36,377 bases of DNA from an uncultured Oscillospiraceae bacterium (GTDB lineage: Bacteria > Bacillota > Clostridia > Oscillospirales > Oscillospiraceae): contig CANQPU010000018.1 of the NCBI GenBank assembly GCA_947625815.1, positions 1 through 36,377 on the forward strand. Direction: 5' to 3'. Under the pieces are notes generated by a model. It searched no databases and had not been told where the DNA came from. It worked only from the letters and a program-made list of their open reading frames with translations. Below, in pieces: positions 1 through 36,377 of this stretch. Positions within the stretch are counted from its first letter, which is position 1, and the number at the start of each line of letters is the position of its first letter. The position numbers and the translations under genes are program-made.

Positions 1-2
1 TT

Positions 3-896
3 ATCTTTTGCAACGCCGATGACCCGGCAATCGGAGAAGATGGGTGCGACCACTATGGAGACGGCCTTGGCGGCTACACCAGCAATTTCTTTCGCTATTT
101 TCAACTCAATTTTACCCAACTGGGAATCAAGAAACTGATTACAACTCACTATGAGGCTGATAAGCCCAGCTACAAATTTGAGATCGTCAGCAGTGACCGA
201 GATGACCAAATTGGGTTGCCGGACTACGTAAAGACTCCTTTGGAGGGCAATGGTGATTTCCGCTCTCCAGAGTGTTTGGATTTGCTGAAAGAATGCGATA
301 TTGTAGTAACAAATCCCCCGTTCTCTTTGATGACGGAATATTTGCCCCTGCTCATAAACAGCGGTAAGCAGTTTTTGGTTTTGGGGAACATGAATCATGC
401 CATGTATGCGGAAATATTTCCATATCTTTTTAGGCAACAGGTGTGGTTAGGGCATAATAGTGGGCATTTTTGGTTTCGTGTCCCTGACTACTATGTTGAA
501 AAAGGGACAGACTTCAAAATAGATGAGCATGGGCAAAAGTGGCGGCGAATGGGAAATATTTGCTGGTTTACAAACATGGACATTGAAAAACGTCACCAGT
601 CACTAATTGAAACGCTATACAAGAAGTATTCAGTTGAAGAATATCCCCAATACGACAATTTTGAAGCAATACACGTTAAAAAGGTTCAAGACATACCGGT
701 CGATTATAATGGGATCATAAGTGTACCTATCACTTTTTTGGACAAGCATAATCCTGATGAATTTGAAATTGTTGGAGAACTAAATCACGGATGCGACAGT
801 GAATTTGATTTAGCTAAACCGATTCTGAATGGTGTCGCACAATATAAACGTATCGCTGTGCGAAGAAAAGCTGTTAAGAGAGTTGGTGAAGAATAA
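3..896 (+). CDS. EcoRI-type adenine-specific DNA methyltransferase, 5' end cut by window edge
   Basis: The frame is open from base 3, so the gene begins outside the window; about 297 residues are visible. It would transfer a methyl group from S-adenosylmethionine to adenine N6 in a short palindrome, which protects host DNA from a partner nuclease. The visible part starts with the IFCNADDP-like stretch and an NFFRYFQLNF segment typical of the EcoRI methylase family, and carries the catalytic motif IV as TNPPF around residue 103 of the visible part. An internal TTG at 216 is not the start, because conserved family sequence lies upstream of it. The stop codon abuts the ATG of the DUF262-HNH gene, so the two are surely co-transcribed. 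Base composition is AT-rich compared with the core genes, which suggests horizontal acquisition. The family call is firm; the recognition sequence cannot be read from the protein. Confidence 0.88.
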   Translation: MFCNADDPAIGEDGCDHYGDGLGGYTSNFFRYFQLNFTQLGIKKLITTHYEADKPSYKFEIVSSDRDDQIGLPDYVKTPLEGNGDFRSPECLDLLKECDIVVTNPPFSLMTEYLPLLINSGKQFLVLGNMNHAMYAEIFPYLFRQQVWLGHNSGHFWFRVPDYYVEKGTDFKIDEHGQKWRRMGNICWFTNMDIEKRHQSLIETLYKKYSVEEYPQYDNFEAIHVKKVQDIPVDYNGIISVPITFLDKHNPDEFEIVGELNHGCDSEFDLAKPILNGVAQYKRIAVRRKAVKRVGEE

Positions 897-2051
897 ATGA
901 ACATCGAACGAATCCAAGTGACGATTCAAGAATTGATTGACGGGTATGAGGAAAAGGGACCTGACGGCATCGAGGGCGTAGTCGCCTATGGCGGCAGATT
1001 GGATGTTCGTCCGGCTTATCAACGCGAGTATATTTATCCCGTTAAAGACCGGGATGAAGTTATCCGTTCCGTCAAGAAAAAGTTTCCTATTAACGTGATG
1101 TATTGGGCCAAAACTGTCAATGGTCGCTTTGAACTTATGGACGGCCAGCAACGCACTATTTCTATTTGCCGTTATGCGGCGGCCAAAGATGAGACTGACC
1201 GGCAGAGCTATGAGCAGTGCTTTTCTGTGGACAACCTATTTTTCTTCAATCTGCCTGAAGATAAGAAACAAGATTTCAGGAATTACGTACTGGATATTTA
1301 TGTCTGCGATGGCACTCCCTCTGAGGTGTTGGACTGGTTCAAAATCATCAATATAGCCGGCAAAGTTCTCTCACCGCAGGAATTGAGAAATACATCTTAC
1401 ACCGGCCCCTGGTTGTCTGACGCGAAAATCCATTTTTCCAAGCCGAATTGTATTGCTTATCGGATTGCTAAGGACTATATGAACGGCTCTCCCATCAGGC
1501 AAGAGTATCTGGAAACGGCTATTGAATGGATAGCCGCCAGAGATGGCCTTGGCTCAATTGAAAATTATATGGGACTCCATCAACAGGACGAGAACGCCAA
1601 TCAGATTTGGCTATATTTCCGGCGGGTTATTGAGTGGGTGGAAGCGATTTTCCCGGTCAAGCGAAAAGAGATGAAAGGGATTGAGTGGGGGCTGCTCTAT
1701 AACCGGTTTAAAGATACCGAGCTTGATCCTGACACGTTAGAGGCGAGAATCAGAACGCTGATGATGGACGATGAGGTAACAAACAAGAAGGGAATATATA
1801 CATACGTTCTAACGGGCGAGGAGAAATATCTGAGTTTGCGTTCCTTTACCGAAGCGCAGAAGCGGGCAGCGTATGAGCGCCAAGGTGGTATCTGTCCTGA
1901 CTGTCAGGCGGCAGGTAGGGCAAAGACACATTATGAGTTCAACGAGATGGAAGCCGATCACATCACGCCATGGAGCCAGGGCGGAAAAACAGTACCGGAG
2001 AATTGCAAGATGCGGTGTGTAGAGTGCAATCGGAGGAAAAGCGATATTTGA
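897..2051 (+). CDS. DUF262 and HNH endonuclease domain protein (GmrSD-like), probable restriction enzyme
   Basis: 384 residues. The N-terminal DUF262 (ParB/Srx-like fold, as in the GmrS subunit of GmrSD) shows RPAYQR at 38-43 and the signature DGQQR at 82-86, which in this family binds or hydrolyses nucleotide. The C-terminus is an HNH nuclease with zinc-knuckle cysteines C333, C336, C374 and C377, catalytic D354-H355 and N369. GmrSD and BrxU, which combine related domains, are nucleotide-dependent enzymes that cut modified phage DNA. Here the gene sits directly after an adenine methyltransferase with no spacer, so it may instead act as the nuclease of a restriction-modification pair (inference). 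It has one fused chain, no visible GmrD-type second half beyond the HNH, and intact active-site residues. The start is the ATG adjoining the upstream stop; translational coupling is likely because no strong separate ribosome binding site is visible. Confidence 0.85.
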   Translation: MNIERIQVTIQELIDGYEEKGPDGIEGVVAYGGRLDVRPAYQREYIYPVKDRDEVIRSVKKKFPINVMYWAKTVNGRFELMDGQQRTISICRYAAAKDETDRQSYEQCFSVDNLFFFNLPEDKKQDFRNYVLDIYVCDGTPSEVLDWFKIINIAGKVLSPQELRNTSYTGPWLSDAKIHFSKPNCIAYRIAKDYMNGSPIRQEYLETAIEWIAARDGLGSIENYMGLHQQDENANQIWLYFRRVIEWVEAIFPVKRKEMKGIEWGLLYNRFKDTELDPDTLEARIRTLMMDDEVTNKKGIYTYVLTGEEKYLSLRSFTEAQKRAAYERQGGICPDCQAAGRAKTHYEFNEMEADHITPWSQGGKTVPENCKMRCVECNRRKSDI

Positions 2052-2069
2052 CTGTTGAGGGGTTAAAAT

Positions 2070-2843
2070 ATGCTGAGTGGAGTAGAAAAAGGAGCTTTTC
2101 TAAAATTATTCAATCGAGGCGGCTATGTACTGGATTTTAGTACAAATGAGTTTGATATTTTTACTGCTGAAAGCATTGGGGTTCCACTCTGTCAAAGGTT
2201 TATGATGTCAAAGGGAAAATCATTGATAGCATATTGTAACTCCGCCACAGATGAGGATATATTAAAACTGTTCTCAGATTTGTTGCAGTACTATGAATTG
2301 AACTACATGAGTAGATTTGACGACTCAGAAAATGAAGTTCTTTATGAAAAGTGCAAGTCATTTTTGGACCGTGAGAGAGGAAAGATTAATGTCAAAACTC
2401 CAGCCATTATCTGCGTAAACAGAGAATATATCATTGATATTTCTTCCAGAGCAATTCGAGATGTGGAAAACGGAGAATACGATAGTGCCATAACAAAATC
2501 AAGGACTCTTTTAGAAGAAGTGTTTTGCCACGCAATTGAGGCAGAGGGAAATATACCTTCAGATAGCGGTGATATAGGTAAGCTATATGGACAAGTGAAA
2601 GCTTTGTATCATATGCATCAGGACAAGAATTTAGATAAACGTATCAACAGCTTATTATCTGGTCTTGAGAAAATACTATCAGCAATTTCAGAAATGAGAA
2701 ATAAGGGAAGTGACTCACATGGCGTAGGTGCAAAGCGGATTAATGTTGAAGATTACCATGCTCGATTATTTGTTAATTCAGCTATGACAATGGCAGATTT
2801 TATTTTGTCAGTAGAAGCAAACGCCCACAAGCAAAGACATTAG
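2070..2843 (+). CDS. Abortive infection family protein with Abi_C (HEPN-like) C-terminal domain
   Basis: 257 residues. The second half, from about residue 110, matches the Abi_C family (AbiJ-type C-terminus): a TLLEEV helix, then a helical bundle, then RNKGSDSHG at 210-218. R210 and H217 have the R-x6-H spacing of the HEPN ribonuclease motif, so RNA cleavage is a reasonable expectation. Abi proteins of this type stop growth or kill the cell during phage infection. The first 100 residues are not recognised and may be a sensor. The gene starts 18 bases after the nuclease gene and ends 9 bases before the next one, so it belongs to the same operon. It is markedly AT-rich (many AAA, ATA and TTA codons), unlike the core genes. 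Domain call firm; biochemical activity and trigger unknown. Confidence 0.8.
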   Translation: MLSGVEKGAFLKLFNRGGYVLDFSTNEFDIFTAESIGVPLCQRFMMSKGKSLIAYCNSATDEDILKLFSDLLQYYELNYMSRFDDSENEVLYEKCKSFLDRERGKINVKTPAIICVNREYIIDISSRAIRDVENGEYDSAITKSRTLLEEVFCHAIEAEGNIPSDSGDIGKLYGQVKALYHMHQDKNLDKRINSLLSGLEKILSAISEMRNKGSDSHGVGAKRINVEDYHARLFVNSAMTMADFILSVEANAHKQRH

Positions 2844-2852
2844 GAGGATAAT

Positions 2853-3623
2853 ATGCCTAAATCAGAATTAGAAAAGCAACTAGAAAAGCAAGGTAGACAA
2901 GCTAAACAACTAGCAGATCGACAGAGGCGTGATAATCAAAAGCAAGCGCGAGAAGCGGAACGGACTGCACATAAAGAGGCTATTCGTGTGCAAGCGGCAT
3001 CAATTGTTAATGGGCAACCCCTTGTTGATAATTTCCGCGTGATGGATCCTACATCCGAGGAAGTCCTTCGCTGTTTACTTCAGTGTGAACTGCACCAAGG
3101 GAACCATATTAGATTTAATGATGAGGATTTTCCTGATTATGTGCAAATGTCAATCCCATTAGAGATTGAGAAACTAATACAGTATGGTATGGTCGCTGGG
3201 CCGAATAGATGGATGGGAGGCGGAACTTTGTATATCCAACCACCTGCATTTACATATTTCCAAGACAAGCAGGAAGCCATGGAACGGCAAAAAAATGTTC
3301 AAGCAACTAATCAAATTAGCAATGTTGTTAACTATGGGCATTTTGTTGTTGGCAATGTATCTGATTCCACGATGGCCATAGATAACTCAATCCAACATAT
3401 TGAGAAGGCCATAGATGATCAGGGCGGCGAGGATAAAGAAGAACTTCATGCACTTTTGGAAGAAGTCAAGGAGCTAATTGACAACATGAAAACAAGTAGG
3501 TCTATTCCAAGGCAAAAAAGGCTATATGAAAGATTACAAGAGCATTTATGTAAGCATGGATGGTTTTATGGTGCGGTTATTCAACTTTTAGGAACCGCAG
3601 CTATGGGAATACTTGGCGCATAG
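2853..3623 (+). CDS. Unrecognised protein with charged coiled-coil N-terminus and hydrophobic C-terminal tail
   Basis: 256 residues, start ATG preceded by AGGAGG with a 6-base spacer. Residues 1-50 are almost all Lys, Arg, Glu, Gln and Ala and should form a basic coiled coil. A middle part (about 55-145) looks globular. Around residues 160-185 is an Asn/Ser/Val-rich stretch, a type I have seen linking domains in phage-defence proteins. Next comes an acidic helix (about 190-215), and residues 236-256 form a short hydrophobic segment rich in Gly, Ala, Leu and Ile that could insert in or sit on a membrane. I do not recognise the family. It is the fourth gene of the methyltransferase, nuclease, Abi_C operon and has the same AT-rich composition. 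A role as a membrane-active effector or scaffold of that system is inference from position and layout only. Confidence 0.6.
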   Translation: MPKSELEKQLEKQGRQAKQLADRQRRDNQKQAREAERTAHKEAIRVQAASIVNGQPLVDNFRVMDPTSEEVLRCLLQCELHQGNHIRFNDEDFPDYVQMSIPLEIEKLIQYGMVAGPNRWMGGGTLYIQPPAFTYFQDKQEAMERQKNVQATNQISNVVNYGHFVVGNVSDSTMAIDNSIQHIEKAIDDQGGEDKEELHALLEEVKELIDNMKTSRSIPRQKRLYERLQEHLCKHGWFYGAVIQLLGTAAMGILGA

Positions 3624-3727
3624 AAACAAATGAAAGATAGCACGAAGTCTACCTTCCATTTTAATGTCGATTTTCTCTTATATTCAATCAATAAAGGTTT
3701 TCTCGGAGCCGTAGTTATGACGGGCGT

Positions 3728-4087
3728 CTATGCGGCCATCCACCGGCTTGATAAGGAGGAAACGCTGGGTGCAGGAGTTTGAGCAGTAGCGGTGTCCTTG
3801 CCGGGATCATTTACCACTTCCATATTGCAGGAGCTGTCGTAAATGACCTCCAAGCCACAAGTCTCAGCCAAAGTCCGGAGAGGTACGTAGGTGGTGCCGT
3901 TGTAGACGAACACCAGCGCATCGTTCCCGTTTACATCCTTCTTTATCTTGAACACTTCACCGTTGACCCAAACGTCGATAGGGCTGCCAGTTATGGTGAA
4001 TGAGCCGCTGTGTGCAGGGCGGGCAGGGACATGGAACAGGGTGACAGCATCCATGAAGAAGGAAACGAGCCGGGTCTTGTTTTTCAT
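3728..4087 (-). CDS. Stalk-domain (copper amine oxidase N-terminal-like) small protein, possibly truncated
   Basis: 119 residues. The start is ATG at 4087, with GGAGA seven bases upstream; a longer reading frame to 4267 runs antisense over the neighbouring tnpV frame and has no such site. Residues about 28-90 match the copper amine oxidase N-terminal / stalk domain found in secreted clostridial proteins: a PIDVWVNG strand, then YNGTTYVPLRTLAE, then a short strand ending in MEVV. The N-terminal 20 residues are weakly hydrophobic and could be a decayed signal peptide. The C-terminus stops abruptly in low-complexity Ser/Pro sequence, and a shifted frame stays open further left, so the gene may be a remnant. 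It lies beside tnpV in what looks like mobile-element debris. Function unknown; domain call moderate. Confidence 0.6.
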   Translation of the reverse strand: MKNKTRLVSFFMDAVTLFHVPARPAHSGSFTITGSPIDVWVNGEVFKIKKDVNGNDALVFVYNGTTYVPLRTLAETCGLEVIYDSSCNMEVVNDPGKDTATAQTPAPSVSSLSSRWMAA

Positions 4088-4125
4088 GCTATTTTCTCCA
4101 TGCATTGTAATATTGTGGGATTTGC

Positions 4126-4476
4126 TCAGAAATAAATCAGTTCGTTCAGTATCACCTCTTCCGCCGCATTGCGGATATTGTTCATCGCCTCTACCCACGC
4201 CATCTGATTCTCTGCTTTGAGTTGCTCCGTGATGCCCTGCTCTGCCGCCATCTGGCGGGTCAGGCACTCGAACATTTCCTCTGCCTGCCGGTCGATCTCC
4301 GCAAGATGTGCGTTGAGCTTGCCTGAGAGAAGCATCCCTGTATATACCCCGTTACGATGTTTCTCCAGATACTCCCTTCGCCTCCTGCCCCAAATGCCGA
4401 TGGATTCTGCCTCCGGTGCAATCAGATTTGGGATCATGTAGTCACCCTCGCGGTGGTAAGTTAATTGTGTGCTCAT
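4126..4476 (-). CDS. tnpV: Transposon-encoded protein TnpV
   Basis: 116 residues. TnpV is a small protein of unknown function carried by Tn4451-like and other integrative or mobilizable elements of Clostridia. The family pattern is clear: LTYHREGDYMIPNL near the start, GRRRREYLEKHR, LLSGKLNAHLAEID in the centre and NNIRNAAEEVILNELIY at the end. Two ATG codons compete; AGGAGG at 4484-4489 is 7 bases from the ATG at 4476 but only one base from the ATG at 4482, so 4476 is chosen. No recombinase or transposase gene remains nearby, so it seems to be part of a decayed element. It marks this stretch as mobile DNA and is convergent with the defence operon to its left. Confidence 0.85.
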   Translation of the reverse strand: MSTQLTYHREGDYMIPNLIAPEAESIGIWGRRRREYLEKHRNGVYTGMLLSGKLNAHLAEIDRQAEEMFECLTRQMAAEQGITEQLKAENQMAWVEAMNNIRNAAEEVILNELIYF

Positions 4477-4646
4477 TTTCATACCTCCTATTTTTGATAC
4501 CTACATTGTACCAGCCGTCACGTCAAAAGACGAATGTGCAAAAAGAAAACACTAAGAAGACCATTTCTGCCCTTCTGAGCGTCCTCCCGGATATGTGCCG
4601 GTGCCGGATTTTTGTTATTTTACAAAGTCCCTTATGAATAACCGTA

Positions 4647-4922
4647 CCAGGAAAGGCAGCCCTTTTGGGCTGCCTTTCCTGGTGCCAACGGCCTTTGCCA
4701 AAGGCAAAGGCCGCCCCGCCGCGCTGCGGCGGGGTTCATTTGACGTGAAGGAAACCCCTGATGGGTTTCCTCCACAGCTCTTTCCTTTCCGATGGTTTTA
4801 GGCGGGCAGAATAGGAGTTTTAACCACTTACTCCACGAAAAAGGAACCGCTTGGGCGGTTCCTTTTTCGTGGTGCCAGTGGCTCGATTGAATCGGAAGGG
4901 GAACCCTGACGGTTCCCCTTCC
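4647..4922. repeat. Array of six perfect stem-loops in two related modules
   Basis: Six inverted repeats with no mismatch stand in a row: arms 4647-4662/4667-4682 (16 bp, TTTT loop), 4690-4699/4703-4712 (10 bp), 4714-4722/4726-4734 (9 bp), 4750-4757/4763-4770 (8 bp), 4833-4850/4855-4872 (18 bp, TTGG loop) and 4894-4905/4911-4922 (12 bp). The first and fifth hairpins are each followed by GGTGCCA, the fourth and sixth share a CTGAT/CTGAC loop, and each module ends with TCCGAT and GGCGGG(C/T)A. So the array is two diverged copies of one module of about 150-190 bp. Short open frames crossing it are made of the palindromes and are not real genes. Together with flanking bases this explains the gene-free stretch 4490-5020. 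It could be a chain of terminators insulating hicAB or a folded element of mobile origin. Confidence 0.8.
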
Positions 4923-4955
4923 AATCCCCTCCCTCCGATAACTTTCGGCGGGTAC

Positions 4956-5001
4956 AATGCAACTAAAAATAGTTGCATTTTGTTGTTGGGCGTGATATAC
5001 T
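4956..5001 (+). promoter_or_regulatory. hicAB promoter with overlapping palindromic operator
   Basis: TTGCAT at 4973-4978 and TATACT at 4996-5001 are separated by 17 bases, a good sigma-A promoter. A 9-bp inverted repeat, AATGCAACT at 4956-4964 and AGTTGCATT at 4971-4979, covers the -35 box. That is where an autorepressing antitoxin would bind; HicB carries a ribbon-helix-helix domain that could bind it (inference). Confidence 0.65.
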
Positions 5002-5020
5002 GCTATTGGAGGGATGCCGG

Positions 5021-5275
5021 ATGGGTCAAAAGGAAAAACTGATAGAGCGGCTCAGATCAAAGCCGAAGGATTTTACCTTTGATGAGGCGGAAACGCTGTT
5101 AGGGTATCTCTCTTACCGGCGTTCGGACAAAGGGAGGACCAGCGGCTCCCGTGTGGCGTTTGTCAGTGATGACCACGCGCCTATTTTGCTCCACAAGCCG
5201 CATCCCCGAAAAGAACTGCTGGAGTATCAAATCAAACAACTGCTGGACACCTTGGAACAGGAGGGGCTTATATGA
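5021..5275 (+). CDS. hicA: HicA-family toxin (type II toxin-antitoxin), GSR variant
   Basis: 84 residues. HicA toxins are small double-stranded-RNA-binding-like mRNA interferases neutralised by HicB. The start is ATG at 5021, with GGAGGG at 5008-5013 seven bases upstream; the frame is open upstream to 4973 but has no such site. Family features seen are the N-terminal helix, LLGYLSYRR, TSGSRVAF at 41-48 and LHKPHP at 57-62. The classical catalytic His of the G-S-H turn is Arg here (GSR at 42-44); this seems typical of a HicA subfamily in Firmicutes, not a mutation of this copy. It overlaps hicB by four bases (ATGA), the standard translational coupling of such modules. It is likely repressed from the palindrome over its -35 box. 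Confidence 0.85.
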   Translation: MGQKEKLIERLRSKPKDFTFDEAETLLGYLSYRRSDKGRTSGSRVAFVSDDHAPILLHKPHPRKELLEYQIKQLLDTLEQEGLI

Positions 5276-5616
5276 ACAATACGATGGAGTATAAGGGTTA
5301 CTTGGGAAGCGTGGAGTTTTCCGAGGCCGACGGGGTGTTTTTCGGCAAGGTGATGGGGATCCGCGGGCTGCTCTCCTACGAGGGCACCAACGCGAAAGAG
5401 CTGGTGGAGGACTTCCACGGCGTCGTGGACGACTACCTTGCCCTTTGCGCGGCGGATGGGAAGGAGCCGGAGCGGGCATACAAGGGGAGCTTCAACGTCC
5501 GTGTATCCCCGGAGCTTCACAAACAGGCCGTCATCTGCGCGGAGGCCCAGCGAATCTCGCTGAACAGCTTTGTGGAACAGGCCCTCGCCAAATCCGTGGC
5601 CGGCCAGCGGCCCTGA
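5272..5616 (+). CDS. hicB: HicB-family antitoxin
   Basis: 114 residues. The N-terminal part is the HicB fold, an inactivated RNase H-like domain: YKGYLGSVEFSEADGVFFGKV, then a GLLSYEG turn and an ELVEDFHGVVDDY helix. The C-terminal 40 residues are a ribbon-helix-helix DNA-binding domain, with the FNVRVSPELH strand and a helix ending SLNSFVEQAL. It should bind HicA and block it, and with its C-terminal domain repress the operon. A ribosome site GGAGGGG at 5260-5266 lies inside the end of hicA and the start overlaps the hicA stop. It is followed after about 95 bases by a bidirectional terminator. Composition is more GC-rich than that of the defence operon to the left, so this module may have come separately. 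Confidence 0.9.
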   Translation: MNNTMEYKGYLGSVEFSEADGVFFGKVMGIRGLLSYEGTNAKELVEDFHGVVDDYLALCAADGKEPERAYKGSFNVRVSPELHKQAVICAEAQRISLNSFVEQALAKSVAGQRP

Positions 5617-5711
5617 CAGCAGCTTTGATACAACGAAATCATCAAAGCATAAGATAAGCTTTCTTGTCGCAAGCTTTTTGAAAAACAGGATTTTTAATCA
5701 CTTACTTGAAT

Positions 5712-5749
5712 AAATAAAGACCGGCCCACATTGTGGCCGGTCTTTATTT
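5712..5749. terminator. Bidirectional terminator between hicB and a small Xre gene
   Basis: Perfect 15-bp arms 5712-5726 and 5735-5749 with an 8-base loop. The stem is GC-rich at its top and flanked by A and T runs, so it can end transcription from both sides. It overlaps the last codons of the leftward Xre gene. Confidence 0.8.
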
Positions 5750-5935
5750 GAATCTGACTACATCATTTGGAGTACATCCGATAATGGCGCACAGTTTTTC
5801 CAACGTCAGCAGGGTAATGTTTTTGCCCTTCTTCAGCGAGTCCAGCGTCTTGTTATCTATGCCGCCCTTCAAAAGTTGGTATTGGGTCACATGACGCTCT
5901 TTCAAAGTCCCCCACAGAGGACTGTAATCGATCAC
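5744..5935 (-). CDS. Small Xre/Cro-type helix-turn-helix protein
   Basis: 63 residues, GTG start at 5935. The whole chain is one helix-turn-helix domain of the short Cro/C1 type: TQYQLLKGGIDNKTLDSLKKGKNIT holds the two central helices and LEKLCAIIGCTPNDVVRF the closing helices. Proteins of this size are common regulators in integrative elements and toxin-antitoxin loci. Only a weak GGGGGTGG is seen before the start. It is read toward hicB and shares a terminator with it, and another Xre gene lies 50 bases upstream on the same strand. Whether it regulates anything here cannot be told. Confidence 0.75.
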   Translation of the reverse strand: MIDYSPLWGTLKERHVTQYQLLKGGIDNKTLDSLKKGKNITLLTLEKLCAIIGCTPNDVVRFK

Positions 5936-5985
5936 GCAACCACCCCCAAATCATCATCACAGGTCAATTATAGAGATCGATCGAA

Positions 5986-6225
5986 TCAGGGCTCCAAATT
6001 ATTTTCGTCAAACAACGGTGACTCAAAAAACGTTGTCAAGGAAATTCCCAGCCCCTGACATAATTCATGGAGTATTCGTAGTTTTACGGAATCATATGAG
6101 AGATTAACGATATTTCCGATGGTGGATTTAGGTACGCCGCTGCGCATATAAAGCTGATACTGGGTCATTTCGCGCTCCCTTAACAGCTCGGTCAGCCGTG
6201 CGCTTACCGCCTCATTCAGCTTCAT
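5986..6225 (-). CDS. Small Xre-type helix-turn-helix protein
   Basis: 79 residues, ATG start at 6225. Helix-turn-helix residues are clear: MTQYQLYMRSGVPKSTIGNI is the recognition unit and LHELCQGLGISLTTFFESPLF the typical C-terminal end of YdaS/Xre-like regulators. A TATAAT (6256-6261 on the opposite strand) 30 bases before the start could serve as its -10 box, though no good -35 is seen. It lies just upstream of the other small Xre gene on the same strand, so the two may be co-expressed. Both are probably regulators left from, or belonging to, the mobile region. Confidence 0.75.
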   Translation of the reverse strand: MKLNEAVSARLTELLREREMTQYQLYMRSGVPKSTIGNIVNLSYDSVKLRILHELCQGLGISLTTFFESPLFDENNLEP

Positions 6226-6360
6226 TTTTCCACCACCTTATAGGATGATGGAAATATTATATGTTTATTGGTCAGAAAATTAGTCCCTGTGACTGTACTA
6301 ATCGGCGTGTTTGTGATATGATAGCCAGGCGTTTAGCTTGATAACGGAGGACATGCCGCC

Positions 6361-6399
6361 CAAAAAATAAAGAACCGCTGAGCGGTTCTTTATTTTTTG
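6361..6399. terminator. Strong terminator at the end of the isomerase gene
   Basis: Perfect inverted repeat with arms 6361-6379 and 6381-6399, A/T-rich at the base and GC-rich near the loop. It works in both directions; the nearest gene it serves is the leftward isomerase whose stop is at 6435. Confidence 0.8.
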
Positions 6400-6434
6400 G
6401 TGGAGACGCGATCCCGCTCGGCGGGCCGGGGCCG

Positions 6435-7913
6435 TCAGGCCCAGGGGTTCTCGGTGGGATACGGCAGGGCCTTGGGCTGATTCCAGGCGATGTCCTGGAC
6501 GCCCAGGTACTTCAGGACCTCGAAGAGGGCCTTGCCGCAGTGGGCGAAGGCCACGGCGCCGTGGTGGGGATAGCGCTTCTGGATGAGGACGTGGCGATAG
6601 AAGCGGCCCATCTCGGGGATGGCGAAGATGCCGATGCCGCCAAAGGAGCGGGTGGCCACGGGCAGGACCTGGCCCTCGGCCACGTAGGAGCGGAGGTTCC
6701 CCTCGCTGTCGCACTGGAGGCGGTAGAAGGTGATGTCGCCGGGGGCGATGTCGCCCTCCAGCGTGCCGCGGGTGAAGTCGGGGTCGGATCCCTCCGGCTC
6801 CAGGAGGCGGTGCTGGATGAGCTGATACTTGATGGCCCGGGACTCACACATCTTGCACTCCGGGGTGTTGCCGCAGTGGAAGCCCATGAAGGTGTCGGTG
6901 AGCTTGTAGTCGAACTTGCCCTTGATGTCCTCGTCGTAGATGTAGCCGGGGACGGAGTTGTTGATGTCCAGGAGCGTCACGGCGTCGCCCGTGACGCAGG
7001 CGCCTATGTACTCGGAGAGGGCGCCGTAGATGTCCACCTCGCAGGCCACGGGGATGCCGCGGGAGGCCAGGCGGGAGTTTACGTAGCAGGGCTCGAAGCC
7101 GAAGGCCTCGGGGAAGGCGGGCCAGCACTTATTGGCGAAGGCCACATATTTCCGGGCGCCCTTGTGCGCCTCGGCCCAGTCAAGGAGCGTCAGCTCAAAC
7201 TGGGCAAGCCGCTCGTTCATCTCCGGGAAGTACCGGCCCTCGCCCATCTCGGCGGCCATCTCCTTGCAGACGGCGGGGATGCGGGGATCTCCCGCGTGGG
7301 CCTTATAGCTGACGAGAAGGTCCAGCTCGGAATTTTCCTCGATCTCCACGCCCAGCTCGTAGAGACCCTTTATCGGGGCGTTGCAGGCGAAGAAGTCCTG
7401 GGGCCGGGGGCCGAAGGTGATGATCTTCAGGTTCTTGACGCCGATGATGGCCCGGGCGATGGGGACAAAGTCCGCGATCATCTTGCAGATGTCGTCCTTG
7501 GTGCCCACGGGGTACTCGGGGATGTAGCCCTTCAGGTGCCGGAGGCCCAGGTTGTAGGAGCAGTTGAGCATGCCGCAGTAGGCGTCGCCGCGGCCGTTGA
7601 TCATGTCGCCGTCGCCCTCGGCGGCGGAGACGAACATGCAGGGGCCGTCAAACTTCTGGGCGATGAGGGTCTCGGGGGTCTCGGGGCCGAAGTTGCCGAG
7701 GAAGACCACCAGGGCGTTGCACCCGGCGGCGGTGACGTCGGCCACGGCCTTCAGGGCGTCGTGCTCGTTCTCGACGGTGACGGGGCACTCGTAGAGATCG
7801 CCGGGATAGGCCGCGACGATGTTCTTTCTCCTCTGGGTGGACAGGGCGATGGGGAAGCAGTCACGGGAGACGGCGACGATGCCGAGCTTGACTTCGGGGA
7901 TGTTGTTGGACAT
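6435..7913 (-). CDS. L-fucose/L-arabinose isomerase family protein
   Basis: 492 residues. It belongs to the aldose-ketose isomerase family of L-fucose and L-arabinose isomerases, which use a divalent metal to interconvert aldoses and ketoses. Family features are the N-terminal Rossmann-like half (VKLGIVAVSRDCFP, then ALVVFLGNFGPET) and a C-terminal half with GFHCGNTP and a late HHGAVAFAH stretch. The start is ATG at 7913: AAGGAGGT is well placed, while an upstream ATG at 7943 precedes that site. It follows the mrp gene on the same strand after 81 bases, in which a perfect 18-bp GC palindrome lies. No sugar kinase, aldolase or transporter is adjacent, so the substrate cannot be deduced from context. 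Family call good; the exact sugar is unknown. Confidence 0.8.
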   Translation of the reverse strand: MSNNIPEVKLGIVAVSRDCFPIALSTQRRKNIVAAYPGDLYECPVTVENEHDALKAVADVTAAGCNALVVFLGNFGPETPETLIAQKFDGPCMFVSAAEGDGDMINGRGDAYCGMLNCSYNLGLRHLKGYIPEYPVGTKDDICKMIADFVPIARAIIGVKNLKIITFGPRPQDFFACNAPIKGLYELGVEIEENSELDLLVSYKAHAGDPRIPAVCKEMAAEMGEGRYFPEMNERLAQFELTLLDWAEAHKGARKYVAFANKCWPAFPEAFGFEPCYVNSRLASRGIPVACEVDIYGALSEYIGACVTGDAVTLLDINNSVPGYIYDEDIKGKFDYKLTDTFMGFHCGNTPECKMCESRAIKYQLIQHRLLEPEGSDPDFTRGTLEGDIAPGDITFYRLQCDSEGNLRSYVAEGQVLPVATRSFGGIGIFAIPEMGRFYRHVLIQKRYPHHGAVAFAHCGKALFEVLKYLGVQDIAWNQPKALPYPTENPWA

Positions 7914-7958
7914 GGGGATTACCTCCTTATATATGTGATTCAAATATTTTTTCCGGGA

Positions 7959-7976
7959 GCGCGGCCCGGGCCGCGC
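7959..7976. repeat. Perfect 18-bp GC palindrome between mrp and the isomerase gene
   Basis: The 9-bp arms meet with no spacer. No T run follows on the minus strand, so it is not a normal terminator. It could be an RNA-processing or partial-attenuation hairpin that sets the ratio of mrp to isomerase mRNA (inference). Confidence 0.5.
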
Positions 7977-7994
7977 GTTTCTGGTGCCGGGCCG

Positions 7995-8834
7995 TCAGGC
8001 GTTCTCGATGGCGGTGAGGATCTCGTCCAGCATGTTGGTCTCCACGGCCTCGATGTCTCCGGCGTCGCTGGCCCTGGCGATGGAGGCGTCGATGGGCAGG
8101 CGGGCGGTGACGGAAATATGGTGGCTCCCGGCCAGCTCCTCCAGGCGGCTCCGGCCGTAAATGAAGTGCTTTTTGCCGCAGTCGGGGCACTCAAAATAGG
8201 ACATGTTCTCCACGATGCCGAGGACCGGGATCTCCATGAGCTCCGCCATTTTCAGGGCCTTCTCCACCACCAGGGACACCAGCTCCTGAGGGGAGGTGAC
8301 GATGACGATCCCGTTCACCGGGAGGGACTGGAAAACCGTCAGGGGCACGTCGCCCGTTCCGGGGGGCATGTCAACGAACATGTAGTCCACGTCGCCCCAG
8401 TAGACCTCCTTCCAAAACTGCTGGACCACGCCCCCGATGATGGGGCCGCGCCAGACCACGGGATCCGTGGGGTCGTCCAGGAGGAGATTCATGCTCATGA
8501 CGGAGATCCCCGTGCGCGTCGAGGCGGGGATAATGCCCTCCTCGATACCGGCGGCCCGCTCGGAAACGCCGAAGGCCTTGGGGATGGACGGGCCGGTGAT
8601 GTCCGCGTCCATGATGGCCACGGCCTTGCCCCGGCGGCGCATGGCGGCGGCCAGCAGGCTTGTCACCATGGATTTTCCGACGCCGCCCTTTCCGGAGACG
8701 ACGGCGATGACCTTTTTTACGTTGGAGGAGGGGTTGCACTCCTGCCGGAAGCTCTCCTTCGACTGTTTCCCCTCCTCGCGGCTGGCGCAGTTGGCCGCGC
8801 AGGTGGAGCAGTCATGGGTACATTCTTCGCTCAA
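7995..8834 (-). CDS. mrp: Mrp/NBP35-family iron-sulfur cluster carrier ATPase
   Basis: 279 residues. This cytosolic P-loop protein binds and transfers Fe-S clusters to apoproteins. Visible are an N-terminal cysteine cluster (C5, C9, C12, C16), the deviant Walker A GKGGVGKS at 48-55, MDADITGPSIP at 76-86, DMPPGTGD at 156-163, and the CPDC pair C217/C220 that holds the bridging cluster at the dimer interface. The start is a TTG at 8834: AAGGAGG lies 8 bases upstream, and the product then begins MSEECTHDCSTC, the usual opening of clostridial members. The frame stays open to 8900 without a ribosome site. It has its own promoter, divergent from murA, and is probably transcribed into the isomerase gene. 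Confidence 0.95.
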   Translation of the reverse strand: MSEECTHDCSTCAANCASREEGKQSKESFRQECNPSSNVKKVIAVVSGKGGVGKSMVTSLLAAAMRRRGKAVAIMDADITGPSIPKAFGVSERAAGIEEGIIPASTRTGISVMSMNLLLDDPTDPVVWRGPIIGGVVQQFWKEVYWGDVDYMFVDMPPGTGDVPLTVFQSLPVNGIVIVTSPQELVSLVVEKALKMAELMEIPVLGIVENMSYFECPDCGKKHFIYGRSRLEELAGSHHISVTARLPIDASIARASDAGDIEAVETNMLDEILTAIENA

Positions 8835-8871
8835 TTTAAAAACCTCCTTGAGGCATGATTTTGATGCTATA

Positions 8872-8900
8872 ATAATATCCCCTTTTTGTCCTTCCGTCAA
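8872..8900 (-). promoter_or_regulatory. Promoter of mrp
   Basis: On the minus strand TTGACG (8895-8900) and TATTAT (8872-8877) are 17 bases apart. Transcription would begin near 8865, about 30 bases before the TTG start. Confidence 0.65.
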
Positions 8901-8963
8901 TCCCTCTTTCGCCGCGCTCCCGAATTATGTTGACCATTTTCCGCCAAATCTTCCGAAAAGCAG

Positions 8964-8992
8964 TTGCAATATCCTGGCCCGGATGTTATAAT
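8964..8992 (+). promoter_or_regulatory. Promoter of murA
   Basis: TTGCAA (8964-8969) and TATAAT (8987-8992) are 17 bases apart. The expected leader to the murA start is about 90 bases. Since this is about 65 bases from the mrp -35 box, the two genes have separate back-to-back promoters. Confidence 0.75.
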
Positions 8993-9089
8993 TAACAAAA
9001 CATGTCCCTTATTTTTTCCCACCGGGTTTTATCGGCCCGCGCCGGGGCATAATGATTATACGCTACAAAAGAATCAGGAAGGTGAGCCT

Positions 9090-10388
9090 TTGACAAAATA
9101 TATCATCAAAGGTGGTCGGCCGCTTCACGGCGAGGTCGAGATCAGCGGCGCCAAAAATGCCGCCGTGGCTATCATCCCCGCCGCCATGCTGGTGGACGGG
9201 GTCTGCCGCATTGAAAACATCCCCCAGATATCCGACGTGACCATGCTCCTCAACATCCTGCGCCGCATGGGCGCCCAGGTCCGCACCGTGGACCGGCACA
9301 CCATGGATATCGACTGTTCGGCGGTGCGCCACGCCAAGGCGGATTTTGACATCATGACCAGGATCCGCGCCAGCTACTACCTGATCGGCGCGCTTCTGGG
9401 CCGGTTCGGGGAAGCCGTGGTGGCCATGCCCGGCGGCTGCAACTTCGGCTCCGTCCGCCCCATCGACCAGCACGTCAAGGGCTTTAGCGCCATGGGCGCG
9501 CAGGTGGAGGTCAAAAACGGCCTGGTGGTCGCCTCCACGCCCGACGGGCCTCTCCACGGCGCGGACATCTATCTGGACGTGGCCTCCGTCGGCGCCACCA
9601 TCAACATCATGCTGGCCGCAGTCTTCGCCCGGGGCGTCACCCGCATCGAGAACGTGGCCCGGGAGCCCCATGTGGTGGACGTGGCCAACTTCCTCAACGC
9701 CATGGGCGCGGACATCCGCGGCGCGGGCACCAACGTCATCAAGATCCGGGGCGGCCGGCGCCTCACCGGCGGGAGCTACGCGCTGATCCCCGATCAGATC
9801 GAGGCCGGCACCTACATGGCCGCCGTGGCCGGCGCGGGCGGGAGCCTGCTCATCAAAAACGTCATCCCCAAGCACATGGACTGCATCACCGGCAAGCTGG
9901 AGGAGATGGGCGTGACCGTGGAGGAGGGCGAGGACGAGATCCTGGTCAGCCGCACCGGTCCCCTGCGCCACATCAACGTGAAGACCTACTACTACCCCGG
10001 CTTCCCCACGGACATGCAGCCCCAGATCGCCACCGTGCTGTGTCTGGCCCAGGGCACATCCATCATCACCGAGGGGGTCTGGGACACCCGGTACAAATAT
10101 GTAGGCGAGCTTTTGAAGATGGGGGCCAACGTCACCGTGGACGGCCGGAAGGCCATCATCCAGGGGGTGGAGTGCCTCACCGGGGCCTCGGTCAAGGCCT
10201 GGGACCTGCGGGCCGGCGCGGCCATGGTCATCGCGGGCCTGTGCGCCCAGGGCACCACGGAGATCGAGGGCGTGGACTATATCGAGCGCGGCTACGTGGA
10301 TCTGGTGGGCAAGCTCAAAAAGGTGGGCGCGGATATCCGCAGCGTGGACATCCCCGACGAGGACGAGCAGGAGATCAAGATCGGATAA
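9090..10388 (+). CDS. murA: UDP-N-acetylglucosamine 1-carboxyvinyltransferase
   Basis: 432 residues. MurA transfers enolpyruvate from phosphoenolpyruvate to UDP-GlcNAc, the first committed step of peptidoglycan synthesis, in the cytosol. K22 and N23 (GAKNA) and the catalytic loop cysteine C117 in PGGCNFGSVRP are present, so it should be fosfomycin-sensitive. The start is TTG at 9090 with AAGGTGA just upstream; an earlier in-frame start at 8964 lies inside the promoter. Length fits the family (about 420-430). Many Firmicutes carry two murA paralogues; which one this is cannot be told here. It heads a rightward run with rlmH, a DUF2007-like gene and a phosphohexomutase. Confidence 0.96.
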   Translation: MTKYIIKGGRPLHGEVEISGAKNAAVAIIPAAMLVDGVCRIENIPQISDVTMLLNILRRMGAQVRTVDRHTMDIDCSAVRHAKADFDIMTRIRASYYLIGALLGRFGEAVVAMPGGCNFGSVRPIDQHVKGFSAMGAQVEVKNGLVVASTPDGPLHGADIYLDVASVGATINIMLAAVFARGVTRIENVAREPHVVDVANFLNAMGADIRGAGTNVIKIRGGRRLTGGSYALIPDQIEAGTYMAAVAGAGGSLLIKNVIPKHMDCITGKLEEMGVTVEEGEDEILVSRTGPLRHINVKTYYYPGFPTDMQPQIATVLCLAQGTSIITEGVWDTRYKYVGELLKMGANVTVDGRKAIIQGVECLTGASVKAWDLRAGAAMVIAGLCAQGTTEIEGVDYIERGYVDLVGKLKKVGADIRSVDIPDEDEQEIKIG

Positions 10389-10397
10389 CGAGGACCT

Positions 10398-10416
10398 GGG
10401 GGCAGCACATGCCCCC
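10398..10416 (+). other. Small hairpin between murA and rlmH
   Basis: Arms GGGGGCA and TGCCCCC with a 5-base loop lie directly before the rlmH ribosome site (GGAG at 10417-10420). With only a TTTT after it, it is a weak terminator at best. It could expose or protect the rlmH start. Confidence 0.4.
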
Positions 10417-10424
10417 GGAGTTTT

Positions 10425-10910
10425 ATGGATATGCTGGATGTTACGTTGATCTGCGTGGGCAAGCTCCGGGAGAGATTCTACCGGGAGGCCTGCGACGAAT
10501 ACATAAAACGGCTCGGGGCGTTCTGCCGGATATCCGTTCTGGAGCTCCCCGAGGAGCGCAAGGGCGAAAGCCCCTCAAAGGCGGAGCTGGACGCTTGCCT
10601 TTTCAAGGAGGCGGAGGCCATTCGGAGGGCCGTTCCCCGCGGCGCGGCCATGATCGCCCTGTGTGTGGAGGGGCGGGAGATGTCCTCGGAAAAATTATCG
10701 GAGACCCTGGCGGGACTTTCCATGAACGTCTCAAAGCTGGCGTTTGTCATCGGCGGCTCCGACGGGCTCCACGGCTCCGTCAAGGACGCGGCCGCCCTGC
10801 GGCTCTCCATGTCCCCCATGACCTTTCCCCACCATCTGGCGCGGGTGATGGTCCTGGAGCAGCTTTACCGGGCCTTTTCCATTATGAACGGAGGTAAATA
10901 TCACAAATGA
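10425..10910 (+). CDS. rlmH: 23S rRNA pseudouridine-1915 N3-methyltransferase RlmH
   Basis: 161 residues. RlmH is a SPOUT-class (alpha/beta-knot) homodimeric methyltransferase that modifies pseudouridine 1915 in helix 69 of 23S rRNA on the 70S ribosome, using S-adenosylmethionine. The family ends are clear: LICVGKLRERFYREACDEYIKRL at the start, FVIGGSDGL as the cofactor-binding knot, and HHLARVMVLEQLYRAFSIMNGGKYHK at the end. Two ATG codons two codons apart (10425 and 10431) compete; GGAG at 10417-10420 is 4 and 10 bases from them, so either is possible and the product differs by two residues. The stop overlaps the next start by four bases. Confidence 0.96.
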   Translation: MDMLDVTLICVGKLRERFYREACDEYIKRLGAFCRISVLELPEERKGESPSKAELDACLFKEAEAIRRAVPRGAAMIALCVEGREMSSEKLSETLAGLSMNVSKLAFVIGGSDGLHGSVKDAAALRLSMSPMTFPHHLARVMVLEQLYRAFSIMNGGKYHK

Positions 10911-11224
10911 GCGGTGAATGGAGCTTCAAATACACCTCCGGCGTTACGGGCGACTGGCCGAAGGGCCCCTCCGGCGAGCCGGAGGCTCCGGCGTTCCTGG
11001 AGCGTCTCTTCGGCAACGAGACGGAGCTCACCCTGACGCGCAACATGCTCTGGGCTTACGGGGTGCCCAGCGTGGGCCGCTACCCCATGGACGGGACCCT
11101 GGGCAAGGTGATCCTGGGCCAGTCCGGCTTCGGTATGGATATTTTCGTCCCCGAGAGTATGCTCGAGGACGCGAAAAATATTATCAGCACCAACGAAAAT
11201 GATATCATTAACGAGGAGGAGTAA
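10907..11224 (+). CDS. DUF2007-like small protein
   Basis: 105 residues. The middle and end (LTRNMLWAYGVPSVGRY, then LGQSGFGMDIFVPESMLEDAKNII) resemble DUF2007, a ferredoxin-like alpha/beta domain of putative signal-transducing proteins whose function is not settled. The N-terminal 30 residues are Gly/Pro/Glu-rich and not conserved in the domain. The start overlaps the rlmH stop (ATGA), so translation is coupled, and the phosphohexomutase follows after 3 bases. I place the family with moderate confidence from the overall pattern only. Confidence 0.65.
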   Translation: MSGEWSFKYTSGVTGDWPKGPSGEPEAPAFLERLFGNETELTLTRNMLWAYGVPSVGRYPMDGTLGKVILGQSGFGMDIFVPESMLEDAKNIISTNENDIINEEE

Positions 11225-11227
11225 AAC

Positions 11228-12955
11228 ATGAGTTACCGTGAATCCTATGAAAAATGGCTCAATTCCCCGGCTCTGAGCGACGCCGAAAGGGCCGAGCTCC
11301 AGTCCATCGCCAAGGATGAGAAGGAGATCGAGTCCCGGTTCGTCGCCCAGCTGGAGTTCGGCACCGCCGGCCTTCGCGGGACCATGGCCGTGGGCCTCAA
11401 CCGCATGAACGTCCATGTCATCCGCCACACCACCCAGGCCTTCGCCGAAGTCATCCTGGCCGAGGGCCCCGAGGCCGCCAAGCGCGGCGTGGCCGTCTGC
11501 TACGACTGCCGCAACAACTCCGAGATCTTCGCCCACGAGGCCGCCAGGGTGATGGCCGCCAACGGCATCTTCGTGCGGCTCTTTGACGACATGCGCCCCA
11601 CCCCGGAGCTCTCCTTCGCCATCCGGGAGTACAAGTGCATCGCCGGGATCAACATCACCGCCTCCCACAACCCCAAGGAGTACAACGGCTACAAGGTCTA
11701 CTGGGAGGACGGCGCCCAGCTGCCCCCCAGGCACGCTGACGAGGTCTCCGCCAAAATGGCAAAGCTGGACGTCTTTGACTGCGTGAAGACCATGGACTTT
11801 GACAAGGCCCTCAAAGAGGGGAAGATCGTCCTCATGGGCCACGAGACCGACGAGAAGTTCCTCGCCAACGTGATGGCGCAGCAGAACGACCCCGCCCTCA
11901 TCGCCCGGGTCGCCGACAGCTTTAAGATGGTCTATACCCCCTTCCACGGCACCGGCATGAAGCTCATCCCCGAGGCCCTGCGCCGCATGGGCCTTAAAAA
12001 GGTCTACTGCGAGCCCCAGCAGATGATCAAGGACGGGGACTTCCCCACGGTCAAGTCCCCCAACCCCGAGAACCCCGAGGGGTTCTATCTGTGCATCGAG
12101 CTGGCCGACAAGGTGGGCGCGGACTTCATCCTGGGCTCCGACCCGGACGCCGACCGGGTGGGCATCATGGTCCGGGACCACGACGGCAAGTTCATCCCCT
12201 TCACGGGCAACCAGACCGGCGTTCTGCTGCTGGACTACATAATCGGCGCCAAGCAGCGTGCCGGCACCATGCCGAAAAACCCCGCCGCCCTCAAGTCCAT
12301 CGTCTCCTCCGAGATGGCCCGCGCCGTGGCGGAAAAGAACGGCCTTCAGTTCTATGACACCTTCACCGGCTTTAAATTCCTGGCCGAGAAGAAGAACGCT
12401 CTGGAGGAGTCCGGACAGGGCAAGGTCATCTTCTCCTTCGAGGAGTCCTACGGCTATATGTTCGGCGACTACGTCCGCGACAAGGACGCCGTCACCGCCT
12501 CTCTCATGATCTGCGAGATGGCGGCCTGGTACGCCAGCCAGGGGATCGCCCTGGTGGACGCCCTGGACGCCCTCTATGAGAAATACGGCGCCTATCTGGA
12601 AAAGACGCTGAACCTGGTGATGCCCGGCCTCGACGGCCAGAAGAAGATGAAGGCCCTGATGGACGGCCTGCGCAATGATCCCCCCGCCGACATCGCCGGC
12701 CAGAAGGTCAGGCTCCTCCGCGACTACAAGGACGGCACCGAGAAGGACACGGCCACCGGCGCCGTCACGAAGATGGAGCTCTCCGGCTCCAACGTCCTGG
12801 CCTTTGTCCTGGCCGACGGCACCGTCCTCATCGTCCGGCCCTCCGGCACCGAGCCGAAGGTCAAGGTCTACGTCCTCTGCCGCGGCGAGAATATGCCTGA
12901 GGCGCGGGAGAAGACCGCCCGCTACTCCGAGTGGGCCCTGGGCCTCGGGAAATAA
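11228..12955 (+). CDS. Phospho-sugar mutase (phosphoglucomutase/phosphomannomutase family)
   Basis: 575 residues, the length of the PgcA-type enzymes of Firmicutes. It would interconvert glucose-1-phosphate and glucose-6-phosphate (and perhaps mannose phosphates), feeding UDP-glucose and cell-wall glycan synthesis. All family motifs are intact: GTAGLRG at 45-51, the phosphoserine loop TASHNP at 144-149 (Ser146), the metal loop GSDPDADR at 303-310, the sugar-binding FEESYGYMFGDY loop and the phosphate-binding RPSGTEPK near the C-terminus. ATG at 11228 follows GAGGAG. It is the last gene of the murA run and ends at a strong terminator. The preferred substrate cannot be told from these motifs. 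Confidence 0.92.
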   Translation: MSYRESYEKWLNSPALSDAERAELQSIAKDEKEIESRFVAQLEFGTAGLRGTMAVGLNRMNVHVIRHTTQAFAEVILAEGPEAAKRGVAVCYDCRNNSEIFAHEAARVMAANGIFVRLFDDMRPTPELSFAIREYKCIAGINITASHNPKEYNGYKVYWEDGAQLPPRHADEVSAKMAKLDVFDCVKTMDFDKALKEGKIVLMGHETDEKFLANVMAQQNDPALIARVADSFKMVYTPFHGTGMKLIPEALRRMGLKKVYCEPQQMIKDGDFPTVKSPNPENPEGFYLCIELADKVGADFILGSDPDADRVGIMVRDHDGKFIPFTGNQTGVLLLDYIIGAKQRAGTMPKNPAALKSIVSSEMARAVAEKNGLQFYDTFTGFKFLAEKKNALEESGQGKVIFSFEESYGYMFGDYVRDKDAVTASLMICEMAAWYASQGIALVDALDALYEKYGAYLEKTLNLVMPGLDGQKKMKALMDGLRNDPPADIAGQKVRLLRDYKDGTEKDTATGAVTKMELSGSNVLAFVLADGTVLIVRPSGTEPKVKVYVLCRGENMPEAREKTARYSEWALGLGK

Positions 12956-12980
12956 GCCGCGGTCACCTTTTGACAACACA

Positions 12981-13018
12981 ACAGGGCGGCGGAGCTTTGG
13001 CTCCGCCGCCCTGTTTTT
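12981..13018 (+). terminator. Terminator after the phosphohexomutase gene
   Basis: Perfect 15-bp arms 12981-12995 and 13000-13014, loop TTTG, then a T run to 13018: a textbook Rho-independent terminator on the plus strand. The leftward gene at 13051 ends just beyond it. Confidence 0.9.
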
Positions 13019-13050
13019 ATGTACTTTTTCCTTCCGGGACGCCGGACGGC

Positions 13051-13716
13051 TCAAAGCTCCTCCACGCTCTGGCGGAGCTTGTTCTTCATCCTGTCCTCCA
13101 CGGCATTGATGAACAGCGACATGAGGACGGCCCGGGTCTCCTCGTCCTCCACGGACAGCAGGCGGTCCGCCAGGAGGGAGGCGGCCTGGGTTTTCTGGTC
13201 ATAGGAGAGCTTCAGGATATACTCGACCTCATCCAGGACGCCGCCGCGCAGGCCGCGCGCTATCTCCCTGTACTTCTCGTTATCCAGCGTCAGTCCCGTA
13301 CCCACCGCCTTATAGGGGATCATGGAGCTGTCCGCCAGCGTAAACAGGGCGCTGGCGCACTCCCGGTCCGACTTGCCGTATTTCCCCTTTATGTACCCCC
13401 AGATGGAGGTATAAAACTTCAGGGGATCCGCGCCGGCTTTCGATGCCTCGCCGGCCGCGCGGTCGATGAACTCCTGCAGCTTGCCGCGCTGGAGCTTCCG
13501 GGAGACGGTCTCGATCTGCTTCTGGGTGTAATGCTCCCCGGCAAGGACCGTCTCGTCGCTTTCGGTGCGGGTGACGTGCTCCATCAGATATTGGACGGCC
13601 CCGCCCTGCTGTTCGTCATCGACGCCCTTTATGATCTGATAAAGCTCATAAAACACGTCGATCACCCTGCCGGAGCAGGTGGACAGATATTGATTGATCT
13701 CGGCCACATAGTCCAT
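13051..13716 (-). CDS. Unrecognised soluble helical protein
   Basis: 221 residues, predicted from its residue pattern to be all-helical, soluble and mildly charged, with no cysteine cluster, signal peptide or nucleotide motif that I can see. The start is ATG at 13716, since GAGGAG lies 8 bases upstream; the in-frame GTG at 13725 overlaps that site. It is the last gene of a four-gene leftward cluster, 12 bases after the membrane protein gene. Composition is GC-rich like the core, so it is not an obvious recent import. I do not recognise the family. Confidence 0.7.
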   Translation of the reverse strand: MDYVAEINQYLSTCSGRVIDVFYELYQIIKGVDDEQQGGAVQYLMEHVTRTESDETVLAGEHYTQKQIETVSRKLQRGKLQEFIDRAAGEASKAGADPLKFYTSIWGYIKGKYGKSDRECASALFTLADSSMIPYKAVGTGLTLDNEKYREIARGLRGGVLDEVEYILKLSYDQKTQAASLLADRLLSVEDEETRAVLMSLFINAVEDRMKNKLRQSVEEL

Positions 13717-13728
13717 ATTCTTCACTCC

Positions 13729-14097
13729 TCAGTCTTTGTTGATATAAAGGCCCGCCAGATACACATAAAACCTGGTGGGAAGGGAAACGAGCAGGGTGAT
13801 CAGGAGGATCAGGTCGTTTGCCCGGGCGTCAAGGGTGATGCTGCCCGTGAAGATCAGGGCGGCCACGACGATCAGCGGTATGGCCGAAAGGATAAAAAAT
13901 CCCCTGACCGTGGCGACCTTTTCATGCCCCCGGTACTCCGAGACGACGGTGTCCGCCAGGGTGTACACGGCAAAGGCCAGCCCCGCGTAGTTGATCAGGC
14001 CGATCCACGGGGCGTCCTCCGCGGCAAAGAGCCGCACGACGATGAGCGCCACCACCGCGACGGCGACAAACAAAGAGGCTGCGCATTTGTCTTTCAT
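13729..14097 (-). CDS. Unrecognised four-helix membrane protein
   Basis: 122 residues with four hydrophobic segments: about 6-24, 31-48, 65-84 and 94-115. The N-terminus MKDKC is short and positive, which suggests it stays inside. There is an Asp-Arg pair between segments three and four but no catalytic motif. It is the third gene of the four-gene cluster; the ribosome site of the following gene lies in its last codons. A small membrane anchor or channel partner for its neighbours is possible, but nothing in the sequence shows it. Confidence 0.65.
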   Translation of the reverse strand: MKDKCAASLFVAVAVVALIVVRLFAAEDAPWIGLINYAGLAFAVYTLADTVVSEYRGHEKVATVRGFFILSAIPLIVVAALIFTGSITLDARANDLILLITLLVSLPTRFYVYLAGLYINKD

Positions 14098-14113
14098 GAT
14101 CTCTGCATCCGTT

Positions 14114-14425
14114 TCAAATCAGAATACACCCGGCCGAGCGGAGGGCGGGCAGTTGGGCGCGGACATCCGCGTTTTCCGCGTGGATGCCGACGCGGGTATT
14201 ATTGAATACGTCGATGACGAACCCCCTGACGGCCGCGAAGGTCTCCGCGTCCATCCCGGAAGCGACGATATCCACCACGTCGCGTCTGACCGCGTAGGTG
14301 ACAGACGAATCGGGGTAGGTATAGACGCCGTTTCTGCATATGTATTCCGTCCCGGAAAAATACCGTTTTGATCTCCGCTTTACCCGGTAATACGGGATGC
14401 CGCGATAAACGATCCTGATTACCAT
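14114..14425 (-). CDS. Unrecognised small basic protein
   Basis: 103 residues from ATG at 14425. The frame is open upstream to 14548 but that part overlaps the preceding gene and looks like shadow sequence. The N-terminal half is basic and aromatic (VYRGIPYYRVKRRSKRYFSG) and probably forms beta strands; the C-terminal half has mixed helix and strand. It starts four bases after the stop of the coiled-coil gene and ends 16 bases before the membrane protein gene. No family recognised. Confidence 0.55.
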   Translation of the reverse strand: MVIRIVYRGIPYYRVKRRSKRYFSGTEYICRNGVYTYPDSSVTYAVRRDVVDIVASGMDAETFAAVRGFVIDVFNNTRVGIHAENADVRAQLPALRSAGCILI

Positions 14426-14429
14426 GGCG

Positions 14430-14867
14430 TCACCCGTTCCCCTTGTCCGAATCGGTCTTCCCGATCCGGTAGAGGAGCCCCTTTTTCCAGTGCGGGGTGT
14501 GCTCCCCCACAAACTGCTCCATGGTCTGGAAGGCGGCGATGGTGTCATAGTCTATGCTGTCGGTATTCCATTTCTCGTCGTCAATGGCCCGGAGCGCCTC
14601 AAGGGCCTTTTTGGAGTAGCAGAGCTCCTTGGCCTCCTCCAGCAGGGGCTCCCGCCGGTCCTTGTAGTACTGAAGGCCCGTGCTGACCACGTTGTCCCTC
14701 TCCTTCTGGACGAGCTTCTCCTTCCGGGCGTATTCCGTCTGCATCTTCTCAAGCTTGTCCCGGGCGGCCTCCAGGTCCTTCTCTCTGGAAGCGAGGCGCT
14801 TCCTCGCGACGGAAAAGCTTTTGCCGTTTGTAGGGATCGTCCTCGCCTCCTCCCGTTTTTCTCCCGG
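14430..14867 (-). CDS. Unrecognised coiled-coil protein, 5' end unclear (in-frame TGA)
   Basis: From ATG at 14744 the product is 104 residues, beginning with a charged coiled coil (QTEYARKEKLVQKERDN) and ending in a small globular part. But the same coiled-coil pattern continues upstream in frame, with RLASREKDLEAARDKLEK directly before that ATG, so the true N-terminus is probably earlier. The open frame reaches a TGA at 14868-14870, and nine codons above it is ATG 14897 with a GGGAG-type site. In between is a good GGAGG near 14850 but no ordinary start codon (an ATC at 14837). Either an unusual start is used, or the TGA is a nonsense mutation or a read-through codon. It is the first gene of the four-gene cluster, behind a strong promoter. 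Confidence 0.5.
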   Translation of the reverse strand, partial: PGEKREEARTIPTNGKSFSVARKRLASREKDLEAARDKLEKMQTEYARKEKLVQKERDNVVSTGLQYYKDRREPLLEEAKELCYSKKALEALRAIDDEKWNTDSIDYDTIAAFQTMEQFVGEHTPHWKKGLLYRIGKTDSDKGNG

Positions 14868-14954
14868 TCACAGACCGCGGCGGTCCGCGGCCGCCATGTC
14901 CCCCGGCTCCCGGTAATGCCGGGAAGCCTCAAAAAAACACGCGCTTACACGGAT

Positions 14955-14982
14955 ATTTTACCACGGGAAAAAAAGTTGTCAA
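14955..14982 (-). promoter_or_regulatory. Strong promoter of the four-gene unknown cluster
   Basis: On the minus strand TTGACA (14977-14982) and TAAAAT (14955-14960) are 16 bases apart. The start point would be near 14947, fifty bases before ATG 14897 and some 200 before ATG 14744, which supports an upstream N-terminus for the first gene. Confidence 0.7.
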
Positions 14983-15065
14983 TATTTGTTGAGGAAAGTT
15001 TTTCCCCGGCCCCGTGGGGCCGTCTTTTTCGGGCCTGCGCGCCCCGGAGGGGCCGCCTCCGGTAG

Positions 15066-15100
15066 ACAAAAGACCGCGGCGGAGGGCGTCCGTCGCGGTC
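15066..15100 (-). terminator. Terminator of the rpmH-acpP operon
   Basis: Arms 15072-15083 and 15089-15100 pair over 12 bp with one mismatch and are followed on the minus strand by TTTT. It stands beyond the MITE, so the element was inserted between the last gene and its terminator. The remaining gene-free bases 14983-15065 hold only another GC hairpin near 15007-15022 with a T run on the plus strand. Confidence 0.65.
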
Positions 15101-15118
15101 CTGCGGTCAAGGGGCTTA

Positions 15119-15277
15119 TACTAATATCTAATTAAAATAAGACATTCGCGCCGGTCTTTTTCGCGCCATGCTTCGTCAGCCGCCTTGGGAATACATACAG
15201 TATTCCCTGCGGCGTCTTCCTTGCCTGACACGAAAAATCCTCGCCGCTCGGTGTCTCCTTTTAAATAGATATTAGTA
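15119..15277. mobile_element. MITE (159 bp) inserted at the acpP stop codon
   Basis: Terminal inverted repeats of 19 bp, TACTAATATCTA(A/T)TTAAAA, occupy 15119-15137 and 15259-15277 and differ at one base. The element is flanked on both sides by TTA (15116-15118 and 15278-15280; TAA on the minus strand), a 3-bp target duplication. The right copy is the acpP stop codon itself, so insertion left the gene intact. Inside is a second palindrome around 15188-15212. A frame of about 60 codons crosses it without a ribosome site of its own gene type, so I treat it as non-coding. It must be moved by a transposase encoded elsewhere; a 3-bp TNA-type duplication is known for some IS5-group elements. Confidence 0.8.
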
Positions 15278-15505
15278 TTATTTCGCCAGCTTCTCGACCA
15301 TCGCGGCAAAGTCGCTGACGGTCTGGATGCTTTCCAGCGCGTCCTGGGGGATCATGATACCGAAGTGGTCCTCCACCTCGGAGACGAATTCCACCAGATC
15401 CAGCGAGTCGATGTCCAGGTCCGTGCGAAGGTTGGTCTCGGGAGTGACCTTGTCCTCGTCGAGATCGAGTGTGCTCACCATGATGTCACGAATTTCTTCA
15501 AACAT
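15278..15505 (-). CDS. acpP: Acyl carrier protein
   Basis: 75 residues. ACP carries growing fatty acyl chains on a phosphopantetheine arm. The attachment serine is in DIDSLDLVEF, preceded by the usual acidic helix two region, and the length is typical. The start is ATG at 15505: GGAGGT sits 7 bases upstream, whereas the upstream ATG at 15520 overlaps that site. It lies 20 bases after jag on the same strand, so it is the last gene of the rpmH operon, an unusual place for acpP, which normally sits with fab genes. A MITE begins right after its stop codon. Confidence 0.95.
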   Translation of the reverse strand: MFEEIRDIMVSTLDLDEDKVTPETNLRTDLDIDSLDLVEFVSEVEDHFGIMIPQDALESIQTVSDFAAMVEKLAK

Positions 15506-15525
15506 GCGGGTAACCTCCATTCAAA

Positions 15526-16371
15526 TCAGTTCCACTCTCTAACGGTCTTATCGACCGGAGGCTTTTCGGGGGCGGGGGCAGGCGTTCCGAAGTTGGAGCG
15601 GCTGGAATAGCCGCCGTTGGGGGCGCGGCGGGGACGGCTGTCCCGGCGCTCTCCGCGGCCGCCGCGGTCCTCCCGCTCCTCCCGGCGGTCATTGTAGCCG
15701 TCCCTGGGGGCGGTGGACGCCTCATAGGCGATGACCACGCGCCGGTTGGGCTCGGTGCCGGTGGAGTAGGTGGTGACGCCGGGGTAATCCTGAAGCGCGG
15801 TGTGGATCACGTGGCGCTCGTAGGCGTTCATGGGCTCCAGCGTCTGGTTGCGGCGGTAGCGGACCACCTTGGCGGCGGTCTTTTTGGCCAGGGCCGTCAG
15901 GGTGTCGGCCCGCTTGGCCCGGTAATTCTCCGCGTCCACGTTGACTCTCGTGCGCTCGTCGGAGCCGTTGTTGAGCATATAGTTGGTCAGGTGCTGGATG
16001 GCGTCAAGGGTCTCGCCGCGGCGCCCGATCAGCGCGCCGACCCTCTCGCCGGAGAGCTCCACGCTTATGGTGTTGTCCTCGTCGCTGTATTTGGCCTCCA
16101 CCTTCGCCTCCACGCCCATACGCTCAAACAGGCCGTAGAGGAAGGTGCTGACCCGCTCAAGGTCGTCGTCCCGGACGGAGGGTGCGGGCTCGTCGGCCAC
16201 CTCGCAGCTCACGAGCACCCGGGCGGGACTGCCGCCGATGCCGAAAAAGCCGGACTTGGCCCTCTCCAGCACGGTGACGGACACGTCGTCCCGTGTAAGT
16301 CCCAGCTCGCGGAGGGCGGCGGCAACGGCCTCGTCCTCGGTGCGGCCGGTCATCTCGATAGATCTTGTCAT
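15526..16371 (-). CDS. jag: RNA-binding protein Jag/KhpB with disordered C-terminal tail
   Basis: 281 residues. Jag (KhpB/EloR) is an RNA-binding protein linked to cell elongation and is nearly always beside yidC. Domains in order: Jag_N at about 2-50 with KSGFFG at 39-44; KH at about 75-145 with the GALIGRRGETLD loop at 112-123; and R3H at about 150-216 with the basic RxxxExxRxxxH region. From residue 222 to the end is a tail of Arg, Asp, Gly and Pro, with RGG-like steps, that is not part of the family core. It starts 14 bases after yidC, ribosome site AAAGGA inside the spacer. The tail could add RNA affinity or drive condensation (inference). Confidence 0.93.
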   Translation of the reverse strand: MTRSIEMTGRTEDEAVAAALRELGLTRDDVSVTVLERAKSGFFGIGGSPARVLVSCEVADEPAPSVRDDDLERVSTFLYGLFERMGVEAKVEAKYSDEDNTISVELSGERVGALIGRRGETLDAIQHLTNYMLNNGSDERTRVNVDAENYRAKRADTLTALAKKTAAKVVRYRRNQTLEPMNAYERHVIHTALQDYPGVTTYSTGTEPNRRVVIAYEASTAPRDGYNDRREEREDRGGRGERRDSRPRRAPNGGYSSRSNFGTPAPAPEKPPVDKTVREWN

Positions 16372-16385
16372 ATGCTGTCCTTTCC

Positions 16386-17705
16386 TTATTCATTGCCGCC
16401 GTTCTCGGCGGTCTCGTCGGATGTCTCAGGGGGCAGGGAGGCGCGCTCCAGCTTCTCCTCCATCTCCTCGGTCAGGTCCTCGTCGATCCGGGAGACGGCG
16501 TCGGTGGCGCCCTCTATGCCGTTATAGGAAAACCGGTCCGGATCGTAGGTGCGGCCGCGGGCAAAGCGGCGGGTGCCGACCCGGCTGGGCTCGTACTCCG
16601 GCTCCTCCGGGTGCAGGTTTCGCTGATACTCCAGGGCCTTCTGGGCCGACTCCTGCTTCTTTTTCTGCTGCTGCTTGCGCTTGGAGGTGTTCCCGGACTC
16701 CACGCCCGCGTTCTCCACGCGGCGGCGTTCGGCCTCCTGGCGCTTGGCCTCGATCTCGGCTTCCCTCGCCTTCCGGCGTTCCTCCGCCGCGGCAAAGTCC
16801 ACCAGCATGGTCCTGGCATAGAACTTGGTGAGGAAGATGTCCACAAGGATACTGACCACGGAGTTGACGATCCAGTAAACGCCCATGGCCGCGGGGAGCG
16901 CGAAGGCGAAAAGCAGGGACATGACCGGCCCCATGATGATCATCATCAGGGAGTTGTTGGCCTTCTCCTGCTCGGGGCTCACGCCGCCGGGAAGGCTCCT
17001 CTGGAGCCAGACGGAGATCTTGGTGGACAGCCACATGAACAGGGCCGCCAGGATCGGGATGAGGAAGAGCCCCACGGCGGGCCACCACTTGGAGGCGGAG
17101 GACCAGTCGAACTCCCAGATGTGCCAGCTGGGAGTGGCCGACAGGTCCAGTCCCAAGACCGTGAAGTCCATCTGCCGGAGTCCCTCGGAGGCGAACTCCC
17201 GGAACTCCTCAAAGTGGTCGTTGATGAATTTTGTGGCGCCGATCTGGGTGGAGGCCAGGTTCCGAACGTCAAAGCCCAGCTCGGCCAGCTTCTTCGCGAT
17301 GGCGCCCACGGCCTCGCCCTTGCTGCTGACCTCCACAAGGGACTTGGCCACGCCCATGGTGACTGTGATGGGCTTGCGGATGGCCTGGTAGAGGGCAATG
17401 AGGATGGGGAAGGGGAGCAGGGACCAGAGACAGCCGGACATGGGGCTCACGCCCGCCTCCCGGTAGACTCTCTGCATCTCCTGATTGAGCTTCTGCTGGT
17501 TGCCCGCGTGCTTTTTCTGAAGCTCCCGTATCTCCGGCTGAAGCACCTGCTGGCGCATCATGCCCTTTTTGCTCTTCATCTGAAAGGGCATCAGGATGAG
17601 CTTCACCACCACGGTGAACAGGACGATGGAAATCAGGTAGTTGTGTGTGATGTTGTAGAGGAACATCAATAGCAGGCCAAACGGCCTGGCAATAGCATCT
17701 AACAT
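16386..17705 (-). CDS. yidC: Membrane protein insertase YidC
   Basis: 439 residues. YidC inserts and folds membrane proteins, alone or with SecYEG. The start is ATG at 17705 (MLDAIARPFG) behind CGGAGTG; an upstream frame to 17807 overlaps yidD. Seen in order: a first membrane helix at about 6-40 ending VVVKLILMPF, a basic cytosolic hairpin region (about 41-85), a helix around SLLPFPILIALYQ, an extracellular domain of about 80 residues, then helices at about 215-240 and two close to 270-315. There is no lipobox, unlike Bacillus SpoIIIJ. The hydrophilic-groove arginine of the first helix appears to be Lys here. The last 120 residues are a highly charged cytosolic tail with a Lys/Gln-rich stretch that could bind the ribosome. 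Confidence 0.95.
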   Translation of the reverse strand: MLDAIARPFGLLLMFLYNITHNYLISIVLFTVVVKLILMPFQMKSKKGMMRQQVLQPEIRELQKKHAGNQQKLNQEMQRVYREAGVSPMSGCLWSLLPFPILIALYQAIRKPITVTMGVAKSLVEVSSKGEAVGAIAKKLAELGFDVRNLASTQIGATKFINDHFEEFREFASEGLRQMDFTVLGLDLSATPSWHIWEFDWSSASKWWPAVGLFLIPILAALFMWLSTKISVWLQRSLPGGVSPEQEKANNSLMMIIMGPVMSLLFAFALPAAMGVYWIVNSVVSILVDIFLTKFYARTMLVDFAAAEERRKAREAEIEAKRQEAERRRVENAGVESGNTSKRKQQQKKKQESAQKALEYQRNLHPEEPEYEPSRVGTRRFARGRTYDPDRFSYNGIEGATDAVSRIDEDLTEEMEEKLERASLPPETSDETAENGGNE

Positions 17706-17731
17706 GTGTTCACTCCGATCTTTAGTGGGTC

Positions 17732-17947
17732 TCAGGGGACAGGGTCGTAGGGGTCGTAATTGCGGTTGAAGGGGTTGCACCGGAGGATGCGCTTCACGGC
17801 CAGCCATCCGCCCTTGACGACGCCGTATTTTGAGACGGCCTCAATGGCGTAGTTGGAGCAGGTGGGATAGAAGCGGCAGCAGGGCCTGTGCCAGGGGGAG
17901 ATGCCCTTCTGGTAGACGCGGATGAGCCAGATGACGGCCTTTTTCAT
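17732..17947 (-). CDS. yidD: Membrane protein insertion efficiency factor YidD
   Basis: 71 residues. YidD is a small membrane-associated protein that helps YidC-dependent insertion. The family core [25 protein letters not shown] and the end [26 protein letters not shown] are complete, with the three conserved cysteines in the CRFYPTC region. Its ATG overlaps the rnpA stop by four bases, and yidC follows after 26 bases. Confidence 0.96.
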
Positions 17948-18279
17948 TGGAGCGCCTCCAGCCTCTTGGCGAGGGAGAGCGTCTCCTTCTCCAGCACCCT
18001 GTAAGGCGCTTCCACGCCCCGGCCCCGCACGACGATGACCAGGTCCAGGCCGCGGACAAAGCTCTGCTCGTTGAGCCGGTAGATCTCCCGGAGCCTGCGC
18101 CGCACGCGGTTGCGCTTCACGGCGTTGGCCAGCTTGGCGCTGACGGTGATGCCCACCCGGTTGACGGGGCGCTGACGGCGGCGGACATAGAGCACAAGAT
18201 ACGGTCCCGCCGCGCTCTTTCCCTTGGAGTAAAGCCGGCGGAACTCAAAATTCTCCTTCAGAGATGTGGAAAATTCCAT
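17944..18279 (-). CDS. rnpA: Ribonuclease P protein component
   Basis: 111 residues. RnpA binds the catalytic RNase P RNA and helps it cut the 5' leader of tRNA precursors. The RNR signature [17 protein letters not shown] is intact, the N-terminus [13 protein letters not shown] is typical, and the length is normal. AGAGGT precedes the ATG at 18279. It lies downstream of rpmH after about 100 bases holding a small GC hairpin, and overlaps yidD. Confidence 0.96.
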
Positions 18280-18379
18280 TCGGTGACCTCTGTCCTGCCA
18301 AAATGTCCATAAACTCCTGTGAGGGCGAGTTTCCCCGCCCTTTCAAACCGCAATATTCAGGAAAAGCCGACTTCTCCCA

Positions 18380-18514
18380 TCAGTGGGTGAGTCTGGCGCG
18401 GCCCTTGGCGCGGCGGCGGGCCAAAACCTTGCGGCCGTTGGCGGTGGCCATTCTCTTGCGGAAGCCGTGCTCCTTGGAGCGGTGGAGCTTCTTGGGCTGA
18501 TAGGTCCTCTTCAT
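18380..18514 (-). CDS. rpmH: 50S ribosomal protein L34
   Basis: 44 residues: [18 protein letters not shown] at the start and [12 protein letters not shown] at the end, the full L34 sequence. GGAGGT lies 8 bases before the ATG at 18514. It is the first gene of the leftward rpmH-rnpA-yidD-yidC-jag-acpP operon. In most bacteria dnaA and oriC lie just upstream; here a divergent cysteine desulfidase-like gene is there instead. Confidence 0.97.
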
Positions 18515-18620
18515 GCGTTTACACCTCCAAAAAAATATGGTTTATACTCGACATCGGGCAAAAGCCCGAAGCAGTAGCGGAAAGCGCGTCCGCGGTCCAC
18601 CGGGATCCCGCGGGCATTTT

Positions 18621-18650
18621 ATTTTACCCTATTATCCCCTGACTTGTCAA
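18621..18650 (-). promoter_or_regulatory. Promoter of the rpmH operon
   Basis: On the minus strand TTGACA (18645-18650) and TAAAAT (18621-18626) are 18 bases apart. The leader to rpmH is about 100 bases and contains GC-rich inverted repeats, possibly for control of ribosomal protein and RnpA output. Confidence 0.6.
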
Positions 18651-18663
18651 CAAAAACTTTCCG

Positions 18664-18692
18664 TTTACAACCTCCGGCGGTTCTGCTATAAT
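18664..18692 (+). promoter_or_regulatory. Promoter of the desulfidase-like gene
   Basis: TTTACA (18664-18669) and TATAAT (18687-18692) are 17 bases apart, giving a start near 18699 and a 20-base leader. Its -35 box is only 13 bases from the -35 of the opposite rpmH promoter, so the two may compete for polymerase. Confidence 0.75.
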
Positions 18693-18719
18693 TTTCTCAC
18701 TGAAAAGTGGAGGCGCGCC

Positions 18720-20015
18720 ATGGGAAAAGAGAGAGAAAAACTCCCCTTTTATAACGATTACCTGGAGATCCTCCGTTCCGAGCTGATCCCCGCCATGGGC
18801 TGCACCGAGCCCATTGCCGTGGCCTACGCCGGGGCCCTTTGCCGGCGGGAGCTGGGCGCGGAGCCGGACCGGGTGGAGCTCACCGTCTCCGGGAACATCA
18901 TCAAGAACGTCAAAAGCGTGATCGTCCCCCACACCGGCGGCCGCCGCGGCCTGCGCACCGCCGTGGCCGCGGGGATCGTCTGCGGCCGGGCCGACCGGGA
19001 GCTGGAGGTCCTCTCCCAGGTCACCGGGGAGGAGCTGGCGGCGCTGGACGCCTTTTTGAGCAGGGCGCGGATCGACGTGGCCCGCAGCGACGCCGCCACC
19101 CCCTTTGATATCCGGGTCCGCGCCTTCGCCGGGGAGGACTCCGCCTTCGTGCGGATCGCCGGCGGGCACACCAATGTGGTCCGGGTGGAGAAAAACGGCG
19201 CCGTCTCCCTGGACAGGCCCTTCGCCGACGCGCCGGTACAGACCTCGGCCCTCAAGGAGAGGCTGAACATCCGGGATATCGTGGACTTTGCGGACGCCGT
19301 GGACCCCGAGGACGTCCGCGCCGTCCTGGAGCGTCAGATCGACTTCAACATGGCCATCGCCGGGCAGGGCCTGGAGGACGGCTGGGGCGCGGGCATCGGC
19401 AGGATCCTGCTCCGGTCCTACGGCGACAGCGTCTGGAACCGGGCCAAGGCCTGGGCGGCCGCCGGGTCGGACGCCAGGATGAACGGCTGCGAGCGGCCGG
19501 TCATCATCAACTCCGGCTCCGGGAACCAGGGGATCACCGCCAGCGTGCCGGTGATCGTCTACGCCCGACACAAGGGCGCGTCCCATGAGGAGCTCCTGCG
19601 GGCCCTCACCGTTTCCAACCTCGTCACCATCCATCTCAAGGCGGGCATCGGCTCCCTCTCGGCCTACTGCGGCGCGACCAGCGCCGGCGCCGGCGCGGGG
19701 GCGGGCATCTCCTGGCTCTACGGCGGACGGTACGAGGAGATCGCCCACACGGTGGTCAACGCCCTGGCCATCAACTCCGGGATGCTCTGCGACGGGGCGA
19801 AGTCCAGCTGCGCCGCGAAGATCGCCTCCGCCGTGGAGGCGGGGCTCCTGGGGTGGCAGATGAACGTGAACGACAGCGAGTTCACAGGCGGCGACGGAAT
19901 CGTCTTCAAGGGCGTGGAGAACACCATCGCCGCCGTCAACCGCCTGGCCACCCACGGCATGAGGGCGACGGACGACGACATCATCCGGCTCATGATCGGC
20001 GGAGCAGACTGCTGA
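18720..20015 (+). CDS. L-cysteine desulfidase / UPF0597-type L-serine dehydratase alpha-like protein
   Basis: 431 residues. This family (CyuA/YhaM, UPF0597) includes Fe-S dependent L-cysteine desulfidases that split cysteine into pyruvate, ammonia and sulfide, and is related to the alpha chain of Fe-S L-serine dehydratase. Motifs seen: MGCTEPIAVAYA at 22-33, whose Cys should bind the cluster; IINSGSGNQGIT; SAYCGATSAGAGAGAG; and GMLCDGAKSSCAAK, which supply the other cluster cysteines. The start is ATG at 18720 with GGAGG 6 bases upstream; the frame is open further left but crosses the promoter. It probably acts as a single gene and ends before an inverted-repeat region. Confidence 0.88.
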   Translation: MGKEREKLPFYNDYLEILRSELIPAMGCTEPIAVAYAGALCRRELGAEPDRVELTVSGNIIKNVKSVIVPHTGGRRGLRTAVAAGIVCGRADRELEVLSQVTGEELAALDAFLSRARIDVARSDAATPFDIRVRAFAGEDSAFVRIAGGHTNVVRVEKNGAVSLDRPFADAPVQTSALKERLNIRDIVDFADAVDPEDVRAVLERQIDFNMAIAGQGLEDGWGAGIGRILLRSYGDSVWNRAKAWAAAGSDARMNGCERPVIINSGSGNQGITASVPVIVYARHKGASHEELLRALTVSNLVTIHLKAGIGSLSAYCGATSAGAGAGAGISWLYGGRYEEIAHTVVNALAINSGMLCDGAKSSCAAKIASAVEAGLLGWQMNVNDSEFTGGDGIVFKGVENTIAAVNRLATHGMRATDDDIIRLMIGGADC

Positions 20016-20026
20016 TCCCGCCCGGC

Positions 20027-20334
20027 AAAAAGGAGCCGCGGCCCGCACAATGTCATTTTGATAAGCTCGAAGCGGGCGGGTTTGGAACCCGCCCCTACAC
20101 GAGATTTAAAAGATTTCCTTTGATTAAAAAAACACCGTAGAGGCCGCCGGCTGCCCGGGCCAATACGGTGTTTTTTTGAACGTGTATACAAATTAGGTTT
20201 CAAGTGACGCTTATGGTGTCGAATAAACATCACGCTTCCGTATATGTTCGTAGGGGCGGGTCCCAGACCCGCCCTTTTCCTGCGTATCGTCACGCTTTTC
20301 TTAATTAAATGATATTGGGGCCGCGGCTCTTTTT
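20027..20334. repeat. Long inverted-repeat intergenic element (about 308 bp) with central terminator
   Basis: The gap between two convergent genes is built as two opposed arms. Both ends carry AGCCGCGGCCC followed by an AAT-TCATTT stretch (20033-20064 and, inverted, 20301-20328). Further in, both arms carry GGGCGGGT-TGG-ACCCGCCCCTAC (20073-20098 and, inverted, 20249-20275). The inner repeat is itself a hairpin. This suggests a MITE-like or REP-like composite, or two REP units in head-to-head order. No target duplication could be made out. The right end touches the stop codon of the phosphate-transporter gene. Confidence 0.65.
20126..20177. terminator. Bidirectional terminator in the centre of the inverted-repeat element
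   Basis: Perfect 14-bp arms 20126-20139 and 20164-20177 with seven A on one side and seven T on the other. It can end both the rightward desulfidase-like gene and the leftward transporter gene. Confidence 0.85.
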
Positions 20335-22107
20335 TCATGCCACATGCTCGGGCATCCGGTATTTGACCTTGAAATAATCGTAGTAGTCGTTGAACTCCTT
20401 CTCCTCGCCGCTGCGGACATTGTGCAGGAACTCGTGGACGCCGATGTTCTGGTTGTCCTCGCTCATCTCCAGCATATAGCCGGCGATGTTGGAGCAGTGG
20501 TCGGAGATGCGCTCCAGATTCGTGAGCAGATCGGTGAGGATGAAGCCCAGCTCGATGGTGCACTCCCCCATCTGCATACGCTTTACGTGGTTCAGGCGGA
20601 TGCGGTCCTTGAGGCTGTCCACCACCTGCTCCAGGGGCTCCACCATCACGGCGGAGTTGAGGTCGTCATCCCGGAAGGAGGCCAGCGCCAGGCCGAGTAT
20701 CTCGCCCACCGCGTCGATCATGGTGTTCAGCTCCTGCATGGCGTCGGAGGAGAAGACCAGCTTCTTCTCGTTCATCTCCTCGGCGGATTTGAGGATGTTC
20801 ACCGAATGGTCGGAGATGCGCTCGAAGTCGGAGATCATGTGCAGCAGCTTAGTGGCCTGGGCGTTGTCCGCGGAGGACAGGTTCTGGGCGGAGAGCTTCA
20901 CCAGGTAGGTGCCCAGCCGGTCCTCGTAATAGTCCACTTTGGCCTCGGACCGGATGATCTCCTCCGACAGCTCCTCGTCAAAGCTGATAAGCTCCCTGAA
21001 GGAGTCCAGGACCGATTTGACGGACATCTCGGCCATCGACACCGTGACGGAGCTGCATCGGGCCACGGCCACCGCAGGGGATTTCAGGAGGCGCTCGTCC
21101 AGGAGCGTCTCCTCCTCGCTCTGGGCCGAATCCCGGATGATCAGGTGGGACAGGGGCTCCAGGAATTTCAGCACCGGCGCCAGGACCAGGATGGACACCA
21201 CCTTATAGGCGGTGTTGATCAGGGCGATCTGCCAGGAGGTCACGGCCATATCCGCAAAGCTCATGTCAAAGAGGTAATAGATTAGATAGTAGACGGGCAG
21301 GACCACGACCGTGGAGAGGACGTTGAACGTCAGATGGATCATGGCCGCGCGCTTGGCGTTCTTGGAGGCGCCGATGCAGGAGAGGATGGCAGAGATGCAG
21401 GTGCCGATGTTCTGGCCCATGATGACGGGGATGGCCGTCCCGCAGCTGATCTGTCCCGTGGTGGCCAGCGCCTGCAGGATACCGATGGAGGCGGAGGAGG
21501 ACTGGATGACGGCGGTGATGACGGTGCCGGCCAGCACGCCCACAAGGGGGTTGGACAGCACCGAGATGATCTCCCCGAACCGGGGCATGTCCCGCAGGCC
21601 CACCACCGCCCCGCTCATGGCGTCCATGCCGTACATGAGGACGGCAAAGCCCAGGAGGATCATGCCGGTGTCCCTCTTGGCGGGCTTTTTCTGGAAGATA
21701 TAGAGGATCGCCCCGGCAAAGGCCATGATGGGGGTGATGGTACTCATCTTGAAGATCTCAAGGAGCACGCTCCCGCCCTGCACGCCGGCCAGGGACAGGA
21801 GCCACGGGGTGATGGAGGCGCCCAGATTGGCCCCCACGATGATGCTCACGGACTGGCCCAGGGTCATAAGGCCGGAGTTTACGAAGCCCACCACCATGAC
21901 GGTGGTGGCGGAGCTCGACTGCAAAAGCGCCGTCACGCCCACCCCCAGCAGGAAGCCCTTCATGGGGTTGGAGGTGATGTTCGACAGAAGCGCCTTCAGC
22001 CGTCCGCCGGCCCGTTTTTCCAGGGACGTGCTCATGAGGTTCATGCCGAAGAGGAACAGCGCCAGCCCCCCGAAGAGGGAGATCACGTCAAAAACGTCAA
22101 ATTCCAC
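20335..22107 (-). CDS. Na+/phosphate cotransporter family protein with PhoU-like C-terminus
   Basis: 590 residues. Residues about 8-320 are the duplicated Na/Pi (NptA/PNaS) membrane domain with the two hallmark QSSSA motifs at 63-69 and 202-207 and about eight membrane helices. Residues about 350-580 form a PhoU-like helical bundle (repeated LLHMISDFERISDHSVN and LLTNLERISDHCSN motifs), typical of bacterial members. It should import or export phosphate coupled to sodium, with the cytosolic PhoU part linking it to regulation. The start is GTG at 22107, with GGGGGAG 6 bases upstream. It is the third gene of an operon after a PhoB and a PhoR homologue, which fits phosphate control. Confidence 0.92.
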   Translation of the reverse strand: MEFDVFDVISLFGGLALFLFGMNLMSTSLEKRAGGRLKALLSNITSNPMKGFLLGVGVTALLQSSSATTVMVVGFVNSGLMTLGQSVSIIVGANLGASITPWLLSLAGVQGGSVLLEIFKMSTITPIMAFAGAILYIFQKKPAKRDTGMILLGFAVLMYGMDAMSGAVVGLRDMPRFGEIISVLSNPLVGVLAGTVITAVIQSSSASIGILQALATTGQISCGTAIPVIMGQNIGTCISAILSCIGASKNAKRAAMIHLTFNVLSTVVVLPVYYLIYYLFDMSFADMAVTSWQIALINTAYKVVSILVLAPVLKFLEPLSHLIIRDSAQSEEETLLDERLLKSPAVAVARCSSVTVSMAEMSVKSVLDSFRELISFDEELSEEIIRSEAKVDYYEDRLGTYLVKLSAQNLSSADNAQATKLLHMISDFERISDHSVNILKSAEEMNEKKLVFSSDAMQELNTMIDAVGEILGLALASFRDDDLNSAVMVEPLEQVVDSLKDRIRLNHVKRMQMGECTIELGFILTDLLTNLERISDHCSNIAGYMLEMSEDNQNIGVHEFLHNVRSGEEKEFNDYYDYFKVKYRMPEHVA

Positions 22108-22110
22108 GGC

Positions 22111-23412
22111 TTACTCCCCCCTGTCTGTCTGTTCCGCCTCCGCCCGCGGATCCGGGAAGGTGATCGTCACCACCGTGCCGCGGCCGGGGTTGCTCTTCAT
22201 GTTCACCTCGGCCCCGTGGACCGCCGCGCCGTGCTTGACGATGGAGAGGCCCAGCCCCGTGCCGCCGATGGCCTTGGAGTGGCTCTTGTCCACCCGGTAG
22301 AACCGTTCGAATACCCGGTCGATATGCTCCCGGGGGATGCCGATGCCGGTATCGGATACGGAGATCGCCGGCCGGCCGCCGATGGTGGCGGCGCTAATGA
22401 GCACGCGCCCGTTCTCCACATTGTATTTGACCGCGTTGTCGCAGAGGTTGTAGACCATCTCGTCAATGACCGACGGGATGCCGTAGACCAGGGTGGGGCC
22501 GCCGGTGACGGCGAACTCCACGCCCCTGGCCGCCGCCACGGGGCGGAGCCTCTCCGCCACGCTCCCGGCGACGGCATAGAGGTCCACATCGGACCGCTCC
22601 AGCTCCAGAACGCCCTCGTCCAGCTCCGAGAGCTTGATGATGTCGTTGATCAGGGCGATGAGCCGCCCGGACTCGTCATGGATGTTCTTGGCGAAGCCCT
22701 TGACGTCCCCGGGCTTGACCATGTCGTTCATCATGAGCTCCGATATGCCGTAAATGCTGGTGAGCGGTGTCCTCAGCTCGTGGGAGACGTTGGAGGAGAA
22801 GTCGTGGCGCATGGCCTCGCGCCTGGCCTTTTCGGTGATGTCCAGACTGACGATAACGGCGCCGGTGATGCGTCCGCCCGTCTCCACAGGGCTGGCCAGG
22901 ATCTGGTAAACATGGCCCTCCAGCTCCATGTTCAGCTCGTTGTGCTGTCCGGCCAGGGCCTTCTGCGCGGCCTTGCGGAAGGTCTCCGAGGACATCGGAT
23001 CCTCCTCGCCCATGAGCCGCCGGGCGGCCGGATTGTAGCTCAGGAGCTTCATGTCCGTATCCAGGAGCACAAAGCCCTCGGCCATGGAGTCGGTGATGAC
23101 CTTGAATTCCTCCTGGGACCGCTTCAGGTCCGCCATTTGCAGGTCAATGAGCTGATTCTGGCGGGTAAGGCGCCCCATCAGGGGGGTGATCTCCCGATAC
23201 TGGGGGCTTGTCCCCGATTTTTCCGGGTCAAAGTCCCTCAGGGGCTTTACGATGCCGCGGGCCGCCGCGTTGGCGAACAGCACGGACAGCGCGGCAAAGG
23301 CGCAGGCCAGCGCGATAAAGGCCGCGGTGTTCAGTCCGAACCAGGCCCCCAGCGCCAGGGCCAGCCCCAGTACAGCCACCGTAAGGATGCTCCAGAAAAT
23401 TTTTGTCCTCAT
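22111..23412 (-). CDS. phoR: PhoR-type sensor histidine kinase
   Basis: 433 residues. Layout: two membrane helices in the first 50 residues with almost no outside loop; a linker; a PAS domain at about 100-195 (EEFKVITDSMAEGFVLLD); the dimerisation domain with the phosphorylated His211 in SHELRTPL; and the ATPase domain with N box N322/N326, G1 DTGIGIP at 354-360 and G2 GGTGLGLS at 383-390. The order PAS then HisKA and the lack of an extracellular sensor loop match PhoR of Gram-positives. It overlaps the PhoB-like gene by four bases, and the transporter follows after 3 bases. Role in phosphate sensing is inferred from family and neighbours. Confidence 0.9.
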   Translation of the reverse strand: MRTKIFWSILTVAVLGLALALGAWFGLNTAAFIALACAFAALSVLFANAAARGIVKPLRDFDPEKSGTSPQYREITPLMGRLTRQNQLIDLQMADLKRSQEEFKVITDSMAEGFVLLDTDMKLLSYNPAARRLMGEEDPMSSETFRKAAQKALAGQHNELNMELEGHVYQILASPVETGGRITGAVIVSLDITEKARREAMRHDFSSNVSHELRTPLTSIYGISELMMNDMVKPGDVKGFAKNIHDESGRLIALINDIIKLSELDEGVLELERSDVDLYAVAGSVAERLRPVAAARGVEFAVTGGPTLVYGIPSVIDEMVYNLCDNAVKYNVENGRVLISAATIGGRPAISVSDTGIGIPREHIDRVFERFYRVDKSHSKAIGGTGLGLSIVKHGAAVHGAEVNMKSNPGRGTVVTITFPDPRAEAEQTDRGE

Positions 23413-24089
23413 TGTGTCTCCTCCACCTTATATCCGATGCCCCGGACCGTGCGGATCATGTCGCCGCACCGGCCCAGCTTGGCCCTCAGGGTCCGGATGT
23501 GGACGTCCACCGTCCGGCTCTCCCCGTCGAATTCCACGCCCCAGACGGAGCTCAGGATCCTGTCCCGCGTGAAGACGGCGCCCGGCTTGGACAGGAGCAG
23601 GCTCAGAAGCTCAAACTCCTTGTTGGTCAGGGCCACCTCCTCGCCGTAGACCGTGACGGTATGGGAGGCCGCCGAGAGGCAAAGCCCTCCCAGCTCCCGG
23701 GGGGCGCCCTCCTCCGGCCCGGCGCGCCGCAGGAGCGCCCGGACCCGGCTCAAAAGCTCCATGATGCCGAAGGGCTTGGCGATGTAGTCGTCCGCCCCGG
23801 AGTCCAGGCCCAGCACCTTGTCGTATTCCGTGCCCCGGGCCGTGAGCATGATGACCGGAAGCTTTTTGGTGTCCTGACGGGCCCGGAGCTTGCGGAGGAT
23901 CTCCAGCCCGTCCTCCTCCGGGAGCATGATGTCCAGCAGGAGAAGCTGCGGCACGCCCCGGGCAAGCTCCCGCCAGAAATCCGACGGTCTTTCAAATCCC
24001 CTGGTCTCCAGGCCCGAGCCGTTGAGCGCGTATTCCACAAAGTTCCGGATACTCCCGTCGTCCTCAAGGAGAAAAATCAAGCGCCTCAC
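23409..24089 (-). CDS. phoB: PhoB/PhoP-type response regulator
   Basis: 226 residues. An N-terminal receiver (acid pair D10/D11, phosphoacceptor D53 in LLLLDIMLP, a TARG switch and the KPF lysine) is followed by an OmpR/PhoB winged helix (LTNKEFELLSLLLS, then SRTVDVHIRTLRAKL and IRTVRGIGYKV). The start is taken as GTG at 24089 because the -10 box lies at 24115-24120, downstream of an alternative GTG at 24128; a GGAGGG lies just before it, though close. The product then begins MRRLIFLLEDD, as is usual. It is the first gene of the phoB-phoR-transporter operon. Confidence 0.92.
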   Translation of the reverse strand: MRRLIFLLEDDGSIRNFVEYALNGSGLETRGFERPSDFWRELARGVPQLLLLDIMLPEEDGLEILRKLRARQDTKKLPVIMLTARGTEYDKVLGLDSGADDYIAKPFGIMELLSRVRALLRRAGPEEGAPRELGGLCLSAASHTVTVYGEEVALTNKEFELLSLLLSKPGAVFTRDRILSSVWGVEFDGESRTVDVHIRTLRAKLGRCGDMIRTVRGIGYKVEETQ

Positions 24090-24114
24090 CGCCCTCCGTC
24101 CAAATTCTGACTCA

Positions 24115-24175
24115 ATTATACTATACACCTCCGAAGGTTAAAAGGAAAATCATAAAAATGTTAAATTTGCGTAAA
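24115..24175 (-). promoter_or_regulatory. Promoter of the pho operon with candidate Pho box
   Basis: On the minus strand TATAAT (24115-24120) lies 16 bases after TTTAAC (24137-24142). Upstream hexamers recur every 11 bases: TTTACG (24170-24175), TTAACA (24159-24164), ATGATT (24148-24153) and TTTAAC (24137-24142). The Bacillus PhoP box is a row of TT(A/T/C)A(C/T)A hexamers with 5-base gaps; two of the four fit well, one moderately and one poorly. Autoregulation by the PhoB homologue is plausible. Confidence 0.5.
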
Positions 24176-24190
24176 GCCCAGAATCAGGAA

Positions 24191-24214
24191 AAGCCTCCCC
24201 TTCCGGGGAGGCTT
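24191..24214 (-). terminator. Terminator of the PopT-like gene
   Basis: Perfect 10-bp arms 24191-24200 and 24205-24214, loop of four, followed on the minus strand by TTTT. It separates this gene from the pho promoter. Confidence 0.75.
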
Positions 24215-24232
24215 CGCTTTCATGTATCACAT

Positions 24233-25078
24233 TTACATATTGACGGTGCTGAGGAGGTACGCCCCCACGGCGGCCAGGGCGGCCAGGACCAGGCTGACGA
24301 GCAGCTCCACGCCCGGCACCAGCTCCGGGACGATCAGCGCCGCGGAGACCAGGAGGAAGCCGAGGACGGCATAGTAGGCGTACCCGTGGAACCGGTCGAA
24401 GAGCCAGCGGGCGGCCTTTACCGTGAGGATAAAGCACCCTCCGGCCCCCAGCGCCAGGAAGAGGACGGTCGTCACGTCCACGTTGGCCAGAGCGTCCATC
24501 ATCGCCCGATACCAGCCCAGGTACATGAGAATAAAGGAGGTGGAGATGCCGGGGATCACGGTGCCCACGGCCACGACGGCGCCGGAGATCATCGCCTGCA
24601 GGGGCATGAGGCGGGCCACATCCGCCGCGCCGGACGGATCCTGTTCAAAAAAGAGCAGCAGGGAGGCGACGGCCGCGCCCGCCGCGGTGGCCAGGAGATA
24701 GCGCTTTTTGAAGCCCCGCTCGTTGGCCTCCCGCAGAAAGCCGGGGATGCCCCCGATCACAAGCCCCAGAAAGATCCATATCACCTCATTATACCAGCGC
24801 CTCATAAGGCCGGCCAGCGCCACGGCCCCCAGAAAAAAGCCCAGCGCCGCGCCGAGCCCGATGGGCAGGAGAAAGAAGAAATTCTTCCTGGGCGCCTTGA
24901 AAAAGCCGGCGATGGCGTCGATCATGGGCCTGTACAGGCCCAGACTCACCGCCATGACGCCCCCGGATACGCCGGGGAGCACCCCGCCGATCCCGATGAC
25001 GGCGCCCACGGCCAAATGGAGAAAAAAGCTTCCCCGGGCCGTCAGCTCTCTGGATTTTTTTCCTTTCCTGTCCATCAT
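24233..25078 (-). CDS. DUF368 (PopT-type) membrane protein, likely undecaprenyl-phosphate translocase
   Basis: 281 residues with about eight or more hydrophobic helices. DUF368/PopT proteins flip undecaprenyl phosphate back across the cytoplasmic membrane so that wall-polymer carriers can be reused. The two family signatures are present: GGVLPGVSGGVMA near residue 26 and VIPGISTSFILMYLGWYRAM in the second half, the inverted repeat of the fold. Start ATG at 25078 (or the adjacent ATG at 25075) follows AGGAAC; a longer frame to 25231 crosses the promoter. It is a single gene between a promoter and a terminator, next to the phosphate operon, though no link is shown. Confidence 0.88.
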   Translation of the reverse strand: MMDRKGKKSRELTARGSFFLHLAVGAVIGIGGVLPGVSGGVMAVSLGLYRPMIDAIAGFFKAPRKNFFFLLPIGLGAALGFFLGAVALAGLMRRWYNEVIWIFLGLVIGGIPGFLREANERGFKKRYLLATAAGAAVASLLLFFEQDPSGAADVARLMPLQAMISGAVVAVGTVIPGISTSFILMYLGWYRAMMDALANVDVTTVLFLALGAGGCFILTVKAARWLFDRFHGYAYYAVLGFLLVSAALIVPELVPGVELLVSLVLAALAAVGAYLLSTVNM

Positions 25079-25221
25079 AGCACGTTCCTGTATCCGCGTT
25101 TTGTCGGTCGGCGCGCGTGTGGCCGACCTTATACCGGGGGCCGCTTCGCCGCCCCGGGACAGCCGCGAAAACGGCCGCTCCCGCCCCGGTCCTCTGCCCG
25201 CCGGGGCCGTATTTCCGTCAC

Positions 25222-25250
25222 AGTATAGCACATTTCCCGTCTCTTGCCAA
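25222..25250 (-). promoter_or_regulatory. Promoter of the PopT-like gene
   Basis: On the minus strand TTGGCA (25245-25250) and TATACT (25222-25227) are 17 bases apart. The leader is about 135 bases and GC-rich. Confidence 0.65.
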
Positions 25251-25283
25251 CAGCAAGTTTATTAAGATTATTCTAACTCTCTT

Positions 25284-25311
25284 TTGGCGGACATATACTC
25301 CCTTGTAACAT
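25284..25311 (+). promoter_or_regulatory. Promoter of the SSB-like gene
   Basis: TTGGCG (25284-25289) and TAACAT (25306-25311) are 16 bases apart; a fair match. The start codon is about 13 bases after the expected start point. Confidence 0.45.
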
Positions 25312-25330
25312 GAACCGGGGGAGATAAGCT

Positions 25331-25933
25331 ATGGACAGACCGAACAACACAGTGAAGCTATGCGGCGAGGCGGCGGGGAAGCCTGTTTTTTCCCACACGG
25401 GCCGCGACGGGGCGTATTACAGATTCCCCCTCTCGGTGCGCCGCCTCTCCGGGACGGACGACGTCCTCAATATCCTGATCCATGAGGACCGTCTCAACGC
25501 TCTGGAGGTGGAGGAGGCCCCGCGGCTGCTGGTCACCGGGGAGGTCCGCTCCTACAATAACCGCTCCGGCGTGGGTCCAAGGCTCGTCATCACCGTCCTG
25601 GCCCGGGAGATCGCCTTTACCGCCGGGGACTTTGAAAATTCCGTCACCGTCACGGGCACCCTTTGCCGGGAGCCCAGCTTCCGGCGCACGCCCATGGGAC
25701 GGGAGATCAGCGACATGATGCTGGCCGTGAGCCGGGGCTATGCCCGGAGCGATTATATTCCCTGCATCGCCTGGGGCGCCGTGGCCCGCCGCGCCGCAGG
25801 CTGGGCCGTGGGCGCGAAGATCCGGGTCGCCGGCAGGCTCCAGTCCCGCGCCTACATCAAGATGGAGGGCGACGTGCCGGTGGAAAAGACCGCCTACGAG
25901 ATCTCCGCCGTCACAGCGGAGGAAATTTTGTGA
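25331..25933 (+). CDS. Two-domain single-stranded DNA-binding protein-like protein
   Basis: 200 residues. Two OB folds follow each other: about 5-95 (VKLCGEAAGKPVFSH, LLVTGEVRSYNN) and about 103-195 (VTVTGTLCREPSFRRTPMGRE, then YIPCIAWGAVARRA and RVAGRLQSRAYIK). The second is clearly SSB-like; the first is a diverged copy. Ordinary SSB has one OB fold and an acidic tail ending DIPF; here neither the tail nor that ending exists, so this is not the main replicative SSB that recruits partner proteins. GGGGGAG precedes the ATG. It sits upstream of pyruvate kinase, with a separate promoter between them. Role in repair or competence is possible but not shown. Confidence 0.8.
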   Translation: MDRPNNTVKLCGEAAGKPVFSHTGRDGAYYRFPLSVRRLSGTDDVLNILIHEDRLNALEVEEAPRLLVTGEVRSYNNRSGVGPRLVITVLAREIAFTAGDFENSVTVTGTLCREPSFRRTPMGREISDMMLAVSRGYARSDYIPCIAWGAVARRAAGWAVGAKIRVAGRLQSRAYIKMEGDVPVEKTAYEISAVTAEEIL

Positions 25934-25961
25934 TTTTGCCCGTCCGGAGTCATTTTTTCCC

Positions 25962-25990
25962 TTGACGGTTGGACATTTTGCTACTAAAAT
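25962..25990 (+). promoter_or_regulatory. Promoter of pyk
   Basis: TTGACG (25962-25967) and TAAAAT (25985-25990) are 17 bases apart, giving a leader of about 58 bases to the pyk start. Confidence 0.75.
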
Positions 25991-26054
25991 AGAACTATCT
26001 ATCGCGCCGCGCATCCCGCGCGTGACGACTACATATGAGGGGAGATACAAGCCC

Positions 26055-27467
26055 ATGAGAAAAACAAAGATCGTCTGCACCATCGGCCCCGCCTGCGCCA
26101 ATGAGGAAACTCTCACCAAAATGTGCCTCGCCGGCATGAACGTGGCGCGTCTCAACTTCTCCCACGGCACCCACGAGAGCCACCAGGTCACCATCGACCT
26201 CATCAAAAAGGTCCGTGAAAAGCTGAATCTGCCCATCGCCATCATGCTGGACACCAAGGGCCCCGAGTACCGCATCCGCACCTTTGAGGGCGGCAAGATC
26301 ACCCTGAACGAGGGCGACCCCTTTACCTTCACCACCGAGGAGATCGTGGGCAATCAGGAGCGGGTCTCCGTCAGCTACGAGGGGCTCCCCAAGGAGCTCA
26401 ACCCCGGCGACATCATCCTCCTCAACAACGGCCTCATGACCTTCAAGGTCACGGGCACCACCAAGACGGAGGTCCAGACGGTGGTGGTGGAGGGCGGCGT
26501 CCTCTCCGACCGGAAGAGCATGGCCTTCCCCGGGAAGGTCCTGAAGCAGGTCTATCTTTCCGAGCAGGACAAGGCCGACATCCTCTTCGGCGTGGCCAAC
26601 GACGTGGACTTCATCGCCTGCTCCTTCGTCTCCAAGGCGGAGAACATCCGGGACATCAAGGCCCTCCTGGCCGAGCATAACGTGACGGGCATTGACCTCA
26701 TCGCCAAGATCGAGAACCGCGCCGGCGTGGACAACATCGAGGAGATCTGCGCCGAGTGCGACGGCATCATGGTGGCCCGGGGCGACCTGGGCGTGGAGAT
26801 CCCCTTTGAGGAGCTCCCCGGCATCCAGAAGCACCTCATCACCAAGTGCCGGCTCCTGGGCAAGATGGCCATCACCGCCACGGAGATGCTGGAGTCCATG
26901 ATCGAGAAGCCCCGGCCCACCCGTGCCGAGATCTCCGACGTGGCCAACGCCGTCTACGACGGCACCTCCGCCATCATGCTCTCCGGCGAGACGGCCTCCG
27001 GCAAGCACCCGGTGCTGGTGGTGGAGACCATGAGCCGCATCGCCCAGGAGGCCGAGCGGGGCATCGACTTCGACGAGCAGTTCCGCACCTTCAACTTCAA
27101 CATCCACAACACCGTGGACGCCATCTCCCACGCCACCTGCGGCATGGCCATCGACGTAGACGCCAAGGTCATCGCCGTCTGCTCCCTCTCCGGCAAGACC
27201 GTCCGCATGGTCTCGCGCTTCCGCTGCCCGGTGGACATCCTGGGCGTCACCACGGACGTGAAGAGCTGGCGCAAGTTGGGCCTCTCCTGGGGCGTCTGCC
27301 CGGCGCTCTCGGAGGAGTATAACTCCACCGACGTCCTCTTCTACATGGCCACCCGCCTGGCCAAGGAGAATTTTGACCTCAAGTCCGGCGACCGCATCGT
27401 CATCACCGGCGGCGCCTCCACCGGCAAGAGCGGCAACACCAACCTCATCAAGATCGAGAATATCTGA
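26055..27467 (+). CDS. pyk: Pyruvate kinase
   Basis: 470 residues. It makes ATP and pyruvate from phosphoenolpyruvate and ADP, the last step of glycolysis. Motifs: TKIVCTIGPA at the start, ARLNFSHG at 31-38, LDTKGPE at 65-71, catalytic K218 in IAKIEN, the metal site ARGDLGVE at 241-248, ATEMLESM at 275-282 and a complete C-terminal allosteric domain ending in a short strand. It lacks the extra PEP-utiliser domain seen in Bacillus PykA. Two usually conserved places differ: LLNNGLM at 122-128 where most enzymes have a D-D-G-L stretch, and SDRKSMAFPG where a K-G-V-N-L-P-G pattern is usual. ATG at 26055 follows GGGGAG; the frame is open upstream but through the promoter. Confidence 0.95.
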   Translation: MRKTKIVCTIGPACANEETLTKMCLAGMNVARLNFSHGTHESHQVTIDLIKKVREKLNLPIAIMLDTKGPEYRIRTFEGGKITLNEGDPFTFTTEEIVGNQERVSVSYEGLPKELNPGDIILLNNGLMTFKVTGTTKTEVQTVVVEGGVLSDRKSMAFPGKVLKQVYLSEQDKADILFGVANDVDFIACSFVSKAENIRDIKALLAEHNVTGIDLIAKIENRAGVDNIEEICAECDGIMVARGDLGVEIPFEELPGIQKHLITKCRLLGKMAITATEMLESMIEKPRPTRAEISDVANAVYDGTSAIMLSGETASGKHPVLVVETMSRIAQEAERGIDFDEQFRTFNFNIHNTVDAISHATCGMAIDVDAKVIAVCSLSGKTVRMVSRFRCPVDILGVTTDVKSWRKLGLSWGVCPALSEEYNSTDVLFYMATRLAKENFDLKSGDRIVITGGASTGKSGNTNLIKIENI

Positions 27468-27478
27468 GCGCCCACAAC

Positions 27479-27515
27479 AGGACGGCGGCAAGGCAGAAAG
27501 CCTTGCCGCCGTCCT
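27479..27515 (+). terminator. Terminator of pyk
   Basis: Perfect 16-bp arms 27479-27494 and 27500-27515, loop AGAAA, then TTTG. It also faces the end of the convergent phosphoribosyltransferase gene. Confidence 0.85.
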
Positions 27516-27538
27516 TTGTCAGAGACCCGGTCGGTCGT

Positions 27539-28096
27539 TCACGCTTTGATCTCGTTTCCCTCGCCGTCAAAGAGCGGGAGGCGCTCCAGGAAGATGATAT
27601 CGCCCCGTTGGGCGGCGTCCCCCTCGGCCAGGACTGCCATCCTGCCCACGACGATGCCCCCGGCCTCGCGCACCAGCTCCTCCACCGCCGCGATGGAGCC
27701 GCCGGTGGAGATGACGTCGTCGATGATGATGACCCTCTTGCCCTTCATTTTCGCGGCGTCGTCGCCGTCCATGTAGAGGTACTGGGTGCCCTCGGTGGTG
27801 ATGGAGTGGTCCTCCACCTTGAAGACGTTGTGCATGTAGGCCTTGGCCTTCTTGCGCACCAGGAAATAGTCGTTGCGTCCGGCCTGCTTGGCCATCTCGT
27901 GGATGAGAGGGATGGCCTTAGCCTCGGGGGCCACCATGTAATCATACTCCGGGGCCTTTTCAAGGAGGGCCCGGGCGCACTGGCAGGTGAGCTCCACGTC
28001 GCCGAAGATGACGAAGCCCGCGATGGACAGGGTGTCGCTCACTTTGCAGATGGGAAGCTGGCGGGTGAGGCCCGCCACGTTCAGGGTATAGGTCAC
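27539..28096 (-). CDS. Purine phosphoribosyltransferase (adenine/xanthine type)
   Basis: 185 residues. Type I phosphoribosyltransferases join a base and PRPP to a nucleotide. The PRPP motif VIIIDDVISTGGS is intact, with a KAKAYM region before it as in adenine and xanthine enzymes. The start is GTG at 28096: CGGAG is 8 bases upstream, while the earlier GTG at 28105 overlaps it. It is divergent from an NCS2 purine permease, which supports purine salvage. The family is near adenine phosphoribosyltransferase, but the substrate is not certain. Confidence 0.85.
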   Translation of the reverse strand: MTYTLNVAGLTRQLPICKVSDTLSIAGFVIFGDVELTCQCARALLEKAPEYDYMVAPEAKAIPLIHEMAKQAGRNDYFLVRKKAKAYMHNVFKVEDHSITTEGTQYLYMDGDDAAKMKGKRVIIIDDVISTGGSIAAVEELVREAGGIVVGRMAVLAEGDAAQRGDIIFLERLPLFDGEGNEIKA

Positions 28097-28130
28097 TTGT
28101 ATCACTCCGTTTTATTTTTTTGCTGTCCCT

Positions 28131-28159
28131 ATCATATCACTTTCCTCTTCAACAGTCAA
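28131..28159 (-). promoter_or_regulatory. Promoter of the phosphoribosyltransferase gene
   Basis: On the minus strand TTGACT (28154-28159) and TATGAT (28131-28136) are 17 bases apart; the leader is about 30 bases. Confidence 0.7.
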
Positions 28160-28172
28160 AAGAATTCTTGTC

Positions 28173-28425
28173 TTGACATGAAAAAATTATGTTGCCCATA
28201 ATATGCTCAACCTCCCCTCCGATTCGCGCCCGGAATTGTACAATTCGCCAAAAATTCACAAAATATTTATAATTCCAAAATATTTGTAGAAATTTCGTCT
28301 CTGTTGTGGTATATTTTTCTTATCTTCTTAAATATCTTTGGTGGGATCAAAAGGCGCGGATCAACGGACAGTTTTCACGTCCATTTTCTTTTCCGCCGGG
28401 GGTAAATTTAATAGGAGGGTAAAAA
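28173..28425 (+). promoter_or_regulatory. Promoter and long leader of the NCS2 permease
   Basis: TTGACA (28173-28178) and CATAAT (28197-28202) are 18 bases apart, so a leader of about 215 bases would precede the permease. It is AT-rich in the middle and holds a GAATTGTACAATTC palindrome near 28234. I looked for the conserved core of a purine (guanine/adenine) riboswitch and did not find it. A nearer promoter with TATATT near 28310 is possible. Nothing else is seen in this gene-free stretch. Confidence 0.5.
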
Positions 28426-29868
28426 ATGGAGAAACTGTTCAAGCTCAAGCAAAACGGTACTACCGTCCGCACTGAGATCGTGGCCGGTCTTACCACCTTC
28501 ATGACGATGGCCTACATCATCGCCCTGAACCCCAACCTGATCGTCGGCTTCGGCCAGGGCGCTTTCGGTGGATTCGGCGAGGACGGCACCGCGGCATGGA
28601 ACGGCGTCTTTATGGCGACCTGCCTTGCCTCCGCCATTGCCATGTTCTGCATGGCCTTCCTGGCCAACAAGCCCTTCGCGCTGGCTCCCGGCATGGGCCT
28701 CAACTCCTACTTCGCCGTCGTTATCGCCCAGATCGCCGGCGCCGCCGGATGCACCATGCTGGCCGGACTTCAGGCGGGCCTGTGCATCATCCTCATTGAG
28801 GGCATCGTGTTTGTCCTGCTTTCCGTCTTCAATATCCGTCAGAAGATCGTTGAGGCCATTCCTCTCGGCGTGCGTCTGGGCATCGGCCCCGGCATCGGCC
28901 TGATGCTGATGAACATCGGCTTCGGCTCCAACGCCGGCGAGGGCGCTTCCAAGGAAAATTACGTCATGCGTGACTTCTTCGGCGCGCTGTCCGCCAGCTC
29001 CGCCAAGGACAAGCTGGGCGAGTATTGGCCCAGCATGGTCCTCACCGTGGTCACCATGTTCATCGGCCTCTTCCTCATCATCATCCTGGCCCACTACAAG
29101 ATGAAGGGCGCGGTGCTGGTGGGTATGCTGGGCGCCTCCGTCCTCAACTGGGCGGGCCGGGCCCTCTTCCTGAAGCAGAACCCCTTCGCCAGCCTCAAGA
29201 CCGCCAACTGGCTGCCTCCCTTCAGCGATATGGCTCAGACCACGCTCTTCAAGTTTGACTTCAAGACCCTCTTCTCCATCGGCTGGGGCACCGTCATTCT
29301 GCTGGTCATTACCTTCTGCATCATCGATATGTTCGACACCATCGGCACCGTTCTCGCCACCGCCAACCGCGCCGGCATGACCGACAAGGAGGGCAATATG
29401 CCCAAGATGCGCGAGACCCTGCTCTCCGACGCCGTCGGTACTGTGGTGGGCGCCTGCACCGGCACCTCCACCGTCACCACCTTCGTGGAGTCCGCCTCCG
29501 GCGTGGAGGCCGGCGGCCGCACCGGCCTCACGGCCCTGACCACCGGTATCCTCTTCCTGGCCTGCATCTTTATCAGCCCCATCGCTGCCATCATCCCCGC
29601 TGCCGCTACCTCCGCCGCCCTCATCTACGTCGGTATCCTGATGCTCAGCGGCATTAAGAACATCGACTTTGGTGATATGGCCATCGCCGCCCCCGTGTTC
29701 ATCATGCTCCTGGCCATGCCCATCTCCGGCTCCATCGGCCACGGCATCGGCTTAGGGCTTATCACCTACACCGTCATCAAGGTCTTCACCGGCAAGGCCA
29801 AGGATGTTTCCATCCTGACCTACATCATCTCCCTGCTCTTCCTGGTGAAGTTCTTCCTGGCCATCTGA
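28426..29868 (+). CDS. NCS2-family purine permease (AzgA/PbuG group)
   Basis: 480 residues with 12-14 membrane helices. It imports a purine base such as adenine, guanine or hypoxanthine by proton symport. The group is recognised by TFMTMAYIIALNPNLI near the start, FALAPGMGLNSYFA, IDMFDTIGTV and the signature TFVESASGVEAGGRTGLTA. GGAGGG lies 6 bases before the ATG. It pairs with the divergent phosphoribosyltransferase, giving uptake plus trapping of the base as nucleotide. It uses more T-ending codons than its neighbours. Substrate not fixed. Confidence 0.93.
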   Translation: MEKLFKLKQNGTTVRTEIVAGLTTFMTMAYIIALNPNLIVGFGQGAFGGFGEDGTAAWNGVFMATCLASAIAMFCMAFLANKPFALAPGMGLNSYFAVVIAQIAGAAGCTMLAGLQAGLCIILIEGIVFVLLSVFNIRQKIVEAIPLGVRLGIGPGIGLMLMNIGFGSNAGEGASKENYVMRDFFGALSASSAKDKLGEYWPSMVLTVVTMFIGLFLIIILAHYKMKGAVLVGMLGASVLNWAGRALFLKQNPFASLKTANWLPPFSDMAQTTLFKFDFKTLFSIGWGTVILLVITFCIIDMFDTIGTVLATANRAGMTDKEGNMPKMRETLLSDAVGTVVGACTGTSTVTTFVESASGVEAGGRTGLTALTTGILFLACIFISPIAAIIPAAATSAALIYVGILMLSGIKNIDFGDMAIAAPVFIMLLAMPISGSIGHGIGLGLITYTVIKVFTGKAKDVSILTYIISLLFLVKFFLAI

Positions 29869-29885
29869 TCCCCCGCATGTTCCCC

Positions 29886-29920
29886 TTGTCGGAAAAAGGC
29901 CGGACGGCCTTTTTCGACAA
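29886..29920 (+). terminator. First terminator after the permease gene
   Basis: Arms 29886-29901 and 29906-29920 with one bulged base and a GGAC loop. It is directly followed by a second hairpin. Confidence 0.75.
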
Positions 29921-29924
29921 CCTC

Positions 29925-29957
29925 AAAAGGAGACGCCTCGCGGCGTCTCCTTTTTTT
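29925..29957 (+). terminator. Second terminator after the permease gene
   Basis: Perfect 13-bp arms 29925-29937 and 29942-29954, then a run of seven T. With A residues on the other side it can also serve the leftward phosphatase gene ending at 29965. Confidence 0.85.
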
Positions 29958-29964
29958 GTTCCGT

Positions 29965-30564
29965 TCATTTCGTGCCGGAGCTGAATTCCACCGCGTCCCG
30001 CGGGACCTTTACGGCCTGGGCCGCGGGCAGGTTATAGCCGGCTATGACGATCTCCCCGTCCCGTATCTCAAGGACCGTCACCCCGGCGTTGATGAGCCGG
30101 GTCCTGCCGCTGCCGATGGCGCCGCCCGAGAGGGCCCTCAGCACGGCGTTGATGGTGCCTCCGTGGCTCACCGCCGCGAAATCGCCGTCCAGCTCCGCCG
30201 CCCGCCGGCCGATCACCGCCAGGGCCCTTTGGGCCACCCTGTCCAGCGGCTCCAGGTCGTCGGCGTATCTCTCGGGGTCAAAGATGTCCACCACCTTCCC
30301 CGAGACGCTGCCGAAATCCCGCTCCGTCAGGTCCGGCTCGGCATAGACCCGCGCTCCCACGGTCCGGGCGATCTCCTCCGCCGTCCTCACGGCCCTTTGC
30401 AGGGGACTTGTCAGCACCGCGGAGAGTCGGACACCCCGGAAGGCCGCGGCCACGGCCCGGGCCTGCTCCAGCCCCTCCCCGTCCAGCGGCACGTCCTCGC
30501 GCCCCTGGATCCGGCTCTCCCGGTTCCACTCCGTCTCTCCGTGGCGGATGAGGTACACCCTCAA
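29965..30564 (-). CDS. Histidine phosphatase family protein (phosphoglycerate mutase-like)
   Basis: 199 residues. The catalytic RHGETEWN at 7-14 gives the phospho-His; a second His in VSHGG (near 133) and a Glu/Arg pocket complete the fold. Members range from phosphoglycerate mutases to phosphatases of cobalamin precursors and other small phosphates, so the substrate is open. Its start overlaps the end of the TetR gene by four bases, so the two are one operon and the regulator may respond to what this enzyme handles. Confidence 0.88.
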   Translation of the reverse strand: MRVYLIRHGETEWNRESRIQGREDVPLDGEGLEQARAVAAAFRGVRLSAVLTSPLQRAVRTAEEIARTVGARVYAEPDLTERDFGSVSGKVVDIFDPERYADDLEPLDRVAQRALAVIGRRAAELDGDFAAVSHGGTINAVLRALSGGAIGSGRTRLINAGVTVLEIRDGEIVIAGYNLPAAQAVKVPRDAVEFSSGTK

Positions 30565-31190
30565 GACCGTCCCTCCTCATACTTCCTAAAGCGCCTCTCC
30601 ACCGGCGGCTGGATCCGGGTGAGCTCCACAAATCCGCTGACGCCGTAATTGCACAGGTCCGTGAGCATGGCGGCCATCTTTTCCGGCGGCTCGGCCGAGC
30701 CCCCGGCCAGCCACTCCTGGAGCACCTTCACCACCCCGTAGGAGATAAAGGCGTAGAGCTTCTCCAGCACATCCCTGGGGGTCTCGGGGCTGACGCCGCT
30801 CCACTGGACGATGCACATGTCATGGGCGACCCGGATGACCCGGGCCAGGAATTCCCGGTCCCCGTTGGGGCCGAAGAGGGCGCTTGCCAGCTCCCGCCGA
30901 TCCCGGAGCGCGCAGAGGGCCTGGGTGAAGATCCGCTCCACATCCTCCGCCTGCTGGAAGGACGTCACCTCGGCCAGCAGATCCAGATAAAACTCGTTCT
31001 CCACCTGGGTCAGAAGCTGTTCGGGGCTGGCGTAGTGGGCGTAAAAGGTCCCCCGGTTGATATCCGCCGCGGCGCAGAGCTCCTTCACCGTGATCCGGTT
31101 CACCGGTTTCTCCAGCAGCAGCCCAAGAAGCGCCCGCCTCAGTGCCTCCCGGGTGAATTGGGACCGTCTGTTGTCCTTGATATTGGCCAT
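30561..31190 (-). CDS. TetR/AcrR-family transcriptional regulator
   Basis: 209 residues. Residues about 10-58 are the TetR DNA-binding domain (ITVKELCAAADINRGTFYAHYASPEQLL). The rest is a helical ligand-binding and dimer part of the group with long aromatic-rich helices (TetR_C_7-like, my impression). GGAGGAG precedes the ATG at 31190. It is divergent from the E2-like gene across 149 bases with back-to-back promoters, so it likely controls both itself and that gene. Confidence 0.9.
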   Translation of the reverse strand: MANIKDNRRSQFTREALRRALLGLLLEKPVNRITVKELCAAADINRGTFYAHYASPEQLLTQVENEFYLDLLAEVTSFQQAEDVERIFTQALCALRDRRELASALFGPNGDREFLARVIRVAHDMCIVQWSGVSPETPRDVLEKLYAFISYGVVKVLQEWLAGGSAEPPEKMAAMLTDLCNYGVSGFVELTRIQPPVERRFRKYEEGRS

Positions 31191-31207
31191 GCTTCTCCTC
31201 CTATGCT

Positions 31208-31250
31208 CGCATTATGCGGACATTATAGCACATTTCTGTCACAAACGCAA
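31208..31250 (-). promoter_or_regulatory. Promoter and candidate operator of the TetR gene
   Basis: On the minus strand TTGCGT (31245-31250) and TATAAT (31222-31227) are 17 bases apart. Just downstream an 11-base palindrome CGCATTATGCG (31208-31218) covers the start point, a natural repressor site. TGTCAC occurs twice in direct order nearby (near 31237 and 31256). Confidence 0.55.
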
Positions 31251-31277
31251 CACCGTGTCACTTTAGTGGAAAAACAG

Positions 31278-31306
31278 TTGCATCTTTTCAGGATCTGTAT
31301 TATACT
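31278..31306 (+). promoter_or_regulatory. Promoter of the E2-like gene
   Basis: TTGCAT (31278-31283) and TATACT (31301-31306) are 17 bases apart; the leader is about 27 bases. Confidence 0.75.
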
Positions 31307-31339
31307 TTGTATATCTATGGGAAGAAGTGAGGAATCCCG

Positions 31340-32221
31340 ATGTCGAAAAAAGACAAAACACCTGTTTTTCCGAAAAACAAGCCAGGCCGCCGCATCCGCG
31401 GCATGTCTCCGTATATGCGCATCACGGCCTTTGTCATGCGCGACCGGGGCGACGCCTCCAACTATTTCAGGGACAGCGTGGAGGTCACGGAGCTGGAGCG
31501 GTTCATGCGGGAAAAGCGCCGCGAGGGCTATCCCGGTCTTGGGATGCTCCACATGTTTATCGCCTCCTACGTGCGCACCATCAGCCAGAAGCCCCAGCTC
31601 AACCGGTACATAAACGGCCAGCGGGCCTACGCGCGCAAGAACATCGAGGTGGTCATGACCGTCAAGAAGACCATGGAGGAAAACGGCGGCGAGACCTCCA
31701 TCAAGGTTATCTTTGAGCCCACCGACACGGTCTACGACGTCTACAACAAGCTCAACGCCGCCATCGATCACGTGAAAAACGGCTCCGAGACGGCCACCGG
31801 GGACCTGGCGGGCATTCTGGTGAAGATCCCCCGGCTGCTCCTGAAGTTCCTCGTCTGGATCCTGTGCATCCTGGACTACTTCCACATCCTGCCCAAGCTC
31901 GTCCTGGAGGCCAGCCCCTTCCACGGCTCCATGATCATCACCGACATCGGCTCTCTGGGCATCCCGCCCATCTACCATCACCTCTACAACTTCGGAAATC
32001 TCCCCATCTTCATCGCCTTCGGCGCCAAGCACAGAGTCTATGAGATGAACAAGGACGGCGCGGTGGAGGAGCGGCGCTATGTGGACTACACCATCGTCAC
32101 CGACGAGCGCATCTGCGACGGCTACAACTACGCCCAGGGCCTCAAAATGCTCAAGCACAACCTGATGCACCCCGAGCGCCTGGAGGTCCCGCCCGAGAAG
32201 GTCGTTCAGGACATCTACTGA
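31340..32221 (+). CDS. 2-oxo acid dehydrogenase E2 / CAT-fold acyltransferase-like protein lacking the catalytic His
   Basis: 293 residues. The chain resembles the catalytic domain of dihydrolipoyl acyltransferases and chloramphenicol acetyltransferase: RRIRGMSPYMRITAFVM at the start, a VTVKK strand, MIITDIGSLGI at 198-208 and VDYTIVTDERICDGYNYA at 248-265. There is no lipoyl domain and no E1-binding domain. The family motif His-x3-Asp-Gly reads E-R-I-C-D-G at 256-261, so the catalytic base His is Glu. A hydrophobic stretch at about 160-188 is unusual and could dip into a membrane. No dehydrogenase subunits are nearby. It may bind an acyl-CoA or act by another mechanism. ybaK follows after one base. 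Confidence 0.75.
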   Translation: MSKKDKTPVFPKNKPGRRIRGMSPYMRITAFVMRDRGDASNYFRDSVEVTELERFMREKRREGYPGLGMLHMFIASYVRTISQKPQLNRYINGQRAYARKNIEVVMTVKKTMEENGGETSIKVIFEPTDTVYDVYNKLNAAIDHVKNGSETATGDLAGILVKIPRLLLKFLVWILCILDYFHILPKLVLEASPFHGSMIITDIGSLGIPPIYHHLYNFGNLPIFIAFGAKHRVYEMNKDGAVEERRYVDYTIVTDERICDGYNYAQGLKMLKHNLMHPERLEVPPEKVVQDIY

Positions 32222-32222
32222 T

Positions 32223-32705
32223 ATGGCGCAGAAGACGGAAAAGACCAACGTCATGCGTCTGCTTGAGCAGCACGACGTGGACTACATCGCCCGGGATTAC
32301 TCCGGGACAGGCGCCGTCAGCGGCGCGGACGTGGCCCGCGTTCTGGGGCTCGACCCGGACAGCGTGTTCAAAACGCTGGTGACGGCGGCCTCCTCCGGCG
32401 CCCACTATGTCTTCATGGTCCCGGTGGAGCGGGAGCTGAACCTCAAAAAGGCCGCCCGCGCCGTGGGCGAGAAGAGCGTCTCCATGATCAGGCAGAGGGA
32501 CCTGCTGCCCCTCACCGGCTACATCCACGGCGGCTGCTCCCCCATCGGCATGAAAAAGCCCTTCCCCACCGTCATAGACGAGACGGCGGAGCTTTTTGAT
32601 ACCATTGCCTTCAGCGCCGGAAAGATCGGGTTTCAGGTGGAGCTGGGGCTTGCCGGCCTCCGGCGGGTCATCCCGGTAACGAGCGCGGATATCTGCGAGG
32701 ACTGA
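32223..32705 (+). CDS. ybaK: Cys-tRNA(Pro)/Cys-tRNA(Cys) deacylase YbaK/EbsC
   Basis: 160 residues. YbaK removes cysteine wrongly attached to tRNA-Pro by prolyl-tRNA synthetase. Features: the DYSGTGAVSGADVARVLGL opening, the catalytic lysine in VFKTLVT, ELNLKKAARAVGEKSVSM and the ending TGYIHGGCSPIGMKKPFPTVID, all standard. It begins one base after the stop of the E2-like gene, so both are on one mRNA, and a terminator follows. Confidence 0.93.
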   Translation: MAQKTEKTNVMRLLEQHDVDYIARDYSGTGAVSGADVARVLGLDPDSVFKTLVTAASSGAHYVFMVPVERELNLKKAARAVGEKSVSMIRQRDLLPLTGYIHGGCSPIGMKKPFPTVIDETAELFDTIAFSAGKIGFQVELGLAGLRRVIPVTSADICED

Positions 32706-32708
32706 TCA

Positions 32709-32748
32709 GGTCCCCGACCGGTCGAAAAGCCGTCGGGGGCCTTTTTTT
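32709..32748 (+). terminator. Terminator after ybaK
   Basis: Arms 32709-32718 and 32732-32741 pair over 10 bp with one G-T pair and are followed by seven T. Confidence 0.8.
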
Positions 32749-32783
32749 GCGTCGCCGGCACGGTCTGAAAATGTCGTGATCTG

Positions 32784-32812
32784 TTGAATTTTACCGTTCC
32801 GGATGGTATAAT
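32784..32812 (+). promoter_or_regulatory. Promoter of the NACHT gene
   Basis: TTGAAT (32784-32789) and TATAAT (32807-32812) are 17 bases apart, so the gene is expressed on its own; the leader is about 48 bases. Confidence 0.75.
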
Positions 32813-32866
32813 CTTCTTATACGCGGATATTTTACCAATCCGTATTCCAAAAAAGGAGGGCTCCCC

Positions 32867-35575
32867 ATGACTGTCCTGTCCGGCGCCGCGCTGAACGTCC
32901 TGAGCAGCGCCATCTATGATATCATCAAGCTCTTTGCGCTGAAATATTATCGCAGCCGTTCGGGGGCCCTGCCGAAGGACCTCCGCGCCTCTATCGAGCA
33001 GGAGCTCCGGGATAACCTGCCGGAGGATCTGGCCTTCCTCTTCGATTCCGGCACCTTCACCTCCTACTTCCGCTCCCCGCAGTTCCTCGATCTGATCAAC
33101 TCCTACCTGGAGTACAAGCTTGTGTACAACCGGTACGCCTTCGGCCCGACGGCGCATCCCGCCCTGAAAAAGGCGGAGGTCGTCACCGACGAGGAGATCA
33201 TCGACTTCATCAGCGCCGGGATCCTGGGCCTTTACGGGGAAAATTCCGTGGTGCCCGCCCCGTCTTACGATGAGATCGCCCGCGGGTGCCGGTTCATCTT
33301 CGACACCGCCGAGAGGGCGCTGGCCAGGAGTCTGTCCGCTGAGAGCGCCCAGATGCTGCGCCTGATCAACCTCAGAAACGACGAATATTTCAGGCAGCTC
33401 TCAGGAAGGCTGAAGGAGCTTCTTGACGTGGTCAAAAAGCTCATGGACAGGCCCGTGTGCCCTGTCGATGAGGATTTCGAGAGCCGGCGCGCGGAATATC
33501 ACCGCATCCTCAAGGAGAAAAACTCCCAGGCGCGCATCTATCTGCTGGACAAGTTCCCCTTTGACGAATTCTATGTCCCGCCCGAGCTTCAGGTCGTCGG
33601 CGACGACCGGGACGAGAACCGCGGCTTATCCGCCGTATCGCTGTCCCGGAGGTTCATGCCCCAGGTGTCCGGCTGGCAGGATATTTTCCTCCGCAGCCGC
33701 ATAGTCTATCTCGTCGGCGGCGCCGGGTACGGCAAGACCCTGTTCACCAAGAAGCTCATCAACGATTACGATAAACTCCACAGCTTCCGCAGCGATGACT
33801 ACCTGGTGATCTACGGGGAGCTGAAATCCTTCTTCCCCAACAACTCCGACACCCCCATCTCCCTGGTGGATTTCCTGCGCAACAGCATCAAGGCCAGCAC
33901 CCTGATCGACGTGAGCGCCGATTTCGTCCGGCACTACCTGGATTCCGGCCGCTGTCTCATCCTCCTGGACGCCCTGGACGAGGTGGAAAAATCCAAGCGC
34001 GTCGGTCTTCACGAGACCGTCATATCCAATCTCAAGGCCCAGAATCCCGGGAACATGGTCTGCATCACCTCCCGCGACCGCGGCTTTATCCCGGAGGAAA
34101 ACGTGGAGGTGATCCGGATCCTCCCCCTGACCCCCAGACAGATCGGGCAGTACGTGGACAACATCATCAAGCTGGGCAAGTTCGAGGCGGAGGACAAGAA
34201 GTCCTTTATGCGTCAGTCCGAGGTCCTGGTCAACAAGGGCTTCCTCAACAGCTTCCTGGTGCTGTCCCTGCTCATCAATATCTACAAAGGCGAGCGGGAG
34301 CTTCCCGAAAACAAGCTGGATCTCTACCGCAAGTGCTTCGAGTACATCGCCAACCGGCGGGAGCGCGAAAAAACGGACAGGGGCTTCAACTGGCAGCTGA
34401 TCTCCCCGATCATGAAGGACAACACCTTCATAGAGCTGGCCAGAATGTGCGTCCCCAACAACTCGGATATCGACAAGCGCGATATCAAGGCCCGGCTCGT
34501 GGAGATCTACACGGCCAAATACGGCTCCGAGGCCCTGGCGGACAACGCGGTCGAGGAATTTCTGCGTTTCTGCTCGGACAGGACGGAGCTCTTTGTCCCC
34601 ACCGCCGAGGAGAAATACAAATTCTTTCACCGCTCGTTCTTCGAGTTCTTCTATTCCTCCTACATCGCCCTGCGGTGCAGCGACGCCGGGACCATGCTGG
34701 AGGAGATGCGGAAATTCGACGTGGATTCGGAGGTCTTCGAGCTGACGGTCGCCATTCTCAAGCAGAACGACGAGCAGAAGTACCAGTCCCTTGTGGAGCT
34801 GATGCTGGATCAGGCCCGGGAGGAGCTTACCGGCAGTCCGGACAGCTTCCCGGTCTTCAACATCCTGCTCCTGGCCATGCAGGTGGTGGATGACGCCCTG
34901 TACAGGCAGAGATTCGTGGAGCTCCTCGTCGAGTTCAAGGACCTGCTGCTCAGCAGCAACGAGAACCTCCACAACCTTGCGCTCATTGCCGCCCTTTTTG
35001 AAAACGATCAGGCCTCCGCGGAAAAAATCTGCTCTGCCTACCGGGAGGAGGGGCTGGTCGTCCTGGCGAGGGACATCGATTACATCTTTGACCAGTGCGA
35101 CGCCTTTGAGGGCCAGGATGGCCAGGCGCTTTCCGATATGATCCTGGAGCGCGCCCCCCTGCCAAACGGGATGCGATTCATGTCTCTCCCCGACGAAGAT
35201 GCCCCGTTCTACATCCCACTCATCAACCGGTATGTGGATCCACTCACCTCCGTCGCCGGCCTGACGCCGGAGACAGTCCGGGGCATCTGCAAGTCCTTCT
35301 CCCCCGGCAACTACAAAAAACGCGCCGCCAGGATCACCTCTTATATCGACAAGCTCAAAACGCTTCCCGCCGACGACCTGAGAAAGGTCATCGAAAAAAT
35401 AGCCCGCCCCGATCTGACGCTGATCTGCGACCCGATCCCGGACCTGCCTGAGTTGGGCCTCCCCGAGCTGGACCTCTCGGAGTTTCCGGATGTGCCCGAT
35501 ATAGAGGAGTATGCCGACATAACGGATCTGGATATCCCGGAGGATCTGGATATCCCGGATCCTGACGACCTGTGA
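32867..35575 (+). CDS. NACHT-domain STAND NTPase, NLR-like
   Basis: 902 residues, ATG behind GGAGGG. Residues 1-230 are helical and unrecognised, with two hydrophobic patches (about 8-28 and 110-123); this is where bacterial NACHT proteins carry an effector or helical N-domain. The NACHT ATPase spans about 275-480: Walker A GGAGYGKT at 284-291, Walker B LILLDALDEV at 364-373, sensor TSRDRG at 401-406. The winged-helix part ends with FFHRSFFEFFYSSY at 587-599, the usual NACHT closing motif. Then come about 200 residues of helical repeats, likely the sensor, and an acidic Pro/Leu/Asp tail from about 857. Such proteins often detect phage and trigger cell death or arrest. It stands alone, with its own promoter and terminator, between ybaK and a tRNA cluster. 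Confidence 0.88.
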   Translation: MTVLSGAALNVLSSAIYDIIKLFALKYYRSRSGALPKDLRASIEQELRDNLPEDLAFLFDSGTFTSYFRSPQFLDLINSYLEYKLVYNRYAFGPTAHPALKKAEVVTDEEIIDFISAGILGLYGENSVVPAPSYDEIARGCRFIFDTAERALARSLSAESAQMLRLINLRNDEYFRQLSGRLKELLDVVKKLMDRPVCPVDEDFESRRAEYHRILKEKNSQARIYLLDKFPFDEFYVPPELQVVGDDRDENRGLSAVSLSRRFMPQVSGWQDIFLRSRIVYLVGGAGYGKTLFTKKLINDYDKLHSFRSDDYLVIYGELKSFFPNNSDTPISLVDFLRNSIKASTLIDVSADFVRHYLDSGRCLILLDALDEVEKSKRVGLHETVISNLKAQNPGNMVCITSRDRGFIPEENVEVIRILPLTPRQIGQYVDNIIKLGKFEAEDKKSFMRQSEVLVNKGFLNSFLVLSLLINIYKGERELPENKLDLYRKCFEYIANRREREKTDRGFNWQLISPIMKDNTFIELARMCVPNNSDIDKRDIKARLVEIYTAKYGSEALADNAVEEFLRFCSDRTELFVPTAEEKYKFFHRSFFEFFYSSYIALRCSDAGTMLEEMRKFDVDSEVFELTVAILKQNDEQKYQSLVELMLDQAREELTGSPDSFPVFNILLLAMQVVDDALYRQRFVELLVEFKDLLLSSNENLHNLALIAALFENDQASAEKICSAYREEGLVVLARDIDYIFDQCDAFEGQDGQALSDMILERAPLPNGMRFMSLPDEDAPFYIPLINRYVDPLTSVAGLTPETVRGICKSFSPGNYKKRAARITSYIDKLKTLPADDLRKVIEKIARPDLTLICDPIPDLPELGLPELDLSEFPDVPDIEEYADITDLDIPEDLDIPDPDDL
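35524..35559 (+). repeat. 18-bp tandem repeat in the 3' end of the NACHT gene
   Basis: GGATCTGGATATCCCGGA occurs twice head to tail (35524-35541 and 35542-35559), coding two D-L-D-I-P-E/D units of the acidic tail. Copy-number change here would lengthen or shorten the tail in frame. Confidence 0.9.
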
Positions 35576-35613
35576 GGCGTATTCCTTTACAATACGGAGT
35601 GACCGCGCAAAGC

Positions 35614-35643
35614 AAAAAGGACCTGCAAAAGCAGGTCCTTTTT
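35614..35643 (+). terminator. Terminator of the NACHT gene
   Basis: Perfect 13-bp arms 35614-35626 and 35631-35643, loop AAAA, ending in TTTTT. The A-rich other side means it can also end the leftward tRNA transcript whose last gene touches it. Confidence 0.88.
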
Positions 35644-35718
35644 GGCAGGGGTTGAAGGGATCGAACCCTCGGCCTACGGTTTTGGAGACCGCCGCTCTAC
35701 CAGCTGAGCTAAACCCCT
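35643..35718 (-). tRNA. tRNA-Trp (anticodon CCA)
   Basis: 76 bases including an encoded 3' CCA. Acceptor AGGGGTT pairs with AACCCCT, the anticodon loop is CTCCAAA on a GCGGT/ACCGT-type stem, and the T arm has GGTTCGATCC. It is the last tRNA of the cluster behind the 5S gene. Confidence 0.95.
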
Positions 35719-35939
35719 ATAAAAATTTAAATTTTCTTCCTTTTTAAACCCAAAATCGAGTCCAGCGAAGCGAGTCGCGTTTGGAGAGGACTGCGCCCGC
35801 AGGCGCGTTTCGAAGGCCAACCGCCCGGAACGGGCGGCTCTTAGGCCGGAGATGGAGCGAACCGTGCGACTGAGGGGTGAGGCAGGCGCCCATGGCGTCA
35901 GCCGAGCCCCGAGGCAGAGCCGGTTCCGCGACGACGCCG
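35719..35939. repeat. Palindrome-rich spacer between tRNA-Trp and tRNA-Met
   Basis: About 220 GC-rich bases with several short hairpins (for example arms near 35820-35838, CCGCCC with GGGCGG). On the minus strand it includes a CCCCTCAGTC segment and a later GGCCTAAGAGCCGCC segment, which remind me of a dispersed repeat family in gut Clostridia genomes. No open frame or RNA family is recognised. Assignment as a repeat is a recollection, not a search result. Confidence 0.4.
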
Positions 35940-36016
35940 TGGTGGGCCTTCAGGGACTCGAACCCCGGACCGACCGGTTATGAGCCGGTTGCTCTAACCA
36001 ACTGAGCTAAAGGCCC
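35940..36016 (-). tRNA. tRNA-Met (anticodon CAT; tRNA-Ile2 not excluded)
   Basis: 77 bases including encoded CCA. Acceptor GGGCCTT pairs with AAGGCCC, and the anticodon loop CTCATAA lies on an ACCGG/CCGGT stem. It is not initiator Met, since the 5' end is paired and the anticodon stem lacks three G-C pairs in the initiator order. Whether C34 is changed to lysidine, making it Ile2, cannot be seen in DNA. Confidence 0.88.
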
Positions 36017-36026
36017 ATGGTAAGAA

Positions 36027-36058
36027 GCAAAGCCGCCGCCTTTTGGCAGCGGCTTTGC
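36027..36058 (-). terminator. Terminator-like hairpin between tRNA-Asn and tRNA-Met
   Basis: Arms 36027-36040 and 36045-36058 pair over 14 bp with one mismatch and loop AAAA on the minus strand. The T run after it is poor (TTCTTA), so it may be a processing signal or a leaky terminator. Confidence 0.5.
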
Positions 36059-36061
36059 CGT

Positions 36062-36137
36062 TGGCGCCTCCTGTAGGACTCGAACCTACGACACCGCGGT
36101 TAACAGCCGCGTGCTCTACCGACTGAGCTAAGGAGGC
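36062..36137 (-). tRNA. tRNA-Asn (anticodon GTT)
   Basis: 76 bases including encoded CCA. Acceptor GCCTCCT pairs with AGGAGGC, the anticodon loop CTGTTAA sits on a CGCGG/CCGCG stem, and the T loop is GGTTCGAGTCC. It is the first tRNA after 5S rRNA. Confidence 0.96.
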
Positions 36138-36178
36138 AAATGGCGAAACCCGCCGATTAAGCGGGTCTCACTATTTGT

Positions 36179-36294
<116 letters not shown>

Positions 36295-36377
36295 TGATTC
36301 AAGGCTTGCGCCCTGAGAACTGAACAAATGGAGGAGAGGGAACGAAGCATAGAGCCTGCCATTCTTCAGGTCAAGCC
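36295..36377 (-). other. Spacer between 23S and 5S rRNA, cut by window edge
   Basis: On the minus strand it contains TTGTTCAGTTCTCAGGGCGC, a segment usual in Firmicutes rRNA spacers, which takes part in processing of the precursor. The 23S 3' end is not yet reached. Confidence 0.7.

Follow-up and report, generated by a model that had tools for sequence, protein, structure and literature searches.

A widespread restriction-modification family in which an exchangeable methylase module may set the target of both enzymes

The window, by which we mean the whole analyzed stretch of 36,377 nucleotides from an uncultured Oscillospiraceae bacterium, begins with a string of four genes encoding a methylase (M), a nuclease (R), an Abi_C/HEPN protein and an orphan protein. 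This raises the question of whether the four genes work as a single layered defence system, as a preliminary description had proposed, and how the methylase and the nuclease depend on each other. The answer that we moderately favour is a mobile M-R module whose specificity would be supplied by M, with two independent accessory genes stacked behind it.

All four ORFs of the preliminary description were confirmed on the sequence, with their coordinates and spacing. They are genuine, lie on the + strand (3-896, 897-2051, 2070-2843 and 2853-3623) and are separated by 0, 18 and 9 bases. Inspection revealed Shine-Dalgarno-like sequences before gene 3 (GAGGGG) and gene 4 (AGGAGG). Because the window starts at base 1 of the contig, M has no N-terminus, and comparison with its relative at locus L074 shows that approximately 40 residues are missing. 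The idea that the missing 5' end lies on another contig was rejected, since a profile search of the 35 contigs of this genome detected no second PF13651 match. The features are as follows:

3..896, + strand: M, EcoRI-family adenine methylase, 5'-truncated (PF13651, PADLOC MTase_II; N-terminus from L074)
312..323, + strand: NPPF catalytic motif of M (translation; 53 aligned M proteins)
720..893, + strand: exchangeable C-terminal module of M, putative target-recognition module (comparison of relatives' modules)
897..2051, + strand: R, DUF262 (ParB/Srx-like) and HNH nuclease (PF03235, PF01844, PADLOC REase_II)
1140..1154, + strand: DGQQR motif in the DUF262 domain of R (invariant in aligned R proteins)
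1893..2045, + strand: HNH nuclease domain of R (Pfam, residues 333-383)
2070..2843, + strand: Abi_C/HEPN protein with AbiJ-like C-terminal half (PF14355, PADLOC AbiJ)
2697..2720, + strand: RN-x5-H motif of the Abi_C protein (alignment of relatives)
2853..3623, + strand: orphan protein with hydrophobic C-terminus (no match over curated cut-off)

The shared AT-rich composition noticed at first holds relative to the remainder of the window, which has 60.9% GC beyond base 4500, but not among the genes themselves. GC contents of M, R, Abi_C and the orphan are 41.7, 47.2, 36.6 and 41.4%, and their GC3 values are 43, 54, 32 and 33, respectively; therefore, the M-R and Abi_C-orphan halves differ in composition. 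Promoter-like sites (9 observed versus 9.1 in shuffles) and terminator-like sites (6 versus 4.8, sd 2.0) occur at about shuffle frequency and so lend no support to one transcript for the four genes.

The first two genes proved to be what they had initially been taken for, an EcoRI-type methylase and a DUF262-HNH nuclease. M matches EcoRI_methylase (PF13651, 295 bits, E=9.6e-88 in Pfam) as well as PADLOC MTase_II, and its T-N-P-P-F-S-L segment is invariant across 53 aligned M proteins; as in Type II R-M systems, it is a PF13651 MTase with an intact catalytic motif, the N-terminus lying outside the window. R combines a GmrSD_N/DUF262 domain (PF03235, 5.3e-17) with an HNH domain (PF01844, 4.8e-10), and PADLOC REase_II covers nearly all of it (419 bits, 3.6e-126). 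Domain architecture is uniform among the aligned R proteins, and both DGQQR and residues C333, C336, D354, H355, N369, C374 and N378 are invariant in two alignments of 24 and 33 proteins. R thus has the DUF262 domain with DGQQR of GmrSD-family Type IV enzymes and lacks their DUF1524 domain, for which Pfam gave no hit up to E=1; PF01844 HNH is present instead. Solved structures matching the sequence or profile of R were HNH-containing chains, one lysozyme (E=0.016) and BrxU (E=0.064), and its AlphaFold model (pLDDT 85, pTM 0.64) gave partial fold matches to ParB, BrxU, SspE and 4h9d, all with E>0.001, and to a DndI entry. For M, no solved structure was matched by single sequence or profile. Its predicted fold is moderately confident (pLDDT 78, pTM 0.80) and a search with the model returned no useful structural match, so the C-terminal module cannot be placed on DNA.

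M and R are near-obligate partners. The relatives came in part from two listings, of the best 80 of 545 and the best 80 of 166, and at least 180 distinct R loci, the window counted in, were compared. Among the 162 listed loci with at least 900 bp upstream of R, M was found near R in 161. It lies upstream in 157 (141 of them within 60 bp) and downstream in three, and two gave no M match: L056, an E. dispar plasmid in which M is annotated 2.6 kb upstream of R with an insert between, and L120, the sole exception to the linkage. Matches to R were found in 57 plasmid records and 7 phage records; M was also present in all seven of these that were opened, with R identity down to 34%. A conserved adjacent nuclease partner, as in Type II R-M systems, is therefore present, and the proposed modification-restriction pair gains support from these loci. 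The initial remark that a DUF262-HNH protein is usually a stand-alone enzyme does not hold for this subfamily: an EcoRI-family methylase accompanies R almost everywhere, and PADLOC files both proteins as Type II. Allelic variation within E. coli was also sought with an Aeromonas R DNA query, which matched 1 of 5,426 genomes, too few for this purpose.

Relatives of M carry an exchangeable module of approximately 50-100 residues at the C-terminus, and other variable stretches exist outside it. In the window, M has a single module, spanning SVPITFLDKHNPDEFEIVG...YKRIAVRRK, with no repeat of the kind described below. Module identity was taken from pairwise alignment of M from residue 19 past the GVPITF-type motif. 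Thirty of the 180 loci fell outside the set in which no more than 60 bp separate the M stop from R: 20 have a non-adjacent M and 10 have no M match, eight of these with less than 600 bp upstream and the remaining two being L056 and L120. From the other 150, 13 were dropped for lack of the motif and nine for an M shorter than 280 residues, leaving 128 M-R pairs. Across these, Spearman correlations were 0.08 between module and R identity, 0.15 between module and the rest of M, and 0.53 between R and the rest of M. Module identity was below 50% in 27 of the 33 comparisons with R identity of at least 85%, spread over 8 of 12 R clusters; the M of L095 ends out of frame, and 25 of 31 comparisons are discordant once it is excluded. 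Like modules on distant R proteins also occur (L055/L121, module 86% and R 40%). At 62% identity the 128 modules fall into 71 clusters, the largest with eight members, and module types recur between distant hosts. Same-module pairs have a slightly higher mean R identity than different-module pairs (0.62 versus 0.58, R<80% only), so the independence of R and module is imperfect. In a window test on 87 pairs, covering the R columns with at least 70% occupancy, no segment of R stood out clearly as more similar where the module is shared (largest excess 0.057, sd 0.020).

The L074/L075 comparison shows a clean mosaic in which the 3' half of M has been exchanged and R, 99% alike between the two, kept. 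Their DNA is 97-99% identical in the 5' half of M, then 80, 67, 68, 63 and 30%, and again 93-100% from the first base of R onward; the change in L075 begins upstream of the module. The M module is thus exchanged against a constant R. We infer that M recognizes its target through the module and that R is guided to its own by M; the variable stretches elsewhere in M and the upstream start of the change in L075 speak against the first of these.

Some relatives carry more than one possible module. In six of 174 loci scanned (L029, L078, L118, L124, L140 and L152), three ends were found in three frames, the remaining 168 being negative under the same filter, and a seventh such locus, L151, was identified outside the scan. 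Repeat-like tracts, namely (CAGA)n, (AAGC)n, (AG)9, G9, G7AG3 and (GAGAA)12, precede these ends. In L078, L124 and L151 a repeat with a unit indivisible by three lies inside the M coding region; in L029, L140 and L152 the contig begins within the repeat, and M presumably lies upstream. The best pair is L118/L124, which have three ends in common and differ in register, a different end being read in each. Their amino-acid conservation shifts from frame to frame with peaks of 75, 93 and 86%, tracking each end's own frame; because they are separate MAGs and the L118 tract is interrupted, the register difference may be fixed. In L078/L151, clear frame-specific conservation was seen in the last of the three ends only, and one L078 end that lies off frame shares 90% identity with an L151 end across 30 aa. 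Each of the 15 alternative ends that were typed has a match among the other modules at E<=0.01, several via the constant last residues only, while L029 f1, L140 f1 and f2, and L152 f1 and f2 match approximately the whole module at 56-88%. Three-frame ends thus exist and are conserved at the protein level. Frame switching may take place in living populations, and the best reading of these loci is that some lineages change the target of M by frame.

Putting these observations together, the adenine methylase M would read the target through the exchangeable module at its C-terminus. The nuclease R, in which HNH is joined to a DUF262/ParB-like and probably NTP-binding domain, would have no target reader matched to M and would rely on M, directly or in complex, to pick unmethylated sites for attack. 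With specificity residing in M alone, a module swap would be tolerated without cell death, and in some lineages replication slippage at a non-triplet repeat could select among three modules in three frames. We regard as evenly balanced the full proposition of a widespread R-M family in which a swappable M module targets both enzymes and at least three lineages choose among three ends by a slippable repeat, allowing a one-step change of target without self-killing.

An ordinary Type II system, in which R recognizes a fixed site by itself, M shields that site, the variable end of M is a tolerant surface stretch with no part in target reading, and the two enzymes keep one common target whatever the module, would agree with the PADLOC classification of both proteins, the classical two-gene layout and the uniform architecture of R. 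However, a tolerant stretch is hardly compatible with module types that recur between distant hosts or with alternative ends conserved as protein in other frames, and R hardly co-varies with the module, an indirect argument as far as R is concerned; we consider this explanation unlikely. It is quite improbable that R is instead a GmrSD/SspE-like modification sensor that acts independently of sequence, responding either to methylation or to modifications of foreign DNA, with M needed for some other purpose. Such a sensor would account for the constancy of R as well, and is suggested by the DUF262 domain with DGQQR, by the partial resemblance of its fold to BrxU, SspE and the DndI entry, and by SspE itself, which couples a DUF262 nuclease with a modification gene set according to PMC10952713. 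Nevertheless, the C-terminal domain of R is a plain HNH (PF01844) rather than DUF1524, and M is a near-obligate neighbour, unlike the situation of stand-alone Type IV enzymes.

We now return from M-supplied specificity to the two genes behind the pair. Gene 3 is indeed an Abi_C/HEPN protein, as first described: it matches Abi_C (PF14355, 71.5 bits, 6.2e-20 in Pfam) and PADLOC AbiJ in the C-terminal half (166 bits, 3.1e-49), and has an RN-x5-H motif that we take to be the HEPN RNase signature. The motif is intact in 10 of 11 relatives with alignment across it; L064 has a gap at this site, and L038 starts beyond the motif. Solved structures gave a chance-level match only (E=0.59). Sharing the Abi_C domain, the AbiJ C-terminal half and RN-x5-H with known Abi_C/AbiJ HEPN proteins, gene 3 offers nothing new, and its place behind M-R was found in this genome alone. 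Gene 4, in which the presumed membrane tail of the preliminary description is a short hydrophobic C-terminus, had nothing over curated cut-offs in Pfam or NCBIfam; its weak best matches were E=0.0023 in PADLOC (SspC) and E=0.041 in PHROGs. The orphan was detected in 1 of 150 family genomes (this genome itself), in 4 of 394 order genomes (this one included, one of the four weak), in no plasmids or viral contigs, and in phages by one weak match (E=8e-4, 27%). Relatives of both genes occupy other genomic contexts. A conserved Abi_C-orphan pair was rejected as a candidate: L068, with a full-length orphan relative, and L069, with a fragment, have no adjoining Abi_C, and no orphan match was found at any Abi_C locus examined (tblastn, E<=0.01).

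The comparison of gene order with other genomes that the preliminary description called for was carried out, and the four-gene order was kept in none of those examined, the outcome that the description itself had named as refuting the proposal. Among 179 listed relatives, of which 149 have 1,500 bp or more past R, gene 4 had no match beside R, and Abi_C had one weak match (L098, E=0.003 in one search and 0.007 in another); the relatives' ORFs downstream of R were called mechanically, and some may not be genes. The two closest listed M-R relatives (R 92-93% identical) bear an orphan and AbiTii, AbiTii is present at the L075 locus, and another M-R relative has Thoeris-like genes. It is thus highly improbable that the two downstream genes serve M-R as a dedicated back-up that fires upon its failure, since the tight spacing in this genome and the general precedent of toxins coupled to restriction systems (PMC12707154) are set against an order unconserved among the listed relatives, different cargo at close R loci, unlike composition of the two halves and a pairing found nowhere else among the loci examined. 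The evidence supports a defence-island stack, not one system. Abi_C may still guard M-R within this particular genome. Tightly spaced strings of defence genes should not be taken for a system unless their order recurs.

With respect to known systems, M-R resembles Type II R-M (PADLOC PDLC03297/PDLC03418) in its adjacent genes, NPPF MTase and separate nuclease, and differs in that R does not track the M module and contains a DUF262 domain. With the modification-dependent GmrSD/BrxU/SspE enzymes (DUF262 and DUF1524), R shares DUF262 with DGQQR, a His-Me-type nuclease and a partial fold, but has HNH (PF01844) in place of DUF1524 and an EcoRI-family MTase nearly always adjoining. In Type III and Type I systems, specificity is exchangeable or phase-variable through slippable repeats while the nuclease remains constant. 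M-R is similar to Type III (Mod/Res) and Type I in that the specificity part is swapped and the nuclease part is constant, and some of its relatives also have slippable repeats, as occur in the MTase or specificity genes of those systems (PMC9465063). However, M-R has neither a helicase nor a separate S subunit that we could see, its module lies C-terminally in a small MTase of Type II-like form, and the tract in those relatives precedes three alternative ends instead of acting as a plain ON/OFF switch. No description of the M-R family or of three-frame module choice turned up in searches of the open-licence PubMed Central literature. If our reading is true, proteins now classed as plain Type II would form an M-guided, minimal-Type-III-like family with a DUF262-HNH effector, and natural alleles such as L074/L075 could reveal how a nuclease follows the altered target of its methylase. 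The frame shift itself has a counterpart in the H. pylori Type IIG enzyme JHP1272/HP1353-HP1354, in which, according to PMC3936762 on frameshift-mediated specificity switching, a tract shifts the frame and the C-terminus and motif of the methylase change, an extra C-terminal domain being present or absent in a single fused enzyme. In contrast, the seven M-R relatives described above have three ends in three frames together with a separate, constant nuclease, and three coding ends overlapping on one DNA stretch would, if so used, make an unusually compact specificity switch.

Four plus-strand ORFs occupy the very beginning of the contig, and the following genes were recognized in this part of the window:

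3-896, plus strand: M, an EcoRI-family adenine methylase (profile matches)
897-2051, plus strand: R, a DUF262-HNH nuclease (profile matches)
2070-2843, plus strand: gene 3, an Abi_C/HEPN protein (profile matches)
2853-3623, plus strand: gene 4, an orphan (profile searches)
4126-4482, minus strand: gene for TnpV, a mobile-element/transposon protein (profile search)
5272-5616, plus strand: HicB-family gene (profile search)

Compared with its counterpart in L074 (L-numbers denote the R loci compared with the window), the first 40 residues of M are absent. The four ORFs are indeed spaced by 0, 18 and 9 bases (M/R, R/gene 3 and gene 3/gene 4). Their supposedly shared AT-rich composition holds against the rest of the window, all four being AT-richer than the DNA from base 4500 onward (60.9% GC), but not between the two halves of the stretch, which are unlike in composition (GC3 of 43 and 54 for M and R versus 32 and 33 for genes 3 and 4). 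The TnpV and HicB-family genes behind the stretch point to mobile DNA.

The preliminary description raised the possibility that the four genes form one layered defence system, and the relatives of R do not bear this out. Among 179 of them (149 of which extend 1,500 bp or more beyond R), gene 4 has no match beside R and Abi_C has a single weak one (L098). In the loci nearest the window, L074 (94% identity for M, 93% for R) and L075 (75% and 92%), the slot behind R holds both an orphan of ~229 aa and an AbiTii protein, the latter recognized by PF18864 (E=4e-47 and 7e-42). L076 (R 68%) carries a Thoeris-like set of TIR, ThsB and SIR2-STALD genes immediately behind M-R (6290-8812). Mechanical ORF calling at the 168 loci whose sequence runs 400 bp or more past R gave a same-strand ORF (at least 90 aa, starting within 150 bp) in 72, and these were of many kinds. 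Relatives of gene 3 were seen in 3 of the 150 genomes searched at family level and in 5 of 295 at order level, with its own genome counted; their settings differ, for example next to Fic or RelE/ParE genes or among ORFs that we take to resemble mobilisation genes. Gene 4 was found only as itself in the 150 family genomes and in 4 of 394 order genomes, itself included. Since Abi_C and gene 4 are nearly absent beside the R of relatives and occur in other contexts, the four-gene unit is a local stack and, taken as such, the cassette first described is ordinary. Gene 3 is most likely, from its family, a HEPN-kind RNase that would arrest growth on infection via its own trigger.

The proposed modification-restriction pair fared better, an adenine methylase family and a DUF262-HNH nuclease being linked across relatives. 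R has matches in 21 of 150 family genomes (nine full-length relatives in eight other genomes, 51-58% identity), 9 of 391 genomes at class level (own genome counted), 57 plasmid records, 7 phage records and, with a single query, 11 viral contigs. With the best 80 of 545 named-genome loci and the best 80 of 166 viral loci, 199 R loci were carried forward, 180 of them distinct (window included). Where 900 bp or more of sequence precede R (162 loci), an automatic search placed M upstream in 157 and downstream in 3, and found none in 2, one of which (L056) has an annotated M farther upstream with an insert between. M is the partner of R.

Several individual arrangements were also observed. The optrA resistance gene splits M from R in L056 (E. 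dispar plasmid NZ_CP116586.1, 61-4699). M lies 3' of R in L151, L208 and L234, and in L208 a second R-like ORF stands immediately behind R. Tandem EcoRI-family methylases precede a single R in L040 (3938-5837), and Flavobacterium phage laban6-1 carries the whole pair (L055, 2778-5140). An Aeromonas R used as DNA query found a relative in only 1 of 5,426 complete E. coli genomes (A34, L244), where M precedes R (1862-3984) and an antiterminator Q gene and IS66 adjoin. In L023, L106 and L117, M is split over two frames with no obvious repeat; an off state, decay and an assembly error are all possible causes.

In M, a constant segment like GVPITFLDKYNPEQFEI is followed by a variable stretch and then a constant ending like Y-x-R-I-x-I-R-x-K. 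Its exchangeable C-terminal part (~50-100 residues, the module) is a putative target reader, and modules of similar type are found in hosts far removed from each other: the window's NHGCDSEYDLAKP type in L022, L074, L094, L132 and L189, LDDHRVPWRGRGPDLNGK-like types in L044, L084, L099 and L239, and ATESEGKGFSNGLW-like types in L026, L101, L147, L174 and L205. Across 128 complete M-R pairs (8,128 comparisons), module identity showed almost no relation to R identity (Spearman 0.08), versus 0.53 for R and the rest of M; among pairs with R below 80%, R identity was slightly higher when modules were the same (0.62 vs 0.58). Of 33 pairs with R of at least 85%, 27 had unrelated modules (<50%; two involve L095, whose M ending is out of frame) and 6 the same (≥60%), and 8 of 12 R clusters held two to six module types. 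In a comparison that controlled for overall identity, no R window was clearly more alike in same-module than in different-module pairs (largest excess 0.057, sd 0.020), nor was the N-terminal part of M (0.045). L074 and L075 are 97-99% identical in DNA over the 5' half of M, after which identity drops through 80, 67, 68 and 63 to 30% and recovers to 93-100% from the first base of R. If the module sets the target of M, such a swap is not expected where a Type II nuclease reads its sites for itself, but could be tolerated by one that takes its target from M.

A search for module ends lying 5' of R in two or more frames picked out 6 of 174 loci (L029, L078, L118, L124, L140 and L152), the remaining 168 giving none under that filter; L151, where M follows R, brings the number to seven. 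All seven have a repeat-like tract inside or just before the ends, with no unit length divisible by three:

L029: (CAGA)6, at contig start
L152: (CAGA)19, at contig start
L140: (AAGC)4+4, at contig start
L078: (AG)9
L124: G9
L118: G7AG3, interrupted
L151: (GAGAA)12

The upstream part of M is off the contig in L029, L140 and L152. Around the M and R genes in general, repeats of 2-8 bases are scarce, occurring in 6 of 180 loci: at the module in four (L029, L078, L140 and L152) and 5' of M in the other two (L092 and L158). The latter are (GCAAGTTC)5 and (CGGCA)12, and L218 has a G22 tract near the R 3' end; these three loci possibly hold further phase-variation sites. The three ends of L118 and L124 match at 76-78%, yet reading enters different ends. 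Their best conserved frame changes along the segment, with amino acid identity peaking at 75, 93 and 86%, while in those windows the two remaining frames reach 42-46, 57-64 and 20-29%. An off-frame end of L078 (Eubacterium MAG) and one of L151 (Riemerella columbina) are 90% identical over 30 aa; along the segment of this pair, frame-specific conservation is clear for the last end only (93% vs 43-50%). The alternative ends look like genuine protein.

In R, DGQQR and the main HNH residues are conserved in both alignments (24 and 33 proteins). Its structure model (pLDDT 85, pTM 0.64) gave partial fold matches to ParB-type proteins, BrxU, SspE and a DndI entry, none at E<0.001, and a local match to the HNH enzyme 4h9d. 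A PADLOC Type II nuclease profile spans R almost fully (419 bits), so the R kind is already catalogued; an open-licence PubMed Central search found no paper on it. Most likely, we infer, the module picks the sites at which M would methylate adenine, and R, an HNH nuclease with a probably NTP-binding domain, would cut unmodified DNA there, guided by touching M or by forming an M-R complex. A module change would then alter methylation and cutting together.

The methylase family, by contrast, is not ordinary: its nuclease stays constant, the end of the methylase is exchangeable and ends occur in three frames, a combination that makes it worth testing. The M-R pair has the structural marks of Type II systems, although the mark that each enzyme alone reads the same site is doubtful for R. 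R shares DUF262 with GmrSD but lacks DUF1524. The nearest precedent found is the frame-dependent specificity of H. pylori Type IIG enzymes (PMC3936762), which have one extra domain present or absent in place of the three alternative ends described here.
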